A stretch of 64,000 nt of DNA, from assembly GCA_937868095.1 (NCBI GenBank), contig CALMLO010000032.1, forward strand, positions 62,001-126,000. Reading direction: 5' to 3'. The translations under genes were made by a program, and so were the position numbers. Origin of the DNA: an uncultured Phycisphaerales bacterium. GTDB taxonomy: Bacteria; Planctomycetota; Phycisphaerae; Sedimentisphaerales; Anaerohalosphaeraceae. Shown piece by piece: positions 1-64,000 of the stretch. Position 1 is the stretch's first letter. Each line of letters begins with the position of its first letter. The notes under the pieces are model-generated. The model was given only the letters and a program-made list of their open reading frames with translations. It had not been told where the DNA came from and did not search any database.

Positions 1-222
1 GATATTTATAATTCGGGGCAAAAGGGGTGGGAATCCTGGATGGGGGATGGCAATGAGGGGCTAGCTATGTACGGGTATTCCTGCTGGCAGGATGAGTCGG
101 CTGGGCTTCAGTGGGCTGATATTGCGGCGATGGCCCTGGCCCATCCTGCGGTGCCCGAGCCGCGTTCGATGCCGATATTTGCGCTGGGGGCGGCGGTGTT
201 TTTCATTACCCGAAAAGTGTAA
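1..222 (+). CDS. C-terminal end of a PEP-CTERM domain protein (5' partial)
   Basis: The reading frame is open from the first base and ends at a TAA at 220-222, so this is the tail (73 residues) of a gene that begins outside the window. The last residues read VPEP, then a hydrophobic stretch (about MPIFALGAAVFFIT), then RKV. This is the PEP-CTERM layout: PEP motif, membrane helix, basic end. In known systems such tails are recognised by an exosortase and the protein is exported to the cell surface or matrix. The upstream residues (rich in W, D, G and Y) were not assigned to a domain. No exosortase gene is in the window. Confidence 0.7.
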   Translation, partial: DIYNSGQKGWESWMGDGNEGLAMYGYSCWQDESAGLQWADIAAMALAHPAVPEPRSMPIFALGAAVFFITRKV

Positions 223-244
223 ACAGTCCTTTTTTGACAGACCC

Positions 245-273
245 TTGACAAGAAAAAGCGGATCCCGTAGTCT
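245..273 (+). promoter_or_regulatory. Candidate sigma-70 promoter of tRNA-Gly
   Basis: A perfect TTGACA (245-250) is followed after 17 bases by TAGTCT (268-273). The predicted start would be about 12 bases before the tRNA. The -10 box is weak (3 of 6). Confidence 0.45.
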
Positions 274-292
274 TTGAGCTGGATTTGCCTTT

Positions 293-363
293 GCGGGCGT
301 AGCTTAATGGTAAAGCCCCAGCCTTCCAAGCTGGTTATGCGGGTTCGATTCCCGCCGCCCGCT
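293..363 (+). tRNA. tRNA-Gly (anticodon TCC)
   Basis: The sequence folds as a full cloverleaf of 71 nt. The acceptor GCGGGCG pairs with CGCCCGC, the anticodon stem CCAGC/GCTGG holds the loop CTTCCAA, and the T arm GCGGG/CCCGC carries TTCGATT. The anticodon TCC reads GGA glycine codons. The 3' CCA is not encoded. A T-run follows directly and may terminate the transcript. Confidence 0.95.
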
Positions 364-402
364 CTTTTTTGTTTTTGTACATTTCCGATGGAGAGCCCTT
401 CG

Positions 403-1437
403 ATGAAAGTGCAGTTTCTTACCGGCATTGAGCGGATTGAGATGGGGACCCTTCCCAAGCCGACTATTAAAGCCCCCAATGAAGTTCTGCTGCGGGTGAA
501 GGCGGTGGGGGTCTGCGGGAGCGATGTCCATTACTATGAAACAGGCCGCATCGGCTCGCAGGTGGTGGAGTTTCCTTTTATTGTCGGTCACGAATGTGCC
601 GGCGTTGTGGAAGAGGTGGGTTCCGGCGTCCGTCGAGTGCGTCCGGGAGATGAGGTGGCGGTGGATCCCTTGCTGACGTGCGGACGCTGCGATCAGTGCC
701 GAATGGGACGGCTGAACACCTGCCGCAACCAGAAGTTTTTGGGCTGTCCCGGTCAGATAGCCGGCTGTCTTTGTGAGTATATTGTTCTGCCGGAAGCGTG
801 CTGTTTTCCGACGGAGGGGCGAATTACCCTTGAGCAGGCGGTGCTTTGCGAGCCGCTGGCGATCGGCATTTATGCTGTTCAGCAGGCGCATTTGTCGCCG
901 ACGGCACGGATTGCGATTCTGGGTACAGGGCCTATCGGCTTATCGGTTCTGGAGGCCGCCAAGGCGGTGGGGATTGAGAGGATTTATGCAACGGATAAAC
1001 TCAGCGAGCGAATGGAAGCGGCCCGACGTGCCGGGGCTATTTGGGTGGGCAATCCGCTCTTTCAGGATGTGACGGCTGAAATTCTCAAACATGAACCGCT
1101 GGGGCTGGATGCGGTTTTTGAATGTGCCGGTCAGCAGCAGACACTTGACCAGGGGGTGGATGTGCTTGCGCCGGGAGGAAAGATGATGCTGATCGGCATT
1201 CCGCGGGAAGAGCGGGTCAGTTTCATTCCGGATCGGATGCGGCGCAAAGAATTGACGCTGATTAATGTTCGCCGCCAGAATCACTGCACTCAAAAGGCGA
1301 TTGACTGGGTGGCCGAGGGGAAGGTGAATGTGGATTTTATGCTTACCCATCGGTTTACGTTTGAGCAGACGCCGTCGGCTTTTGAATTGGCGGCTCAGTA
1401 CCGCGACGGCGTTATTAAGGCAATCATAGAAATATAG
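403..1437 (+). CDS. Zinc-dependent medium-chain dehydrogenase (sorbitol/xylitol dehydrogenase-like)
   Basis: This 344-residue protein belongs to the zinc alcohol dehydrogenase family, closest in pattern to polyol (L-iditol/sorbitol) dehydrogenases, which oxidise polyols with NAD(P). The catalytic zinc ligands are visible as CGSD near residue 38 and GHE near 63. The structural zinc site is the four-cysteine stretch CGRCDQCRMGRLNTC. A Rossmann motif GTGPIG lies near residue 170. The ATG at 403 was chosen because GGAGAG precedes it by about 8 bases; an in-frame ATG at 388 is less well placed. The true substrate cannot be read from the sequence. Confidence 0.85.
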   Translation: MKVQFLTGIERIEMGTLPKPTIKAPNEVLLRVKAVGVCGSDVHYYETGRIGSQVVEFPFIVGHECAGVVEEVGSGVRRVRPGDEVAVDPLLTCGRCDQCRMGRLNTCRNQKFLGCPGQIAGCLCEYIVLPEACCFPTEGRITLEQAVLCEPLAIGIYAVQQAHLSPTARIAILGTGPIGLSVLEAAKAVGIERIYATDKLSERMEAARRAGAIWVGNPLFQDVTAEILKHEPLGLDAVFECAGQQQTLDQGVDVLAPGGKMMLIGIPREERVSFIPDRMRRKELTLINVRRQNHCTQKAIDWVAEGKVNVDFMLTHRFTFEQTPSAFELAAQYRDGVIKAIIEI

Positions 1438-1479
1438 GGGTTTTGGGAACTGGGGTTTTGGTCGGGTCGTAAAAGAGAA

Positions 1480-2724
1480 ATGAAAACGGTTTCTATTGCC
1501 GCTGTCGGAGATGAACTGCTGAACGGACAGCGGGTCGATACAAATTCTTCCTGGCTGCAAGGGCGGCTTCTGGGGCTGGGTTTTCAGACCCGTCAGGTTG
1601 TGCTGGTGCCGGATGAAGTGGAATTAATTGCCGCTGCTCTCCATCAGATTTCATCTATCAGCGATGTTGTGATTGTGACCGGCGGTCTTGGTCCGACCGA
1701 AGATGATTTGACTCGGCATGCTCTGGCTCAAATTTTGGGGGAGCCGCTGGAGTTTCGTGAGGATCTTTGGCAAGTCATTGAGGAGTATTTCAGGCGGCAG
1801 GGCTTGCCGGCTGCTTTGACTAATCAGGTGCAAGCGCGGCTTCCGCGCGGTACGCGGGCTATTCCCAACAGCAGGGGCACGGCGTTTGGGATTGCTGCGG
1901 AAAAAGAGGGAAAGCGTTATTTCTGTCTGCCGGGGGTTCCCCGCGAGATGATGGTGATGTTTGATGACTATGTTGCTCCGGAACTGGCTGCCGGCGGGGC
2001 GGATGAGGTGGTCGTGATGAGCAAGGTCCGCTGTTATGGGGTCGCCGAGGCCGTTATTGCTGAAAAGTTGGGCGATTTGATGAGGCGCGGGCGGAATCCT
2101 TTGATTAACAGTACGGTGGAGGAAGGCGATATTTTGCTGCATATTATTGCCTGGGCGAAGGATAAAACTGAAGCGGAGAAGATGATTGCAGCGGATAGAG
2201 AGCTGCTGTGCCGGCTGCTGGGTGATGCGGTCTATGGTTTTGATGAGCAGACGCTTCCCGAAGTGGTTGGGGGGCTTTTAAAGGAAAAAGGATTCAAACT
2301 GGCAGCTGCTGAGTCTTGTACGGGCGGGATGCTCGCCAAGATGATTACCGATATTGCCGGTTCGAGCGAGTATTTCCTGGGGGGGTGGGTTACTTACAGT
2401 AATGAAGCCAAAATGCGCGATTTGGGAGTGCCGGCGGGACTTATTCGCGAGTATGGAGCGGTGAGTGAGCCGGTGGCAGCGGCGATGGCAGAAGGGGCTG
2501 GCCGCAAAAGCGGAGCCCAAGCGGCTGTGGGAATCAGCGGGATTGCCGGTCCGGGAGGCGGCACGCCTCAAAAACCGGTGGGGATGGTTTGTATCGGACT
2601 TTATTTTGATGGAAAAACCGAAGTTCGAACCTTTCGTTTTTCGCCGGTCGGGCGGGATTGGGTCCGCAGGCGAGCATGTTTGACTGCATTGAATTGGCTT
2701 CGGCTTCTGTTATTGAAGGTTTGA
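1480..2724 (+). CDS. cinA: CinA-like protein (nicotinamide-nucleotide amidase family)
   Basis: This 414-residue protein has the two-domain CinA layout. The N-terminal MoaB/MogA-like half starts AAVGDELLNGQ and contains TGGLGPTEDD. The C-terminal PncC-type amidase domain begins near residue 270 and carries AAESCTGG and GISGIAGPGGG. Family members deamidate NMN to nicotinate mononucleotide in pyridine nucleotide recycling and often also have ADP-ribose pyrophosphatase activity. The length is normal for CinA. It lies 42 bp after the dehydrogenase gene, so the two may be co-transcribed. The stop codon overlaps the -35 box of the next promoter. Confidence 0.92.
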   Translation: MKTVSIAAVGDELLNGQRVDTNSSWLQGRLLGLGFQTRQVVLVPDEVELIAAALHQISSISDVVIVTGGLGPTEDDLTRHALAQILGEPLEFREDLWQVIEEYFRRQGLPAALTNQVQARLPRGTRAIPNSRGTAFGIAAEKEGKRYFCLPGVPREMMVMFDDYVAPELAAGGADEVVVMSKVRCYGVAEAVIAEKLGDLMRRGRNPLINSTVEEGDILLHIIAWAKDKTEAEKMIAADRELLCRLLGDAVYGFDEQTLPEVVGGLLKEKGFKLAAAESCTGGMLAKMITDIAGSSEYFLGGWVTYSNEAKMRDLGVPAGLIREYGAVSEPVAAAMAEGAGRKSGAQAAVGISGIAGPGGGTPQKPVGMVCIGLYFDGKTEVRTFRFSPVGRDWVRRRACLTALNWLRLLLLKV

Positions 2725-2749
2725 CTAATCTTACCAGATTTGTTATACT
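2721..2749 (+). promoter_or_regulatory. Candidate sigma-70 promoter of the pilus cluster
   Basis: TTGACT (2721-2726), a 17-base spacer and TATACT (2744-2749) give 5/6 matches at both boxes. The predicted start is about 40 bases before the first pilus gene. The -35 box overlaps the stop codon of cinA. Confidence 0.65.
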
Positions 2750-2793
2750 GACTGTTTGCTGCAAATCAGAAATAGATGTAAATAAGGGGAATT

Positions 2794-4506
2794 ATGGCAA
2801 AAAGCCACAGGCATTTGGGTGAAATCTTATATGCCAAAGGGTGGGTGGATAAGCCCGGTCTTATCAAGGCACTTAAGAAGGCAAAAGAAACCAACCGGCG
2901 ACTGGGGGAAGTTTTGGTTGAAATGGGGCTGGTGACTGAGGATCAGATTATGCAGGCGCTGGCCCGCCAATTTGGGATGAATTATGTCGATTTAGATGAG
3001 GTGGAGATTCCCTCCGACGTTCGCAGTCTGATTCCGGAAGAAATCATCAAGAAACATCGGGTGCTTCCGTTGGGAAAAGAAAACGGCCGTTTGAAAATCA
3101 TTATACCTGACCCGATGAATCTGGAATTGCTGGACCTTCTTCGGTTTCGTTTGTCATCGGATTTGGAATGCTATCTGGCCAGTCCCAGCAAGATTGACTC
3201 CTATATTAACCGCAAACTGGATGAGGTTCGAAGCAGTATTGATGCTACGGCGGCAGAACTGACGGAGGCCGGGCATGCGATTGAGGCGGAGGTTCGGCGG
3301 GCGCAGGCGTCCGATGAAGAAGAAGGTCCCATTATCCGGCTGGTTAATATGATTATTGACGAGGCGGTCAAGATGCGGGCCAGTGATATTCATATCGAGC
3401 CGATGACGGACCGGGTTCGGATTCGCTACCGCATTGATGGGGTGTGCATCGAGCGGGACAATATTCCCAAGAATATGCAGGCGCCCCTTCTGGCTCGTGT
3501 AAAGATTATGTCGGGAATGGATATTGGGGAGCGGCGTCTTCCGCAGGACGGCCGTATTAAGCGGCGGGTAGAAAATCAGGACATTGATTTCCGTGTTTCC
3601 TGTCTGCCTGCTTATCACGGGGAAAGTACGGTACTTCGTATTTTGCGGCCTGATTCGGTTAATATTGGTATTCAAGCCATTGGGTTTGAGCCGGAGGATT
3701 ATGAACGGTTTATCCGGATAATCAAACGTCCGAACGGCATCTTTCTGGTTACAGGGCCGACCGGGAGCGGAAAAACAACTACGCTTTATTCGGCTTTGCA
3801 GGAGCTGAACCGTCCAGACAAGAAAATCATCACCGCTGAAGACCCTGTGGAGTACAATATCAGCGGGATTAATCAATGCCAGGTTCGGACGGAAATCGGT
3901 TTGACTTTTGAGGTGATTCTCCGTGCTATGCTGCGTCAGGCCCCCAATATTATTCTGATTGGTGAAATTCGAGATGGTATTGTGGCGGATATTGCTATCC
4001 AGGCCGCTCTGACTGGGCATTTGGTTTTCAGCACCCTTCATACCAATGATGCCCCCAGTGCCATTACGCGTTTGATTGATATGGGGGTTAAGCCGTTTCT
4101 GGTTGCCAGTTCCATTCAGGCGATTATGGCCCAGCGGCTTGTCCGAACGATTTGCAAGAACTGCAAAGTTGTTGATGAGAAGCCGGATCCGCGTTATCTT
4201 CGGCTTCTGGGTATTACGCCGGAAGATATGAGGAAGTATCCGATTTATAAAGGGGCTGGGTGCAGCCGCTGTCAGGGAACTGGTTATCGGGGCCGGATTG
4301 CGATTTTTGAGATGATGGAAATGAACAGCCAGCTGCGTGAATTGGCCTTTCAGAAGGCGCCGACGAGCGAGCTTCGCAAGGCGGCTCGGGCTACGGGGAT
4401 GAAAACATTGCTGATGGATGGGCGGGTTAAAGTATTTAAGGGGATAACGACTCCGCAGGAAGTGTCCACTGTGACTCAGGCGGAGGGGCTTGTACTGGAT
4501 ACCTGA
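2794..4506 (+). CDS. pilB: Type IV pilus/type II secretion assembly ATPase (PilB/GspE family), copy 1
   Basis: This 570-residue protein is a secretion-superfamily ATPase that powers pilin or pseudopilin polymerisation at the inner membrane. Residues 1-150 form the MshEN N-terminal domain (LGEILYAKGW...LGEVLVEMGLV), which in relatives can bind cyclic di-GMP. The ATPase core has Walker [11 protein letters not shown] near residue 325, an Asp box with AEDPVEY, a Walker B-like region with LIGEIRD and a His box with STLHTND. A zinc-binding tetra-cysteine site (CKNC and CSRCQG) follows near 450-490, as in PilB/GspE. In the family motif before Walker B, RQDPD reads RQAPN here. It is the first gene of a long co-directional cluster. 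Confidence 0.93.
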   Translation: MAKSHRHLGEILYAKGWVDKPGLIKALKKAKETNRRLGEVLVEMGLVTEDQIMQALARQFGMNYVDLDEVEIPSDVRSLIPEEIIKKHRVLPLGKENGRLKIIIPDPMNLELLDLLRFRLSSDLECYLASPSKIDSYINRKLDEVRSSIDATAAELTEAGHAIEAEVRRAQASDEEEGPIIRLVNMIIDEAVKMRASDIHIEPMTDRVRIRYRIDGVCIERDNIPKNMQAPLLARVKIMSGMDIGERRLPQDGRIKRRVENQDIDFRVSCLPAYHGESTVLRILRPDSVNIGIQAIGFEPEDYERFIRIIKRPNGIFLVTGPTGSGKTTTLYSALQELNRPDKKIITAEDPVEYNISGINQCQVRTEIGLTFEVILRAMLRQAPNIILIGEIRDGIVADIAIQAALTGHLVFSTLHTNDAPSAITRLIDMGVKPFLVASSIQAIMAQRLVRTICKNCKVVDEKPDPRYLRLLGITPEDMRKYPIYKGAGCSRCQGTGYRGRIAIFEMMEMNSQLRELAFQKAPTSELRKAARATGMKTLLMDGRVKVFKGITTPQEVSTVTQAEGLVLDT

Positions 4507-4546
4507 TTCAAGAAAGAATAGAGCAACTTTTTCGGATGGGAAGAAT

Positions 4547-5686
4547 ATGCCTTCACTGCATATAGACCGGCTGCTTGAAGCGTGCATAAAGATGGGTGGT
4601 TCAGACCTTCATTTGACGGTGGGCCGCCCGCCGGTGCTTCGAATCAGCGGTCGGCTTCGTTCGCTGGATACGAAAGTACTGGAGCCGGATGATACCGTTT
4701 CATTGATGAAAAGTATTACGCCGGAGAGAAACCAGCAGGAGTTTCAGGAGGTTGGCGGGACGGATTTCGGTTTTGCTTTTGGGGATGCGGGGCGGTTTCG
4801 AACGGCTGTTTTCCGTCAAAAAGGGTATGTCTCCATGGTTCTTCGTTTGATTCCTTCGGAACTGCTTAGCTTTGAGCAAATTGGTCTTCCGAAGATATGT
4901 GCTGCTCTCTGCCGGCGTCCTCGGGGTCTGTTTCTGGTGACCGGCCCGACGGGGTCCGGCAAAACCACGACGCTGGCGAGCATGATTAACTATATTAACG
5001 AAAATATGGACGTTCATATTATTACTGTTGAAGAGCCGATTGAGTATTATCATCAGCATAAGAAATCGATTATCAATCAGCGTGAAGTCGGCATTGATGT
5101 GCCGACGTTTGCGGAAGCGCTTCGCCGTTCTCTTCGTCAGGACCCGGATGTGATTCTGGTTGGTGAATTGCGTGACTTGGAGACGATGGAGGCGGCCATC
5201 ACGGCGGCTGAAACCGGACACCTTGTGTTTGGAACTCTTCACACTACCGGCTGCCAGGGTACAGTGAACCGTATGATTGACGCCTTTCCGGTCAGTCAGC
5301 AGGAGCAGATTCGTGTTCAGCTGAGTACCAATCTGATTGCGGTGCTCAGCCAGGCGCTTTGCCCTCGCATTCCAAAGGGCCGGATAGCGGCTTATGAGTT
5401 TATGGTGATTACACCGGCTATCTCGAACCTTATCCGTGAAAATAAAGTTTATCGTATTGAGTCGAGCATCCAGATTGGCAAAAAGTTGGGTATGCAGCTT
5501 TTGGACGACCATCTGTGGGAATTGTGGGAAAAAGAGTTAATAAGTCTTGAAACGATGCTTGATTATGCGAGGAACCCCGGGGAATTGTTAGAAAAGGCCG
5601 AGAAGAAGTTGGGCACTTCAATGAAGGGGAAGATGAAGGGCAAGGGTCTTGAAGAAGAATACGGACCTGTCTTGAAGATGTCCTAA
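4547..5686 (+). CDS. pilT: Pilus retraction ATPase PilT
   Basis: This 379-residue protein matches PilT, the hexameric ATPase that depolymerises type IV pili. Near the N-terminus it has the PilT signature SDLHLTVGRPP. Walker [11 protein letters not shown] lies near residue 135, followed by EEPIEYYH, RQDPDVILVGELRD and GTLHTT. It lacks the tetra-cysteine site of PilB, as expected. The ATG at 4547 has GGGAAG before it; longer in-frame starts would overlap the upstream gene. A PilT points to a retractable pilus rather than a pure type II secretion system. The last 30 residues are lysine- and glycine-rich. Confidence 0.92.
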   Translation: MPSLHIDRLLEACIKMGGSDLHLTVGRPPVLRISGRLRSLDTKVLEPDDTVSLMKSITPERNQQEFQEVGGTDFGFAFGDAGRFRTAVFRQKGYVSMVLRLIPSELLSFEQIGLPKICAALCRRPRGLFLVTGPTGSGKTTTLASMINYINENMDVHIITVEEPIEYYHQHKKSIINQREVGIDVPTFAEALRRSLRQDPDVILVGELRDLETMEAAITAAETGHLVFGTLHTTGCQGTVNRMIDAFPVSQQEQIRVQLSTNLIAVLSQALCPRIPKGRIAAYEFMVITPAISNLIRENKVYRIESSIQIGKKLGMQLLDDHLWELWEKELISLETMLDYARNPGELLEKAEKKLGTSMKGKMKGKGLEEEYGPVLKMS

Positions 5687-5994
5687 AAAAGGTTTGTTAT
5701 AGAAAGAAGTCGGTTTTTTAATTGCCAAGTGTCTAAGTTGTTTTTTAACCTGAAATTAAAATGATTTTTTATTTTTTTATGGCGACTTTTTGCGTCTTCT
5801 TTTGTTTTTCAATTTCTTTTTTCTTCTTTTCTTCTTATTTGCCCCTATTAAGGGTTGTTTTGTGTGTGTTTGGGTGAAGTAATTCTTTCTTTTGCCAATT
5901 GTCCAACATAAAGAATGCCTTGAACTTTGTTTTTCAGGTGCGTACAATAAAGTAGGATGCTCGAGTTTTTGGGCCCAGCGCGGAGAATAGAAAA
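5687..5994 (+). other. Pyrimidine-rich intergenic region
   Basis: No gene is seen in these 308 bases between pilT and the second pilB. Most of 5736-5846 is T-rich with long TTTC/TTCTT runs on the plus strand and little potential for a stable hairpin. The only regulatory signal recognised is the promoter-like pair near 5920-5948. Confidence 0.6.
5920..5948 (+). promoter_or_regulatory. Candidate internal sigma-70 promoter of the pilus cluster
   Basis: TTGAAC (5920-5925), a 17-base spacer and TACAAT (5943-5948) lie 46 bases before the second pilB. It would allow the pilC/pseudopilin part of the cluster to be expressed separately. Confidence 0.55.
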
Positions 5995-7743
5995 ATGGCT
6001 AAATTTCCTCCAGTTGAAGAATTAAAAGGAAGAACCTTAGGCCGCATTCTGATAAAAATGGGCCTTATAACTCGTGAACAGGTCAACGAGGCACTTCGCA
6101 TCCAAAAAGAAAGGGGAGGGAAAGTTAAGATAGGTCAAATCTTTTTGGAGATGGGACTTGTAAAGGAGAAAGACCTTGCTATTGCTTTGGCCGGCCAGCG
6201 GGGGATGGAATATGTTGATATAGATAATCTTGAAATTCCTCAAGAAGTTATCAGTCAAGTTCCGGCGCAAATGGCCAAAACCTACCGCATTCTTCCAATT
6301 TCCTACGATTCTAAGAGGAATCATCTCACTGTAGTGCTTGATAATCCGGATAATTTCCGTGCTACGGATGACTTGAGTACGCTGATGGGCTTTACGGTGG
6401 AAGCGAAGGTGACCGACCCGGATGCTCTTAATACAGCGATGAACAAGTATTACGCCGAGGAAGAGGAGAGTTTGACCGAACTGATTGGGGAAATTGAGAG
6501 CGACAAGGGGCTGGCAAGTCTTCAGGGGCGGGATGCGAGTATCGATTTGGATGAGTTGAAGGAGGCCGCGGACTCTAATCCTGTCAAACGGCTGCTGAAT
6601 CTGGTTCTTTTGAAAGCCATTCAGGATAAGGCCTCTGATATTCACTTTGAGCCGTTTGAGAATGAATTTAAGATGCGTTACCGGATTGACGGCGTTTTGT
6701 ATGAGATGGTTCCTCCGCCCAAGCATATTGCACTGGCGCTGTCGAGCCGAATTAAAGTGATGGCCAACCTTGATATTGCGGAGCGGCGTCTTCCGCAGGA
6801 CGGACGTATCCCGTTAATGGTTGGCGGCAGTCCGGTTGACCTTCGTGTGAGTATTCTGCCGACCATGTTCGGTGAAAGCGTAGTGCTTCGTATCCTCGAC
6901 CGTAAACAAGTGGATTTGCGGCTGGATATGCTGGGGCTGACGGAGCGGGATGTTGGCATTGTTCGCCAACTTATTAATAAGCCGAACGGGATTTTGATTG
7001 TGACCGGGCCGACCGGCTCGGGGAAGACCACTACTCTCTACTCGGCCCTGAAAGAACTCAATACGATTGACAGCAAGATTATTACTACTGAAAACCCTGT
7101 AGAATATGATATTGACGGGCTGATTCAGGTTCAAATTCGTCCAGAAATTGGTTTGACTTTTGCTAAATGTCTGCGTTCTATTTTGCGTCAGGACCCGGAT
7201 ATTGTGATGGTTGGTGAAATTCGAGACCTGGAGACGGCGGAAATCTCCATTCAGGCGTCTTTGACCGGTCATTTGGTCTTTACCACACTTCACACCAATG
7301 ATGCGCCGAGCACGATTGCCCGTCTGCTTGATTTGGGTGTGGAGACCTTTTTGGTGACGGCGACGCTGGAAGGGATTATCGCCCAGCGGCTGGTGCGGCG
7401 CATTTGTACGAACTGCAAGACGGAGTATCAGCCGACTGAAGAGCAACTGATGGAACTGGGGCTGACGGCGGCTGATACGGCGGGGAAGAAATTCTACTAC
7501 GGCCGCGGCTGTGATATGTGCAACAACACCGGCTATCGGGGCCGTACGGGCCTTTTTGAGATTATGACGTTTGATGATGAAGTTCGGGATTTGATTATGA
7601 ACCATGCTTCGACGGCGGTTCTGCGGGAGGCGGCCCGACGCAAGGGGATGCGAACACTCCGGGAAAATGGTCTGGAGCTGATTTACAGCGGTATTACGAC
7701 GCTGGATGAAGTGGCTCGTGAGACGATTGCGGCGGAAACGTAA
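5995..7743 (+). CDS. pilB: Type IV pilus/type II secretion assembly ATPase (PilB/GspE family), copy 2
   Basis: This 582-residue paralogue of the first pilB has the same order of parts. It has an MshEN domain (LGRILIKMGL...IGQIFLEMGL), Walker [11 protein letters not shown] near residue 343, TENPVEYDIDG, RQDPDIVMVGEIRD, TTLHTND and a tetra-cysteine zinc site (CTNC...CDMCNNTGYRG). Unlike copy 1 it keeps the usual RQDPD motif. It is followed by pilC and the pseudopilin genes, so it is the likelier partner for that assembly line. Two extension ATPases beside one PilT suggest two pilus-like machines, or a hetero-hexamer, sharing one platform protein. Confidence 0.93.
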   Translation: MAKFPPVEELKGRTLGRILIKMGLITREQVNEALRIQKERGGKVKIGQIFLEMGLVKEKDLAIALAGQRGMEYVDIDNLEIPQEVISQVPAQMAKTYRILPISYDSKRNHLTVVLDNPDNFRATDDLSTLMGFTVEAKVTDPDALNTAMNKYYAEEEESLTELIGEIESDKGLASLQGRDASIDLDELKEAADSNPVKRLLNLVLLKAIQDKASDIHFEPFENEFKMRYRIDGVLYEMVPPPKHIALALSSRIKVMANLDIAERRLPQDGRIPLMVGGSPVDLRVSILPTMFGESVVLRILDRKQVDLRLDMLGLTERDVGIVRQLINKPNGILIVTGPTGSGKTTTLYSALKELNTIDSKIITTENPVEYDIDGLIQVQIRPEIGLTFAKCLRSILRQDPDIVMVGEIRDLETAEISIQASLTGHLVFTTLHTNDAPSTIARLLDLGVETFLVTATLEGIIAQRLVRRICTNCKTEYQPTEEQLMELGLTAADTAGKKFYYGRGCDMCNNTGYRGRTGLFEIMTFDDEVRDLIMNHASTAVLREAARRKGMRTLRENGLELIYSGITTLDEVARETIAAET

Positions 7744-7816
7744 GAAAATCGGAATAAATTTCGGCGGACAGGGCTGTTTTCGGACAAGCGGCTGTTCGGC
7801 CGGGAGGTGAACGGAT

Positions 7817-9070
7817 ATGCCGGTCTTTCAATACACAGCGCTGGATGCCAAGGGCAATGAGGTGAAGGCGGAAATTGAAGCCCTCAGCAGCAAGGAGGCG
7901 ATCAGCAAGATTCGCAGCAAGGGGCTGTTTCCCACCAAGGTTCAGGCGCAGGGTGCGGCGAAGAAAGCCAAGGCAGCGGAGGCGGCTGCTCCGCGACGGC
8001 GGCGTTCCGGCGGCAAGGTCAAATCGAAAAAAGTTATGCAGTTTGCCCGCCAGCTTGCTACGCTTCAGGATGCGGGTCTGGCGATTCTTCGCTCGCTGCG
8101 GATTCTTCAAGAACAGGAGAAGTCGGGTACTCTCAAGCGGGTGATCGGGTATGTAGCCGATGATATTGAAGGCGGTTCGACGCTGTCGGAGGCGATGGCC
8201 AAACATCCGAAGACTTTTAATCGGCTGTTTGTCAATATGGTGGCAGCCGGCGAGGTGGGGGGTGTGCTGGATGTGATTTTGAACCGCGTGGCCGACTTTA
8301 TGGAAAAATCGGAACGGCTCAAATCCAAAATCAAAGGGGCGATGGTGTACCCGATTGTGGTGATGTCGGTGGCGTTTCTGATTGTGCTGGGTCTGATGAT
8401 TTTCATCGTTCCAACCTTTTCTGAGGTGCTCCTGGATATGAGCGAGGGCAAGAAGGGTCTGCCGGCTCTTACCCAAGGGCTTCTGAATGTCAGCCGGTGG
8501 CTTCTGGGTAATAAGGGGGTGAATGCAGGCATCGTTGTGATGATGCCGATTCTGCTGGTGATGTTTTTTAAGTTTCTGCGGCGATTCCACTACGGTCGCT
8601 ATGCTTTGGACTGGCTGAAACTGCATTTGCCGGTGATTCGACGATTGACCTATCTGACTACGGTAGCCCGCTGGACGCGAACGCTGGGTACGCTGATTGG
8701 GGCTGGCGTGCCGATTCTGGAGGCCATCAATATTACGCGGGAAACGGCGGACAATGAAGTGTATACAGCAATGCTGGGCAAGGTGCACCAGGCGATCCGG
8801 CAGGGGGATACCTTTGCCAATCCGCTTCGTCAGTCCAAGACGGTCGATGCGATTGTTGTGAATATGGTGGAAGTCGGGGAGGAAACCGGCGATTTGGACA
8901 AAATGCTGATGAAGATTGCGGATAATTTTGATGAAGAGGCAGACGTGATGGTCGGGGCGATGATGAGTTTGCTGGAGCCGATCATGATTGTCGGGCTTGG
9001 ATTGATTGTCGGAACAATTGTTGTGGCGATGTTTCTGCCGATGGTACAGGTGATTCAGGTGCTGATGTAA
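7817..9070 (+). CDS. pilC: Inner-membrane platform protein PilC/GspF
   Basis: This 417-residue polytopic membrane protein is the platform on which the assembly ATPase acts. It starts with the family signature FQYTALDAKGNEVK. It then has an Ala/Lys/Arg-rich linker (about residues 50-75) and two GspF domains, each with a membrane segment (about residues 175-200 and 375-410). The repeats FARQLATLQDAGLAIL and WTRTLGTLIGAGVPIL mark the duplicated domain. An AGGAGGTG-like sequence (GGGAGGTGA) precedes the ATG. It lies 73 bp after pilB copy 2. Confidence 0.92.
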   Translation: MPVFQYTALDAKGNEVKAEIEALSSKEAISKIRSKGLFPTKVQAQGAAKKAKAAEAAAPRRRRSGGKVKSKKVMQFARQLATLQDAGLAILRSLRILQEQEKSGTLKRVIGYVADDIEGGSTLSEAMAKHPKTFNRLFVNMVAAGEVGGVLDVILNRVADFMEKSERLKSKIKGAMVYPIVVMSVAFLIVLGLMIFIVPTFSEVLLDMSEGKKGLPALTQGLLNVSRWLLGNKGVNAGIVVMMPILLVMFFKFLRRFHYGRYALDWLKLHLPVIRRLTYLTTVARWTRTLGTLIGAGVPILEAINITRETADNEVYTAMLGKVHQAIRQGDTFANPLRQSKTVDAIVVNMVEVGEETGDLDKMLMKIADNFDEEADVMVGAMMSLLEPIMIVGLGLIVGTIVVAMFLPMVQVIQVLM

Positions 9071-9111
9071 AACAAAATGCTCTTATCCACATTTTCGGAA
9101 AGGAACGATTC

Positions 9112-10095
9112 ATGAACAGAATGAGACGGAGTCAAGGGGGGTTTACGATTGTAGAGCTTCTGACGGTGATGGGTGTGATTGCCCTGCTGATTGGGCTGCT
9201 GGTGCCGGCTCTGAATATGGTCAAGGATTATTCCCGTGAGATTCAGCAGAAAGCCCAGTTTCACAGCCTGGATGTAGGTTTGGAGATGTTTAAGAATGAC
9301 TTTGGGGTATATCCGGAATCCAACGACAATGCCTATCCCCCTGTTAATTTGATTGATCAGACCCCTTATTTAGGGGCTCACAAGCTCGCCGAGGCGCTGG
9401 TGGGACTTGATTTGCTCGGATTTCACCCCAAGTCGGGCTTTACCGCCAGCGGTTTAAATGATTTGGATGGTATCGGGACAGGCAGCGGAGCAGTGCAGAT
9501 TTATGACCCCATCAACGGCATCAATGTTCCCAATGTTTATGAAGAAACCGGCTCGCAGAATATTGATGTCCGGAAAAAGTACATTGATTTGGAACATGCC
9601 AACGCGTATCGAATGGACGACATTTACCGCAACTGGGGGTCGTTTAGTCAGTATAATTTTGTCCTTTGCGACGTGTATGCCAAGAAGCGTCAGTCCGGCA
9701 AGAAGACGGGTATGCCGATTCTGTATTACCGGGCCCGGACGGCTTATAAGTTTCAGGATTATCTTCATTCCGATTTGGGCAGCGATCAGAATCCTGAGCA
9801 GAACGATGATATCTACAACTACTGGGATAATGAACGGCTGCTGGCGCTGGGGGATCCTGATCAGGGGACAGCGATTGTTCATCCGCTGCGGACCGGCACG
9901 GTCATCGATGATTTGGAGCGGTTTGAAGAAATGATTTTGAACAAGCAGGTTCAGACGGCTACGCAGACAGCGAGCTTCCCGGATGGAATTAAGCGTCCCT
10001 ATCGTGCAGATTCGTTTATTCTCATTTCGGCGGGCAAGGATGGGCTGTTCGGCACGGCGGATGATGTTCTGAACTTTGAAAAAGAAAAGCAGTAA
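9112..10095 (+). CDS. GspG-like pseudopilin, large form 1
   Basis: This 327-residue protein has a class III prepilin leader. After MNRMRRSQGG the mature part begins FTIVELLTVMGVI, with the conserved Glu at +5 and a hydrophobic helix of about 20 residues. It would be cleaved and N-methylated by a prepilin peptidase, which is not in the window. GspG proteins are usually about 140 residues, so this is more than double. The end carries SAGKDGLFGTADDVLNF, an acidic loop like the calcium site of GspG. Two downstream genes share its architecture (AQFH, LAEALVG, GMPILYYRA), so this is part of a local paralogue family. Confidence 0.85.
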   Translation: MNRMRRSQGGFTIVELLTVMGVIALLIGLLVPALNMVKDYSREIQQKAQFHSLDVGLEMFKNDFGVYPESNDNAYPPVNLIDQTPYLGAHKLAEALVGLDLLGFHPKSGFTASGLNDLDGIGTGSGAVQIYDPINGINVPNVYEETGSQNIDVRKKYIDLEHANAYRMDDIYRNWGSFSQYNFVLCDVYAKKRQSGKKTGMPILYYRARTAYKFQDYLHSDLGSDQNPEQNDDIYNYWDNERLLALGDPDQGTAIVHPLRTGTVIDDLERFEEMILNKQVQTATQTASFPDGIKRPYRADSFILISAGKDGLFGTADDVLNFEKEKQ

Positions 10096-10136
10096 TCCTC
10101 TCTGGTTTCCTTGCAGATGCTGCCCATGGAGAATGT

Positions 10137-10733
10137 ATGTTCGCAGCACACCGACAATTGGGAATGACGCTGGCGGAAGTACTGGTGACGCTGGCGATTG
10201 TACTGATTCTGATTGGTGTGATGAGCGGCGTTGGGGTTTACCTGAAGAAGCAGTCTGAGATTCGGCTGGTGGAAAGCACGCTTGAAGTTCTGGAGACGGC
10301 CCTTGGCCAGTACTATTCAGACTACGGGGCATATGTGCCGCCGGTAACGAGCAAGCAGGAGTTTGAAACGGCTGTCTGCGGTTCGGAAGGCACGGTTACA
10401 TTTCTTCAGGGCGAACATCTTCAGGGGGAGGCGGAAAAAGCAGCCTGGTCGAGTGAGGCCTTGTATTATTTTTTGAACCGCAGTCCGGCTGCGGCGGCGA
10501 TTGTTTCTTCGCTGATGGAACGGATGATCAGCAGCAAGGATGCGTCAGGAAAGCCGCTGGTGGTTAAAATTGAGTGCCCCCCGTCAGAACCGGTCAGCAC
10601 GGATCTGGTTCGCTTTGTGGATGTGTGGGGGATGCCGATTGGGTATATGCTTGTGGAGAACCAACTGCCGGTTTTGATTTCTGCCGGGCCGGACAAGAAG
10701 TTTGATACGGCGGATGATATTATCCATCGCTAA
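10137..10733 (+). CDS. Pseudopilin with GspG-like C-terminal loop
   Basis: This 198-residue prepilin-like protein has a short leader MFAAHRQLG, then MTLAEVLVTLAIVLIL with Glu at +5. The +1 residue is Met instead of Phe, which is tolerated in the family. The C-terminus has SAGPDKKFDTADDI, the same acidic loop seen in its neighbours. The start at 10137 has GGAG about 6 bases upstream. Its role is probably a subunit of the same pseudopilus; whether it is the major or a minor subunit cannot be told. Confidence 0.8.
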   Translation: MFAAHRQLGMTLAEVLVTLAIVLILIGVMSGVGVYLKKQSEIRLVESTLEVLETALGQYYSDYGAYVPPVTSKQEFETAVCGSEGTVTFLQGEHLQGEAEKAAWSSEALYYFLNRSPAAAAIVSSLMERMISSKDASGKPLVVKIECPPSEPVSTDLVRFVDVWGMPIGYMLVENQLPVLISAGPDKKFDTADDIIHR

Positions 10734-10762
10734 AGAGGGAGGCGGGAGAATAAAACGGAAAC

Positions 10763-11743
10763 ATGCGGAAGGTTTCGACTATGAAAGCAGGAATAAAACG
10801 CGCGGGCGGCTTTACGCTGATTGAGCTGCTGGTGGTTGTAGCGATTATCTCGATGCTGGTCGGCCTGCTGAGTGTCGGCCTACGCAAGACCAAGATTATT
10901 GCTACCAATCTTCGCCAGAAGTCGATTTTTCACTCGATGGAAATCGGGCTGGAATTGTTTGCCAAGGATTTTGGTGATTATCCTGATTCCACGGTGCTGC
11001 CGAATGCAACTTCGGATAAACAGGTGTGCGGTGCCCAGCATTTGGTGGAGGCGCTGGTGGGGCGTGACGAAGCGGGGCTGGAGCCGCGGACGGGCTGGTA
11101 TGCTCCCAATGATGCGCTTTATCAGCCGTCTCTTCCGTCTGATTTTTATGATTCGACCTCTGAAGACAGCCGCAATCGGCGGAAAGGTCCCTATGTGGAA
11201 CTGAAGTACACGGAGGTGCTCACGATTTATGAAATTTGGCAGGGCAATAACGGCGATTCCAAGATTTATGATTCCCAGGGTGCGGGAAAGCCGTCCCGTC
11301 GGGCGCCGATTTTTGCGGATACATTTGATCGCATTTCTGTGACGCGGGAGGACGGCAGCTCGGTGCGGGTTGGGATGCCGATTCTGTATTTTAAGGCCGA
11401 TCGGGCGGCTGTTCGTCCTTTTCGGCTGGATGCGACGGGGCGCAATACCGTTACGGAACCGGCGGGAGAAGATATGCGGAACTGGACCTACAATTATCTG
11501 GATAATGAGGCCGTCATTGAGCTGCCTTTGCTGCTGGATGTTTCTTCTTCGAAAGGACATTACCGAGACCCGGCAGATGAGTCTAAAAGCAAGGCACAGG
11601 TTTTTTATGAGCAGATTACTCAGCGGAGCGAGCCGGACCGGCCGTTTTATAAGCCGTTCAATGCAAATAAGTTTCTGCTGATTTCCGCCGGCTGGGATAC
11701 CCTGTACGGCACCAAAGACGACGTGACCAATTTTGAATATTAA
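10763..11743 (+). CDS. GspG-like pseudopilin, large form 2
   Basis: This 326-residue paralogue of the gene at 9112 has the mature start FTLIELLVVVAII after an Ala-Gly-Gly leader end, with Glu at +5. Internal blocks shared with its paralogues are KSIFHSMEIGLELF, LVEALVGRDEAG and GMPILYFKAD. The C-terminal loop is SAGWDTLYGTKDDVTNF. Two starts are possible. The ATG at 10781 is better supported because GGAAGG lies 8 bases before it and gives a 9-residue leader. The ATG at 10763 gives a 15-residue leader. The next gene begins about 30 bp downstream. Confidence 0.82.
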   Translation: MRKVSTMKAGIKRAGGFTLIELLVVVAIISMLVGLLSVGLRKTKIIATNLRQKSIFHSMEIGLELFAKDFGDYPDSTVLPNATSDKQVCGAQHLVEALVGRDEAGLEPRTGWYAPNDALYQPSLPSDFYDSTSEDSRNRRKGPYVELKYTEVLTIYEIWQGNNGDSKIYDSQGAGKPSRRAPIFADTFDRISVTREDGSSVRVGMPILYFKADRAAVRPFRLDATGRNTVTEPAGEDMRNWTYNYLDNEAVIELPLLLDVSSSKGHYRDPADESKSKAQVFYEQITQRSEPDRPFYKPFNANKFLLISAGWDTLYGTKDDVTNFEY

Positions 11744-11771
11744 TGCTATGCCAAATTCAGGAGGCGTATGT

Positions 11772-12734
11772 ATGCGTGCCTGTAAAAAAAGCCGACCGGT
11801 TCGAAAGGGGTTTACACTTGCAGAGATACTCACGACTCTGGCGGTCGTCGCTGTGCTGCTGTCTCTGCTGATTCCAGCGCTGAATACGGTGCGTAAGAAA
11901 GCGCAGGTGGTTAAACAGCAGGCCCAGTTTCACGGCATCGAGGTTGGGCTGGAGGCCTTCCGTGCTGATTGGGGCGACTATCCGCCCAGCGAGTATCCGG
12001 GAGATTTTGATGTGGAGAAGGGAAGCGGTTTCAGCGCTCCCTGCACCTGTGCATCGCAGCGGTTGGCAGAGGCGCTGATTGGCCGAGACGGTCTTGGGTT
12101 TCATCAGAGTTCGGAATTTCGTGCGCTGGGCCTGGCAGATGTGAATGGCGACGGAATCCTGGATCCAGTTCCGAATGCTGCACCGGGGATTTATAATGCG
12201 GTGTCGGGGGTTACGCTGTCCGGCAGCGGGGGTGTTCAAACGGCCGAACAGAATCTGGCTGCCCGCAAAGGGCCTTATCTTGAAGTGGAAACGGCGAATG
12301 CCGTGATGTTCAGCAAGTATTATGCCCCCGACCGGATAGATGATACCTATGTGCTGGCCGATGCCTTTCCTAAAAAAATGAAGAGATCAGGAGTGGAACT
12401 GGGTATGCCGATTTTATATTATCGGGCCAATCCAGGCAGGATTGGGAATGATCCTGCGTATGGAAACTGGGGCACGAATACCTATAACCTGAATGACAGT
12501 TATTGTGACAGCCAGGGAATCATTGTTCGTCCTGTTCCGTTTCAATCGACCTCGACTTCCCATCCGCTGTCGCAGGCGGGATCGAATACCAGCGCAGCCA
12601 ATCTTTTTTACAGCCGCATTCTGAATCCGAACTTTACGTTGCCGCCTCGGCCGTACCGGGCCAATTCTTTTCTGCTTCAGAGTGCCGGGCCGGATGGGCT
12701 GTACGGAACACCGGATGATATCTTTAATTTTTAA
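11772..12734 (+). CDS. GspG-like pseudopilin, large form 3
   Basis: This 320-residue protein is the third large GspG-like paralogue. The leader MRACKKSRPVRKG precedes FTLAEILTTLAVVAV, with Glu at +5. Shared blocks are KQQAQFHGIEVGLEAF, LAEALIGRDGLGFH, GMPILYYRAN and PYRANSFLLQSAG, and the end is the acidic loop SAGPDGLYGTPDDIFNF. The ATG at 11772 was chosen over 11733 and 11748 because a full AGGAGG (11759-11764) lies 7 bases before it. A central segment ADVNGDGILDPV looks like a calcium-binding loop. Confidence 0.83.
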   Translation: MRACKKSRPVRKGFTLAEILTTLAVVAVLLSLLIPALNTVRKKAQVVKQQAQFHGIEVGLEAFRADWGDYPPSEYPGDFDVEKGSGFSAPCTCASQRLAEALIGRDGLGFHQSSEFRALGLADVNGDGILDPVPNAAPGIYNAVSGVTLSGSGGVQTAEQNLAARKGPYLEVETANAVMFSKYYAPDRIDDTYVLADAFPKKMKRSGVELGMPILYYRANPGRIGNDPAYGNWGTNTYNLNDSYCDSQGIIVRPVPFQSTSTSHPLSQAGSNTSAANLFYSRILNPNFTLPPRPYRANSFLLQSAGPDGLYGTPDDIFNF

Positions 12735-12784
12735 TTTTTCTTTTCGGCTCTGAGCGACTCAGACTGCCTCGGGAAGCTGCCCGA

Positions 12785-13561
12785 ATGATGAAGCCAACGT
12801 TCAGAAAAAACGGATTAACGCTCACAGAATTGGTTGTCGTGATTGCGGTGGCGGCTATTCTTCTGGGGATTTCTGTTCCGGCGGCGAAGAAAATTGCGGA
12901 ATCGTTCGACTATTCCACCGGCCCGCGGTCACTTATTAATGCGGCTCTTACCAGTGCTCGCGCTTTGGCTGTGGCACAAAGTACTCCTGCCGGTGTTCGG
13001 TTTCAGCCGGATGCTAACGGTGATTTCTATATGATTTTTATTATTTACAACCGGGCAAAAACCAATTTGGCCAACGGATTTATGGCGGCTGCCGGCCGCA
13101 AGCCCATCCGTCTGCCGCAGAATATCGGCGTTCTTGAAGGAAGTTTTAAGGGTGCCGGAACGGCTGCTGCCAAAGATGCTTTTTTGAGTACAGAGGCAGG
13201 CTTGCGGGATGCTCAGACATTTTCTGTTGTTTTTTCCGAGCAGGGGCAGCTGATTCGGTTTCCGGTGCGGGTGCGCAATCGGGACGGCAAGACAGAAACG
13301 GATGACAGCAGCGGCAGCGGTAACAGCAGTTTGGATCCTATTTTTAATACGAAAAAGAATGTGGAAAACAAAATAGCGATGTTTTGTCAGGATGATTATC
13401 CAGAGGAGGGATTGGGCCAGGAAAACAGTGTTTATTCGTTTTATATTTATGAGAAGAATCGGCTGGCCGAGGTGCCGGCCGGGCAGCGGTTTACCGGTTA
13501 TATCGGCAATCTTCAAAAAGAATTTATCAATCCTTATACGGGACAGTTAATCCGGAGATAA
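12785..13561 (+). CDS. GspH/FimT-like minor pseudopilin
   Basis: This 258-residue protein has the leader MMKPTFRKNG followed by LTLTELVVVIAVAAIL, with Glu at +5 and Leu at +1. The layout after the helix (an Ala-rich amphipathic part with ALTSARALAVAQ, then PAGVRFQPDANGDFYMIF) resembles the GspH/FimT group of minor pseudopilins. It lacks the SAG-DG-GT-DD tail of the preceding genes. An ATG at 12788 is an equally possible start. Its place between the GspG-like genes and the next two prepilins matches the usual G-H-I-J-K order of type II secretion operons. Confidence 0.72.
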   Translation: MMKPTFRKNGLTLTELVVVIAVAAILLGISVPAAKKIAESFDYSTGPRSLINAALTSARALAVAQSTPAGVRFQPDANGDFYMIFIIYNRAKTNLANGFMAAAGRKPIRLPQNIGVLEGSFKGAGTAAAKDAFLSTEAGLRDAQTFSVVFSEQGQLIRFPVRVRNRDGKTETDDSSGSGNSSLDPIFNTKKNVENKIAMFCQDDYPEEGLGQENSVYSFYIYEKNRLAEVPAGQRFTGYIGNLQKEFINPYTGQLIRR

Positions 13562-13574
13562 GGAACAGGGCTGG

Positions 13575-14471
13575 ATGGATTTTTCAGAAAGATACAAAGG
13601 GTTTTCGCTCATCGAGGTGATGCTGGCGGCCTGCATTTTGACCATCGGGTATGCTCTGATTGCGATGGTTTTTCCGGCAAGCATCAAGTTGACGGGGATG
13701 GCTTCTGAAAAAGTGCTGGTTCCGGCGATTGCCGATGAAGCCCGCGCGATTGTTCGGCTTTATGAAGTGGAGCCGGAAAAATTGCCGGCAGGGGGGACGG
13801 TTCGTTCCGTTCTTTTGTCTGCGGAATATCTGACGGACAGGAGTCTGAAGTATTTTTTTCGCCGGCTTATTTATCCCGAGCCTTTTGATGTGGAAATTAC
13901 CTCCCTTCCCTCTGAGGGGATGCCTCAGTATGCGGAACTTATGACGACGGTCAATGAGCAACTGAAGGTCGATGCGTTGTATCCGTCGCTGCCGAAGGAG
14001 TATTTTTTGCGGCGTCCGTCACAGAATCAGCGGTACTGCTGGTCAGTTCTGTGCCGGAAGGACAGTTCGACTCCTGCCGGCTATCAGATTTGTATTTTTG
14101 TCTGCCGCCGTGCGAAAGAACTTCGGTATTACGGCTTTACTTCTGACAAAGGGGTGGGTTCGTTCACTGCGGTTGAGAGCGAGCGTCCGATGCCGCTGCC
14201 GTTTCGGGTTTCTGCGAAACAAGACAGCAGCAGGGTGACGATTCACACCAGCCAGCCGGTCAACGATTTGCCGTCAGAGTGGCGGCAGTTTTTTCTTGAA
14301 GGGGCCTGGATTGCAGTGGACCAAAGCGGTTTGGCTTATCAGATTATCCAGCGGGATGGGGATACGGTTACTCTCAGCCGCAAATGGCAGGGCAATGATG
14401 GGGATTGGATTGTGTGGCTTGTGCCGCCGGCTGTGGGGACGGAGCGCAATGTGTGCCTAGGGGTGCTGTGA
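13575..14471 (+). CDS. GspI/PilV-like minor pseudopilin
   Basis: This 298-residue prepilin-like protein has the leader MDFSERYKG, then FSLIEVMLAACILTIGY, with Glu at +5. The FSLIEVMLA start is typical of the PilV/GspI group. The rest of the protein is not recognised. It begins 13 bp after the GspH-like gene and its stop overlaps a GTG start of the next gene (GTGA). By gene order it would be the GspI-position minor subunit. Confidence 0.72.
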   Translation: MDFSERYKGFSLIEVMLAACILTIGYALIAMVFPASIKLTGMASEKVLVPAIADEARAIVRLYEVEPEKLPAGGTVRSVLLSAEYLTDRSLKYFFRRLIYPEPFDVEITSLPSEGMPQYAELMTTVNEQLKVDALYPSLPKEYFLRRPSQNQRYCWSVLCRKDSSTPAGYQICIFVCRRAKELRYYGFTSDKGVGSFTAVESERPMPLPFRVSAKQDSSRVTIHTSQPVNDLPSEWRQFFLEGAWIAVDQSGLAYQIIQRDGDTVTLSRKWQGNDGDWIVWLVPPAVGTERNVCLGVL

Positions 14472-15562
14472 AGAAGATGTCGGGACTTGAACTGAAACAA
14501 AGACAAGCGGCTTTCACTATCGTTGAGATGGTGGTGGCGATGGCTATGGTCGTCGTGATGCTGGGGATTTCGGCGTTTGTCTTTCGGTTCTCTGTGCAGA
14601 CCTACCGGACGGCGACGGCTATGGCGGAGATTATGCAGAAGTATCGGGCTATTACCAGCCGGCTCAAGACTGATTTGTCCGGCATTCGAAAGGATGCGGA
14701 GTTTGCCGTGGTTTGGGCTCCCTCGAGGGAACGAAATCCCGATGGAAGTGTAGTAGATGAGAACCAAGACGGCATTCCGGATCGGTATCTGAGTTTTGAC
14801 CGGTTGTATTTTTTTGCCGTTGGTGATTTTCAGAGTTATGACGGGCAGCCCGCTGAAAGCGACCCTATTGTCCCCTCTCACCTTGCTCGAATTTGCTACA
14901 GTTTCGGCCGCGACCAGAGTAACCGGAAAGCGCCCGACCAGTTGGACCCGCGAGAGCGTTTGTTCTGCCGAACGCAGCACCTGCTTACGGCTGCGGAACT
15001 GCCGACATTTCCCGATTTTACTTCGGGATGGAACGAGACGGTTTTTGAGACATACAATTTTTCGCTTGAGTATCAAACAATGTCGCTGGAAAATTGGCTG
15101 AATCTGGATTTCAGTACGTACAAGCGGGAGATTTTGGCTAAGATTCTTGATCTTCGTGTCAGTGAGAGCACGGCACAAAGCGGCGGACCGAAGATTGACT
15201 TTTCCACACCGGAGAAGACAGCTGATACCATCCATATGCTGCTGTGCAAAGGGGTGGGTCAGTTTCATGTCCAGATTTGGGAGAAGGGTTATCAGCGATG
15301 GTGGCCCGAAATTGACCCGAATTATGACGGCGACTACAGCGACGCAGATACGCAGCGGTGGGACGGCACTAAGAACGGCTATGCCCTTGCGAACAATCGA
15401 ATTGATGAGGAGAATCTGCAGGGCTATTATCTGATTCGGAATTCTTCGGATTTTGAAACACAAATCGGCTCGGCTCTGAAGTTTACCTTTACGCTCTACG
15501 ATTCGAAGGGCATATTTCCGGAGGGCAAAACTTTTACGTACATTGTGTATCTGAATCCGTAA
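14468..15562 (+). CDS. GspJ/PilW-like minor pseudopilin
   Basis: This 364-residue protein is prepilin-like: FTIVEMVVAMAMVVVML has Glu at +5 of the mature end. The residue before the predicted cleavage point is Ala (QAA/F) instead of the usual Gly, which may slow or alter processing. The GTG at 14468 overlaps the upstream stop (GTGA) and was chosen for this coupling; an ATG at 14477 is the alternative. The segment DENQDGIPDRYLSFD looks like a calcium-binding loop. By gene order it occupies the GspJ position. Confidence 0.72.
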   Translation: MKKMSGLELKQRQAAFTIVEMVVAMAMVVVMLGISAFVFRFSVQTYRTATAMAEIMQKYRAITSRLKTDLSGIRKDAEFAVVWAPSRERNPDGSVVDENQDGIPDRYLSFDRLYFFAVGDFQSYDGQPAESDPIVPSHLARICYSFGRDQSNRKAPDQLDPRERLFCRTQHLLTAAELPTFPDFTSGWNETVFETYNFSLEYQTMSLENWLNLDFSTYKREILAKILDLRVSESTAQSGGPKIDFSTPEKTADTIHMLLCKGVGQFHVQIWEKGYQRWWPEIDPNYDGDYSDADTQRWDGTKNGYALANNRIDEENLQGYYLIRNSSDFETQIGSALKFTFTLYDSKGIFPEGKTFTYIVYLNP

Positions 15563-15603
15563 ATTGTGCAAAAACCTCTCTGTGCCGGCGTGAGGGATAT
15601 ATT

Positions 15604-18600
15604 ATGAAAATGAAATACAGAAAATCGGGCGGTTCTTTGCGGTGCGGCTCGGCGCTGATCCTGGTCGTAGTGGTTACGGTTCTTCTGGCGGTGATCGGGG
15701 TTATGTTTCTGATGGTCTCACGAGTTGGGGATATTCTGGGTTCGGCGGCCCGGCAGGATTCCCTTCTTGACCAGGCCGTCGAAACGGTGACGGATAGGAT
15801 TGAACTGGTTCTGATGCAGGATTTGTTTGGGTCTGATTTAACGAGTGGAATCTGCGACGGGAAAGGCGGAACCAATGAATGCTGCGACGCCCCCGGGAAG
15901 ACCGACCTGTGGCTGGCCTCGCTGGAGCCGGTTTGGAGTGATAACGGGACGCCTGATGATCCTGAGGATGATCTTTATTGGTGGCCTTTCATTTCCAATC
16001 TTTGGGACCCTTTGCTTAATTTTGAAGACAGGAGTTGGGATCGGATATTGCGGGATGCCGCTTGGCCTTCCAATCAGGATAAAGAATGGGGGGCTATTGT
16101 GCCGGAGTATCCTGACTTAAAGAAAGATTATTTTATGGCGCCTGCTGATGCCGATGGGGATGGTGTGGCTGACAGTATGTGGGTGCCGGCAGGAAATGCA
16201 TCCAATGGTGAAACCATTTATGCGGCGGTGCGCATCGTCGATAATTGTGCGATGCTCAACCTTAACACGGCCCATCGGACTCGTTTTTCTTCGTCCTGGA
16301 ATGGTCAGGGACGATGGCTGAGCGAGGTTGATTACGAGGCATTCCTGCGCGGAAATGATTGCGGTGTGCCGGATGTGGTGCGGAAGGCGCGTCTTGCTGT
16401 GCCGATTCCTTCTGCATCGGATGCGCTCTTTGAAGAGTATCATAAAGATGTTATTATGCATATCGAAGATCCGTATGGGGCGGTTGTGAAGGAATGGGAA
16501 AAACAGGGCTCGCCTGCTCCGAAGCCGCAGCCGGTGTACTGTCTCTTTGATATTCAGGATGAGGTGGAGATTCGCAATCGCTTTCTGCTGACCTCGCTGG
16601 CTCAGGCCCGCTTTGAGCAGACAATCAGACAGTCTGCTCCGTATCGATATGGAATGTATGAAACCTTTGATTACGAACGGGGCGAGTTTGAAGGCGGCTG
16701 GAATGTGCCCCTGCGGGTCAAGCGGATTCCGGTGACTTCGACGGATGAGCTGCGGGTCTGGAAACAGCGAATGAATCCGAAAAATTTTGACAATTCCGAT
16801 CCAGCCAATTCTTACAGTTATTACTATGATCGGCGGCATGTGTGCACGTTTTACAGTTTCGACCGCAACCTGCGGCGGGGAGGCGATCCGGCGATGGAGA
16901 TGCTGCCGGAAGGAAAACCGCAGCGAGTCTATAAAAAAATCTTTATGCCCGCTGACGGGCATGCTGTGAGCGTGCGGGCTGATTTTCTGTCCAATACGCC
17001 TGAGGCGCGGTGTCATATTCTGCATCTGCTTTATGCCTTTCGGGCTTATTATCTGTATAAAGGCGAGTCGCTTTCTTCTGCCGCACGGAAGGCCGCCCAG
17101 ATTACAGCCAATATGATTGATTACCTTGACGATGACAGTGAGAGCACGAAAGGGCCGTTTTTTGATCGGTGGACGGACCCGGATACGGGAAAGCAAACCC
17201 TCGGCCAGACCAATAACAATCCGACTTTTTTCAATCGTTCTGTGATCAAGCGGCTGATTCTGGAGGTCAGTACGGCCTTGCATGGGGAGGATTCCTCTGT
17301 TCCGATTGTGAATATTGACAATATTGATCCTTCTGTTTTTAAGCGATTTGACTTTGGTCTGGCGGATGGAGAAACGATTTACGGGTTTGAACGCCAGCCG
17401 TTTCTCTCGGAATTGTATGTTGTGAGGAATAATAACAATGTACCGACTGAAGCGGCTCTTGAGCTGATTAACCCGTATGATTCTTCTATTTTGCTAAGCG
17501 GCTGGCGGATTGTGTTTCATAAGGTTGGTGCCCCGGCGCCGTTTCAGATTTCTGCCGGCAAGACGATTCCAGCGGGTACGGCCGATAAGCCGGGCCGTTT
17601 TGTTATTCGTTCTACTTCCTCTGCTCCGGTCGATATAACCTTTCCTACTTTTGGGATGGAGGCACTGCTGACGGATGCCAACAGTATCGAACTTCAGCGG
17701 CCTTGCCCTGATAATCCGTCGGTGTTTCTTACGGTGGACCAGATTGCTCGCGAGCAAATTGAGTTGGTGCTGACTGATAATGCGGCGGATGGCCTTCCGA
17801 CCATTCATGTACTGAAGCGGCAGGATACGGGCTGGAAGTTTACGAATGCGGCGGCGTATGTACATCAGAAGGCCGTTCCTCCGGCCGCCAGTCCGGCTAC
17901 ACTGGGGACGGCGAACGGCATTACAACAGTAGAAAAGACCGGCTGGCAGATGCCGGTGGCGGATTATAATCCTATCTCTGCAGATCGGGGCCTGTTTACG
18001 CTGGGCGATTTTGAGAAGGTGCTGTTTGTCGGCAATCAGCGGGGAAGGGATTCTAAGACCGTGACAATGGCGGTGGCCGAGGCCGCCAAGGAAGGGGATA
18101 TTCGCTTTGACATCAAGGGGGAGCCGGAACTGCTGGGTTTTGTCTGCTTTCTGAATCGGGAAAAAGGGTCGCTGCCCGGGCGGATTAACATTAATACTGC
18201 CCCTAAACATGTACTGGCGGCGGCTATTCCGAGTGTGCTGACCCATAGTACGGGAACCATCAATCTGGTTGATCCGGACTCGGAGACGGCGCAGGTGGTG
18301 GAAGATTATGCGGAACTGATTATTCAAAAGCGTCCCTTTGCTCATCTTGGGGAGCTTCTCACTAAAATACCTGAATTTGAGGTTTATGCTAAACAGGAAG
18401 GGCTGGATGTTGTTGGAGACAAAGCCATGAAGGGGGATTTGGAGGAGCGGGACCTGATTTTGTCCCATTTGTCCAATATCTTTACCACGCGCAGCGATGT
18501 TTTCACGGCATATATTCTTGTACGGGTGGGACGAGAGGGCCCGCAGCGGCGGGTGATAGCGATTTTTGACCGCAGCCAGGTTTGGTCACCGACGGACCGA

Positions 18601-18642
18601 CCTGAGGTGGTCGCTATGAAGATTGTTCCGAATCCTCGCTGA
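15604..18642 (+). CDS. GspK-like protein, greatly enlarged
   Basis: This 1012-residue protein has an N-terminal helix (GSALILVVVVTVLLAVIGVMF) after a basic leader, without Glu at +5. That matches GspK, the tip pseudopilin that also lacks this Glu. Two GspK-type motifs occur: AMLNLNTAHRTRF near residue 215 and GRININTAPKHVLAAAIP near 860. A calcium-like loop DADGDGVADSMW lies near residue 181, and a lamin-tail-like segment (LELINPYDSSILLSGWRI) near 620. GspK is usually about 320 residues, so this version has large insertions. It closes the cluster; the next gene runs the other way. Confidence 0.78.
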   Translation: MKMKYRKSGGSLRCGSALILVVVVTVLLAVIGVMFLMVSRVGDILGSAARQDSLLDQAVETVTDRIELVLMQDLFGSDLTSGICDGKGGTNECCDAPGKTDLWLASLEPVWSDNGTPDDPEDDLYWWPFISNLWDPLLNFEDRSWDRILRDAAWPSNQDKEWGAIVPEYPDLKKDYFMAPADADGDGVADSMWVPAGNASNGETIYAAVRIVDNCAMLNLNTAHRTRFSSSWNGQGRWLSEVDYEAFLRGNDCGVPDVVRKARLAVPIPSASDALFEEYHKDVIMHIEDPYGAVVKEWEKQGSPAPKPQPVYCLFDIQDEVEIRNRFLLTSLAQARFEQTIRQSAPYRYGMYETFDYERGEFEGGWNVPLRVKRIPVTSTDELRVWKQRMNPKNFDNSDPANSYSYYYDRRHVCTFYSFDRNLRRGGDPAMEMLPEGKPQRVYKKIFMPADGHAVSVRADFLSNTPEARCHILHLLYAFRAYYLYKGESLSSAARKAAQITANMIDYLDDDSESTKGPFFDRWTDPDTGKQTLGQTNNNPTFFNRSVIKRLILEVSTALHGEDSSVPIVNIDNIDPSVFKRFDFGLADGETIYGFERQPFLSELYVVRNNNNVPTEAALELINPYDSSILLSGWRIVFHKVGAPAPFQISAGKTIPAGTADKPGRFVIRSTSSAPVDITFPTFGMEALLTDANSIELQRPCPDNPSVFLTVDQIAREQIELVLTDNAADGLPTIHVLKRQDTGWKFTNAAAYVHQKAVPPAASPATLGTANGITTVEKTGWQMPVADYNPISADRGLFTLGDFEKVLFVGNQRGRDSKTVTMAVAEAAKEGDIRFDIKGEPELLGFVCFLNREKGSLPGRININTAPKHVLAAAIPSVLTHSTGTINLVDPDSETAQVVEDYAELIIQKRPFAHLGELLTKIPEFEVYAKQEGLDVVGDKAMKGDLEERDLILSHLSNIFTTRSDVFTAYILVRVGREGPQRRVIAIFDRSQVWSPTDRPEVVAMKIVPNPR

Positions 18643-18713
18643 TATTTGAGGGCATGGCGGGTATCTTCGGGGGCGGCTTTTCATTCCGACCGAATTGCCG
18701 GCGCGGGAATAGG

Positions 18714-18749
18714 GTCCTGGAGGCAATGTCCGAGACAAGCCCCCAGGAC
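18714..18749. terminator. Inverted repeat between convergent genes
   Basis: GTCCTGG (18714-18720) and CCAGGAC (18743-18749) form a 7-bp stem with a 22-base loop in the gap between the GspK-like gene and hcp. No T-run follows on either strand, so a terminator role is only a guess. Confidence 0.3.
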
Positions 18750-18774
18750 GCCTGAACTAATCGGGGCGGCCTTT

Positions 18775-20424
18775 TCAGACCAGAATTTCCGCCAGGTCTT
18801 TTTCCGGTGAAGAGATTGGAACGAGATTGAATTGTTCTGCAAGAACCTTGAGCACGTTGGGGCCGATAAAGGCCGGCAGCGATGGGCCGAGTTTCATGTT
18901 TTTGATGCCGAGATGGAGGAGCGTGAGCAAAATGCAGACGGCCTTCTGTTCATACCAGCTTAAAATCAGCGAGAGCGGCAGGTCGTTGACTCCGCAGTTG
19001 AAGGCATTAGCCAGGGCCAGGGCAATCTGGATGGCGGAGTAGGCATCGTTGCACTGGCCGACATCGAGAAGACGCGGAATGCCGTCGATGCTGCCGAAGT
19101 CGAGCATATTGAAGCGGTATTTGCCGCAGGCCAGCGTTAAGATAATGCAGTCCTTCGGGACGGCCTGGGCGAAAAGGGTGTAATAATTTCTTCCGGGCTT
19201 GGCGCCGTCGCAGCCGCCGATGAGGAAGAAGCGGCGGATTTTGCCTGCCTTGACGGCATCAATTACTTTATCGGCAACGCTCATGACGGCGTTTCGGGCA
19301 AAACCGATGGTAATGCGTTTTTCGGGGGCATCTTCCGCAAAACCCGGAGCGGCGAGGGCGGCTTTGATGACCGGCGTGAAATCTTTGTCCGGCCCGATGT
19401 GCTGGACCTGGGGCCAGGCCACCAGACCTGTCGTAAAGATGCGGTTTTTGTAAGAGTCTTTGGGCCGCTGGATGCAGTTGGTTGTCATGAGAATGGCGCC
19501 TGGGAAGGCGTCAAATTCCTTTTGCTGATTCTGCCAGGCGGTGCCGTAATTGCCGACCAGATGTTTGTATTTTTTCAGGCCGGGATATGCCAGGCATGGG
19601 AGCATCTCTCCGTGGGTGTAAATGTGGATTGATTTGCCCTCAGTCTGCTTCAAAAGCAGTTCCAAATCCCGCAGATCGTGGCCGGAGACGAGAATGGCCT
19701 TGCCCTTGACAGGACTGACTCGCACGGAGGTCGGTTCGGGGTGGCCATAGGTTTGTGTGTTGGCCTTGTCGAGCATTTCCATCACTTTCAGATTCACCTG
19801 GCCGACCTTGAGGGCCATTTCGACGAGGGCGTTGAGGTCCTGGGCACGAGGGCTGATCAAAAAGTCCAGCGCTTCGTGAAAGAATGCGTAAACTTCGTCG
19901 TCTTTGATTCCGAGCAGCATGGCGTGGTCGGCATAGGCGGCCATGCCTTTCAGACCGTACAAAATCAGTTCCTGGAGGCCGGCTATATCCGGGCCAAGGG
20001 ATTCAAGCCGGCCGGCGATGCTGATGGATTTGGCTTCCTGGAGCATCTGTTCCCGGCTGGGCGGGAGACGCCAGGAGGCCGAGCCGGAGAGTTGTTCGGG
20101 TGTTTTGCCGGCCTTTTTGCATGCGTCTTCGTAAAGACGGCGGGTATGGGTGAGTACTTTGTCTGCCTGGCGGATGAGTTTTTCGATTCTTTCGGGGTCA
20201 AAATTGACATTGGTGACGGTGCTGAAGAGGGCTTCGAGGATAAAGCGGTCTATTTCTCTGTTTCGTACTCCCATTTGTGCTGCGCGATGTGCCCATTTGG
20301 CGATTCCTTTGGCTGCGTAAATGAGCAAATCCTGAAGTTCTGCGGCCTCGGATGTTTTGCCGCAAACCCCCATTTTGACACAACCATTTCCTCCTGCTGT
20401 TTGTTCGCATTGATAACAAAACAT
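18775..20424 (-). CDS. hcp: Hydroxylamine reductase / hybrid cluster protein
   Basis: This 549-residue protein is the hybrid cluster protein Hcp, which reduces hydroxylamine and, in current models, nitric oxide to protect against nitrosative stress. The N-terminal cysteines C3, C6, C15 and C21 follow the spacing C-x2-C-x8-C-x5-C. This is the class described for strict anaerobes rather than the C-x2-C-x11-C-x6-C of enterobacteria. Further conserved pieces are GHDLRDLELLL, HGEMLPCLAYPGL, TTNCIQRP and LACGKYRFN, which supply ligands of the hybrid Fe-S-O cluster. No hcr reductase gene is adjacent. It is the last gene of the Rrf2-cupin-hcp operon, 47 bp after the cupin gene. Confidence 0.95.
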   Translation of the reverse strand: MFCYQCEQTAGGNGCVKMGVCGKTSEAAELQDLLIYAAKGIAKWAHRAAQMGVRNREIDRFILEALFSTVTNVNFDPERIEKLIRQADKVLTHTRRLYEDACKKAGKTPEQLSGSASWRLPPSREQMLQEAKSISIAGRLESLGPDIAGLQELILYGLKGMAAYADHAMLLGIKDDEVYAFFHEALDFLISPRAQDLNALVEMALKVGQVNLKVMEMLDKANTQTYGHPEPTSVRVSPVKGKAILVSGHDLRDLELLLKQTEGKSIHIYTHGEMLPCLAYPGLKKYKHLVGNYGTAWQNQQKEFDAFPGAILMTTNCIQRPKDSYKNRIFTTGLVAWPQVQHIGPDKDFTPVIKAALAAPGFAEDAPEKRITIGFARNAVMSVADKVIDAVKAGKIRRFFLIGGCDGAKPGRNYYTLFAQAVPKDCIILTLACGKYRFNMLDFGSIDGIPRLLDVGQCNDAYSAIQIALALANAFNCGVNDLPLSLILSWYEQKAVCILLTLLHLGIKNMKLGPSLPAFIGPNVLKVLAEQFNLVPISSPEKDLAEILV

Positions 20425-20471
20425 TTTTTCATCCTTTCCTATCGTGGGTTTTGGGTTTGTTTCTATCCGTT

Positions 20472-20822
20472 TTATTTTTGCCGAATCATGGTCAGAAGCA
20501 TTTTGAATGGGACTGGGGCGTTGACTGCGTGGGGGATGCCGGCAGGCATAATCACGATTTGGCCGGCATCGGCTGTTATTTTTCTGCCGCCGATGATAAG
20601 TTCCGCTGTACCCTCGATTATCTGCACGAGGGCATCATAGGGTGATGTGTGCTCACTTAAACGCTGTCCCTTGTCGAAAGCAAATAAGGTTAACGAGCCG
20701 GCGGGCTTATCGAGCAGGATTTTGCTCACAATGGAGTGGGCTGAAATCTGAACCAGGTCGCGGAGATTGGCGGGCCGGGCCTTTATCTCCTGCAGAATTG
20801 TTTGGGCGGTTTCGTTGTCCAT
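20472..20822 (-). CDS. Small cupin-domain protein
   Basis: This 116-residue single-cupin protein has HTSPYDALVQIIEG followed by GQIVIMPAGIPHAV. These supply candidate metal ligands H58 and H98, with E70 near the second position. Such small cupins near redox genes are often metal-binding sensors or enzymes of unknown substrate. The ATG at 20820-20822 is preceded by AGGAGG, and its start overlaps the stop of the Rrf2 gene (TAATG on the minus strand), so the two are translationally coupled. Confidence 0.85.
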   Translation of the reverse strand: MDNETAQTILQEIKARPANLRDLVQISAHSIVSKILLDKPAGSLTLFAFDKGQRLSEHTSPYDALVQIIEGTAELIIGGRKITADAGQIVIMPAGIPHAVNAPVPFKMLLTMIRQK

Positions 20823-21241
20823 TATTCCTCCTGTTCTTTGTCTTGAAATTCTTCGAGGGTCGTGTCCTTTAAAGCGGATAGGATTTCGCTTTGAATTTTT
20901 GCGAGTTTTTTTCGCAAAGGGCATCGCTCTTTGAGGGGGCATTGGAATCTGTCTAAGAAGCAGCGGTTCATCTGAATGGGTCCTTGAATGGCTTCAATTA
21001 CTTCGTGAAAGTTTAGTTTGCTGGGGGGGCGAGCCAGAATATAGCCGCCTTTGGGTCCCATAACAGAGGCGACGATTTTTTTGTTTTGAAGTTTTTGCAG
21101 AAGTTTGCAGGTAATCGGGTAGGGGATAAACAGCTCCGATGAAAGCTGCCTTGCCGGAACAGGCCGATTCTTTCCATATAATTTGACAAGTTCATATAAC
21201 AGCCGGAGGGCGTAGTCTGTATTTCGTTTTATTATATCCAT
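20822..21241 (-). CDS. Rrf2-family transcriptional regulator with three cysteines
   Basis: This 139-residue protein is an Rrf2-type winged-helix repressor. Residues 1-60 hold the DNA-binding domain (KRNTDYALRLLYELV...ISFL-type helix replaced by LFIPYPITCKLLQKLQ). The wing has KGGYILARPP. Three cysteines, NRCFLDRFQCPLKERCPL (C-x6-C-x5-C), sit where IscR, NsrR and RsrR bind an Fe-S cluster, though the first gap is one residue longer than in IscR. Encoded first in an operon with hcp, it is a good candidate for an NO- or redox-sensing repressor of that operon. A palindrome overlaps its own promoter. Confidence 0.88.
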   Translation of the reverse strand: MDIIKRNTDYALRLLYELVKLYGKNRPVPARQLSSELFIPYPITCKLLQKLQNKKIVASVMGPKGGYILARPPSKLNFHEVIEAIQGPIQMNRCFLDRFQCPLKERCPLRKKLAKIQSEILSALKDTTLEEFQDKEQEE

Positions 21242-21270
21242 AATATATCCTGAACCATTTGTTTATATAA

Positions 21271-21303
21271 GACTATTATAGTCCTACTTAAAAAGAAATG
21301 CAA
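21271..21303 (-). promoter_or_regulatory. Promoter and palindromic operator of the Rrf2-cupin-hcp operon
   Basis: On the minus strand TTGCAT (21298-21303), a 17-base spacer and a perfect TATAAT (21275-21280) form a promoter about 35 bases before the Rrf2 start. The -10 box lies inside the palindrome GACTAT-T-ATAGTC (21271-21283). A repressor bound there would block the promoter, which fits autoregulation by the Rrf2 protein. Confidence 0.55.
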
Positions 21304-21344
21304 ATGTTTTTCAGAAAGTTAGTAAAAAAAAGATTTTTGAAACA

Positions 21345-21373
21345 TTTACTTATAGGGAACCGTCTTGTATAAT
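21345..21373 (+). promoter_or_regulatory. Candidate sigma-70 promoter for the zinc-ribbon/rsmE genes
   Basis: TTTACT (21345-21350), 17 bases and a perfect TATAAT (21368-21373). It points away from the Rrf2 operon. The region 21374-21555 between it and the first gene holds no recognised feature, giving a long leader of about 175 nt. Confidence 0.6.
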
Positions 21374-21555
21374 GCGGACGCTCTTTGACAGGATAATACA
21401 AGAGATAGAGTGTCGGGAGATTTTTTTATAGTATATTATTATTTGTTTTGATTATTTGCGATTATGATTTGAAGGTTTTTAACGAGAGCTTGAGAGGATT
21501 TTGCTCGAACGGGAAAAGGGCGGCTCGATGTATTATCCTGAAAGGAGATACAGCT

Positions 21556-21789
21556 TTGATTAGCTTCACATGTATAAAATGCGGTCATGCTTACAGCGTA
21601 CCAGATGAGTACGCAGGGAAGAAGGTGCGCTGCAAGCAATGCCAGACGGTTAACACAATCCCTTCTGCTCCGGCTCCAGCGGGTGCTTCCTCACCGGCCT
21701 GCGCGGACAGCATCGCGGCCTACAACAATCTGCTTAATGAATTACTCCGCTACGAGAAGCAGGCGCCAAAGCTTGAGATTGAGTCCTGA
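21556..21789 (+). CDS. Small zinc-ribbon protein (MJ0042-type finger)
   Basis: This 77-residue protein starts at a TTG that has AAAGGAG 8 bases upstream; starting further upstream would add residues unlike the domain. Residues 5-35 form a two-CxxC ribbon, FTCIKCGHAYSVPDEYAGKKV, then RCKQCQT. The pattern (CxxCG, a Pro-x3-5-Gly middle, then CxxC) is the MJ0042-type finger that is common in planctomycetes and delta-proteobacteria. The C-terminal half is Ala/Pro-rich, then has a short helical tail. Function unknown; binding of protein or nucleic acid is possible. Confidence 0.7.
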   Translation: MISFTCIKCGHAYSVPDEYAGKKVRCKQCQTVNTIPSAPAPAGASSPACADSIAAYNNLLNELLRYEKQAPKLEIES

Positions 21790-21913
21790 ATAACTTTTGT
21801 TCTGCGGAAATGGGCAAGAGGTATCAAGGGGGTGTTTTCTATTTTCTGGTTGAGTGCGGATTTTTCTCATTTCCTGTTTTGTTTTTGTTTATTCCCTTTT
21901 GAGTGAACGGTTT

Positions 21914-22645
21914 ATGAAGATGCCCCGTTTTTTCTGTCCGGATTTGTCTTCTGAGGAGGTGATTTTAGAGCCATCTGAATCTCACCACCTGGCGGATGTG
22001 CTCCGGCTTGGAAAGGGCGAATGCGTTGAATTGTTTGATGGGAAGGGAAAATCCGCCCAAGCGGAGGTTGTTTGGGTTCGCAAGGGGGTTGTTTGTCTGA
22101 AGGTCAAGGAACTTCGGTGTTTTCCTTCACCGGCTTCCAAAATTGTTCTGGCGGTCAGTCCGGCCAAGGGACACCGTTTTGATTTTCTTATTGAAAAATG
22201 TACCGAGTTGGGGGTTGACCATATTCTTGCCGTTGTGTTTGAGCGGACAGTGAAGATGGGTAAGGAGTCTTCGCTGGGCAGATATGAAAAGATTGCCATT
22301 GCGGCGGCGAAGCAGTCGGGCTGCCGGTTTTTGCCTGTGCTTGGCGGGCCGCGGCCTTTCCTAAAGGCGGTGGAGTATCTCCGGAACGAGTATCCTTCTG
22401 CGTCGTGGATTTATGGAGACACTTCTTCTCAGGTGCCTGCTGCCGTGCATTTGGGGACGATGGCGGGTTTTCTTGCTGAAAAGGATGTGGTTTGTCTGAT
22501 TGGGCCGGAAGGAGGATTTACGGAGGCGGAAAAAGAGACCTTGAAGTCTATCGGGGCCTGCCCAATGCAAATCAATCCCAATATCCTGCGAATTGAGACG
22601 GCGGCTGTCGCCTTCAGCGCTTTGCTGTGCTTTCTTCGTCAATAA
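21914..22645 (+). CDS. rsmE: 16S rRNA (uracil-1498-N3)-methyltransferase RsmE
   Basis: This 243-residue SPOUT-family methyltransferase modifies U1498 of 16S rRNA with S-adenosylmethionine. The N-terminal PUA-like part has ESHHLADVLRLGKG. The C-terminal knot has AVSPAKGHRFDFLIEKCTELGV, DVVCLIGPEGGFTEAE and ILRIETAAVAF, all diagnostic RsmE blocks. The start at 21914 (MKMPRFFCP) fits the family; an ATG two codons on is also possible. The Shine-Dalgarno sequence is weak. It ends 23 bp from the convergent metX-metW gene. Confidence 0.92.
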   Translation: MKMPRFFCPDLSSEEVILEPSESHHLADVLRLGKGECVELFDGKGKSAQAEVVWVRKGVVCLKVKELRCFPSPASKIVLAVSPAKGHRFDFLIEKCTELGVDHILAVVFERTVKMGKESSLGRYEKIAIAAAKQSGCRFLPVLGGPRPFLKAVEYLRNEYPSASWIYGDTSSQVPAAVHLGTMAGFLAEKDVVCLIGPEGGFTEAEKETLKSIGACPMQINPNILRIETAAVAFSALLCFLRQ

Positions 22646-22668
22646 GGTTTGAGAGTGTTTTGGAGGGG

Positions 22669-24519
22669 TTATTTAAGTTTGCCGGCGTCTGAATCAGCCG
22701 GCGTGTTCGGCTGAACTTTGCGGAGAACATAGACGGCCTGGGAGGCCAGAAGATTGGGCCAGAAGCCGAGAGGGGCGGCGGTATGCTTTTGAAGGGGGAT
22801 TCGTTTTTCAATTTGAATGCCGAGTTCTGCACAAAAATGGTCAAAATCCTTCAGTGAAAGAAAATGAATGTTGGGGGAATTATGCCAGCGGTATGGCAGC
22901 TGGGGCGTTTGCGGTGCACGGCCTTTGAAAAATAACTGAAGCCGACATCGCCAGTGGGCAAAGTTGGGAAAACTGATGATGACTTTTTTGGCAATTTGGA
23001 GGAGCTGGCGAAGGACTTTTTCGGGGTCCTTGAGAGTTTGGATGGTTTGGGATAAGACAGCATAGTCAAAACTGTCGGGGGGATAGTCTTCCAATCCTTT
23101 TTCGATGTCGCGATGGATAACAGACAGCCCTCGCCGGATGCAGTGGATGACCCAGTTCTGATCGATTTCGATTCCCTGGGCGATGATGTTTTTGTTCTGA
23201 ATCAGCTGAACGAGCAGCTGGCCGTCTCCGCAGCCGAGGTCAAGCACCCGACTGTTGGGTTCGATCAGCGAGTCGATCAGGTCGTAGTCGATGCGGAGCC
23301 GCTTGGCTTGCTCAAGAGGGCTGGTTTTTGGGGAATGTGCCGGCTGGACGGCTGGGAGCAGGGGGCTTCCGGTTCGTGCCCGTTCGGCTGCGGCCTGCAA
23401 AAAGCCGGAAATTACTGCTGCTAATTCCGGCTCTTTGAGCAGAAAAGCATCGTGGCCGTATGAGGAAAAAATGCTGCAATAACTTACCTCTTTTCCTTCA
23501 GCTGCAAGGGCATAGGCGATTTCTTCGGATTGTTCCGGCGGAAAAAGCCAGTCGCTGCTGAAACTGATAATGCAGCAGCGGGAGTTTGTGTTTTGAAAGG
23601 CCTGCTGAAGGGAGCCGTATTCCCGAACCAAATCGAAATAATCCATTGCCTTGGTAATGTACAGATAACTGTTGGCGTCGAATTGCTCGGTAAAGGTTTG
23701 TCCCTGGTAGTCTAAATAGGTTTCTACGGCAAATTCGGAATTAAAGTCATAACTGTATTGGTCTTTCTTTCGGAGCTGGCGGCCGAATTTGTCCCGCATG
23801 GCCTGTTCGGATAAATAGGTGATATGGCCGATCATTCGGGCGATGGCCAGCCCTCGGTCCGGGGGTTGGCGGCTGCTATATTGTCCATCGCAAAAGTTTG
23901 AGTCGGCCAAAATGGCGTGGCGTCCGACTGCGTTGAAGGCGATGGCCTGAGCGGTCAGGCGGCTGCTGCTGGCGGCGCAGATGACGGAATGGAGATGCTG
24001 GGGGTAAGCGGCCGCCCATTGGAGGACCTGCATTCCGCCCATCGAGCCGCCGATGACGGCCAGAATCTGTTCTATGCCGAGGGCTTCCAGGAGGAGTTTC
24101 TGGACGCGGACCATATCGCCGATTGTGATGATGGGGAATTGCAGTCCATAGGGTTTTCCGGAAGCCGGATTGATGGAGGAAGGCCCTGTTGTTCCTCGGC
24201 AGCCGCCGAGCACATTGGAGCAGATGACAAAATAGCGGGTGGTGTCGATGGGTTTGCCCGGGCCGACCATCCAATCCCACCAGCCGGGTTTGCGGTCGTC
24301 AGGGCTGTGATAGCCGGCGGCGTGGGCGTCTCCGCTGAGGGGATGGCAGAGGAGAACGATGTTGTCTTTGTTGGGGGAGAGGGTCCCATAGGTTTCATAA
24401 GCGACGTCAATGGGGCCTAAGGGTTTTCCGCATTGCAAAATCAGGGGAGAATCGGCCTGGACGACGCGAAGAAACTGGGTTTGAACCATCCCGACAGAAT
24501 TGTTTAAGTCTTTTTCCAT
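22669..24519 (-). CDS. metX: Homoserine O-acyltransferase fused to MetW (MetX-MetW)
   Basis: This 616-residue protein joins two enzymes usually encoded side by side. Residues 1-380 are MetX, which acylates homoserine in methionine synthesis. It has the alpha/beta-hydrolase nucleophile in GGSMGGMQ (S159), D323 in SSDWLFP and H356 in YGHDAF. Residues about 405-600 are MetW, with the SAM-binding motif RVLDLGCGDGQLL and LSQTIQTLKDPEKVL. MetW is needed for full MetX activity in several bacteria, so the fusion would fix the partners in a 1:1 ratio. An Ala/Pro-rich linker lies at 380-402. The ATG at 24519 is only a few bases from the predicted transcription start; the next in-frame ATG is at 24489. 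Confidence 0.92.
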   Translation of the reverse strand: MEKDLNNSVGMVQTQFLRVVQADSPLILQCGKPLGPIDVAYETYGTLSPNKDNIVLLCHPLSGDAHAAGYHSPDDRKPGWWDWMVGPGKPIDTTRYFVICSNVLGGCRGTTGPSSINPASGKPYGLQFPIITIGDMVRVQKLLLEALGIEQILAVIGGSMGGMQVLQWAAAYPQHLHSVICAASSSRLTAQAIAFNAVGRHAILADSNFCDGQYSSRQPPDRGLAIARMIGHITYLSEQAMRDKFGRQLRKKDQYSYDFNSEFAVETYLDYQGQTFTEQFDANSYLYITKAMDYFDLVREYGSLQQAFQNTNSRCCIISFSSDWLFPPEQSEEIAYALAAEGKEVSYCSIFSSYGHDAFLLKEPELAAVISGFLQAAAERARTGSPLLPAVQPAHSPKTSPLEQAKRLRIDYDLIDSLIEPNSRVLDLGCGDGQLLVQLIQNKNIIAQGIEIDQNWVIHCIRRGLSVIHRDIEKGLEDYPPDSFDYAVLSQTIQTLKDPEKVLRQLLQIAKKVIISFPNFAHWRCRLQLFFKGRAPQTPQLPYRWHNSPNIHFLSLKDFDHFCAELGIQIEKRIPLQKHTAAPLGFWPNLLASQAVYVLRKVQPNTPADSDAGKLK

Positions 24520-24528
24520 TGGCGACTT

Positions 24529-24556
24529 ATTATACTCCGGCGCTTTCTGGAGGCAA
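24529..24556 (-). promoter_or_regulatory. Candidate promoter of metX-metW
   Basis: On the minus strand TTGCCT (24551-24556), a 16-base spacer and a perfect TATAAT (24529-24534). The predicted start lies about 3 bases before the ATG, which would make the message almost leaderless. Confidence 0.45.
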
Positions 24557-24615
24557 GAGAGGGCCGACGAAGGACGGCTGATTCTTTCTTGGGAGGCAGA
24601 AAAGGATAATTTTGC

Positions 24616-24644
24616 TTGAAAAACCAAAAGCCGGCCGGTAGAGT
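24616..24644 (+). promoter_or_regulatory. Candidate promoter of tRNA-Arg
   Basis: TTGAAA (24616-24621), 17 bases and TAGAGT (24639-24644). The same -10 variant TAGAGT occurs with a 17-base spacer before the ilv operon. Confidence 0.4.
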
Positions 24645-24700
24645 AGGATAGGAAAGAGACAGGGGCGGGGGAAACTCCTGCCGCTCAGGGTCAATCGGAA

Positions 24701-24774
<74 letters not shown>

Positions 24775-24822
24775 GTGGGTAATTTTTTGACAACATTTAT
24801 CTTATCTTGAAAGAATCCGTTT

Positions 24823-25815
24823 ATGCGTTTCTTTGACAGAATCATTCAGCGGGCGTCTCAACTTTACAAAACGATTGTGTTGGCCGAGGGGTCTGACAAG
24901 CGGGTTTTGGAGGCGGCCAAGATTCTCACGGAGAAAAAAGTGGCCCGGGTTATTGTTTTGGGAAACAGGGAGCAGGTGTGCCGTAATTTGAAAGCCCTTG
25001 GGGCCAAGACGGATGAAATTGAAGTGATCGAGCCGGCTGCTTCTCCCAAACGTCGTGAATACGCCGAGTGTCTCTATGAAATCCGCAAGGCCAAGGGGCT
25101 AACGCGGGAAGAAGCCGACCGCCTGGTTCTGGATAATCTCTATTTCGGGACGCTGATGGTCAAGTGCGGGGATGCCGACGGGATGGTGGCTGGTGCTATC
25201 CATGCGTCGGCGGATACGATTCGTCCGGCGCTGCAGATTATTCGTGCCGCAGAGGGCTTCAAGACCGTTTCGAGTCTCTTTTTCATGGCTCGCGGCGAGG
25301 AAGTCTATCTGTTTGCTGATTGCGGTTTGGTGGAATATCCCACTGTTGACCAGCTGGCTGATATTGCGGTGACCACGGCGCTGACTGCGATTCAGTTTGA
25401 AGTTGACCCGAAAATTGCGATGCTTTCCTATTCGACGAAGGGCTCAGCCAAATCGGAAGGGTCGATTAAGATGGCTCAGGCGACGGAGCGAACGCGGGAG
25501 AAAATTAAGACCTTTTTTGGAAATGATGGAAGAGTTCTTGTTGACGGCGAATTGCAGTTTGATGCGGCGTTTGTGCCGGAAGTGGCCGCCATCAAGTGTC
25601 CTGACAGCGTTCTGAAGGGGCAGGCGAAGGTTTTTATTTTCCCCAATCTGGATGCGGGCAATATCTGCTATAAGGCCGTTCAGCGGCTGGGGAATTTTGA
25701 GGCATACGGTCCTATTCTTCAGGGTCTGGCCCGTCCGGTCAACGACCTTTCCCGCGGGTGTGTTCCTGAAGATATTGTGGGGGCGGCTGCCATTACGGCC
25801 ATTCAGGCGCAATAA
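24823..25815 (+). CDS. pta: Phosphate acetyltransferase
   Basis: This 330-residue protein is a short-form Pta, which interconverts acetyl-CoA and acetyl phosphate in acetate formation or use. Family blocks are LAEGSDKRVLEAA, DGMVAGAIHASADT, MLSYSTKGSAKS, VDGELQFDAAFVPE and FPNLDAGNICYKAVQRL. It lacks the N-terminal regulatory domains of the long E. coli form. No ackA kinase gene lies next to it. It lies 48 bp after tRNA-Arg and may share its promoter. Confidence 0.95.
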   Translation: MRFFDRIIQRASQLYKTIVLAEGSDKRVLEAAKILTEKKVARVIVLGNREQVCRNLKALGAKTDEIEVIEPAASPKRREYAECLYEIRKAKGLTREEADRLVLDNLYFGTLMVKCGDADGMVAGAIHASADTIRPALQIIRAAEGFKTVSSLFFMARGEEVYLFADCGLVEYPTVDQLADIAVTTALTAIQFEVDPKIAMLSYSTKGSAKSEGSIKMAQATERTREKIKTFFGNDGRVLVDGELQFDAAFVPEVAAIKCPDSVLKGQAKVFIFPNLDAGNICYKAVQRLGNFEAYGPILQGLARPVNDLSRGCVPEDIVGAAAITAIQAQ

Positions 25816-25843
25816 GACAATTTTTGCCGGCAGTGTTCTATCG

Positions 25844-26227
25844 ATGGCGGAGAGTGTTCCTGAGTCAAGAAGGTTTGTCATTCAAAGGCATTCTGCCGCA
25901 GACGGTCTTCATTGGGATTGGATGCTGGAAGGAGAAGGGGGGCTGTGGACATGGCGAGTGGCTCTGCCGCCGGGGGAGATAGGCGTCGAGCCGGTAGAGG
26001 CGGAGAGAATCCATGAGCATCCGCTGCGGTTTTTGACCTATGAAGGTCCTGTTCAGAAAAACACCGGTTCGGTCAAGATTGAGGACAGCGGGGGGCTTTC
26101 TCTGATGGAAATTTCTGATGTGAGGGTTATTTTCGGACTCGAAGGCCGGGTATTGTCAGGGCAGTTTGAATTTCATCAACAGCCGCAAGGGGGGTGGATT
26201 CTGCATCGCCTTGTTCCCCGCCGGTGA
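25844..26227 (+). CDS. Stand-alone LigD-type 3'-phosphoesterase domain protein
   Basis: This 127-residue protein resembles the 3'-phosphoesterase domain of DNA ligase D, which trims 3'-phosphate or ribonucleotide ends during repair. The metal-binding pattern is present: H16 (QRH), H23 and D25 (GLHWDWML), and H59 (HEHPLRF). H23 to H59 is 36 residues, the same spacing as H48-H84 in Pseudomonas LigD. The later EGPVQKNTGSVKIEDSG fits the family's EG-(P)-(K)-(G) block. It has no ligase or polymerase domain and no ku gene nearby. It begins 28 bp after pta, and its 3' end nearly touches the convergent transporter gene. Confidence 0.78.
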   Translation: MAESVPESRRFVIQRHSAADGLHWDWMLEGEGGLWTWRVALPPGEIGVEPVEAERIHEHPLRFLTYEGPVQKNTGSVKIEDSGGLSLMEISDVRVIFGLEGRVLSGQFEFHQQPQGGWILHRLVPRR

Positions 26228-26229
26228 GT

Positions 26230-27144
26230 TTATCGCCGCAGTTCGGGCAAGTCGGGCTCTATGTGCACGACGACATTGACCGGCTGAGGGAGCAGATTGT
26301 GCAGAGCATTTTCCAATTGTTGGGAAATGTTGTGGGCCTCGGTGATGGTCAATTGGGGGTCTACGAGGATATGAACATCCAGAAAGATTTCCCGTCCGAC
26401 CCGTCGGGTGCGGAGTTGATGCCATTGGGCAATCTGGGGCTGGGCGGCCAGAATGGTTTCAATCTGACGGAGGGTCTGCTGGTCAACGGCTTTTTCGCTG
26501 AATTCGCTGAGACAATCCCTCAAAATGCTTAGGGCCACAAGCAAAATCATTACACCGACAACCAAAGCGGCCAGAGAGTCGCCGTAGGGATAATTCCAGA
26601 AGCGGGCGGAGGCAGCCCCGATGAGAACGGCAACGGAACTGAAGGCATCGCTTCGATGGTGCCATGCGTTGGCATAAACGGTTGCGCTATGACAGCGGAT
26701 GGCAACGCGGCGTGTCATTTGATAGAGGATTTCTTTAGAAACGATGGAAAGGGCGGCAATCCAAAGGACTACCATCGGCATGGCGGGTGCCGGCTCCGGC
26801 GCAGCAGACAGACGAGCGATTTCCACAGCAGCTTCGTACATCATTGCCCCACCGACAATCCCTAAAATCAAAGCGATAAAGGCAGTTGCAAATGTTTCCA
26901 GCCGTCCATGACCGAAGGGGTGGGAACTGTCCGGCTCCTTCGAGCCCCAACGAACACCGACCAGAACGGCAATATCCGTCAGCAGGTCGGATAGGGAATG
27001 AATGCCGTCGGCCACCAGTGCCATCGAGCCGGCCCAGAGTCCTACAGCGACTTTTAAGATTACCAGCAGGACGTTGAGCCAAAGTCCCAGAAAGGTGATG
27101 CGGCGAATAGCCGGATTATCTTTGGCAAGGTTCGGGTTTGTCAT
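26230..27144 (-). CDS. Cation diffusion facilitator (CDF) metal transporter
   Basis: This 304-residue inner-membrane protein is a CDF exporter of divalent metals (Zn, Fe, Co or Mn) driven by proton antiport. Six membrane helices fit residues about 15-215. The metal site in helix 2 is HSLSDLLTD, and the loop HPFGHGRLET is the CDF signature. The cytoplasmic C-terminal domain (about 215-304) has the ferredoxin-like fold with HILVDPQLTITEAHNI. The ATG overlaps the stop of glmM (ATGA), so the two are coupled. The HxxxD site in helix 2 fits Zn/Fe rather than the DxxxD of Mn types, but this is tentative. Confidence 0.9.
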   Translation of the reverse strand: MTNPNLAKDNPAIRRITFLGLWLNVLLVILKVAVGLWAGSMALVADGIHSLSDLLTDIAVLVGVRWGSKEPDSSHPFGHGRLETFATAFIALILGIVGGAMMYEAAVEIARLSAAPEPAPAMPMVVLWIAALSIVSKEILYQMTRRVAIRCHSATVYANAWHHRSDAFSSVAVLIGAASARFWNYPYGDSLAALVVGVMILLVALSILRDCLSEFSEKAVDQQTLRQIETILAAQPQIAQWHQLRTRRVGREIFLDVHILVDPQLTITEAHNISQQLENALHNLLPQPVNVVVHIEPDLPELRR

Positions 27145-28520
27145 TTCAGAACACCTTTACAAATAGATTCTATTTTTTGCCGGATGTTCTGTGCGGCTTG
27201 CGGAGTCTGAGTTTCGAAAATGATGCGGACGATTGGTTCGGTATTGCTGGTGCGGATGTGAATCCAGCCCTCCGGCAGGTCGAGGCAGCAGCCGTCTCGG
27301 GTGTCTATGCGGGCTGTTGGAAATGCGGAGCGTACCTGTTCGATGAGGGCAAGGGCCTGGTTTCGGTCGGCGTTGTATTTGAGTTTTACCATTTCGTAGT
27401 GTCCGATTTCTTGGACGAGCGAATGGACGGACTTGCCGGTATCGGCCATCCGCTGAAGAACCAGGGCCATTGCAACCAGACTGTCTCGGATTGGGCCTAC
27501 CCGCAGGTCTATTACCCCGCCGTTGCCTTCTCCGCCGATGATGCATTGATGCTCGAGCATGGCCTGGGCGACGTGGGCTTCCCCGACAGGGGTTCGGATG
27601 ACGGTGCCGCCGAATCGGGCGGCGATGTTGTCAATCATTCTTGAGGTGGATAGATTGGCAGCGGCTTTGCCGCCGGGGCATTCTGAAAAGCGCTGCAGGG
27701 CTGCCAGGGCGAGTGTGTATTCTTCACCGATGCAGGTTCCATTTTCATCGACAATGGCCAGCCGGTCGGCGTCGGGGTCCTGGGCGAAGCCGATGTCGGC
27801 ACCGGTCTGGCGGACCTTTTCGCAGAGGGATTGAAGGTTTTCCTGAATCGGTTCGGGATTGCGGGCGAAAAGCCCTGTCGGCTCAAGGTTCATTCCGATG
27901 ACCTGGCAGCCCAGCGTCTCCAGAAGCTGTTTTGCTTCGGGTCCGCCGGCTCCGTTGACGCTGTCGAGCACAACGGTGTACCGCCGCTGTCGGATGAGGG
28001 CGGGATTGACGATGGAAAGGACTTTTTGGACATGGATGGCGGCGGCTTGTGTGTTGGCGGAGATGGTGCCGCAGCGAACTGCATTGACATAGTGAATTTG
28101 TTTTTCGAGAAAGCGGCGGCGGATCTGGTCGGCAAGCGGATAGGGCGGGGCGATGCCGTTGTCCAGAAGCAGTTTGATGCCGTTGTATTCGATGGGGTTG
28201 TGGCTGGCGGTAATGACAGCGCCGCCCTGACAGCCCAGATGACGCACCATAATCCCTACGGCCGGCGTAGAACAAATGCCCAAATCAATCTCATCGACGC
28301 CGGTGCTGCATAAACCGGCTGAGAAGGCAGCGGCCAGCATTGTTCCGCTGATGCGGGAATCTCTTCCCAACGCGACGGCGGGCTTGCGGGCGGAGTCTGT
28401 CCAGCGTTCCCGCAGGAATGTTCCAAAGGCGGCTCCGTAAGAAGCAGCCGTTTCCGGAAAAAGATTTTCCCCGATAAGTCCCCGCATTCCGCTGATGCTG
28501 ATAATCAACTCCTGTGCCAT
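27141..28520 (-). CDS. glmM: Phosphoglucosamine mutase / phosphohexomutase
   Basis: This 459-residue protein is an alpha-D-phosphohexomutase. The active phosphoserine loop is ITASHNPIEYNGIKL. The metal loop is DPDADRLAI, and the sugar-binding loop is GGEGNGG near residue 325. The phosphate-binding tail is RTSNTEPIVRII. The N-terminal SGMRGLIGENL matches the GlmM/ManB start. GlmM makes glucosamine-1-phosphate for peptidoglycan and LPS; a phosphomannomutase activity cannot be excluded, since the EGNGG loop occurs in several subgroups. Confidence 0.82.
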   Translation of the reverse strand: MAQELIISISGMRGLIGENLFPETAASYGAAFGTFLRERWTDSARKPAVALGRDSRISGTMLAAAFSAGLCSTGVDEIDLGICSTPAVGIMVRHLGCQGGAVITASHNPIEYNGIKLLLDNGIAPPYPLADQIRRRFLEKQIHYVNAVRCGTISANTQAAAIHVQKVLSIVNPALIRQRRYTVVLDSVNGAGGPEAKQLLETLGCQVIGMNLEPTGLFARNPEPIQENLQSLCEKVRQTGADIGFAQDPDADRLAIVDENGTCIGEEYTLALAALQRFSECPGGKAAANLSTSRMIDNIAARFGGTVIRTPVGEAHVAQAMLEHQCIIGGEGNGGVIDLRVGPIRDSLVAMALVLQRMADTGKSVHSLVQEIGHYEMVKLKYNADRNQALALIEQVRSAFPTARIDTRDGCCLDLPEGWIHIRTSNTEPIVRIIFETQTPQAAQNIRQKIESICKGVLK

Positions 28521-28728
28521 TGCTGTCTGCTCGCTCTATTCAGTTTGTGTTCTGTTTGTCCGCAGGTAAAAAGCCGATTTGCTTTCATTATTATATCGAG
28601 TTTCTGTTCTTTTAATACCTTTTTTTGCACCTTTTCATGCAGGAAAAAGCCGGCGGGACGGGGCAGGTGCCTGTTTTGGGGATGGAAAATAATGAATTTG
28701 AGGGGTGAAAATTTCCTGGAAAATTATG

Positions 28729-28757
28729 TTGCGGGTTTTCCTGATTGCTGGGATAAT
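28729..28757 (+). promoter_or_regulatory. Candidate promoter for the zinc-ribbon/RNase H genes
   Basis: TTGCGG (28729-28734), 17 bases, GATAAT (28752-28757). The region 28521-28728 between the divergent genes shows nothing else except a TATAAT on the minus strand (28590-28595) that could serve glmM but has no clear -35. Confidence 0.45.
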
Positions 28758-28808
28758 CGTACTCTTTCTTTTTGAGTGGAACTTTACCAATTTCAGAGAG
28801 GGACGTTG

Positions 28809-29543
28809 ATGGGACCGATTTTAGAGGGCTTACTTAAGCTCCAACGGATCGAAAATCGCTTACGTGCAGTCAAAACCAAATTAGCCCGCAGTCGTCGAAG
28901 TGTGCTCTTTCAAGAAAATCAGTTGCGAACCCTGCAAAGTGCTCTGGAAGCCAAGCAGGAAGAAATTAAGATGACGCGGCTTCAGGCGGATCGCCTGGAG
29001 CTGGAACTGAAAGAACGCGACACTGCCATCGCCAAACTCCGCTCTCAACTCAATTTAGCCCGCACCAACAAAGAATATTCTGCCATCCTTACCGAACTGA
29101 ACACTGCCAAAGCCGATGTTGTCAAACTGGAAAATCAAATTCTTGAATTGATGAAGAATCTGGAAACCGACCAGGCCGCTTGTGATGAGATTCAAAAGCA
29201 AATTGAGGAGCAGAAGGCCCATGTAGAGCAGGTTCGCGCCGAAGCAGAGCGGAAAGCAGCTGAATATCAGAAAGAGATTGACGCGATTCAGGCCGAGTGG
29301 GATGAAGCGGCTCGGCAGATTCCGAAGGAAGTGCTGGATCTTTTTGTCCGGGTGGCGGAAACATACGAGGGAGAAGCCATGGCGGCCATTGAGCAGTCTG
29401 ACGAAAATTCGTCGTACAGCTGCGGGGGGTGTTTTATGGGGCTTCCGGCGGAGATGGTTAACGTTCTGACGACTAAGGATGAACTTTTGCGTTGTCCCAA
29501 TTGCACGCGGATACTGTATCTGAAAGACATCGGTTTCGAATAA
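28809..29543 (+). CDS. Coiled-coil protein with C-terminal C4 zinc ribbon
   Basis: This 244-residue protein is almost all coiled coil from residue 10 to 185 (heptads of Leu, Glu, Lys and Gln). It ends in a C4 zinc ribbon, SCGGCFMGLP then LRCPNCTRILYL. This matches the CT398-like/zf-RING_7 family, a conserved bacterial family. In Chlamydia the homologue CT398 has been linked to sigma-54 and type III secretion components. The start at 28809 has GAGGGA about 6 bases upstream. It lies just before the RNase H-PurN fusion gene. Its partner here is unknown. Confidence 0.82.
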   Translation: MGPILEGLLKLQRIENRLRAVKTKLARSRRSVLFQENQLRTLQSALEAKQEEIKMTRLQADRLELELKERDTAIAKLRSQLNLARTNKEYSAILTELNTAKADVVKLENQILELMKNLETDQAACDEIQKQIEEQKAHVEQVRAEAERKAAEYQKEIDAIQAEWDEAARQIPKEVLDLFVRVAETYEGEAMAAIEQSDENSSYSCGGCFMGLPAEMVNVLTTKDELLRCPNCTRILYLKDIGFE

Positions 29544-29570
29544 TTTTTTGTTTGAGGGGCAATCTTTGTT

Positions 29571-30650
29571 ATGGGCTGTTCAGAGGCAGGGAAAATTGTT
29601 CATCTCTATACGGATGGGGGCAGCCGCGGCAATCCCGGCCCGGGCGGGGCGGGGTATCTTCTGCAAACGCCGGCCGGCAAGCTGCTGGAGAGCAAGGCGT
29701 TTTTCCTTCCGGAGACAACCAATAACGCAGCTGAGTATTCTGCTGTGCTGAAAGGGCTGGAAGCCGCACGGCGGCTGGGGGCTCAGGAGGTTGTCTTGTA
29801 CAGCGACAGCGAACTGCTTGTGCGTCAACTGGGCGGCCAATACAAAGTTAAGAGTGAGCATCTCAAAAAACTGTATGCGGCGTGTATGGAGCAGCTGGCC
29901 GGATTTCGCCGATGGACGGCGGAACATATTCCGCGGGAGAAAAATACACTGGCTGACCGCTTGGTTAATGAGGCCATGGATTTGAAGCGGGACATTGTCC
30001 GGGAGGAGGTCCGGCAGAATATTAAGCCGGTTCGGCTTGGGATTTTGCTCAGCGGCGGGGGTCGGACCATGGTCAATCTGCATCAGGAGATTCAGGCGGG
30101 TCGGCTTCCGGCAGAAATCGTGCTGGTCATCAGCTCTCGTTCGACGGCGGCTGGTGTCGAGCGTGCGCGTGAAATCGGCTTGGAGCCGGTGATTGTTTGC
30201 CGAAAGGATTTTGCGGATATTCAGTCCTTCAGCCGGCGGATTGCCGAGGAACTGGACAAGGCAAAGGTGGAGCTGGTTGTGCAGGCGGGCTGGCTATGTC
30301 TGTGGGAGATTCCTTCGCAGTATGAGAACCGGGTGATGAATATTCATCCAGCACTGCTGCCGAGTTTTGGAGGCAAGGGGATGTGGGGCCATCACGTGCA
30401 CGAGGCAGTGCTGAAAGCCGGCTGCAAGGTGAGCGGCTGTACAGTACATTTCTGCACGAGTGAATATGATGCCGGTCCGATTATTATCCAGCGATGCTGT
30501 CCGGTGCTGGACGACGATGATGCGGACAGTTTGGCTGCGAGGGTTTTTAAGGAGGAATGCATTGCCTACCCGGAAGCCATTCGGCTGTTTGCTGCCGGCA
30601 AGCTGATTGTCAAAAACGGCAGGGTCTATACCCGTTCCATTCCCTCTTAA
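29571..30650 (+). CDS. RNase HI domain fused to phosphoribosylglycinamide formyltransferase (PurN)
   Basis: This 359-residue protein combines two unrelated enzymes. Residues 1-140 are an RNase HI domain with all four catalytic acids: D15 in YTDGGSRGNPG, E55 in NNAAEYSAVL, D79 in LYSDSEL and D129 in NTLADRLVNEA. Residues 153-350 are PurN, the folate-dependent formyltransferase of purine synthesis, with N257 and H259 in NIHPALLPSF and D300 in EYDAGPII. The PurN phosphate loop is SGGGRTMVNL, where the family usually has SG-GSNLQ, so GAR binding may differ. Both halves look active. The reason for joining RNA-DNA hybrid cleavage to purine synthesis is not known. Confidence 0.88.
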   Translation: MGCSEAGKIVHLYTDGGSRGNPGPGGAGYLLQTPAGKLLESKAFFLPETTNNAAEYSAVLKGLEAARRLGAQEVVLYSDSELLVRQLGGQYKVKSEHLKKLYAACMEQLAGFRRWTAEHIPREKNTLADRLVNEAMDLKRDIVREEVRQNIKPVRLGILLSGGGRTMVNLHQEIQAGRLPAEIVLVISSRSTAAGVERAREIGLEPVIVCRKDFADIQSFSRRIAEELDKAKVELVVQAGWLCLWEIPSQYENRVMNIHPALLPSFGGKGMWGHHVHEAVLKAGCKVSGCTVHFCTSEYDAGPIIIQRCCPVLDDDDADSLAARVFKEECIAYPEAIRLFAAGKLIVKNGRVYTRSIPS

Positions 30651-30704
30651 CCGAGTCGTTTTCTCCAATATCCCTTTTCTGTACATTCTGTACATTTTTT
30701 GAAG

Positions 30705-30732
30705 TTGCAACTCTTTTAAAAATGTTTATACT
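30705..30732 (+). promoter_or_regulatory. Candidate promoter of rnk
   Basis: TTGCAA (30705-30710), a 16-base spacer and TATACT (30727-30732), 33 bases before the ATG. Confidence 0.5.
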
Positions 30733-30765
30733 GGGTAAGGTTTTGAAACTATTCGGGAGTCTGCC

Positions 30766-31185
30766 ATGGCAAAGAGGAGAACACTGTATATTACCCAGTT
30801 TGACAAGGAACGGCTCGAAGAGCTTATGGGGGTAGCCAGATTTTTTGGAGGGTCCTCCCGAGCGGACTTGCAGGATCTGGAGGAAGAGATGAAACGAGCT
30901 CATATCGTTTCTCCTCAGGAGATTCCCTCGGATGTGGTGACAATGAATTCTCAAGTTCTTCTGTGCGACATTGATACATTGGAAACAATGACCTATACCC
31001 TTGTCTTTCCTAAAGATGCGGATATTGATTCGGGTGCGATTTCTGTTTTGGCGCCTGTAGGGACAGCGATTCTGGGTTATCGGCAGGGGGATATTGTCGA
31101 ATGGCCGGTTCCGTCAGGAATCCGTCGTTTGCGGATTGAAAAAGTCCTCTATCAGCCCGAAGCTGCCGGCGACTATACGCTGTAG
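30766..31185 (+). CDS. rnk: Rnk/GreA-C-terminal-domain regulator
   Basis: This 139-residue protein matches Rnk, a Gre-fold protein that binds RNA polymerase. A short N-terminal coiled coil (about residues 8-50) is followed by the GreA/GreB C-terminal FKBP-like domain. Family blocks are IPSDVVTMNSQVLLCD, TLVFPKDAD, ISVLAPVGTAILGY and GDIVEWPVPSG. The coiled coil is too short for transcript cleavage in the RNA polymerase channel, as in Rnk. It has its own likely promoter. Rnk in E. coli was named for its effect on nucleoside diphosphate kinase levels. Confidence 0.85.
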   Translation: MAKRRTLYITQFDKERLEELMGVARFFGGSSRADLQDLEEEMKRAHIVSPQEIPSDVVTMNSQVLLCDIDTLETMTYTLVFPKDADIDSGAISVLAPVGTAILGYRQGDIVEWPVPSGIRRLRIEKVLYQPEAAGDYTL

Positions 31186-31318
31186 GTGCGGGCGTTTGGT
31201 GCTGAAAAGGGTGTTTTGGGTATCTCTGCTGTCTGGCGGTGTTTGCTGACAAATTTCAAACCAGTTCAAGGGAAAAGCAGTACAATCAACAGGCAAGTTT
31301 TGCACGTTGGAATGGCAG

Positions 31319-31347
31319 TTGCATAGTCAGGGATTGTTCAGTAGAAT
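31319..31347 (+). promoter_or_regulatory. Candidate promoter of clpX
   Basis: TTGCAT (31319-31324), 17 bases, TAGAAT (31342-31347), about 48 bases before the clpX ATG. Confidence 0.45.
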
Positions 31348-31394
31348 AATTCTGGTGTTTTTAGCCGAGAGCAATATTAAAACGGAGTTCATAA

Positions 31395-32666
31395 ATGGCT
31401 AAGTCCTCTAATTCCGGAAGAACCCGGGAGATGTGCAGTTTTTGCGGACGAGTGAAGCGTCCGACGGATGCTTTTGTAGCTGGTCCGGCGGGGGTGTTTA
31501 TCTGCTCGGATTGTGTGGAATTGTGCTACAACATTGTCCGGCAGGAGCAGCGTCGTCAGGGTCTGTCTTCGGCGGTGCTTGAGGAGGTTCCCAAGCCGCG
31601 TGAAATCAAGGAGTTTTTGGATCAGTATGTAATCGGGCAGGAAAGGGCTAAAAAGGCCCTTTCGGTGGCGGTTCACAATCATTATAAGCGGCTTGTGCAT
31701 ACCGACAGCAATGACGATGAAGTGGAGATCGACAAGTCCAATATTCTTTTGATTGGTCCGACCGGATCCGGGAAAACACTGCTGGCTCGGACGCTGGCGC
31801 GGGTGCTGAATGTTCCGTTTGCGATTTGTGACGCAACGACGGTGACAGAGGCCGGCTATGTAGGGGAGGATGTGGAGAACTTTCTGCTTCGTCTTCTTCA
31901 GGCGGCTGATTTTGATATAGAAGCGGCCCAGCGCGGCATTGTGTATGTGGATGAAATCGACAAAATTGGCAAAACTACACAAAACATATCGATAACCCGT
32001 GATGTTTCGGGCGAAGGGGTGCAACAGGCCCTTTTGAAGATGCTCGAAGGGACGATTGCGAATGTGCCGCCGCAGGGGGGGCGGAAACATCCGGAACAGG
32101 CCTATATTCAGATAGATACGAGCCATATCCTCTTTATTTGCGGGGGGACGTTTATCGGTCTGGAGAACATTATTAAGAAACGTCTTGGGAAAAAACTGAT
32201 TGGTTTTGGTTCGGAGTCGGAAGGTCAGCACGATAAAAAGACTGATTATTCGGAGATTATTTCCCAGGTTACCCCGGAAGATATCATTGAATTCGGAATG
32301 ATTCCGGAGTTTGTTGGTCGGCTTCCGATTATTACGACGCTTTCGGCTTTGGATGAAGAGGCCCTTGTGGATATTTTGACCAAGCCGAAAAATGCGTTGG
32401 TTAAGCAGTATCAGAAACTTTTTGAGATGGAAAATGCTGAATTGACGTTTACGGATGAGGCGCTTCGGCTGCTGGCCAAGAAGGCGATGAAACGGGATAC
32501 AGGGGCGAGGGCTTTGAGGGCGATTGTGGAGGATTTAATGCTTGATTTGATGTATCGTCTGCCGGAAGAGCCCAAACCGGGCAACTATGTTGTCACGCCG
32601 GAGGTAGTGGAAGGGAAGGCGGATTTGTTTGCCGTCTCCTCAAAAAAGAAGAGGGAGTCCGCTTAG
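31395..32666 (+). CDS. clpX: ATP-dependent Clp protease ATP-binding subunit ClpX
   Basis: This 423-residue AAA+ unfoldase feeds tagged proteins to ClpP. The N-terminal zinc-binding domain has C14, C17, C37 and C40 (CSFCGR...CSDC). The ATPase core has Walker A GPTGSGKT near residue 120, [15 protein letters not shown], the Walker B region VDEIDKI, and [13 protein letters not shown] as sensor/box region. The pore loop GYVG is present. The length is standard. No clpP or tig gene is next to it, unlike the common tig-clpP-clpX order. GGAG precedes the ATG by about 8 bases. Confidence 0.97.
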
Positions 32667-32721
32667 TCTGCATTTCAGACGTTTTTGTCTGTAATATTTT
32701 TGTATGGAAAACTGACACGGG

Positions 32722-32767
32722 GTTAAGAAGGCCGATTAGTTTTTTGGCTTTCTAACTCCTTTTTTTT
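32722..32767 (+). terminator. Rho-independent terminator after clpX
   Basis: GTTAAGAAGGCC (32722-32733) pairs with GGCTTTCTAAC (32746-32756) with one bulge and a wobble pair, and is followed by a T-tract (32760-32767). A smaller hairpin GTCTG/CAGAC with a T-run lies just upstream at 32666-32686. Confidence 0.6.
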
Positions 32768-32811
32768 GCAAAATCTGCGTTTTTTGGTCAAAAATTCACT
32801 TTTTTTCTCTA

Positions 32812-32827
32812 TGGCACGTCAATTGCA
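32812..32827 (+). promoter_or_regulatory. Sigma-54 promoter of the flagellar operon
   Basis: TGGCACG (32812-32818), four bases, TTGCA (32823-32827) is a full match to the -24/-12 consensus, with the invariant GG and GC exactly 10 bases apart. The predicted start is near 32838 and the first gene starts at 32894. A sigma-54 activator is encoded in the third gene of the operon. Confidence 0.88.
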
Positions 32828-32893
32828 CGCTTTGGAGCCGGAGTGTATTGCGCCTCTATTGAGGCATAGAAGACGAAATCTATAGGGAATTCG

Positions 32894-35368
32894 ATGTCGG
32901 AGAAGAATAACTCCAAGAGAACCCCTTACGAGCTGTTTGCCAGCCCGATAGCCGCCGAGGTGCGGGAGCAGGAACTTTTTGCCGGCAAAGCTCCTCGCAA
33001 GGAAAGCCCCGCCAGTCCAAGCGGAGGAAGTTCGCCCGCGTTATCATCGGGGGCGCCCGCTGTTCCGGCCGGCCGGCAATGGTTCTGGATGCTGTTTTTG
33101 CTGGTGTTCAATTCCTTGATGGTTGGCGGGATTGTGTGTTATCTCTTTTTTGCGGGGGCGGGCAGAAGCCCCCGCCAGCCGGCGGAGAACACTGCCGAGA
33201 TGCCGGTTGCGGAAGATTCTGAACCGGCAACTGTGAAACTGCCTAAAATCGAGCAAGAATCGATGGATCCGTCGATTTTGATGCGAAGCATTCATTTGAG
33301 CAAACTCACGCAGCAATCCCTCGATGAGTCGGTTTCTCTTCGTTCGGCGGAGGAACTTTATCGGGCAAAAGATTATTTTAAGGCCTGTTATGTTTTCGGG
33401 CAGCTTCGTGAAAATCTGATGAAGAATAATCCTGCGGATGCCTGCCTGGATGACTATCTGACACTGAAGATGGCTCTTTGTCTTCAGAAAACGCAGGAGC
33501 AGGAACTGATGACAGCGCTGTTTATGCAGGCGGTGGAAAGCCGTTCGCCGGTGGTTCGGGCGCTGGCTTATTATTATTTGTGTTTTCTGCAGATGCACAA
33601 TCGGCAGTATCTGGAGGCCCGCAAGAGTGCCTATCGTACCTTGGCGCTGGTATCGGCGTTCGATGAGACGATGCCGGCGACGGTGGAATCGGACTGCTAT
33701 TTTGCGGCGGCGGAAGCCCTGCTGCGGTATGTGCTCAAACTGAGCGGTGAGACGGACATACTTCCCGGGCCGCTGTGGTCGGATACCATTCCGATTGCGG
33801 AGGTGCCGCTGGAAGATGTTGAGATGCTGAAGGCATTTTTGATGCGGGGCTTTGAGGAAATCCATGAAGGGGCTGTCGGTCCGAAGATTGTCTATCGTCC
33901 GCAAAGGGAGCCGGGGGCGTCGTGGACGGGGGTGTGTCTGAGGTCTCCGCTGGAAGAGGTGCTGTGGAAATATAGTTCGGCGGCTGGGCTGAATCTGCAG
34001 TGGGCTGCTTCGGATGCGGCCCTTCGGCGGCGTCCTGTAACGCTGTATCTGCCGGCAACGGCAGGGACCTATCTGGCGGAAGTGGCGGTTGGCAGTACAG
34101 GGCTTATGTGGCGATATGACGGCGAGTCGGCTTTGCTTTATGATCCGGAAACCTATACGGACTTTGAAGAGCATAAGTCCGTTCTGCTGGCGGAAAGCGT
34201 GGCGGTCTGGCAGCGGTTTCTGCTTCGCTATCGCGGGGAGCATCGGGCTCCGAATGCCCATTATGCCCTGGGTGTTTTGTATGCAATGCAGGAGCAGCTT
34301 GCGACGGCTTTGGGAGAGTTCAAACTGGTGAGTTCCCAATATCCGCATCATCCGCTGGCTTCTTATGCGCTGGCCTATTCAGGCAGACTGCGGACGCGGC
34401 TGGGGGATTTTGAGGGGGCCCGCACTGACTTGAATGATTTGGTCGTTCAGTATCCGGAGAGTCGGATTGCGGATGAGGCGTGGCTGTATCTGGCGGAGGT
34501 GTCTGCAGAGAAGGGGATGTGTGAAGAGTCGCTGCGTTTGTTTGAGAAGGTTTATCGGATGAATTTTACTCCTTCGGTGCGCTGCCGTGCGGCCTACGGG
34601 CTGGGCCGGTGTGCGTTTGAAACCGGCGACTATGACCAAGCCCAACGGTGGCTGAATGAGGCCATTGACCTGATGGAGCAGGAGGACAACAGCCGGCTTG
34701 GCGCCGCCTTATATCTGCTGGGCCGGATTTGCATGAAGCAGAAAAATTATGATATGGCATCCAGGGCTTTGCGGGCGGCTTTGGCCAGACATCTGTCGCC
34801 GGAAGAGGCATTTGATGTGACGATGGAACTGGCTGAAGCCAAGGCGGCTCAGCATCGCTATGCAGAGGCGTTAGAGATTCTGGACGGGCTTTCTGAATCG
34901 CGGCTGAGTCAAAAGCAGGTCTGTGATGTGATGCTGTTTCGCAGCCGGATTCTGCGGGAAATAGATTTGGCTGAATCGGCAATTTCTCAGCTGCGTCGGA
35001 AACGGGAGTTTATTGCAGACGCCGGTCAGCGTGCCCGCCTCCAGGTGGAGCTGGCCCGGTGCTATCTTCAGACGGAGGATTTTTCAGAGGCAGAAAAAGA
35101 ATTGACCGCTGCGATGTATGATTTAGAGGGCCGAGAGGAGATGGTAGAACTTATGCTGCTGCTGGCGGAAACGGCATATCGGCGAGGGCGGCCTGTAATG
35201 GCTGAAGAACTCTGTCGGCAGATTTTGACTATGGAAGAGGCCCAGCCGGCGATTCGCCGCGGGGTTTTTGTGCTGCTGGGCCGGCTGTATGAAGAGCGGA
35301 AGCAGTTTTTGGAGGCCGCCCTGGCCTATGGAGGGATTCTGCCGGTCCAAGAAGGAGGGGCTCAATGA
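32894..35368 (+). CDS. Membrane-anchored TPR protein, first gene of the flagellar operon
   Basis: This 824-residue protein has a short cytoplasmic N-terminus rich in Pro/Ser and one membrane helix (about residues 57-83, starting WFWMLFLLVFNSLMVGG); the rest would be outside the inner membrane. Many TPR-like helical repeats cover roughly 120-270 and 435-820. Between them a segment (LEEVLWKYSSAAGLNLQW to ALLYDP, about 355-410) resembles the small STN-type domain found in secretins. No known flagellar gene matches. Being first in a sigma-54-driven flagellar operon, it could be a periplasmic motor scaffold comparable in kind to the TPR proteins PflA/PflB of Campylobacter; this is inference. Confidence 0.75.
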   Translation: MSEKNNSKRTPYELFASPIAAEVREQELFAGKAPRKESPASPSGGSSPALSSGAPAVPAGRQWFWMLFLLVFNSLMVGGIVCYLFFAGAGRSPRQPAENTAEMPVAEDSEPATVKLPKIEQESMDPSILMRSIHLSKLTQQSLDESVSLRSAEELYRAKDYFKACYVFGQLRENLMKNNPADACLDDYLTLKMALCLQKTQEQELMTALFMQAVESRSPVVRALAYYYLCFLQMHNRQYLEARKSAYRTLALVSAFDETMPATVESDCYFAAAEALLRYVLKLSGETDILPGPLWSDTIPIAEVPLEDVEMLKAFLMRGFEEIHEGAVGPKIVYRPQREPGASWTGVCLRSPLEEVLWKYSSAAGLNLQWAASDAALRRRPVTLYLPATAGTYLAEVAVGSTGLMWRYDGESALLYDPETYTDFEEHKSVLLAESVAVWQRFLLRYRGEHRAPNAHYALGVLYAMQEQLATALGEFKLVSSQYPHHPLASYALAYSGRLRTRLGDFEGARTDLNDLVVQYPESRIADEAWLYLAEVSAEKGMCEESLRLFEKVYRMNFTPSVRCRAAYGLGRCAFETGDYDQAQRWLNEAIDLMEQEDNSRLGAALYLLGRICMKQKNYDMASRALRAALARHLSPEEAFDVTMELAEAKAAQHRYAEALEILDGLSESRLSQKQVCDVMLFRSRILREIDLAESAISQLRRKREFIADAGQRARLQVELARCYLQTEDFSEAEKELTAAMYDLEGREEMVELMLLLAETAYRRGRPVMAEELCRQILTMEEAQPAIRRGVFVLLGRLYEERKQFLEAALAYGGILPVQEGGAQ

Positions 35369-36135
35369 AGATGTGCCGGACGTTCAGAAATTGGTTTGTC
35401 GGGTGGTGCTGGGTTGCAGCGGCGCTGTCTTTGCCAGTGGAAGCGGGGGAGGAGCCGAATGTTCCGCGATCTGTAACCGATCTTCGGCGGCAGATTCAGG
35501 GCGAACTGATTGAGCCGATTTATTTGTCGATGACATCGGTCAGCTCGGTGGATTTGGACTCACTGATTGACAGTCTGGAACGATTGACGATTCCGGCTCA
35601 GCCGACGAGGGTTTCTGCTGAGGCGGGTTCTTCTGCTTCAAAGGCGGCTTCTTCAAAGGCAGCTTCGCTACAGACGCCTGAGCCGATGGCGGCTTCTCTG
35701 TCTTCTGCGGAAAAGAAAGGGGCTTTGGAAGCGGGAAAACAAGCGGCTGATTCCGGTAAAGAGGCGGCGAAGAAGAAATGGCTGGAGCGGATTGATCAGA
35801 TTGCGGAGCCCGTCGAGCCGATGGCTCTGGCGGATGCTCTGTTCCGCTGCGGAGAGTATGAGCGGGCGGAGCGGTTTTATCGGCTGGCTGCTGAGCAGAT
35901 TGGTTCTCCGCCGGAGTCGGATTGGCAGTGGGCTGTCTTTCAGCGAGCCAATTGTCTGCGGCACAGCCAGCCGCAGCAGGCACGGCAAGTGTATGAAGAA
36001 TTGCTGAAACAGGTTCCCGCCGGCCGCTGGAGCAGTGTGGCCAAGGCGGCGACGGAAACCCTTCAATGGTATGAAACAATGGAATCATCTTTCCTGAAGA
36101 GGATAGTCAGTGAACCAAACAGTTTGCCCGAGTGA
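35365..36135 (+). CDS. Exported protein with TPR-like C-terminus, unknown function
   Basis: This 256-residue protein begins with a probable signal peptide (basic start, then WFVGWCWVAAALSLPVEA). A low-complexity Ala/Ser/Lys stretch follows (about 85-140), then two or three TPR-like helices (ALADALFRCGEYERAERFY). Its ATG overlaps the stop of the large TPR gene (ATGA) and its 3' end overlaps the next gene by 26 bases, so the three are tightly coupled. It may form a complex with the upstream TPR protein. No family was recognised. Confidence 0.65.
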   Translation: MKMCRTFRNWFVGWCWVAAALSLPVEAGEEPNVPRSVTDLRRQIQGELIEPIYLSMTSVSSVDLDSLIDSLERLTIPAQPTRVSAEAGSSASKAASSKAASLQTPEPMAASLSSAEKKGALEAGKQAADSGKEAAKKKWLERIDQIAEPVEPMALADALFRCGEYERAERFYRLAAEQIGSPPESDWQWAVFQRANCLRHSQPQQARQVYEELLKQVPAGRWSSVAKAATETLQWYETMESSFLKRIVSEPNSLPE

Positions 36136-37510
36136 GTTTTTGCAGGTTTTGATTCTGGATTCGGATCCGCAGCTGAATCGGGTGCTGCTGGAAAATCTGG
36201 CCCGGCGGGGAGTGCGCGGAACGGTGGCCGGAACGGACCGTGCGGCCCGCCGGCTTCTGGGCGAGTGTGCGTGGAATCTGATTTTTTACAATCCTTCCAT
36301 TGAACAGGGAACGAATGCAGAACAAGGGATGGATTTGCTTGGTCAGATTCGCCGTCAGTTTCCGGAGACACCGATTCTGGCTGTGGGTGAACGGGATTCT
36401 TCGGAAGAGGCGCTGCGAGCTGTTCGGGCGGGATGTGCCGATTATCTGGTCAAACCGCTGTGTGTGCAGCGGCTCGAGCATCTGCTGGATTGCTATCTTC
36501 CGGTTCATCAGACCAATGTGCTGGCTTCGATGGCGGAGCCGGCTTGCCGGCGGGTGATGATTGGCCAAAGCCGACGGCTCCAGCAGGTTCTCGAAATGGC
36601 GATGAAGGCGGCTCCAACGTCGGTATCCATTCTGCTGTGCGGGGAAAGCGGAACAGGGAAGGAATTGGCGGCGCACTTTATTCATACATGCAGCCGACGA
36701 GCCAAGGGACCGTTTATTCGGGTGAACTGTGCAGCGCTGGCGGAATCGCTTCTTGAAAGTGAGTTGTTCGGCCATGAAAAAGGGGCCTTTACCGGCGCGC
36801 TGTTCAGCCATCGGGGACGATTTGAACGGGCAGACGGCGGGACGCTGCTGCTGGACGAGATTACGGAGACGCCGCCGAGTTTTCAGGCCAAACTGCTGAG
36901 AGTGCTGGAGGAGATGAGTTTTGAGCGGGTTGGGGGGACAGAGAGCATCCGGGTGAATGTGCGGATTGTGAGTACGACCAATCAGGATATTCTTTGCCGT
37001 GTGCGAGAGGGGGCGTTTCGGGCGGATTTGTTTTATCGTCTGGCCGGCATTCGGCTGACTTTGCCGCCGCTGCGGGAACGCATTGAGGATTTGCCCGCTT
37101 TGATTTGGTTTTTTGTGAATCAATATGGGCCGGAAACAGGGCGTCAAATTCGGGGAATTGAACGGGAGACGCTGGATTTATTTGAACAATACTCCTGGCC
37201 GGGAAATATACGGCAGCTTCGGAATGTGGTGCGGACGGCTCTGATTCTTGGCGAAGGGCCGCTGCTGTCGGTGACTCGAATCCCTGCTTTGATGGAAGAA
37301 TTGAACGAAAATCGGTTTGAACCGGAAGGGTCGTGGATGCCGGAGAAGGGGTATTCTCTGGAGGAAGTGGAACGGCAGGCGATTCTGGCGGTTTTGGATC
37401 GGACAGGAGGCAATCAGTCTCAGGCAGCGCGGGTGCTGGGTATCAGCGATCGGACGCTGCGTGAACGGATTCGAAAATATCGGCGCCAGGAGGTCCTGAC
37501 GGCCGACTAA
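36110..37510 (+). CDS. Sigma-54-dependent activator with degenerate receiver (FlrC/FleQ-like)
   Basis: This 466-residue bacterial enhancer-binding protein has three parts: a receiver-like domain (1-130), a AAA+ domain (about 150-390) and a Fis-type helix-turn-helix (GGNQSQAARVLGISDRTL) at the end. Walker A is GESGTGKE (178-185), the sigma-54 contact loop GAFTGA is at 225-230 and Walker B is LLLDE. In the receiver the phospho-acceptor Asp is replaced by N61 (LIFYNPS), while K115 is kept. It therefore probably works without phosphorylation, like FleQ or FlrA. No histidine kinase is encoded nearby. It starts at a GTG and is presumably the activator of the operon's own sigma-54 promoter. Confidence 0.9.
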   Translation: MNQTVCPSEFLQVLILDSDPQLNRVLLENLARRGVRGTVAGTDRAARRLLGECAWNLIFYNPSIEQGTNAEQGMDLLGQIRRQFPETPILAVGERDSSEEALRAVRAGCADYLVKPLCVQRLEHLLDCYLPVHQTNVLASMAEPACRRVMIGQSRRLQQVLEMAMKAAPTSVSILLCGESGTGKELAAHFIHTCSRRAKGPFIRVNCAALAESLLESELFGHEKGAFTGALFSHRGRFERADGGTLLLDEITETPPSFQAKLLRVLEEMSFERVGGTESIRVNVRIVSTTNQDILCRVREGAFRADLFYRLAGIRLTLPPLRERIEDLPALIWFFVNQYGPETGRQIRGIERETLDLFEQYSWPGNIRQLRNVVRTALILGEGPLLSVTRIPALMEELNENRFEPEGSWMPEKGYSLEEVERQAILAVLDRTGGNQSQAARVLGISDRTLRERIRKYRRQEVLTAD

Positions 37511-37531
37511 GAGGGGAAAAGGATAGAGTGT

Positions 37532-38104
37532 ATGGCAGAAGAAAAAGCAAAAGAACGGAAATCGAAATCATCTTCCGCTTCTGAGGAAACCGGCAAAGGG
37601 AGCTGGGGCTTCTGGGCGATGCTGGCGGCGGTGGTAGCCGGGGCCTTGAGCGGGGGTTTTGCGCTCTGCCAGCTGCTGGGGGGGACGGATGATGCGTGTC
37701 CGGCTGCTCAGGTTGCGCCGGCAAAGACCGCTGAACAAAATTTTGATGCGTTCCTTTCGCAAAATGGGAAAAATCAGCCGGCCTGGATTTATGACGGGCT
37801 GGAGCCGGTTGTGTGCAATTTGGACGAGCCGGGAGTTACACGCTATGTGCGGGTTACGATTTCACTGGAAATGAGACCCGAGATGGACCGGACGAAGGGG
37901 GAACCGTATCTGGAGGAACGAAAACTGATTTTGCGGGATTGGCTGACAACTTATTTTGCAGGATTGAGTCTGGAGGATGTGCGCGGCAGCCGGAATCTGG
38001 AGAAAATCAAGCGTCAGATTCAGGAACAATTTAACGAGATGCTCTTTCCCAATAGCCGGCCGTATATTCAGCGGGTTCTGTTTCGGGAGTTTGCCGTACA
38101 ATGA
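37532..38104 (+). CDS. fliL: Flagellar basal body-associated protein FliL
   Basis: This 190-residue protein has a Lys/Ser-rich cytoplasmic start, one membrane helix (about 26-50) and a periplasmic stomatin-like domain. It shows the FliL features: LDEPGVTRYVRVTISLEM, SLEDVRGSRNLEKIK and a C-terminus ending VLFREFAVQ. FliL surrounds the stator units and supports torque. Its stop overlaps the ATG of the next gene by 4 bases. Confidence 0.88.
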   Translation: MAEEKAKERKSKSSSASEETGKGSWGFWAMLAAVVAGALSGGFALCQLLGGTDDACPAAQVAPAKTAEQNFDAFLSQNGKNQPAWIYDGLEPVVCNLDEPGVTRYVRVTISLEMRPEMDRTKGEPYLEERKLILRDWLTTYFAGLSLEDVRGSRNLEKIKRQIQEQFNEMLFPNSRPYIQRVLFREFAVQ

Positions 38105-39060
38105 GCCGGGAAGAGACGCGATTTTCGTTGACGCGGGAGAAACTCCAGCGGCTGGTGGAGCGGGCACGCCAGACTGAGGCGATGCAGCCGGAACCGGAGG
38201 CAAAGGAGTTTGACTGGACTTGTCCCCATCGGTTCGGTGCGGAGGCGCGTTCGCATCTGGAGGCGTTGGGCAACCGGATGGCGCTGTCTGTTCAGAAGGG
38301 GCTTAACGAACATTCGAATGGTTCGATTGAAAGTTCGCTGAAGGCAGTTCGTGAACATTTTGCCTATCGTCTGGCCCAGACGGTGAGTGTGGGCCAGGAG
38401 GGGCCTTATGTAATCGGGCTGCGGGATGAAAGCAAACAATGCATCGGCTGTCTTCTGTTTACCTTTGAAAATGCTCGTTTTCTGGTGGCCCAGATGCTTA
38501 ATGACCCGGAAGCGGCGGTCGGTCAGAACGGGACTTTTTCGGCACTGGAAGAGTCGATTTTGATGGATACGTCGGCTGTGCTGACCGGCTTTTTAAGCGA
38601 TGTGCTTGAGGAGCAGCTCCAACTGAAGATTCAGCCGAACGGGCAGCTGGTGCGGGGCGACTGGGTGATGCGGTCGCGTATTCTTGAGGATTTGTGCGAG
38701 TGGACCTTCGGGATTCAGTACAGTGTTCAGCAAGTGGAATTTTCTATCGTTCTTGAATCGGCTCTGCTGGATGCTTATGCAGGGGTTTCGATGCCGGCGG
38801 CGGTTCCCCCAAGCCAGTGTTCAGCCCGGATTCTTGAGCGGCTTCGCCAGGTGCCGGTCTCGGTGTGTGCCACGCTGGATACGGCTGTGGTCGGGCTGGG
38901 AGATTTGGCGCAGGTGGAGGCGGGGGATGTGCTTCTGTTCGGTCAGAAAATTCGTCGGCCGCTGCAGGTTCTGCTGAACGGCCGTCCGTGTTTTTATGCT
39001 TATCCGGCTCAGCAGCAAGGCAAACTGGCTCTGGTGATCGCGGAGCCGGAATCGGAATAG
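38101..39060 (+). CDS. fliM: Flagellar motor switch protein FliM
   Basis: This 319-residue protein has the FliM layout. An N-terminal segment (FSLTREKLQRLVE) stands where the CheY-binding peptide usually is but matches its LSQxEIDALL consensus poorly. A middle CheC-like domain starts FDWTCPHRFGAEA. A SpoA domain near 235-310 has VPVSVCATLDTAVVGLGDL and AGDVLLFGQKI. The GGxG motif common in FliM middle domains is not obvious. Position between fliL and fliN supports the call. The weak N-terminal motif raises the question of how CheY-P binds. Confidence 0.82.
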   Translation: MSREETRFSLTREKLQRLVERARQTEAMQPEPEAKEFDWTCPHRFGAEARSHLEALGNRMALSVQKGLNEHSNGSIESSLKAVREHFAYRLAQTVSVGQEGPYVIGLRDESKQCIGCLLFTFENARFLVAQMLNDPEAAVGQNGTFSALEESILMDTSAVLTGFLSDVLEEQLQLKIQPNGQLVRGDWVMRSRILEDLCEWTFGIQYSVQQVEFSIVLESALLDAYAGVSMPAAVPPSQCSARILERLRQVPVSVCATLDTAVVGLGDLAQVEAGDVLLFGQKIRRPLQVLLNGRPCFYAYPAQQQGKLALVIAEPESE

Positions 39061-39090
39061 AAAGGTTCTCTGGACAAGGAGATTTTTCGT

Positions 39091-39489
39091 ATGGCGGAAA
39101 CAGAACAGACAGCGGCTCAGACGTCGGCTGCTTCGGGGCCGGAATCGGCCAAAACGACGGTTCAGGAGGCAGGATTTGCTTCCGCGGAAGGGGCGGATGT
39201 GCGGGGCGGTCAGGAACATTTGGATATGCTTTTGGATATTCAGCTGCCGGTGACTGTCTCGCTGGGCAAGGCGGAAGTTCCGCTGCGGCGGCTTCTGCAG
39301 CTGCAGCCGGGTTCGGTTTTGTCGCTGGAGAAACAGATTGGCGAGCCGGTGGATTTGATTGTGCAGGGTGTGTCTTTTGCGACCGGGGATATTGTGGTGG
39401 TGGAAGACTGCTATGGCGTGCGGATTCGTGAGATTCTGAATGCAGCGGCGGCAGCGGGCCTGCACGGCGGCTCGGCCAAGGAAAGTTGA
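39091..39489 (+). CDS. fliN: Flagellar motor switch protein FliN
   Basis: This 132-residue protein has an Ala/Glu-rich N-terminal stretch and a C-terminal SpoA domain: DIQLPVTVSLGKAEVPLRRLLQL, PGSVLSLEKQIGEPVDLIV and VVVEDCYGVRIREIL. This is the standard FliN pattern. FliN forms the rim of the C-ring and docks export cargo. AAGGAG precedes the ATG. It lies 30 bp after fliM and 15 bp before flhA. Confidence 0.92.
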   Translation: MAETEQTAAQTSAASGPESAKTTVQEAGFASAEGADVRGGQEHLDMLLDIQLPVTVSLGKAEVPLRRLLQLQPGSVLSLEKQIGEPVDLIVQGVSFATGDIVVVEDCYGVRIREILNAAAAAGLHGGSAKES

Positions 39490-39504
39490 GACAGGTAGCG
39501 AACG

Positions 39505-41646
39505 ATGGCCTCTACAGCAAGCGTATCCTCTGAACGAGTGTTTGGAAGTGATCGGGTTGCGAAACTGGCAGCCAACAGTGATTTTCTGTTTGCGGTGGGT
39601 CTGGTAGGCGTATTGGCAACTTTGCTGATTCCGCTGCCGACCTTTCTGCTGGATGTGGGGCTGGCGTGCAGTATTTCGCTGGCGATTGCAGTGCTGATTA
39701 TTGTGCTGGCGGCCAGCGAACCGCTCGAATTATCGACGTTTCCTTCTCTGCTGCTGATTACGACGCTGTTTCGGCTTTCGCTGAATGTGGCTTCGACGCG
39801 TCTGGTTCTCCTGCAGGGGAATGCGGGGACAATCATTTCTACCTTCGGCAATTTTGTGGCCGGCGGCAATCTGGTGGTCGGTTTGGTGATGTTCCTGATT
39901 CTGGTTGTGATTCAGTTTGTTGTAATTACCAAAGGTGCCGGGCGCATCAGCGAAGTCAGTGCTCGTTTTATTTTGGATGCGATGCCGGGTAAACAGATGT
40001 CGATTGATGCGGACCTGAATGCCGGCATTATTACAGACAAGGAGGCCAAACAGCGGCGGGATGCGATCGTCCGGGAAAGTGAATTTTACGGGGCGATGGA
40101 CGGGGCCAGCAAATTTATCTCAGGGGACGCGAAGGCGGGTTTGATTATTACCGCTATCAATCTGGTTGGAGGGATTCTGCTGGGCTGGACGCGAGGGATG
40201 CCGATCGCATCGGCATTGCGGCAGTATTCCATTCTGACAATCGGCGACGGCTTGGTCAGCCAGATTCCTTCTCTGATTATCGCCGTCAGCAGCGGCTTTT
40301 TGGTGACGAAAATTCGTTCGGAGAATACGGTCGGCTATGATATGACCCGCCAGATGTTCAAGCAGCCGCAGGCGCTGCTGATTGCGGCGACGATTATCGG
40401 GGTTTTTGCGCTGGTGCCGGGTTTTCCGAAGGTTCCGTTTCTTTTGATTTCTGCTGTTTTGTGGTTTTTAGGATGGGGGGCGAAGAAACAGACTGCTTTG
40501 GAAAAAACCGCTGCCAAGAGTAAACCGGAAGCGGCGAAAAGTGCTGTGGTTGAAGAGCCGCCGGTGGAGGAGATTCTCCAGGCGGATGTTCTGTCTATTC
40601 TGGTGGGAGTTCGTCTGATCAGTCTGGTGGATCCGCGCCGGCAAAGCAGTGTGTTTGAGCGGATTGGGGCACTTCGCAAGAAAATAGCCCAAAAACTCGG
40701 GTTTATTTTTCCGCTGGTTCGGCTGCGTGATGATATTAATCTGGAGCCGTCGTCTTATGAAATTCGTCTGTATGACCATGTAATTGCCAGCGGCCGGCTT
40801 GAGCCGGACAAATATTTGGCGATGGATTCAGGGGCCGTTCAAAAGCCGATCAAAGGTATTCCGACAAAGGAGCCGGTGTATGGGCTGCCTGCCTTATGGA
40901 TTTCAGCGGCGGATAAGGAGACGGCGGAACTGAACGGTTATACGGTGATTGATCCGGAATCGGTGCTGATAACCCATTTGTCTGAGACGGTGATGCGGCA
41001 TGCTCATGAGCTGCTCACACGTGAGGATGTTCAGCAGCTTCTGGAGCGTCTGCGGAAGGTTCAGCCGTCGCTGGTTGGTGAGGTGGTGCCGGAGGTGGTT
41101 TCAGTAGGGCTGGTGCAGCGGGTTCTTCAGAATCTGCTCAAAGAAGGGATTTCGATTCGCGATTTGCCGCTGATTCTTGAGGCCCTTGGCGAGCACGGCG
41201 GCCGGACGAAGAATGCGGCTTTGCTGACGGAATGTGCGCGCAAGGCGCTGGCTCGCACCATTACGGAGCGGTGCAAGGGGTCAGATGGCAAGATTCATGC
41301 CCTTACGCTGGAGCCGGCTCTGGAGCATTCACTGCTGAACTGTGTCCAGCAAGGGACGGACGCAATTACGCTGGCTGTGCCGCCGGAAGCGGCTGCGCAG
41401 CTGAATCAGGCCATTGCGCAGGCGTGGAAGTCGGCCATGGACAAGGGAGTGGAGGAAGCGGTGCTGCTGTGTGATGCGCGGATTCGTCCGGGTTTAGTGA
41501 ATTTGATTTCGCGTTTTCTGCCTCGGCTGTCGATTGCGGCTTATGATGAAATTTGTGCGGGGACTCCGATTCAGACGGTGGAGACGATTTCGCTGCCGGA
41601 GGCGTCTTCGGTGCTCAGCCCGATGGGGGATGCCGTGGCGGTTTAG
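39505..41646 (+). CDS. flhA: Flagellar export gate protein FlhA
   Basis: This 713-residue protein is FlhA, the large integral-membrane component of the flagellar type III export gate. The first 340 residues hold about eight membrane helices. The FHIPEP-family signature RFILDAMPGKQMSIDADLNAG region is present (near 155-175). The cytoplasmic domain (about 365-700) has LLTREDVQQLL and VQRVLQNLLKEGISIRDL, which bind chaperone-cargo complexes. The length is typical. No flhB, fliP, fliQ or fliR is in the window, so other flagellar loci must lie elsewhere. Confidence 0.96.
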   Translation: MASTASVSSERVFGSDRVAKLAANSDFLFAVGLVGVLATLLIPLPTFLLDVGLACSISLAIAVLIIVLAASEPLELSTFPSLLLITTLFRLSLNVASTRLVLLQGNAGTIISTFGNFVAGGNLVVGLVMFLILVVIQFVVITKGAGRISEVSARFILDAMPGKQMSIDADLNAGIITDKEAKQRRDAIVRESEFYGAMDGASKFISGDAKAGLIITAINLVGGILLGWTRGMPIASALRQYSILTIGDGLVSQIPSLIIAVSSGFLVTKIRSENTVGYDMTRQMFKQPQALLIAATIIGVFALVPGFPKVPFLLISAVLWFLGWGAKKQTALEKTAAKSKPEAAKSAVVEEPPVEEILQADVLSILVGVRLISLVDPRRQSSVFERIGALRKKIAQKLGFIFPLVRLRDDINLEPSSYEIRLYDHVIASGRLEPDKYLAMDSGAVQKPIKGIPTKEPVYGLPALWISAADKETAELNGYTVIDPESVLITHLSETVMRHAHELLTREDVQQLLERLRKVQPSLVGEVVPEVVSVGLVQRVLQNLLKEGISIRDLPLILEALGEHGGRTKNAALLTECARKALARTITERCKGSDGKIHALTLEPALEHSLLNCVQQGTDAITLAVPPEAAAQLNQAIAQAWKSAMDKGVEEAVLLCDARIRPGLVNLISRFLPRLSIAAYDEICAGTPIQTVETISLPEASSVLSPMGDAVAV

Positions 41647-41671
41647 AAAAAGATGATGCTGAGGAGTTTGT

Positions 41672-41908
41672 GTGGAACAGCATGTACGAGTCATAGCAGT
41701 TTATTTGGCAATTTTGGTATTTTTCATCATGGCTGTTGCGGGCTGGCTGTTCGGCTGCAGTCCGGCTTTGTGCGGCGGGCGGGCGCTGGCGGGAGCGGTC
41801 ATTATGTACAGTGTGGTTCAAATCAGCGGACGAATTGTGATAAAGATTTTGCTGAATGCGATGGTGGAAAGCCATTTGCGCAGACAGGCCGACAGGATTA
41901 AACAATGA
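41672..41908 (+). CDS. Small two-helix membrane protein of the flagellar operon
   Basis: This 78-residue protein starts at a GTG with AGGAG about 7 bases upstream. It has two predicted membrane helices (about 6-28 and 36-60) and a basic C-terminal tail (RRQADRIK). Its stop overlaps the ATG of the sigma factor gene (ATGA). It stands where flhF/flhG often occur between flhA and fliA, but resembles neither. Not recognised. Confidence 0.65.
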   Translation: MEQHVRVIAVYLAILVFFIMAVAGWLFGCSPALCGGRALAGAVIMYSVVQISGRIVIKILLNAMVESHLRRQADRIKQ

Positions 41909-42753
41909 CAGAATCCACTGTTCCATCCTCTGAATCGATGCCGCCGGCTGTTTGTCCGGAGGCGCAGGCAGCCCAGGAATTTCTGGAGGAAGTGCCTGTT
42001 TCGCTGACAGGGCATGCCCTTCGGGCCTACGGCTCCCAAATGCGTGAGAGCCAGGCGGACCAGCGGATTCTGCAGTATCTTCCTTTGGTTCATCGGATTG
42101 TCAGCCAGGTGGTTTCCTATCTTCATCCGCCGCTGAGCCGGGAGGATTTGGTTTCTGCGGGCACCATTGGTCTGATTAAGGCCGCCCGCGATTATGATTC
42201 TTCCAAAGATGCGGAATTCAAGACGTATGCCTATATACGCGTCCGCGGGGCTGTAATTGACGAACTTCGGCAGTGGTCTTTTGCTCCGCCGACGCTGTCC
42301 AAACAACTGGAACAGGTTCAGGAGACCTCAGCCCGTCTGCTGGAGGAAAAAGGCAAGCCGCCGAGTGATGAAGAACTGGCCGAAGAAGTGCAGATGCCTT
42401 TGGAGAAACTTTATCATCTGTTTGAGACGGCTCGTGCCCGTCATTTTCTGTCGATTCACGGACTGGATGATGAGGCCCCTGCGCTGGGCGAGTGTCTGGC
42501 GGATCCAACCCAGTCGAGACCTTCGTGGCGGATGGAACGGGAGGAGTTGATTGAGGAACTGGGGGAGGCCATTCAAAATCTGCCGAAGAAGCAGCGGCGG
42601 ATTATTGTGCTGTATTACCTGAAGGAGCTGACGATGAGGCAGATTGCCGAGGTGCTGGATATTACGGAGTCCCGCGTCAGTCAGCTGCATGCGGCGGCAC
42701 TGTTTGCGCTCTCGACGTCACTGAAAAAGTGGAAAGTGGAAAAGGGTCTTTGA
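41905..42753 (+). CDS. fliA: Flagellar sigma factor FliA (sigma-28)
   Basis: This 282-residue sigma-70-family protein has region 2 (LPLVHRIVSQVVSYLHPPLSRE, then DLVSAGTIGLIKAARDYD and FKTYAYIRVRGAVIDELR), region 3 (GKPPSDEELAEEVQM) and region 4 (LPKKQRRIIVLYYLKELTMR, then QIAEVLDITESRVSQLH). The region 2 wording and the RGAVIDELR block are typical of FliA/WhiG. An extra N-terminal tail of about 45 residues is present. FliA directs late flagellar genes. A matching promoter occurs 1.8 kb downstream in front of a FlgM-like gene. Confidence 0.93.
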   Translation: MTESTVPSSESMPPAVCPEAQAAQEFLEEVPVSLTGHALRAYGSQMRESQADQRILQYLPLVHRIVSQVVSYLHPPLSREDLVSAGTIGLIKAARDYDSSKDAEFKTYAYIRVRGAVIDELRQWSFAPPTLSKQLEQVQETSARLLEEKGKPPSDEELAEEVQMPLEKLYHLFETARARHFLSIHGLDDEAPALGECLADPTQSRPSWRMEREELIEELGEAIQNLPKKQRRIIVLYYLKELTMRQIAEVLDITESRVSQLHAAALFALSTSLKKWKVEKGL

Positions 42754-42787
42754 AAAGACTTTTTCCCTGACAAAGAAAGGGAAACAG

Positions 42788-43000
42788 ATGGCAGACAAAA
42801 CAGATAGAAGCCTTGGTCCCCTGGAAGGGACGTTTCATGTTGAACAGACACCTGCCGTTGGAGCCCGCGTGAGCCGGAAAAAGGATTCATCCCCTCGTCA
42901 GCGGGAGAAGCGCCGTCAGGCCGGCGGGATTGAGAAGGTGCGTGAAGAAGAAATGGAGCAAACAGCGGAACCGGATGGTCATGTGGATTATCGTGCCTAA
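42788..43000 (+). CDS. Small charged protein, unknown
   Basis: This 70-residue protein is very polar and basic in the middle (RKKDSSPRQREKRRQAG) with no membrane segment. It lies 34 bp after fliA and 9 bp before the next small gene, with GAAAGGGA upstream of the ATG. Not recognised. Real by operon position and start context rather than by homology. Confidence 0.5.
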   Translation: MADKTDRSLGPLEGTFHVEQTPAVGARVSRKKDSSPRQREKRRQAGGIEKVREEEMEQTAEPDGHVDYRA

Positions 43001-43009
43001 GGAGCCCCG

Positions 43010-43276
43010 ATGAGCTTGGCAGGATTCAAACGAAAAGTCCGAATTCTTAAGAAGAGCCAGATCCAGGCGGGGCCTTCTGTTCAGCTGCCGTATTTCCGTA
43101 CGGCCGGCCCAGAGCCGCTTCGAAAGCACGGCGATGGCGGAGCAGACCGGCCCGCGCAGGCACGGATTGTGGAAAGCAATAGTGATTATGTGATTCTTGA
43201 AATTACCTGCGGTTGCGGGCAGAAAAGTTTTATTCAGTGCAATTACGGCAATGTAGCCGGTTCGCAGACCGAGTAG
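43010..43276 (+). CDS. Small cysteine-containing protein, unknown
   Basis: This 88-residue protein has a basic N-terminus and a C-terminal block IVESNSDYVILEITCGCGQ, with a CxC pair and a third cysteine nearby (IQCNYG). The block resembles half of a metal-binding ribbon but lacks a clear partner. AAGGAG precedes the ATG. Not recognised. Confidence 0.55.
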   Translation: MSLAGFKRKVRILKKSQIQAGPSVQLPYFRTAGPEPLRKHGDGGADRPAQARIVESNSDYVILEITCGCGQKSFIQCNYGNVAGSQTE

Positions 43277-43287
43277 GAGAGACGGCT

Positions 43288-43821
43288 ATGAACTCAATGA
43301 TTCTGAAGTGGATGGCGATTGCGGCGGCGGCGGCGAGTTTGGGATGCCAGATGCCAGAGCAGCCCGTGCCGGCTGTGCGCGGGGTTCCTTCGCAAACAGC
43401 TGCCCCTGCGGCGGGGGGTGAGTCTGCTTCTGCGGCGGCAGGGTCTGAAGTGATGGAGCGCCGTTTTACGGAAGGTCCGGCCGGGCCGGATGCCGTTCAA
43501 ACGGCTCTTATCTGGTCGGAGAAATATCAGCAGCTGTCGGAAACCGCCAATCAGCTGCGGGAGAAGAATATTCAGCTGTTTGAAGAAAATGCTCGTCTGA
43601 AAAAGGAAGTGGAGACACTCAGGGCCCAGTTGAGCCAGACGCAAAAGGAGCTGGAGGAGGCCAACGAGTTTCTCCAGAAGATGCATGTAGAACTGAATCA
43701 ATGGAAGGCCGATGTGCTCGGATTTCGAGATGAAATGCGCAAGGCGGAGGCCGCTCAGCTGCAGGCCCTTGGCAAGATTCTTCGCATTCTTGGAGCGGAA
43801 CCGGCGGACAACGGCGGCTGA
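43288..43821 (+). CDS. Exported coiled-coil protein, possible lipoprotein
   Basis: This 177-residue protein begins MNSMILKWMAIAAAAASLGC. It has a hydrophobic core followed by Cys, a possible but not ideal lipoprotein box (SLGC). A long coiled coil runs from about residue 80 to 160 (QLSETANQLREKNIQLFEEN). A flexible Ala/Pro/Ser-rich stretch separates the two. It follows the preceding gene by 11 bp and probably belongs to the flagellar operon. A role at the outer membrane around the basal body is conceivable but unproven. Confidence 0.65.
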   Translation: MNSMILKWMAIAAAAASLGCQMPEQPVPAVRGVPSQTAAPAAGGESASAAAGSEVMERRFTEGPAGPDAVQTALIWSEKYQQLSETANQLREKNIQLFEENARLKKEVETLRAQLSQTQKELEEANEFLQKMHVELNQWKADVLGFRDEMRKAEAAQLQALGKILRILGAEPADNGG

Positions 43822-43832
43822 GATTTTTAAAG

Positions 43833-44513
43833 ATGGGGTTCAATGCAATGAAATATAGTTTTGTTTTTGCTGCGGCGTGGATTCTGCTGGCAGGCGGCTG
43901 CCATGTTCAGCAGCCGGTTCAGCGGGCGGAGGGAAATTATTATTTGAATCCGTCTGCGGATTTTCTGCATCTGGGCAAGGTGGTGATGCTCGAGCTGGAG
44001 AATTTGACTCTTTATCCGGAGCAGGGACGGGATTTTTCTGAAGCGCTGGCGGATGGGCTGGGCAAGAAGCATCTGTTCAGTGTCCGGCTGGTTCGGCGAA
44101 GCGATCCGTCCTGGCAGCGGTTTGATTTGGATTCCATTCGTCAATATACTCCGCAGCAGCTGGCGGAAATCCGGCAGAATATGGGAGCTGATGCGGTTAT
44201 TTTCGGGACGATAAACCGCTACAGTTCCTATCCTCATTTGATGCTCGGTGTCCATTTGAAAATGCTTGATTTGCGAACAGCGGAGATTGTCTGGGCCATT
44301 GAGGATGTCTGGGACAGTACCGATCAATCCACGCAGAAGCGGATGGAGCAGTATTTTGAGACGGAAATGCGGACAGGGTATGAACCGCTGAACTGGAAGA
44401 TTCTCGAAAACAGCCCTCGGTATTTTAATAAGTTTGTTGTTTACGAGATTACCCGGACGCTGCCGGATTATCAGACGCTGCAAAATAAAATATTATCGTC
44501 CGAAAATAAATGA
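43833..44513 (+). CDS. Outer-membrane lipoprotein of the flagellar operon, unknown
   Basis: This 226-residue protein has a clear lipoprotein signal (AAAWILLAGGC). The mature part has VVMLELENLTLYPEQGRDFSE, then MGADAVIFGTINRYSSYPHL and LDLRTAEIVWAIEDVWDS. This pattern of a conserved turnover of 'gene product is present as X' segments is seen in CsgG/TolB-N-like and FlgT/FlgP-like lipoproteins. The ATG at 43848 gives a more usual signal peptide length than 43833. It is the last gene before a new promoter. Confidence 0.65.
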   Translation: MGFNAMKYSFVFAAAWILLAGGCHVQQPVQRAEGNYYLNPSADFLHLGKVVMLELENLTLYPEQGRDFSEALADGLGKKHLFSVRLVRRSDPSWQRFDLDSIRQYTPQQLAEIRQNMGADAVIFGTINRYSSYPHLMLGVHLKMLDLRTAEIVWAIEDVWDSTDQSTQKRMEQYFETEMRTGYEPLNWKILENSPRYFNKFVVYEITRTLPDYQTLQNKILSSENK

Positions 44514-44560
44514 TTCTTTAGCCGGCTTTTTAAAAAGCGTGTGATTTTTCAAATAATTTC

Positions 44561-44587
44561 TAAAGTTCCTCTCTTATGATACGACAA
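44561..44587 (+). promoter_or_regulatory. Candidate sigma-28 (FliA) promoter of the FlgM-like gene
   Basis: TAAAGTTC (44561-44568), an 11-base spacer and TACGACAA (44580-44587) match the consensus TAAAGTTT-N11-GCCGATAA at 7/8 and 5/8 positions with correct spacing. It lies 48 bases before the ATG. Confidence 0.6.
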
Positions 44588-44634
44588 TGGGGTCAGAGGA
44601 AAACAAGCGTTTCTGATTGCGGGATATTTAAAAA

Positions 44635-44913
44635 ATGAGTTCAGTTGACCCGTTCAGTTCTGTTCAGCAGATAGCCGGCTCTTTGGGAGCGGCATCTGTT
44701 GCGGGCTCCGCAGAGTCCAAAAAGAAGACTTCTCGCAAGGACAAGGTGGAGCTGAGTTCCCGATATGCCGGACTGCTGGAGCGGGCGATGCAGATGGAAG
44801 AGTATCAGCCGGAACTTATCCGGCAGGCGCAGGAATTGGTGATGTCCGGTCGGGCTGATTCGATGGAAGCGGCATTGGAGGCGGCTCGAAGGATACTTCA
44901 ATATGGTGTGTAA
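44635..44913 (+). CDS. FlgM-like protein (candidate anti-sigma-28 factor)
   Basis: This 92-residue protein has a flexible Ser/Gly/Ala-rich N-terminus and a C-terminal half of the kind seen in FlgM. DKVELSSRYAGLLERA is followed by a helix with LIRQAQELVMSGRADSMEAAL and a final helix AARRIL. FlgM binds FliA until it is exported through the finished hook. Identity is far too low to be certain. Its size, the DxVxLS start of the helical part, its place next to the fliA operon and its sigma-28-type promoter all agree. The ATG has a weak Shine-Dalgarno sequence. Confidence 0.55.
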   Translation: MSSVDPFSSVQQIAGSLGAASVAGSAESKKKTSRKDKVELSSRYAGLLERAMQMEEYQPELIRQAQELVMSGRADSMEAALEAARRILQYGV

Positions 44914-44981
44914 AGGGTGCTGGGTGCTCCGAACAAGGATGTTCGGATAGTTAACCGCACGGAAAAGCGAGATTTGGACCT

Positions 44982-45021
44982 ACATGGCTTTGAATGGCTT
45001 GGCGGCGATTCAAAGCCATGT
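44982..45021. repeat. Perfect 14-bp inverted repeat
   Basis: ACATGGCTTTGAAT (44982-44995), a 12-base loop and ATTCAAAGCCATGT (45008-45021) form a perfect hairpin. The sequence after it is TCGTTTTC, too short for a good T-tract, so it may be a structured RNA element or a protein site rather than a terminator. Confidence 0.85.
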
Positions 45022-45343
45022 TCGTTTTCTGAATGCTCCTTTATGCCCAGCAGTCAAGCCAGATTCCTTTCGGGGCTTTGGGCCTCGAAGGATTCGGGCC
45101 TTTCCATCGCCGGAAGGCGTGAAGATACCGCGGCGTTTGGAGCGGCGGTTTTGCCGGCAAATCTGTTTCCGTCGGAACCACTATCTCCCCCGGCTGGAGC
45201 GGACGGGACTGAATCACTCGACAGACTATCGGTTTGGTCATCATCACCCCCATATCCAACCATGCTGTTTCTCATCACCGAACTGTATTATACTGAAAAG
45301 GGGGTTGAAAAACAAGGAACCGGCGGATACAAGGGCTCATAGT

Positions 45344-45384
45344 CCGATAAAAGGAAAGTGGGAGAAAAAGAAATCGGTTTTTTT
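45344..45384 (+). terminator. Weak terminator after the GGA-rich region
   Basis: CCGAT (45344-45348) pairs with ATCGG (45373-45377), followed directly by seven T (45378-45384). The loop is long (24 bases) and contains GGA motifs, so pairing strength is modest. Confidence 0.4.
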
Positions 45385-45454
45385 GAGACAGGCCGGCTGA
45401 AAAAGAATAAAGGCGTAACATTGGCTCCGATGGGATTTTGTTGAGGAAAACGGG

Positions 45455-45655
45455 ATGCGGCTGCTGGCGCGATGTCCGGATTGCGGATTTGAAATGGGCC
45501 TTTTGCTGGAAGATGCTGACAAACGAAAACGCTGCAGGCGATGCGGACGGCTGTTTAAGGTGCCGACAGTTGAGCAGATGCGGATGGCGATTGATTTACT
45601 GGGACAGGCCCATTCTAAAGTCTATGTAGATGAAAAAGGCAATGTATATGGGTAA
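45455..45655 (+). CDS. Small zinc-ribbon protein
   Basis: This 66-residue protein has the two-CxxC ribbon RCPDCGFEMGLLLEDADKR then CRRCGRLFKVP, the same type as the protein at 21556 although the sequences differ. A short helical tail with EQMRMAIDLLGQAHSK follows. GAGG lies 8 bases before the ATG. A weak sigma-28-like sequence, TAAAGGCG (45408) and TCCGATGG (45426), precedes it but with a 10-base spacer. Function unknown. Confidence 0.65.
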   Translation: MRLLARCPDCGFEMGLLLEDADKRKRCRRCGRLFKVPTVEQMRMAIDLLGQAHSKVYVDEKGNVYG

Positions 45656-45720
45656 TACGCCAGCGGTTTTGTGAAGGTAAATAAAGAACTTAGAGGGAGA
45701 GGTTTGCTGCGGGAGCGTTT

Positions 45721-45960
45721 TTAAGAATTTTTGACGGGTGAGGGGTCGGCTTTGGAAGAATTGTCCGGCGACTTATTCTGCTGCTGTTGCTGGGCCTTTT
45801 CTTTCTGAATGAGCAGATAGATTTCTTTGCGGTGTACCTCCACATTCCGGGGAGCGTTTATTCCTAAACGAACTTTATCGCCGCGAACATCGACAATTGT
45901 GATCTCGACATCGTCGCCGATCATGATTGATTCGTCTTTTTGCCTGCTGAGGACCAACAT
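45721..45960 (-). CDS. csrA: Carbon storage regulator CsrA
   Basis: This 79-residue RNA-binding protein begins [18 protein letters not shown] and continues [19 protein letters not shown], the CsrA core. It acts as a dimer that binds GGA motifs in mRNA leaders and changes translation or stability; flagellar mRNAs are common targets. A Gln-rich then Lys/Asp/Ser-rich tail of about 25 residues extends beyond the core. AAGGAG stands 8 bases before the ATG. No fliW gene, the protein antagonist used in many flagellated bacteria, is in the window. Confidence 0.96.
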
Positions 45961-46267
45961 AGTAAACTCCTTATGAAATGCTGGCCGTTGCTCTTAAGTA
46001 TTTATTTTCAAAAGCATTCCGTTTTCTATTCTTTTTTACGCTGTTGCCGGCGCTGCGGTTGTAAAAATCCATCATAAAACCTTGTATTCGGTATAGGTAT
46101 ATTCGGCTTTTTGATAAGGATGGCATAGGAGTTTTTTGGGGCGGTTCTAAAAAAAAGGGAGAAAATCGGGCATGAAAGATGCAAGTGAATGTACATTAAG
46201 GACTTACAAAACTTTTTTCAGATGAGAAATAGAAAGAAAACAGGGGTTTTTTGAGTGTTATAGGACG
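45961..46267. other. Intergenic region upstream of csrA
   Basis: 307 bases between csrA and the membrane protein gene. No gene is seen. Apart from the csrA ribosome binding site only a weak minus-strand promoter-like pair (TTATCA-16-TATACC, around 46100) and a short palindrome AATGTACATT were noticed. Confidence 0.5.
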
Positions 46268-47245
46268 TTAGGAGTCCTTTTTAGGCATTTTGTATTTGAC
46301 TACGAGCCACTGGCCGGCCAGAGCACCAATGGCCGAGAACGACACAATCTGGATGGGTAATATGGCAGAAATTGTGTTTGGGAAATAAGCCACGGCCCAA
46401 TTTTCAGTCATATATTGAAGAATTTGGGGACTGCACGCTTTCGAGATAACAAAGAAGTATAAGATAGGGCTGGCAAGGACGGCCCAATAATGGTCACAGT
46501 CCAAAAAGTATTTAATGATGGCTCCAGCCAAGGTAAAGGATGCCAGCATGGCAAAGGCGATTTGGCGGTTTCCCGGCTGACCTGTGACGGAGCCGATGTG
46601 GGTATCTGGATAGCGGACATCCTGAGCAAACAGGCCGACGGTCAGCTGGACAGTGACAACAGAGGCCAGAACGGCCACGAGAATAGAAACGATTTGTTTG
46701 GCGGTTGTCTTCTTGAGAGGAGGTGCAGGAACTGCCGGAGCGGTTTTAGAAGGGAAAAACCGGGCAGCCAGCCAGATGCCGGCCGCACCGCAGGCAAGCA
46801 TGGCCAGCCAGAAAAAGGTTTCTATGCGGAAGAAATGATAGACTGCCAGCCGTTGTTCGAAGGCGGAATGGGTCAGAAGAACGGAATGAACAGTGCCTCC
46901 TTGAAGAGTCCAGACGGCAAGACCTGTTGGTACGGCAAGAAGGCCGACTGATTTGCCGTAGGGATATGCGACAAGATACCCGCCTGCTCCAGCCAAAAAG
47001 GCGGTCAGCAGGCATAAAACGATATCCGAGACGGAAAATGCCCCTCCATACAGCGTTACCGCACCGAGCGGGTCGGCTGGGGCGATTTTGGGCCAGAGAA
47101 GAAAGCCAATCAGAAAGGCCCCAACAGCCATGGAGGCCAGGATGCGAATCCGCATCAGCCAATGAACATTAAAAAGACTGAGCAGGATATAAAGAAAGCC
47201 GGCAAAGGCGGCAATTTTCAATGTCCACTCAAGCGTTATACCCAT
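46268..47245 (-). CDS. Multi-pass membrane protein, unknown
   Basis: This 325-residue protein has about eight or nine hydrophobic helices with short loops and a basic end (KYKMPKKDS). A Pro/Ala/Lys-rich cytoplasmic loop (SKTAPAVPAPPLKK) splits it near the middle. A conserved-looking loop is AQDVRYPDTHIGSVTGQPGNRQ. No transporter signature was recognised. It is a single gene with its own upstream region. Confidence 0.7.
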   Translation of the reverse strand: MGITLEWTLKIAAFAGFLYILLSLFNVHWLMRIRILASMAVGAFLIGFLLWPKIAPADPLGAVTLYGGAFSVSDIVLCLLTAFLAGAGGYLVAYPYGKSVGLLAVPTGLAVWTLQGGTVHSVLLTHSAFEQRLAVYHFFRIETFFWLAMLACGAAGIWLAARFFPSKTAPAVPAPPLKKTTAKQIVSILVAVLASVVTVQLTVGLFAQDVRYPDTHIGSVTGQPGNRQIAFAMLASFTLAGAIIKYFLDCDHYWAVLASPILYFFVISKACSPQILQYMTENWAVAYFPNTISAILPIQIVSFSAIGALAGQWLVVKYKMPKKDS

Positions 47246-47376
47246 TCTGGATTCCTTTTTTCAGTTGGGACAGGTTATCACGGGCCTAAAACGCGGTCAA
47301 GGATTTAGCACGAGAAAATAGATAGGGAATTGGGCATTGGGGGCAACAACCGCGGTCGTGCGAGTTTAGAAACATT

Positions 47377-47406
47377 TTGGCAGCGGAATGAGAGGGAAGA
47401 TATAAT
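47377..47406 (+). promoter_or_regulatory. Candidate promoter of the M48 protease gene
   Basis: TTGGCA (47377-47382), 18 bases and a perfect TATAAT (47401-47406), 36 bases before the ATG. Confidence 0.6.
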
Positions 47407-47442
47407 AGACAGGAAATAACTGGACAAGAAAAGGAGATAATT

Positions 47443-48309
47443 ATGGGATTTCTTCTTCGGCTTCGATGGATGCCTTTGGGCGTGCTGATGGTATTTTGTG
47501 CTTCTTGCAGCCAGGTGGCGATAACCGGCCGCAGTCAGTTGAATCTTGTTCCAGACTCGCTTGTTAATTCGATGGCCCTGGAAGAGTACCAGAGTTTTTT
47601 GAAAGAAAACAAAGTGAGTACGGATCCGCAGCAGACGGCGATGGTGCGAGAAGTGGGCAAGCGGATTGCCGCGGCAGTGGAGACTTATTTCAAGCAGCAG
47701 GGACTGTCCAGCCAGGTGAAAGGATTTGACTGGGAGTTTCAGCTGGTAGAAAGTGAGGAGAAAAACGCCTGGTGTCTGCCGGGCGGCAAGGTAGTTGTTT
47801 ATACCGGTTTGCTGCCGGTTACTCAGGATGAAAATGGTCTGGCAGTGGTGATTTCTCACGAGATTGCGCATGCAGTGGCCCGACACGGCAGTGAGCGGAT
47901 GAGCCAGGGGCTGCTGTATCAGATGGGAGGAATAGCCCTGTCGGAAGCTCTCCAAAATTATCCGGCTGCCACTCAACAGCTGTTTCTGCAATCCTATGGT
48001 CTGGGAACCCAAATCGGGGTTCTTCTGCCTTACAGTCGGCTGCACGAGAAAGAAGCCGACCGGCTGGGTCTGATTTTTATGGGGATGGCCGGCTTTAATC
48101 CGCAGACGGCTGTGGATTTCTGGCAGCGGATGGCCGAAAGCAGTTCAGAAAATCCGCCGGAGTTTCTCAGCACTCACCCTTCGGATAAAACTCGTATCCA
48201 GGCCATCAAGGAAGTGCTTCCGGAGGCGATGCGATATTATTATCAGGCCACCGGTCAAACGGCCCCGCAGATTTATCAGTATCAGTATCCCTTTGGGAAA
48301 GGGTCATAA
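47443..48309 (+). CDS. M48-family metallopeptidase, probable lipoprotein
   Basis: This 288-residue protein has a signal sequence ending in a possible lipobox (FCASC). The zinc motif HEIAH (139-143) lies in VVISHEIAHAVARHGSERMS, and the third ligand is in LHEKEADRLGLIFM. The motif GGKVVVYTGLLPVT is typical of the M48B group that includes LoiP, YcaL and BepA, periplasmic proteases that check outer-membrane protein assembly. The C-terminal TPR of BepA is missing. AAGGAG precedes the ATG. Its 3' end overlaps the convergent synthase gene by about 100 bases. Confidence 0.9.
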   Translation: MGFLLRLRWMPLGVLMVFCASCSQVAITGRSQLNLVPDSLVNSMALEEYQSFLKENKVSTDPQQTAMVREVGKRIAAAVETYFKQQGLSSQVKGFDWEFQLVESEEKNAWCLPGGKVVVYTGLLPVTQDENGLAVVISHEIAHAVARHGSERMSQGLLYQMGGIALSEALQNYPAATQQLFLQSYGLGTQIGVLLPYSRLHEKEADRLGLIFMGMAGFNPQTAVDFWQRMAESSSENPPEFLSTHPSDKTRIQAIKEVLPEAMRYYYQATGQTAPQIYQYQYPFGKGS

Positions 48310-49132
48310 GGTTCGCTCCGCTTGTCAGGAACGGCAGGGGTTCGGCTGCTAAGAGGGCCTGGAGAAAGCCGTTTTCTTCAGGGGATTTTTCTGTGTGCCC
48401 GGCATGTTTGAAGAGCATTTTCAGAGCGGCTGAGAATTTTTTGTCCAAGGGCGCCACAAAGGTTTGGACTGTTTGGGGGTCGCCCAAAACTGGGGGAATC
48501 TGAATTTGATAGGCATGGAGAGTAAGCCGGCTGATGAGCGGGGATTCAGGGGTTTCTTTTTTCCGGCGGTATTCTTTTTTGTAGTCGGACAGCATCAGAG
48601 GATGAGGGCTTGCATACAGCGGGTCCAGGGCAAGGGGGATTCCGTGATGGGCAAGGTGGACGCGAATCTGATGGGTTCTGCCGGTGAGCGGCTGAACGGC
48701 CAGCAGGGCAAAAGGACCTAAATCCATCAATTTTTCCCAGTATGTGACTGCTTCTTTGCCTTTGGATGGCTGAATGAACATCTTTCGAGGATTTTGCCGG
48801 CTTCGAAGGAGGGGGTCCTGAAAGCATCCGCTGCTTTGGGGGATTGGACCCTGAACTAAGGCGAGATAAAGTTTTGGAAAATGACGCCTGGAAAAGCCGG
48901 CGGTGTAGAAACTTTGGGCCGGTTTGTTTTTTGCTAACAAAAGCACACCGGAGGTGTCTTTGTCAAGGCGGTGAACCAGCCGCCAGGGTTCGGGGCTTGG
49001 GCGGATGCTGTTGAGAATCTCCAGCAGCCAGGGGGCTCCGGCACGGTCCTTGGTTACGGATACGCCGGCTGGTTTGTTGAGAATCAAAAGGTCCTGGTTT
49101 TCATATAGAATAGAAATAGAGGGCTTTTTCAT
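48206..49132 (-). CDS. RluA-family pseudouridine synthase
   Basis: This 308-residue enzyme isomerises uridine to pseudouridine in structured RNA. The catalytic block is RLVHRLDKDTSGVLLLAKN, with the nucleophile Asp in HRLD. Further motifs are ILNKPAGVSV near the N-terminus and TGRTHQIRVHLAHHG. There is no S4 domain. The exact rRNA or tRNA target cannot be assigned. The last 35 codons run antisense into the end of the M48 protease gene. This C-terminal tail (rich in Asp, Ser and Pro) looks unconserved, so it may be a read-on after loss of an earlier stop. Confidence 0.88.
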   Translation of the reverse strand: MKKPSISILYENQDLLILNKPAGVSVTKDRAGAPWLLEILNSIRPSPEPWRLVHRLDKDTSGVLLLAKNKPAQSFYTAGFSRRHFPKLYLALVQGPIPQSSGCFQDPLLRSRQNPRKMFIQPSKGKEAVTYWEKLMDLGPFALLAVQPLTGRTHQIRVHLAHHGIPLALDPLYASPHPLMLSDYKKEYRRKKETPESPLISRLTLHAYQIQIPPVLGDPQTVQTFVAPLDKKFSAALKMLFKHAGHTEKSPEENGFLQALLAAEPLPFLTSGANLMTLSQRDTDTDKSAGPFDRWPDNNIASPPEALP

Positions 49133-49213
49133 AAGTTTTGTTTTTCAAAGGAGACCATTGTGGGGATTTTGCGGTAAAGGCCGCTTTTTGAGGTTTCGGC
49201 CGGCAGAAAGAAT

Positions 49214-49849
49214 TTAGGTGAGCTCCACTGACCAGTAAGCATGGTCCAGAAACTGCTTCCAACTGTGATATCGTTCGTGGCTGAGATGAATATGGATAAC
49301 CGGATTGCGCTTGGGTTTGAGCGGTTTTTGAATCAGTTTCATATTGGCCTGCTGCGGCGTTCGCCCGCCTTTTCGGACGTTGCATTGTGTACAGGCGCAA
49401 ACTACATTTTCCCAAGTGCTTTGACCGCCGAGACGTCGGGGAATGACATGGTCAAGAGACAGTTCCGAGGTGGGGAATTTTTTCCCGCAGTACTGACAGC
49501 GGTTTCCGTCTCGGGCAAAAAGATTGCGGCGGTTGAATTTGACGGTTTGACGCGGCAAGCGGTCATAGAAAAGAAGGCGGATAATTCGGGGTACAGCCAG
49601 TTCGAAATTGACGGTGGAAACCCAGTCCTGATACTGGGCTTTGAAAAGATGCTTCATCTGGCTGATTTGCTGCCAAGTCTGGAAGTCGTAGTTGGCATAG
49701 TTTCCATTATCGCAGGAAACAACCTCGGCCAGATTCCGACAAAGCAGCGAAAAAGCCCGCCTGGCACTGATGACTCGCAAAGCCATATAGTGCTTATTGA
49801 GTACTAAAACCCGACAATCCATTGCTGATTGAGATGCTGCAGAAATCAT
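49214..49849 (-). CDS. HNH endonuclease family protein
   Basis: This 211-residue protein has the HNH motif [21 protein letters not shown] with a later [13 protein letters not shown]. These supply the zinc-binding CxxC pairs and the catalytic His. The N-terminal [20 protein letters not shown] marks the group of stand-alone HNH proteins widespread in bacteria. These are usually chromosomal and not linked to restriction systems. The ATG at 49849 is used; the start at 49822 (MDCRVLVLN) is also plausible. Function not established. Confidence 0.85.
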
Positions 49850-50067
49850 TGTCTTCTCTTACAAATGCTTTTCTACAGGACCTAAGATACTCGATAGGAT
49901 TGGTTTTTACAAGGCAAAAATTAACGAAAAATACCATCTTCTAACCGCAGGGAGGTCGAAAGAGGTGAAAAGGATGGGTAAAACCGAGTTTTGAAGTCTA
50001 AAATCAACCCCTTTGCATTTGGAAGAGCAAGAAGGACGGCCGGATTTTTGAGATACAAAGCGGTCGA

Positions 50068-50376
50068 TTAAGACTTTTCTGGGGCGGGTGCCGGCGCAGC
50101 GAGTTTTTCCCGCATGAGACGTCCCATTTTAAACTTTACGCTCCGCTTGGGCGGCACTTGGACTCTCTCGAGTGTTTTGGGGTTCTGGGCAATTCTGGAC
50201 GACCGTGTTCTGGTTTCAAAGACTCCAAAATCGCGGAATTCAAGTCGATTGTCCCGTGCTAATTCATCAATCATTTCATCCAAAAATGTTTGAATTATTT
50301 TTTTGACAATGACCCGTTTGGCCTGTGTGGACTCTGAAATACGATCAATTAGTTCTTTTTTCGTAATTGTTGCCAT
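50068..50376 (-). CDS. HU/IHF-family DNA-binding protein
   Basis: This 102-residue protein is a histone-like HU/IHF homologue. It has the N-terminal helices (ITKKELIDRISEST), the dimer helix, and the beta arm GVFETRTRSSRIAQNPKT with the conserved Pro that kinks DNA. A short Ala/Pro tail is added at the end. It bends and packs DNA as a dimer. It has a good minus-strand promoter. Confidence 0.93.
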   Translation of the reverse strand: MATITKKELIDRISESTQAKRVIVKKIIQTFLDEMIDELARDNRLEFRDFGVFETRTRSSRIAQNPKTLERVQVPPKRSVKFKMGRLMREKLAAPAPAPEKS

Positions 50377-50470
50377 CGGCCATCCTCTTTTGTGGTAATG
50401 ATAAGGAAAAACCCATTCCTCTTTGCTCTGTTTCTTTCAAAACGACTGCTACCAACGAGAATCACAAACT

Positions 50471-50499
50471 ACTATACACAAACGACTTCGAAACGGCAA
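50471..50499 (-). promoter_or_regulatory. Candidate promoter of the HU gene
   Basis: On the minus strand TTGCCG (50494-50499), 17 bases, TATAGT (50471-50476). The predicted leader is about 85 nt. Confidence 0.5.
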
Positions 50500-50596
50500 G
50501 AGTTTTTTTCCTAATTTTTAATAGGAATGGATGAGCCGAGAACCGGACTTGCCAGGTCTGTATAAGAGGGAAGGACGGATTTTTTCTTACTTCATC

Positions 50597-50625
50597 TTGA
50601 CCGAGTTATCTGTCAAGTTCATAAT
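50597..50625 (+). promoter_or_regulatory. Candidate promoter of the signal peptidase pair
   Basis: TTGACC (50597-50602), 17 bases, CATAAT (50620-50625), 5/6 at both boxes, about 36 bases before the first start codon. Confidence 0.6.
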
Positions 50626-50660
50626 AAGAATCTTTTATAAACGCTGAATGGATAACGACC

Positions 50661-52247
50661 TTGAGTAAAAAAACTGAAAAGCGATCCTGCGAATCTTCAG
50701 AGTGTCGGGCTGAAGGAATCTACCATTTCCTGGAATGGCTGGTTACAGCACTGGCTTCGACGCTGGTTTTTATTGTCTTTCTTATGCAGGTTTACCGGAT
50801 TCCAACCGGCAGCATGGCGGATACGCTGAAGGGTGCTCATTTTCGTTTGCGCTGTGAGCAGTGCGGTTATCGGTATGACTACGATTTTTCTCCCAGTCAG
50901 TACAAGATGAAGGAAAATGTGTTTCCGAATCAGGATTTGCCGATTCGGAAAGAGTGCCGCTGTCCGAGCTGCGGGTATGCTTATCGGGTGTGGATGCGGG
51001 AAAAGGACCCTCTCTACCACCAGCGGGTGTATAAGGGCGATCAGATTTTTGTTCTGAAATGTGTGTATCAGTTTTTTGAGCCGAACCGGTGGGATGTGGT
51101 GGTGTTTAAGAACCCGCTGGAGCCGAAAATTAATTATATCAAACGGCTGATTGGAAAAGCGGGAGAGAAGGTCGAAATTATTGACGGGGATATTTATATA
51201 AATGACCGAATTATGCGAAAGCCCCCTGCTGTGCAGGAGGAACTGTGGATGCCGATTTACGAGAATGACTATCAGCCCGTTCATCCGGAAGAGTCGCGGT
51301 TTAACCGGCACCCCTGGCGGCAGCCGTTTGAAAATGTGGGGGCAAGCCGATGGGATTTGGGGGGAAGAGAAAGGCCGTTTTTTACGCTGGAGGAAAAAGA
51401 CCGAACCGTGCATCGTGTTCAGTATAATCCCCAGATTGGAAATGATTTTCGGGCGGTGTATGCGTATGATCCGCCGGATTTTATTCCCTATATGCCGATT
51501 TGCAGTGATTTGATGATTCGCTGCTGTCCGCAGATGAGTGCGGACAGCGGGTTGGGCTGTGAGCTGGGCAAATACGGCAGGCGATATCAGGGCTGGCTCC
51601 ATGGTGACGGCCGAATGGAAATTGTGAAGATAGGGGCAGGGGAAGAGAGAACCATTCTGGCGGAGGGAGCAGCGGAAATCAAGGATTCTTTTCAATGGAA
51701 GGAGTTTCGGTTTTTTCTGGCAGACCATCAGCTGGTGCTTGAATACGGGCAGACGAAATTGATTTATGACCTGGGACGCAGTGTTGAGGATGCAGGGACC
51801 GAGCGGCACATTTGGCCGGAGGCGGCGATTCTTGGATATGGAACGGTGCGGATTTTTCATATCGGTTTGTTCCGGGATATTTATTATATGAATACCGATG
51901 TGTCTGACCCGCAGCGTCCGATTCTGCAGGGAGGGGAGGGCAATCCAGTTATCCTTGGAGAAGATGAATTTTTTGTTTGCGGCGACAACAGCCCTTACAG
52001 TCTGGATTCTCGCTGGTGGAACCGGCCGGGGGTAGGGAATCGGGGACGCACCTACCGGCAGGGAATTGTTCCGCGAGAGTATCTTGTCGGAAAGGCGTTT
52101 TTTGTGCATTGGCCCGGCGGCTATCCGGTTATTCCCGGGTTTTTCCGTTTTATTCCGTATGTGGATGGGATGAAAGTGATTTATGGGGGAAGCCGAGGGT
52201 GGGATGTGAAGGAGCAGACGCCGGCTGCTGCGGAGAAACAGTTGTGA
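50661..52247 (+). CDS. lepB: Signal peptidase I with inserted zinc ribbon and extra domain, copy 1
   Basis: This 528-residue protein is a type I signal peptidase, nearly twice the usual length. A membrane helix (22-45) is followed by IPTGSMADTL with catalytic S51, and YIKRLIG gives the general base K161. The final box CGDNSPYSLDSRWW is present. Two insertions are unusual. A CxxC pair either side of residues 65-104 (RCEQCGY...CPSCGYAY) forms a zinc ribbon. About 250 residues between the Lys box and the last box contain ICSDLMIRCCPQ and an all-beta segment (RFFLADHQLVLEYG) like a laminin-G fold. The start is a TTG with a weak ribosome site, so a later start is possible. Confidence 0.88.
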   Translation: MSKKTEKRSCESSECRAEGIYHFLEWLVTALASTLVFIVFLMQVYRIPTGSMADTLKGAHFRLRCEQCGYRYDYDFSPSQYKMKENVFPNQDLPIRKECRCPSCGYAYRVWMREKDPLYHQRVYKGDQIFVLKCVYQFFEPNRWDVVVFKNPLEPKINYIKRLIGKAGEKVEIIDGDIYINDRIMRKPPAVQEELWMPIYENDYQPVHPEESRFNRHPWRQPFENVGASRWDLGGRERPFFTLEEKDRTVHRVQYNPQIGNDFRAVYAYDPPDFIPYMPICSDLMIRCCPQMSADSGLGCELGKYGRRYQGWLHGDGRMEIVKIGAGEERTILAEGAAEIKDSFQWKEFRFFLADHQLVLEYGQTKLIYDLGRSVEDAGTERHIWPEAAILGYGTVRIFHIGLFRDIYYMNTDVSDPQRPILQGGEGNPVILGEDEFFVCGDNSPYSLDSRWWNRPGVGNRGRTYRQGIVPREYLVGKAFFVHWPGGYPVIPGFFRFIPYVDGMKVIYGGSRGWDVKEQTPAAAEKQL

Positions 52248-53755
52248 AATTGGCAAGTCCCTCCAACGGTTTGTCAGGCGAATATCCCCGAGTGCGCCGC
52301 AGCAGGACGATTGAATCGACGGTGAATGCGCTGGATGGTCTGCTGGTGGCACTGATTTTGGCGCTGGTGTTTCGGGCGTTTGCGGTTGAGGCCTTTCAGA
52401 TTCCGACCGGCAGCATGGCTGAAACACTCAAAGGTGCTCATTGGCATCTGCGCTGTCTTCGCTGCGGGATTCCGTATGATTATGGAGCAGACTCGGGCTG
52501 GTCTGGACAGCCCTTGTGCCCGAACTGCGGGTATGAACAGCCGATGGCGGCGATGGGGGTGCTGGCCAACGGCGATCGGATTTTTGTCAATAAATGCATC
52601 TATCAACTTTCTGAACCGAAGCGATGGGATGTGGTGGTTTTTAAGAATCCGCCGAATCCTCAGGAAAATTATATTAAACGGCTGATTGGGCTGCCTGGGG
52701 AAGCCGTTGAGATTGCGGATGGTGATATTTACATCAATGGGCAAATTATGCGCAAACCGCGCAAAGTGCAGGAAGAACTGTGGACCTGTCTGTATCATAA
52801 TGATTATCAGGCCGGCTTTGCGAAGGGACGCTTTGAGTCGTCTGAAACGGAGAAAGCCCGACAGCCGTATTTGGAGCCGCCGTTTGAAACAGAGACCCCG
52901 AACGGCTGGGACCTGGCTTGCGGCGGGGGAACTGTTTTTCGTCTGCAGGCGAAGGATGGAGAGGAGCATTCGATTCGTTTTGTGCCTAACCGTCCGGATG
53001 CCTTTCGGGTTTCTTATGCTTATAATGGAGGAGGAGGAAGTCCCAACAGGCCGATTTGTTCGGATTTGATGATTCGGTTTTGGGTTCAGCCGACGCAAGC
53101 GTCCGGACAGGTTGGTGCTCTGGTGAGCAAGTACGGCGTTCGCTATATCGGGCGGTTTGATTTTTGGGGGCAGCTGGTTCTCGAAAGGGAGACGGCGGAG
53201 GGGGAGAAGTCAGAACTGCGAAAGATGGTGTTTTCGCCGGATTGGTCAAAAGGAGGGCTGTGGTTTGAGTTTGCCAATGTGGACCGCCGGCTGGTGATTC
53301 GCTGCGGAGAGTACCGGCTGTCGTATGATTTGAAAGAAGCCGATTTGACGGATTTGCCGGAGCGTTCGGCTCGCCGTCAGAATCCGGAGGTGAAGATACT
53401 CGGTCGAGGGTCGATGCAGCTTTTTCACATAGGACTTTATCGGGATATTTATTATCTGTCGGGAGATTCTCTGCGGGCTCGTCGGGGGCGGCCTTTTGAA
53501 CTGGAGCCGGATGAGTTTTTTGTCTGCGGGGATAATACGCCTAACAGTTTTGACAGTCGGCAATGGACGACGGAAGGTATCGGCAACAACGGCAAACGCT
53601 ATCGGGAGGGAGTGGTGCCGCGTGATTTTATGATGGGCAAGGCCTTTTTTGTGTATTGGTCGGATGCTTTTCGTCCGCGTGAGTCTATGATGCCGGTGAT
53701 CCCGAATTTGGATCGGCTGCAGGTGATTTACGGCGGTTCTGAAGAAATCTATTAG
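52244..53755 (+). CDS. lepB: Signal peptidase I with inserted zinc ribbon and extra domain, copy 2
   Basis: This 503-residue paralogue of the preceding gene starts at a GTG that overlaps its stop (GTGA). Catalytic S57 lies in IPTGSMAETL and K145 in YIKRLIG, with CGDNTPNSFDSRQW at the end. The zinc ribbon uses C71, C74, C92 and C95. The same inserted all-beta domain (ICSDLMIRFWVQ; GLWFEFANVDRRLVI) is present. Both copies keep complete active sites, so the pair probably arose by tandem duplication and both may work. The start was placed at the GTGA overlap because longer frames run into copy 1. Confidence 0.9.
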   Translation: MKLASPSNGLSGEYPRVRRSRTIESTVNALDGLLVALILALVFRAFAVEAFQIPTGSMAETLKGAHWHLRCLRCGIPYDYGADSGWSGQPLCPNCGYEQPMAAMGVLANGDRIFVNKCIYQLSEPKRWDVVVFKNPPNPQENYIKRLIGLPGEAVEIADGDIYINGQIMRKPRKVQEELWTCLYHNDYQAGFAKGRFESSETEKARQPYLEPPFETETPNGWDLACGGGTVFRLQAKDGEEHSIRFVPNRPDAFRVSYAYNGGGGSPNRPICSDLMIRFWVQPTQASGQVGALVSKYGVRYIGRFDFWGQLVLERETAEGEKSELRKMVFSPDWSKGGLWFEFANVDRRLVIRCGEYRLSYDLKEADLTDLPERSARRQNPEVKILGRGSMQLFHIGLYRDIYYLSGDSLRARRGRPFELEPDEFFVCGDNTPNSFDSRQWTTEGIGNNGKRYREGVVPRDFMMGKAFFVYWSDAFRPRESMMPVIPNLDRLQVIYGGSEEIY

Positions 53756-53777
53756 GCGTTTTGGTTTCGATGGAGAC

Positions 53778-53816
53778 AAAAAAACGCCGGCTGCCATGCG
53801 GGCATCCGGCGTTTTT
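53778..53816. terminator. Bidirectional terminator between convergent genes
   Basis: AAAAACGCCGG (53780-53790) and CCGGCGTTTTT (53806-53816) form a perfect stem that continues with TGCC/GGCA. Runs of A before and T after make it work on both strands, for the signal peptidase pair and for the tubulin-like gene. Confidence 0.85.
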
Positions 53817-53839
53817 GGTTTTGCTGTTTTGTCTGGGTG

Positions 53840-55183
53840 TTAGACCGTGACCAGGCGGGTTGAAGTGAGTTCTTCCACTCGAGAGGTCGGGAAGTCCAGG
53901 CCGCCAATGATGGTGTACACCCGGAGCGTTTCGCGGCCGTCTTCGTAGATACCGCGGTGGATGGTTGCATTGCCTGTGAGGTCGGCCAGCACGTCGAAAG
54001 CGAAGTTGATGTTGTCCTGCAGGTTGGGGGTATTGGCCATCATCTGTTTGCCGCCGACAACGATGCAGCCGGCTACCTTGGCCGTGCTCAAGTCGAAGCC
54101 GTTGCTCAGAAGGGTCTTTTCGAGATTCTGTTTGACGGCGCTGCTGAGGGCGAACCGATCTCTGAACTTTTCGACGCGGGTCAGGCCCATAATGGCGCAT
54201 CCACCGGCTTTCAGGATGCTCTGGTAATCGACGGGGTCCAGCGTGGTGTAGGGACTGCTGAGAGAGCTGAGCCGATTGAAGATATCGAACATTCCGGCTA
54301 CGGTGTTGTTGACGCTTGGCCAGAACTCCCGGACAGTCTTGCCCGGATACATTCGGCTGATTTTTTCATTGTCGATGATAATCAGCGGTGAGATTTGTCC
54401 TTTGGCGGCCATCTGTCCCAGTTCGACGGAAACGCGATAGGCGTTTTCGGCTACCTGAGGCGAGTTGGCTTCGCCGTTGGTCGGCAGGGTCATCAGTACG
54501 CCAACGTGTTTGTTGGGGTCGGTTTTTCCGATGGAATAGACATAATCCTTGGCAATGCTCACCATCTCTGCAGCACTGCCGCCGCCGGTTCCGCCGCCGG
54601 CTCCGAAGCAGACCATGACGTGATCGACTTCTGTACCGAAGGTCTTGCGTGTCAGATGGAGAATGTCCTGATGCCACTGGCCGGCTGCCTCCTGGCCGCG
54701 GCTCATATCTTTGCCGGCTCCCTTTTCGCCGATGTCCATCAGGAATTTCTGAGAGGGCGGCAGAGCCAGCGTGTCGAGGTCGTGATAGGTGGTGTTTACG
54801 GCTATGGCTTTTTTATAGCCGAGGTCATAGAAGGCCTTGGCAAGCCGTCCGCCGCACTGGCCGCTTCCAATCCATGCGAACCGGGTGGAGCCCACAAAAT
54901 TGTCCTTGACGCCCGTTTCAGAAACGGGTCTGACCTCATACTTTTCGAGGTCCAGGACCGGGATAATCTCCTTTTTGGCTGGTTTCGGTGCCGGGGCCTT
55001 TACTTGAACTACTTGAGTCGTTACGGATTTTTTAGGAGTTGATTTCTTTGCGACCGCGGGGGTTGCGGAAACTTTTGCCGTTTTCTTAGGAGTTTTGGGG
55101 GAACTCTTGGGGGTGGAGGTTTTGGCGACCCTTTTTACGCTCTTGCGGACGCCCTTTTTTGAAGACTTCTTTTTGGCTGTCAT
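53840..55183 (-). CDS. Tubulin/FtsZ-family GTPase with lysine-rich histone-H1-like tail
   Basis: This 447-residue protein has an N-terminal tail of about 75 residues made of Lys, Pro, Ala, Ser and Thr repeats (KKSSKKGVRKSVKR; TPKSSPKTPKK), like histone H1 tails. The tubulin/FtsZ GTPase core follows: IGSGQCGGRLAKAF (105-118) and the signature CFGAGGGTGGGSA (192-204), with the loop GEKGAGKD near 152. The T7 loop that supplies the catalytic Asp in FtsZ is not clear in the next segment (NNTVAGMFDIFN), so polymer-linked GTP hydrolysis may differ. It is not a normal FtsZ and no division genes are near. Its tail could bind DNA, RNA or membrane. Confidence 0.82.
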   Translation of the reverse strand: MTAKKKSSKKGVRKSVKRVAKTSTPKSSPKTPKKTAKVSATPAVAKKSTPKKSVTTQVVQVKAPAPKPAKKEIIPVLDLEKYEVRPVSETGVKDNFVGSTRFAWIGSGQCGGRLAKAFYDLGYKKAIAVNTTYHDLDTLALPPSQKFLMDIGEKGAGKDMSRGQEAAGQWHQDILHLTRKTFGTEVDHVMVCFGAGGGTGGGSAAEMVSIAKDYVYSIGKTDPNKHVGVLMTLPTNGEANSPQVAENAYRVSVELGQMAAKGQISPLIIIDNEKISRMYPGKTVREFWPSVNNTVAGMFDIFNRLSSLSSPYTTLDPVDYQSILKAGGCAIMGLTRVEKFRDRFALSSAVKQNLEKTLLSNGFDLSTAKVAGCIVVGGKQMMANTPNLQDNINFAFDVLADLTGNATIHRGIYEDGRETLRVYTIIGGLDFPTSRVEELTSTRLVTV

Positions 55184-55518
55184 TTTGTACTCCTTACAAA
55201 TTGCTCTTGTGATTTTAAAAGATTACTTCTGCAAGTAACCCTACATTTTTAGGCCCGCTATGGCCTTTTTCTTGTCGGCTTGTTTTTTGTCGGTGATTTC
55301 AAGAGAGGAATTAACGCTTTCCGTTAAAAAATGAAATTTTGAGTCGGAAAGATGAGAAAAAAGCAAAATAGACCTTACTTGGGGGGTTATAAGATCGAAC
55401 TTTGCGTCCGATAAATGAATCGGGTTTTAGAACCGACTTGTATGGAAAAACCGTCTGCTTGTCATCGATTCGGCGAGCGGGTATAAAGAAGAGGAGCGTT
55501 GGAAATGTTGAGGTTGAG
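55184..55518. other. Intergenic region upstream of the tubulin-like gene
   Basis: 335 bases between the divergent tubulin-like and HAD genes. The minus-strand leader holds a hairpin TTACTT-GCAG-AAGTAA (about 55224-55239) before the tubulin start. On the plus strand AGGCC-CGCTAT-GGCCT followed by five T (about 55251-55271) looks like a terminator for an antisense RNA. No promoter was recognised with confidence. Confidence 0.4.
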
Positions 55519-56181
55519 ATGAAGCATCCGGTTGTTAGCAGTAAGGGAGGTGCTGCTGCAAAAAGGGGAATAAAGTTGGCGAAGATTGAAGCGGTTATTT
55601 TTGATTTAGGCGGTGTGCTGATCGATGTTCATCTGGAGCCGCTGCGGAGACGGCTTGAAAGAAGAGGGCTGCCGGATCTGGCTGAAGAGATTCGCCGGCA
55701 GCCGCAGGCGGCTCTTCTGAACAGCGGACGGATTGGGCCGCAGGATTTTTACCGCTGGGTTGAGCAGCGATACGCTTTGGGATTGACTTTTGAGGAGTTT
55801 CGAGAGGCCTGGTGCAGCATTTTTTCGCCGAGGCCGGCGATGGAGGAGCTGGTTCGGCAGCTTGCCGGGAAGGTTCGACTGGGGCTTTTGTCGGATACGG
55901 ACCCGATGCATTGGGGGCATCTGTGCCGGCATTATCGATTTCTTGAATTGTTCCCGCGACCGGTGCTGAGCTTTCAGGTGGGGGCGGTTAAGCCGTCGGA
56001 AGTGATGTATCAGGCGGCTGCTGAGTCGGTTGGGACAGCGGCGGGACGGTGTTTTTATACGGATGACCTGCCTGAAAATGTAGAGGGCGCCCGACGGGCG
56101 GGGATGAGGGCTGTACTCTTTGAAAGCCCCGCTCAGATTGAACAATTGCTGAAGGAAGAAAATCTGCTGGAAACAGTATAA
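55519..56181 (+). CDS. HAD-superfamily hydrolase
   Basis: This protein (220 residues from the ATG at 55519) is a haloacid dehalogenase-type phosphatase. Motif I is VIFDLGGVLIDVH, motif II is LGLLSDTDPMHW, the motif III Lys is in VGAVKPSEVMY, and motif IV is FYTDDLPENVEGARRAGM. The pattern is that of the YihX/alpha-D-glucose-1-phosphatase-like group. A TTG at 55576, with AGGGG 7 bases upstream, gives a start just before motif I and may be the true one. The substrate is unknown. Confidence 0.85.
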   Translation: MKHPVVSSKGGAAAKRGIKLAKIEAVIFDLGGVLIDVHLEPLRRRLERRGLPDLAEEIRRQPQAALLNSGRIGPQDFYRWVEQRYALGLTFEEFREAWCSIFSPRPAMEELVRQLAGKVRLGLLSDTDPMHWGHLCRHYRFLELFPRPVLSFQVGAVKPSEVMYQAAAESVGTAAGRCFYTDDLPENVEGARRAGMRAVLFESPAQIEQLLKEENLLETV

Positions 56182-56188
56182 AGTAAAA

Positions 56189-56210
56189 GGGCCGGCTGAA
56201 AAGCCGGCCC
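56189..56210 (-). terminator. Rho-independent terminator of the lipoprotein/ilvC unit
   Basis: GGGCCGGCT and AGCCGGCCC form a perfect 9-bp stem around a 4-base loop. On the minus strand it is followed by TTTTACTTT, right after the stop of the minus-strand lipoprotein gene. It may also stop plus-strand transcription of the HAD gene less well. Confidence 0.8.
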
Positions 56211-56218
56211 CTGACAGA

Positions 56219-56956
56219 TTACATAAACATCACGTCCGGATGTTTCTCAAACGGTTCATCTTTGAACCAGGCCGGTGATACCTTGACTTTGAGTTTGACC
56301 GTATTGCCCAAAATCAGCATTCGAACACGGCTTTGGCCAAGGATTGGATGGTCGAACTCCACTCCTTCCAGCCAGCTGAGCCGGCTGGCCAAGGCAGGCG
56401 ACTGCTCGAGTTTCAGGAGAATCGTTTCAAAAATCTGATTGGCCATCAATATGGAGCTTTGAAGAACCTGACTGTCCGCGGCCACATCGGCGGCATCGGT
56501 CTGAAACTGTTTGTACACCTCTTTAAGGACGGCGATAAATTGGGCATTCTGGGACGAATAGGCGGCGTCGAGGATTTCGGGGTCAAGCAGAAGTTCGGCA
56601 TCCAGACGCACCTTCGGCCGCGGCGGGGCATTGAGGCCCAGCCGCTGTTCAACGCAGGAAAAGCCGTATTTGCGGACCGCCAGCAAAGAATCTTCATCAA
56701 AGGCGACAATGTTGAACCAGTGGGTGCGTCCTTTATCTTGCTGATTCCACGAGGCCGCAACACTTCCGCTTTGGCTGAGGTATTCTTCCATTGGTTCATA
56801 GATGAAACTGAGCACCTCGGCCGAAGTGCTTTGCTGAAGCACTGTCCGGTCGTATTTCTGGAAAACAGTTGTTTCTTCATTGAACTTCTGCTGACAGCCG
56901 CCGAGCAGCAAAAACATCGGTCCTGTCAAGACTGCGATTGCACCTATTCGGTTCAC
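56219..56956 (-). CDS. Lipoprotein of unknown function downstream of ilvC
   Basis: This 245-residue protein starts at a GTG (56954-56956) with AAGGG about 7 bases before it. The signal MNRIGAIAVLTGPMFLLLGGC ends in a good lipobox. The mature part has GRTHWFNIVAFDEDSLLAVRKYGF and a helical stretch, with no recognised domain. It begins 26 bp after ilvC and has the terminator just after it, so it is probably co-transcribed with ilvC. A role in amino acid synthesis is unlikely. Confidence 0.7.
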   Translation of the reverse strand: MNRIGAIAVLTGPMFLLLGGCQQKFNEETTVFQKYDRTVLQQSTSAEVLSFIYEPMEEYLSQSGSVAASWNQQDKGRTHWFNIVAFDEDSLLAVRKYGFSCVEQRLGLNAPPRPKVRLDAELLLDPEILDAAYSSQNAQFIAVLKEVYKQFQTDAADVAADSQVLQSSILMANQIFETILLKLEQSPALASRLSWLEGVEFDHPILGQSRVRMLILGNTVKLKVKVSPAWFKDEPFEKHPDVMFM

Positions 56957-56982
56957 GTTAAAGCCCTTCTTTTTTTGGTTTA

Positions 56983-57984
56983 TTAGACTTCCTTGGCCTG
57001 AATCCATTTCATCATTTTTCGCAGTTTTCGTCCGACCTGTTCCAGTTGAGAATTGTAGTCTTTCTGATAGAGCTCGTTGAACTTTTTGAGACCGGACTGG
57101 TATTCGGCAACCCACTCTTTGGCAAACTCGCCGGAGGTGATTTCATGGAGGATTTTTTTCATCTCCGCCCTGGTTTGTTCGTTGATGATGCGGGGACCCC
57201 GGGTCATATCGCCGTACTCAGCTGTGTTGGAGATGCTGTATCGCATGTAGCTGATTCCGCCCTGATAGATAAGATCCACGATAAGTTTGACCTCGTGGAC
57301 ACATTCAAAATAGGCGATTTCGGGCTGATAACCCGCTTCGATGAGGGTTTCAAATCCGGCCTTGATGAGGGAGCTCAGTCCTCCGCAAAGGACAGCCTGT
57401 TCTCCGAAGAGGTCGGTTTCCGTTTCTTCTTTGAAGGTGGTTTGGAGGATGCCGGCGCGGGCTCCGCCAATGCCGTTGCCCCATGCCAGAGCGATCTGAA
57501 GGGCTGTGCCGGAGGCGTCCTGCTGAACGGCGACCAGACAGGGTACGCCGCCGCCTTTTTCAAATTCACTGCGGACGAGGTGGCCTGGACCCTTGGGGGC
57601 AATCATGACCACGTTGATATTCGCGGCGGGCTTGATATAGCCGAAATGGATGTTGAAGCCGTGGCAGAAGCCGAGTGTCTGGCCGGGCTTGAGGTTGGGG
57701 GCGATCTCGGTTTGATAGACTTTGGCCTGCACTTCATCCGGTAAAGTCACAATGATCAGGGCTGCTCCCTGAATGGCTGGAGCGATAGGTCCGGGCTGAA
57801 AACCGTGTTCTTTGGCCAGTTTGTAGTTGTCTGTGCCTTTGAGTTCGGCTACCGCCACCTCAATGCCGCTGTCGCGGAGGTTTTGACTGTGGGCGTGCCC
57901 CTGGCTTCCATAGCCGATGACGGCTACTTTTTTGCCTTTTAAGGCATCGATGGGGGCATCCTGTTCATAATAAATCTTTGCCAT
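56983..57984 (-). CDS. ilvC: Ketol-acid reductoisomerase
   Basis: This 333-residue class I (short) enzyme converts acetolactate to dihydroxyisovalerate, or its 2-aceto-2-hydroxybutyrate analogue, in valine and isoleucine synthesis. The NAD(P) loop [17 protein letters not shown], the KARI core [12 protein letters not shown] and the Mg-binding EQAVLCGG and ECVHEVK are all present. The loop residues after the glycines suggest an NADPH- rather than NADH-type pocket but cannot settle it. It lies 403 bp after ilvN, so it may have its own promoter. AGGAG stands before the ATG. Confidence 0.96.
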
Positions 57985-58387
57985 CTTTTTGGGTCTCCTA
58001 AATGTTGAATAGTTCTATAAAGTGCAAGGATAAGTCGAAACCAAATGGTTTTCAATCTTTTTTCATAAATGCGTGTCAAAAAGTGAAAGTGTCCGGCGGG
58101 AAGGCCGCAAACCGGTTGTTTTTTTGCGTTATCTATTGTGGATCGCAAATTGTGAGATTTTCTGTAAAACCCGACAGGGAAAAGAAAAAGTCGAAAAAAT
58201 GAATCAAGAATTATCTGTCGAATAGCCCCTGTTTTTTGAGCCATTCTGAAGGCACAAACCAGCAGCACCCTCTATGGGGGCACTGAAACATTGTTCTTCC
58301 TCTCTAAAACTTTATCGCTTCCAGCGGGAGCGCCGGAAGTTTAGATAGCAGCGAGGTGCTTTGGTTCGTACGCTTTCCCTGGCGTTT
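57985..58387 (-). other. Gap between ilvN and ilvC
   Basis: 403 bases with no gene seen. The strongest signal is a minus-strand TTGACA (58074-58079) with no good -10 box at 17 bases (ATTGAA). A plus-strand T7 run near 58120 follows a weak GC-rich stem. Whether ilvC is read through from ilvBN or starts here is not clear. Confidence 0.4.
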
Positions 58388-58900
58388 TCAAATTGAATTA
58401 TCGGTATTATGTTCGGTTTTTGTCTGTGTCTGCCGGGGCATAGCGACTGTTCCTGTGCGGACGAGGTTTTTGATGCCGTAGGGACGGCATGCTTCAATGA
58501 AGGCCTCGATTTTGTTTTCGGGTCCTGCCACTTCAACCATCACGAATTTGATGCCGATGTCCACGACTTTTCCCTGGAACATCTCGACGAGAGCAAGAAT
58601 TTCCGGCCGTTTTTCAGGCGGACAAGCGATGCTGATAAGCATCAGGTCTCTGGCGACCACATCCATCCCGGCAAAGTCCTGAACTTTCACGACAGTGACA
58701 ATCTTGGCCAGCTGCTTTCGAACCTGCTCGACGACACGGTCGTCGCCGACGACGACAATAGTCATTCGGGAAAGGGAGGGGTCATCGGTGCGGCCGACAG
58801 CCAGCGAGTCAATATTGAATGCCCGGGCAGCGAACATTCCGGCCACATGGGCCAGAACCCCCGGTTTATTGTGAACTAAAGCGCTTAATATATGCTTCAT
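58388..58900 (-). CDS. ilvN: Acetolactate synthase small (regulatory) subunit
   Basis: This 170-residue protein is the regulatory subunit of acetolactate synthase. The ACT domain begins LVHNKPGVLAHVAGMFAARAFNIDSLAVG, and KLVDVVKVQDF-type segments follow; the C-terminal part has GKVVDIGIKFVMVEVAGPENK. It mediates valine feedback. GGAG stands 7 bases before the ATG, 35 bp after ilvB. The length is typical of the ilvH type. Confidence 0.94.
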   Translation of the reverse strand: MKHILSALVHNKPGVLAHVAGMFAARAFNIDSLAVGRTDDPSLSRMTIVVVGDDRVVEQVRKQLAKIVTVVKVQDFAGMDVVARDLMLISIACPPEKRPEILALVEMFQGKVVDIGIKFVMVEVAGPENKIEAFIEACRPYGIKNLVRTGTVAMPRQTQTKTEHNTDNSI

Positions 58901-58935
58901 CGTTGTACTCCGAATGAGTTTGCGATTTCGTTCTT

Positions 58936-60651
58936 TCAGGCCATTTCGAGCAGGTTCAACCCGTCCATTTCGTGGAGGGATTTTCCGGTGGGCACCATCG
59001 GCCAGACGTTTTCTTCGGGGTCCACATAGAAATCAGCGAGGCAGGGCTTTTTTTCCTCGAGCATGGCTTTGATGACCGCTGGCACTTCTTCTTTTTTGCG
59101 GGCGGAAAGGCCGACGGCTCCGAAGGCCTCTGCCAAACGGGCGAAGTCGGGGTTTTTCAGGGAGCTGCAGGAATAGCGTCGGCCGTAAAACAGTTCCTGC
59201 CACTGGCGGACCATGCCCATGTAGCCGTTGTTAATCAGGCAAATCTTGATCGGCAGTTCATACATTACAGCGGTGGACAATTCGGTCAGGGTCATATTGA
59301 AGCTGCTGTCGCCGTCAATGTCGACGACCAATGCCCCCGGATTGCCAATTTGCGCGCCGATGGCGGCAGGCAGTCCAAAGCCCATCGTGCCCAGCCCGCC
59401 GGAGGTAATGAACTGGCGGGGGCGGCTGAATTTGTAAAACTGGGCCGTCCACATTTGATGCTGTCCGACGCCGGTGGTGATGATGGCCTGGCCCTGCGTC
59501 TGATGCCAGAGTTCCTCGATGACGTATTGCGGTTTGATCATCTTGGAGTTTCGATCATAGCGGAGCGGATAACGTTTTTTTAATTCGGCGATTCGCTCGA
59601 ACCATTCCTTGCGTTCCCTGTATTCGACCTGCTCGAGCAGGTCCGCCAGAACATAGCGAGCGTTTCCAACGACCGGGATGTCCACCGGCACGTTTTTGGC
59701 GATGCTGGATGGGTCCAGGTCGATGTGAATGATTCGAGCGTGGGATGCAAAGGTTTTCAGTTTGCCTGTGACCCGGTCATCAAAACGGGCACCGACGCAA
59801 ATCAGCAAATCAGATTCCTGGACAGCAAAGTTGGCATAAGCGGCTCCGTGCATTCCGAGCATATCAAGAGAGAGGGGGTCATTCTGGTCAAATGCTCCCA
59901 GTCCCATCAGGGTCATCGTGACCGGAATATTGGCCTTCTTGGCGAGTTTTCGGAGGGGCTCAGAGGCATTGCCGCTGATGACACCGCCGCCGACATAGAG
60001 GACAGGACGCTGGGAGGCGTTGATGGCCTCGGCAGCACTGCTGATTTGTCGGGCGTGGCCGTGTTCCCGGACGCGATAGCCCGGCAGTTCAATGGGTTGC
60101 GGCGGTGTTACCGGGACCTGGGCAACTTGCATGTCAACGGGAATATCAATCAGCACCGGGCCGGGTCTTCCTGTGGAAGCGATATAGAAGGCCTCGCGGA
60201 TGGTGTGAGCCAGGTCGTTGGGATTTTTGATGATAACATTGTGTTTCGTAATCGGCCGCGTGATGCCGGTAGTATCGGCTTCCTGGAAGGCGTCATTGCC
60301 GATCAGGTCTGTGCGAACCTGGCCGGTAAGGGCGACAATGGGCACGGAATCCATCATTGCGGTAGCCAGACCGGTCGTCAAGTTGGTTGCGCCGGGCCCT
60401 GAGGTGGCGATCATGACGCCAACCTTGCCGGTGGAACGGGCATAAGCATCGGCCATATGACAGCCGCCTTGTTCGTGCCGCGGAATTATCACTCGTATTG
60501 GTGAATCGTACAATTTGTCAAACAGCGGCAGGACAACACCTCCGAGGTAGCCGAAAAGGACTTCAACCCCTTGCTCAAGCAGGGTATCCACGATAATTTG
60601 GCTGCCTGGTTTGGTTTGTGCCGGAGCTGTTTGTTCTGTTTTGGTCGTCAT
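58936..60651 (-). CDS. ilvB: Acetolactate synthase large (catalytic) subunit
   Basis: This 571-residue ThDP enzyme condenses pyruvate to acetolactate. The N-terminal Pyr domain has VEVLFGYLGGVVLPLFDKL and RHEQGGCHMADAYARSTGK, with the catalytic Glu of the HEQ block. The FAD-like central domain and the PP domain follow (GDSSFNMTLTELSTAVMYEL for ThDP-Mg). FGYLGG is usually FGYPGG in the family. Its ATG overlaps the stop of the upstream leader ORF (ATGA). AGGAGAG lies 5 bases before the ATG. Confidence 0.96.
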   Translation of the reverse strand: MTTKTEQTAPAQTKPGSQIIVDTLLEQGVEVLFGYLGGVVLPLFDKLYDSPIRVIIPRHEQGGCHMADAYARSTGKVGVMIATSGPGATNLTTGLATAMMDSVPIVALTGQVRTDLIGNDAFQEADTTGITRPITKHNVIIKNPNDLAHTIREAFYIASTGRPGPVLIDIPVDMQVAQVPVTPPQPIELPGYRVREHGHARQISSAAEAINASQRPVLYVGGGVISGNASEPLRKLAKKANIPVTMTLMGLGAFDQNDPLSLDMLGMHGAAYANFAVQESDLLICVGARFDDRVTGKLKTFASHARIIHIDLDPSSIAKNVPVDIPVVGNARYVLADLLEQVEYRERKEWFERIAELKKRYPLRYDRNSKMIKPQYVIEELWHQTQGQAIITTGVGQHQMWTAQFYKFSRPRQFITSGGLGTMGFGLPAAIGAQIGNPGALVVDIDGDSSFNMTLTELSTAVMYELPIKICLINNGYMGMVRQWQELFYGRRYSCSSLKNPDFARLAEAFGAVGLSARKKEEVPAVIKAMLEEKKPCLADFYVDPEENVWPMVPTGKSLHEMDGLNLLEMA

Positions 60652-60929
60652 AGCACTCTCCTGGTTCGGTAAAGATTGGTTCCAATAAGATGGATTGGCT
60701 CCTCCGTGCTGTGCCCCTGCAGGGCCGCAGGACGGAGGTGGTGTACAAAACCCGCCGAGTCCGGACTGAGTCGATAGATGGCATCAAAAAGCGGCTGCAC
60801 CGAAGCTCCTGGATAGCCGAAGATTATTTTAACACCCAATGCACGGAGGGTTTCGAAAATGATTTCGCTTCCGGATTTAAAACCTGAGGACGGCGCCGAA
60901 GCGCCCGACGGGTGGGATTGAATTGTCAT
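60648..60929 (-). pseudogene. Truncated IlvB N-terminal fragment upstream of ilvB (possible leader ORF)
   Basis: This open reading frame of 93 codons has SGSEIIFETLRALGVKIIFG, then YPGASVQPLFDAIYR, which matches the first ThDP half-domain of IlvB next door. It retains FGYPGA where ilvB has FGYLGG. The match stops at about residue 52, before the catalytic HEQ block, and the rest (FVHHLRPAALQGHSTEE) is unrelated. It has its own AGGAG and ATG, and its stop overlaps the ilvB ATG. It could be a relic of a duplication or a translated leader that controls ilvB. A hairpin with arms CCTCCGT/ACGGAGG (60701-60738) lies inside it. Confidence 0.7.
60701..60738 (-). other. Hairpin inside the ilvB leader ORF
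   Basis: CCTCCGT (60701-60707) pairs with ACGGAGG (60732-60738), and the 24-base interior holds the palindrome CCCTGCAGGG. It lies about 50 bases upstream of the ilvB ATG, inside the fragment ORF, so ribosome position could affect it. Confidence 0.55.
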
Positions 60930-61128
60930 GTTTTTTTTCTCCTGATAAACGTTTCGTTATACCGGTTTCTGCGGTTTGAAAGGCGATTTTCGTCCAGTCC
61001 TTCCGGCAAGCCCCACGCTTGTCCAGCTGAACCTGACGGGTTTTTTACCCGCCGCAGAACCGTCACCACAACTTCTTGTTGTGTTTCAGGTTGATTCTGA
61101 TTTCGTTTTGTTGCGAAAGAACCTTAAA
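60930..61128 (-). promoter_or_regulatory. Structured 5' leader of the ilvBN operon
   Basis: On the minus strand the leader can form P1 of AACCTGA/TCAGGTT (61086-61092 with 61030-61036). It encloses two hairpins: CACAAC-AAGAA-GTTGTG (61067-61083) and CGGGT-AAAAA-ACCCG (61037-61051). The joining strand GGTTCTGCGG (61052-61061) is complementary to CCGCAGAAACC downstream (60964-60974), with one bulge, so a pseudoknot is possible. A further stem, CAAGC/GCTTG, lies at 61007-61021. The fold resembles a riboswitch in complexity but matches no class I recognise. Confidence 0.4.
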
Positions 61129-61134
61129 AAAGCT

Positions 61135-61163
61135 ACTCTATTTATAATTTAAGAAATTGTCAA
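61135..61163 (-). promoter_or_regulatory. Candidate promoter of the ilvBN operon
   Basis: On the minus strand TTGACA (61158-61163), 17 bases and TAGAGT (61135-61140). The predicted leader to the fragment ORF is about 200 nt. Confidence 0.55.
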
Positions 61164-61216
61164 TGATTTTTTATTTTTTCCTTTCTTTTTTGTCAGAAAA
61201 CCTCCCTAAAGTTAGG

Positions 61217-61244
61217 TTGCAAGCGGCGATTTGGGCGATATAAT
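61217..61244 (+). promoter_or_regulatory. Candidate promoter of the BamD-like/LptE-like genes
   Basis: TTGCAA (61217-61222), a 16-base spacer and a perfect TATAAT (61239-61244), 54 bases before the ATG. Confidence 0.6.
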
Positions 61245-61298
61245 GTCGCACATAAAGACGATTCAGGGAAGATAACCTGCCGGCGGAAAGATTGTAAG

Positions 61299-62360
61299 AT
61301 GAGCAAATACAAGGAATTATCAGCATTTTTTGCGGTTTTGCTTTGGGTGCTGTCTGTGCCGTGCTCAGGCGAACAGGTGTGGCGTTTATCGCCAGAAACG
61401 GGGTGGGAGGAAATTTCCGACAGTCCGCAGGGGAAGTTTCTGCTGAGGGTTTCCGAAATCAAGCAGCAAATCGAACGGGGGGATACAGAAGAGGCGATGA
61501 GGGCCCTGGAGACCCTGGAGACGGATTTCCCTCAGTTTGCCGGGCCGGACTTGAGTCTTTATATAGAAGGGGAAAAACTATATATTAAGAACAAATGGTC
61601 TAAAGCGGCTGTTAAATACAAGAAATGTTTGACGGATTATCCCGATAGTCCGCTGGTGATGGCGGCAGCGGAACGGCTGTATTCGATTGGGGCGGCTTAT
61701 ATGGGCGGCCAAAAAAGGCCTTTTCTGAAGATTTTTCATTTGCCGGCTTATGAAGAAGGTGAGAAGATTCTTCGAGACCTGTCCGATCGATGGGGTAATG
61801 CGCCGCTGGCGTACCGTTCGCTGGTTACGATAGCAGAAAGCCAGGAGCGTCGGGAGAAGTTTCTGGATGCTTACCAGACTTGGGCAGAGATTGCCGACCG
61901 CTGGCCGACCGGCGAAAGCGGCCGAATAGCCCTGCTTCGGATGGCTCAGTCGCTTCATGCGGCCTATCGGAGCCCCCATTATGATGCGACCGTACTGCGG
62001 GGGGCCGCCAGCTATTTTGAGGATTATCGAAAGCGGTATGAGGCCAGCGCTGCCGAGCTGGGAATTGACCAGAAACTGGAGATGATTCGAGAGCAGCAGG
62101 CCTATAAAGACTTTTTTGTAGGGCTTTATTATGAGCGGACAGAGCAGTTGGAGGCGGCGATGATGTATTATCGGCTGGTGGCGGACAAATATCCCCAAAG
62201 CCGGGCGGCGCAAATGGCTTTGCAGCATCAGACAGCGATTGAACAGGGAAAAAGTCTGCTGCCGCCGAAGACAATGCGGCGGAAGGTGTTCGAGGCAGGA
62301 GCTGATTTTCTGGATCACTGGTTTGGCGTGGGTTATATAGTGGATTTGCCGACCGGCTAG
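61299..62360 (+). CDS. BamD-like TPR outer-membrane assembly protein
   Basis: This 353-residue exported protein has a signal sequence and a TPR-rich body. The pattern NKWSKAAVKYKKCLTDYPDSPL and MYYRLVADKYPQSRAA is that of BamD/ComL-type proteins, which bind BamA and help insert outer-membrane proteins. It is longer than BamD (about 245 residues) and its Cys (VPCSGEQ) does not sit in a perfect lipobox. A gene for an LptE-like lipoprotein follows 41 bp on, so the pair serves the outer membrane. An alternative is a general TPR lipoprotein. Confidence 0.72.
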   Translation: MSKYKELSAFFAVLLWVLSVPCSGEQVWRLSPETGWEEISDSPQGKFLLRVSEIKQQIERGDTEEAMRALETLETDFPQFAGPDLSLYIEGEKLYIKNKWSKAAVKYKKCLTDYPDSPLVMAAAERLYSIGAAYMGGQKRPFLKIFHLPAYEEGEKILRDLSDRWGNAPLAYRSLVTIAESQERREKFLDAYQTWAEIADRWPTGESGRIALLRMAQSLHAAYRSPHYDATVLRGAASYFEDYRKRYEASAAELGIDQKLEMIREQQAYKDFFVGLYYERTEQLEAAMMYYRLVADKYPQSRAAQMALQHQTAIEQGKSLLPPKTMRRKVFEAGADFLDHWFGVGYIVDLPTG

Positions 62361-62401
62361 GAGCGAACTCCGCGCAGCACTGCGGAAGGAATCAATCGGT
62401 T

Positions 62402-62911
62402 ATGAAGCGATGGCAGAATATCTTGACGGCTGTTCTGACGGCGGTTGCCCTTGTGGGGATGAGCGGGTGTGCGGGCTATGCAAACCGTTGGCCGTATCCG
62501 GAACAAATTCATACGGTTTATGTAGAAATGTTCGATACCTCTGATTTTCGGCGAGGGTATGAATATCAGCTGACGGATGCGATTTGCAAGTATCTTGAGG
62601 CCCAAACCCCCTACAAAATCGTTTCAGACCGCAATCTGGCGGATTCGATTTTAAGCGGGACCCTGCAGACCGGTCAGGGAGTGCTGTCGATGGATCGATA
62701 TACCGGCAAGCCGCTCGAACAGGAAGCGATTGTTCGGGTGACTTTTACCTGGAAAGACCTTCGTACAGGCCAGGTGCTGATTAATCAGGAAACAGTAGCG
62801 GCTGCGGAACCTTATTCTGCTTTTCTGAGCCAGGATTTTGAATACTCCGCCGCCCGGGCGGTGAACAAGGCCGCTCAGCGTCTCGTAGAGCGGATGGAAT
62901 CGGCGTGGTAA
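62402..62911 (+). CDS. lptE: LptE-like LPS-assembly lipoprotein
   Basis: This 169-residue lipoprotein has the signal VALVGMSGC with a good lipobox. The mature part VYVEMFDTSDFRRGYEYQLTDA, SILSGTLQTGQG and VRVTFTWKDLRTGQVL is the LptE pattern. Many planctomycetes and other phyla have such LptE proteins; LptE plugs the LptD translocon that places LPS in the outer membrane. No lptD is in the window. The GGAAGGA upstream is a little far from the ATG. Confidence 0.78.
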   Translation: MKRWQNILTAVLTAVALVGMSGCAGYANRWPYPEQIHTVYVEMFDTSDFRRGYEYQLTDAICKYLEAQTPYKIVSDRNLADSILSGTLQTGQGVLSMDRYTGKPLEQEAIVRVTFTWKDLRTGQVLINQETVAAAEPYSAFLSQDFEYSAARAVNKAAQRLVERMESAW

Positions 62912-63067
62912 AGGGCTCTGTTCATCTTTTATTGATCTTTCAATCAAATTTTTATGGTTTGTTCCGTTCTTTCTGAAAAGGCGGCCCTTTGGCAGGGAGA
63001 ACCATCGATCTTTTTAATTATTCAGGAACCGGCGGAATAACAATTTCAGGAAAGACACAGACGAAGT

Positions 63068-64000
63068 ATGACGGAAAAAAAGATTCAGAAACGCGGGGCG
63101 AAAACGCCGGTTTCTGTGCCCAATTATAATCGCGGGCCCTTAAGCTGGCTGCTGATTGGTTTGCTGGTGATGCTGATGATTTCCACCCTGATGCGGATGC
63201 AGCAGGTGCAGGAACTGGCCTATTCGCCGGATTTTTTGGATCACGTTCGGGCTGGTCATGTCAAGTCGGTTGTCATCCATGAAGGCAAGGGGAAGATTCT
63301 GGGGGAGTTTTATCCGGAGGCCGTTTCGGAAGGTAAACCTGTTCGGTTTGAGGTTTCTATTTCGGAAATGCTCAAAGATGAGACGCTTCTGCCGCTGCTG
63401 AAATCAAATCGAGTGGAAATGAAGGTTCAGAAGCCGGATATTTGGACGCCGCTGCTGGGGAATCTGCTGCTGTTTGTACTGCTGATCGGCCTGATTTACT
63501 TTTTCTTTATCCGCAATATCCGCACGGGCGGAGGGATGCTGATGAACTTTGCCCGCAGCAAGCATCGGGTTCAGAGCAAGAGTACCGGCAGGACCTTTGA
63601 AGATGTGGCGGGGATTGAAGAAGCCAAAGAAGAAGTGGCGGAGATTATTGAGTTTCTGAAAAATCCCAAGAAATTTCAAAAAATCGGCGGCCGGATTCCT
63701 CGCGGCGTTCTTCTGGTCGGCCCGCCCGGATGCGGCAAGACGCTGCTGGCCAAGGCCATTGCGGGTGAGGCAGATGTGCCGTTTTTCAGTATTGCCGGAA
63801 GTGATTTTGTGGAGATGTTTGTTGGAGTGGGGGCCAGCCGGGTTCGTGATTTGTTCCGGCAGGCGAAGGAAAATTCGCCGTGCATTATTTTCCTGGATGA
63901 AATTGATGCGATCGGCCGCCGGCGGGGGGCGGGCTTAATCAGCGGCGGGCATGATGAGCGTGAACAGACGCTTAACGCGATCCTGGTGGAGATGGACGGT
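63068..64000 (+). CDS. ftsH: ATP-dependent zinc metalloprotease FtsH (3' partial)
   Basis: The first 311 codons of FtsH are present; the gene runs off the window end. An N-terminal membrane helix (about 24-44), a periplasmic segment, a second helix (about 135-155) and the AAA+ start [18 protein letters not shown] are seen. Walker A is GPPGCGKT, where the second Cys replaces the more common Thr or Ser. The pore motif is [14 protein letters not shown] and Walker B is [11 protein letters not shown]. The HEAGH protease motif lies beyond the end. FtsH degrades membrane and regulatory proteins. The N-terminal tail is basic and slightly long. Confidence 0.93.

What the first reader, a model, noticed from the sequence alone, without database searches (positions are those of the whole stretch)
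53840..55183. Tubulin-family GTPase with a histone-H1-like tail
The GTPase core has the tubulin/FtsZ signature GAGGGTGGGSA and the GSGQCGG loop, but the catalytic T7 Asp pattern is unclear and no division genes are near. The 75-residue tail of Lys, Pro and Ala repeats is like H1 tails that bind DNA. It may tie a filament to the nucleoid, to RNA or to membrane. Planctomycetes often lack canonical FtsZ, so this could be a distinct cytoskeletal element.
Basis: partly seen in the sequence, partly recalled or inferred. Interest (0 to 1): 0.7.

Follow-up and report, generated by a model that had tools for sequence, protein, structure and literature searches.

The report
Phage-related bacterial tubulin with histone-like tail
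This bacterium, which lacks the usual division protein FtsZ, has a chromosomal tubulin most closely related to tubulins of uncultured phages but with a strongly basic, histone-like tail that the phage versions lack; it may be a filament that holds on to DNA.

Summary
The gene is real (53840-55183, minus strand, 447 aa). Its 73-residue Lys-rich tail is N-terminal. The predicted core is closest to plasmid TubZ (Z 38.9), then CetZ, then FtsZ. No canonical FtsZ was found in 40 relatives.

The basic tail is conserved in nature, not in sequence: 48-274 residues, net charge +17 to +103 in tail-bearing homologues. Across the order the gene is patchy (28 of 161 genomes), so it is not a general division protein.

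Two further results. First, the nearest non-planctomycete relatives found are tubulins of uncultured tailed phages (up to 51% identity). Planctomycete genes form one clade beside a phage clade; phage N-termini are acidic. Second, many genomes carry a paralogue. In the window's genus it has lost the GTP-binding loops but kept the T7 Asp pair. In another family it is fused to an AAA+ lid, with a Fis-type HTH detected in one of three.

Best reading: a chromosomal, TubZ-like, phage-related GTPase filament tethered to DNA by its tail. Polymerisation, DNA binding and the direction of gene transfer are inferred, not shown.

The parts
53840..55183 (-). Whole gene: 447-aa TubZ-like tubulin-superfamily GTPase with basic N-terminal tail
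54965..55183 (-). Basic N-terminal tail, residues 1-73 (net charge +22; pLDDT about 40-60, predicted disordered)
   Evidence: conserved in character across the order
54932..54964 (-). Conserved linker peptide IPVLDLEKYEV (residues 74-84), shared by tailed and tail-less planctomycete copies and partly by phage N-termini; candidate short interaction motif
   Evidence: P2, L4, E7 at least 90% conserved in 21 sequences; for phage sequences
53843..54883 (-). GTPase and C-terminal domains, residues 101-447 (TubZ/FtsZ fold)
54572..54604 (-). T4 glycine loop GAGGGTGGGSA, residues 194-204
   Evidence: G194, G196-198, G200 and G202 in 100% of 67 intact relatives
54227..54238 (-). T7 catalytic loop D316-P-V-D319
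   Evidence: D316 100%, D319 99% of intact relatives; both 100% in copies that lost the GTP loops
53780..53816 (.). Inverted repeat with 16-nt arms just after the stop codon, likely two-way terminator between this gene and the convergent Peptidase_S26 gene; suggests a single-gene transcript

Best explanation
It is a chromosomal, TubZ-like, GTP-dependent filament protein that shares ancestry with a family of tubulins of uncultured tailed phages, probably by one capture from a phage into an ancestor of this planctomycete group. Proposed working: subunits bind GTP through the intact T1-T6 loops and stack head to tail, the T7 Asp pair of each subunit completing the GTPase site of its neighbour (inferred from the conserved site and TubZ fold). 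The disordered basic N-terminal tails line the filament and hold it to nucleic acid, most likely the nucleoid or a DNA cargo (inferred from charge and from the lysine cluster of TubY in plasmid partition). This would replace the separate TubR/tubC adaptor of plasmid systems, of which no sign was seen. A tail-less paralogue works with it as co-subunit or regulator: in the window's genus that copy cannot bind GTP by its sequence but still presents a T7 face, so it could sit on the GTP end of a filament, trigger hydrolysis and cap it. In another family the paralogue carries an AAA+ lid and, in one case found, a Fis-type HTH. Likely role: positioning or moving chromosomal DNA. Shown here: fold class (by prediction), intact active site, tail conservation, phage sister clade, paralogue degeneration and fusion. 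Inferred: polymerisation, DNA binding, direction of transfer, the capping role.
For: TubZ-like fold: Z 38.9, rmsd 2.3 over 333 residues to B. cereus TubZ, against 36.0 for CetZ2 and 31.3 or less for FtsZ; TubZ also ranks first in Foldseek and in the profile search of PDB sequences (132.9 bits against 91.8 next); weak TubZ-like_C hit, above cut-off in the homologue L170:7627-8808. All GTPase residues including D316/D319 intact and shared with phages. Tail: disordered in the model and strongly basic in almost all tail-bearing homologues. Phage relatives up to 51% identical on contigs with terminase, T4-type portal, UvsX and gp32-like genes; planctomycete rows are one clade (100/99), sister to a phage clade (97/89). 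Phage N-termini acidic. Paralogue: loops lost, T7 pair, N303, H409 and G411 kept in 6 of 6; AAA_lid_14 fusion in 3 of 3 tested, HTH_8 above cut-off in one. Precedent: a lysine cluster in TubY binds DNA non-specifically (PMC7762940).
Against: No biochemical data. Basic tails also bind acidic lipids and RNA, and TubY's tail binds membrane too. The family lacks the C-terminal tail that TubZ and PhuZ use for assembly and partner binding. No iteron-like centromere or adaptor gene beside the window gene. A few intact copies have a short or no tail (G435, G437, G438a, G450), so the tail is not needed for every copy. The root of the tree is uncertain, so phage-to-host direction is not proven. The Fis-type HTH passed its cut-off in only one of three fusions.
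Confidence: 0.5

Rival explanations
1. Same filament, but the basic tail ties it to the inner face of the membrane (acidic lipids) and the system shapes or remodels the envelope.
For: Lysine-rich tails can bind acidic membranes; TubY's lysine-rich amphipathic tail does so and also binds DNA (PMC7762940). MreB is present in this genome, so a cytoskeleton at the envelope is plausible.
Against: The tail is Lys/Ala/Thr/Pro repeats with no helix in the model (pLDDT about 40); in other genomes it is up to 274 residues of such repeats, more like H1 than a short amphipathic helix. The paralogue fusion carries an HTH in one case, not a membrane anchor.
Confidence: 0.2
2. It replaces FtsZ as the division-ring protein in these FtsZ-less planctomycetes.
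For: No canonical FtsZ in 40 relatives; Phycisphaerae are reported to divide by a binary-fission-like mode without FtsZ and the force generator is unknown (PMC6952346).
Against: Patchy: 28 of 161 genomes of the order, 14 of 66 of good quality, and close relatives without it must divide too; no division genes alongside; fold nearest to TubZ, not FtsZ.
Confidence: 0.07
3. A domesticated phage tubulin kept as a defence decoy: host subunits with an opposite-charge tail enter the filaments of infecting phages that carry the acidic version and spoil their trafficking.
For: Phage sister clade, opposite N-terminal charge in phage and host copies, patchy spread in the order, repeated loss of GTP loops in paralogues.
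Against: No defence genes seen alongside; stable synteny with gap, pgk, rpe and accD across two families fits a housekeeping role better; hosts of the phages are unknown; the core evolves slowly (about 0.9 identity within the genus).
Confidence: 0.08
4. An RNA- or nucleoid-compacting protein that uses the GTPase fold as an oligomerisation platform without filament dynamics.
For: Long H1-like tails; degenerate paralogues show that loss of GTPase activity is tolerated in the system.
Against: The tailed copies keep the full GTPase site, which points to a GTP cycle.
Confidence: 0.1

Closest known systems
TubZ of plasmid type III partition systems (TubZRC) and Clostridium phage c-st
   Same: Closest solved fold (Z 38.9 over 333 residues; c-st TubZ 32.9), similar GTPase loops and T7; TubZ moves DNA, and TubY of the same systems has a lysine cluster that binds DNA and membrane (PMC7762940).
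   Different: About 20% identity; chromosomal; no tubR-like gene or tubC-like repeats seen; no C-terminal tail; basic tail at the N-terminus; tail-less paralogue instead of TubR/TubY.
PhuZ of nucleus-forming jumbo phages (phiKZ, 201phi2-1)
   Same: Phage-encoded tubulin; PHROG 4733 (tubulin PhuZ) weakly matches one phage member; BFVD lists PhuZ of phage Noxifer at rank 3.
   Different: Far in sequence (phiKZ PhuZ has the longest branch, 5.58); these phages were not tested for a nuclear shell gene.
FtsZ
   Same: Same superfamily, GGGTG loop, T7 acidic pair.
   Different: 48.6 bits against a cut-off of 295.2; T7 Asn replaced by Thr/Ser; no division genes alongside.
CetZ of archaea
   Same: Second-closest solved fold (Z 36.0).
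   Different: About 22% identity; archaeal; the basic N-terminal tail lies outside the aligned part.
FtsZ-like 1 / Tubulin_2 (PF13809; Makarova and Koonin 2010, PMC2875224)
   Same: Weak partial match around the glycine loop (21.1 bits, cut-off 27).
   Different: That family has a coiled coil and a helical C-terminal domain, and a kinase domain in some planctomycetes; absent here.
Bacillus phage G gp138, annotated putative FtsZ-like cell division protein
   Same: Only match among annotated phage records, 23-26% identity over most of the core.
   Different: Distant; groups with a plasmid TubZ on a long branch.

Membership tests
Tubulin/FtsZ superfamily | GTPase domain with GGGTG(S/T/G)G glycine loop | tested here: met
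   PF00091 36.5 bits, cut-off 33; loop at residues 194-204
Tubulin/FtsZ superfamily | T7 loop with acidic residues for the neighbour's GTP | tested here: met
   D316 and D319 in 100% and 99% of 67 intact relatives
Tubulin/FtsZ superfamily | Superfamily fold over GTPase and C-terminal domains | tested here: met
   Predicted model: Z 38.9 TubZ, 36.0 CetZ, 31.3 FtsZ
Tubulin/FtsZ superfamily | GTP-dependent polymerisation | not testable with these tools
   needs purified protein
TubZ | Nearest fold and sequence profile is TubZ | tested here: met
   TubZ-like_C PF22453 20.1 bits, below its cut-off of 26
TubZ | Flexible C-terminal tail of 20-60 residues (PMC5322520) | tested here: not met
   the model ends in helix 433-445, protein ends at 447
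TubZ | tubR gene and tubC-type iterons next to tubZ | tested here: not met
   no iteron array at 55150-55650; the genes nearest the gene are Peptidase_S26 and a HAD hydrolase
FtsZ (TIGR00065) | Score above the curated cut-off | tested here: not met
   48.6 of 295.2 bits
Tubulin_2 / FtsZ-like 1 (PF13809) | Score above the curated cut-off | tested here: not met
   21.1 of 27 bits
PhuZ (phrog_4733) | Match to the PHROG family | tested here: not met
   no PHROG family matches the window protein at E 0.01
Histone H1-like DNA-binding tail | Lys/Ala/Pro/Thr-rich, disordered, strongly basic segment | tested here: met
Histone H1-like DNA-binding tail | Binds DNA | not testable with these tools
   needs an assay

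The most novel reading that the evidence does not exclude
A phage tubulin was captured once by an ancestor of these FtsZ-less planctomycetes, gained a histone-like DNA-binding tail in place of the acidic phage N-terminus, and became a chromosomal DNA-moving cytoskeleton whose paralogue evolved more than once into a subunit that cannot bind GTP but still presents the catalytic T7 face, acting as a built-in cap or activator, in one family with a fused AAA lid and HTH.
Probability: 0.3. Interest if true: 0.88.

Novelty: new variant of a known kind. Interest (0 to 1): 0.7.

Why it matters
Planctomycetes lack FtsZ, and how their Phycisphaerae class organises DNA and divides is an open question (PMC6952346). 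This would be a chromosomal, TubZ-like tubulin in that group with a clear phage connection, a self-contained DNA tether and a natural subunit without GTP loops. It links phage DNA or capsid trafficking filaments to a cellular cytoskeleton and gives testable mutants: tail deletion, T7 mutation, paralogue deletion. The phage side, a tubulin family in uncultured tailed phages often within four genes of the terminase, matches in PHROGs mainly a family of unknown function.

Tried and rejected
Local artefact or misread frame: rejected by third-position bias and conservation across 28 genomes. Tail as local insertion: rejected. Prophage gene in the window: no phage gene among the neighbours tested; conserved genus synteny. 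Canonical FtsZ missed by the annotation: searched with TIGR00065, 0 of 40 above cut-off, controls positive. FtsZ-like 1 / Tubulin_2: below cut-off, and the relatives' matches mostly fall on these same genes. Partition operon with iterons: none seen. IMG/VR contigs as mislabelled bacteria: rejected for the contigs that carry terminase, T4-type portal, UvsX or gp32-like genes; contigs without such genes in the held stretch were not tested further.

Full report
WHAT IS THERE. The ORF 53840-55183 (minus strand, 447 aa) is a genuine gene: an AAGGAG ends 6 bases before the ATG, and against three congeneric genomes the core differs mainly at third codon positions (19/17/128, 22/17/128 and 20/18/121). 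The basic stretch is residues 1-73, so it is an N-terminal tail: 29% Lys, net +22. Residues 74-84 (IPVLDLEKYEV) are a conserved linker; the GTPase core follows. The loops GSGQCGG, GAGK (155-158) and GAGGGTGGGSA are intact, and the T7 loop TTLDPVDY carries D316 and D319, present in 100% and 99% of 67 intact relatives.

WHAT IT RESEMBLES. Sequence models place it in the superfamily but in no named family: PF00091 36.5 bits (above cut-off), FtsZ TIGR00065 48.6 of 295.2, Tubulin_2 21.1 of 27, TubZ-like_C 20.1 of 26. A profile of the family against PDB sequences ranks a TubZ (RepX) first, 132.9 bits, then CetZ 91.8 and FtsZ 88.7 or less. The AlphaFold2 model has pLDDT about 90-98 over most of the core and about 40 in the tail; the nearest solved folds are TubZ (Z 38.9, 333 residues, 2.3 A), CetZ2 (36.0) and FtsZ (31.3 and less). 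The protein ends two residues after its last helix, so the C-terminal tail of TubZ and PhuZ, 20-60 residues long and important for assembly (PMC5322520), is missing.

WHO HAS IT. The window's genome belongs to a family (f1) that includes G014, whose contig of 33,462 bases matches in length and protein the record of a Sedimentisphaerales MAG (L040); so this is very probably a Phycisphaerae lineage. In the order, 28 of 161 genomes have the family, 14 of 66 of good quality, in families f1, f2 and f7; in a draw of 392 genomes of the phylum, 5, two of them distant FHA-domain proteins. None of 40 relatives has FtsZ above the cut-off. MreB is present. In f2 and f7 the gene keeps the neighbourhood gap-pgk-rpe-tubulin-accD (gene names read from sequence), which points to vertical inheritance in a housekeeping setting. 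The patchy spread argues against a general division role.

THE TAIL. Among planctomycete copies with a tail, the segment before the linker is 48-274 residues and net +17 to +103, with different repeats in different genera, for example KKRTTTKAAA and KPKATKKSTAS. So its chemistry is conserved and its sequence is not. Exceptions are intact copies with short or no tail (G450, G435, G437, G438a). In G435 and G437, and in G459 (tail +17), the adjacent paralogue has the fusion described below. These cases are related to each other, so this is suggestive only.

PHAGE RELATIVES. A scan of IMG/VR found 86 relatives, up to 51% identity over the whole core. Many contigs are clearly tailed phages: large terminase (phrog_2), T4-type portal (PF07230), UvsX recombinase, gp32-like protein, SbcCD and helicase genes. 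In 46 of 80 loci a terminase or portal cluster lies in the held stretch, and where the terminase cluster is present it is 1-4 genes away; the assignment of cluster 34 as terminase and cluster 1 as portal rests on my reading of sequence and position, not on a family match. Annotated phage records contain only a distant relative, phage G gp138. In a careful tree of 57 proteins the planctomycete genes are one clade (100/99), sister to seven phage proteins (97/89), inside the phage diversity when rooted on another phage group; a quick tree with FtsZ, TubZ and PhuZ agrees but has long branches. Every phage N-terminus that could be read in full is acidic, net -3 to -20; the one exception in the list, L065, is a fragment. 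The simplest history is one capture from phage with replacement of the acidic N-terminus by a basic one. The reverse direction is not excluded.

THE PARALOGUE. Many genomes have a second copy without the tail, in tandem in G014, G007, G022, G437, G459 and G435. In the window's genus it lies elsewhere (G000:C57, locus L027). There, six sequences have lost N130, most of GAGK 155-158, GGGTG 196-200, N247 and N272 in most or all members, but all keep D316, D319, F302, N303, H409, G411 and Y413. Loop damage is also seen in G007 and in f7, in other parts of the tree. In f7 the copy ends in an AAA+ lid (PF25601, 57-63 bits, 3 of 3) and, above cut-off in one of three, a Fis-type HTH (PF02954, 23.1 bits, cut-off 22). 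A subunit without GTP loops but with a T7 face could sit on the GTP-bearing end of a filament, complete the catalytic site and stop growth. That is a hypothesis.

HOW IT PROBABLY WORKS. GTP-driven filament, T7-to-GTP stacking, basic tails along the filament holding DNA. The published precedent is TubY of TubZ partition systems, whose lysine cluster binds DNA non-specifically and also lipids (PMC7762940). Hence the membrane alternative stays open at 0.2. I put 0.5 on the whole DNA-tether account. The superfamily assignment alone is near certain.

LIMITS. No paper found in the held library with the terms tried describes this family, but subscription papers are not held.

Noticed in passing
L134:6620-9079 and L135:6417-8345 (genomes G222, G194): Distant relatives in another planctomycete family with an N-terminal FHA domain, a likely coiled coil and a degenerate tubulin domain without the glycine loop.
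   Followed up: partly
L170:5726-7549, L171:6825-8579, L172:6687-8285: Tubulin paralogue fused to the lid domain of AAA+ activators, without the AAA+ ATPase core, and in L172 a Fis-type HTH above cut-off.
   Followed up: partly
L066-L113, for example L076:2778-4847: Phage gene of about 650 aa (cluster 1) between large terminase and tubulin; no PHROG or Pfam match; position and sequence suggest a divergent portal.
   Followed up: no
window 50661-52247 and 51977-53755: Two tandem long signal-peptidase-like genes (Peptidase_S26 in two stretches each, 528 and 592 aa ORFs), much longer than usual, conserved beside the tubulin in the genus.
   Followed up: no
window 60648-60929: A 93-aa remnant of the N-terminal TPP-binding domain just upstream of a complete acetolactate-synthase-like gene (58936-60651); looks like a truncated duplicate.
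   Followed up: no
L187:5992-7122 (Bacillus phage G gp138): Annotated FtsZ-like protein of the giant phage G; distant member near plasmid TubZ.
   Followed up: partly
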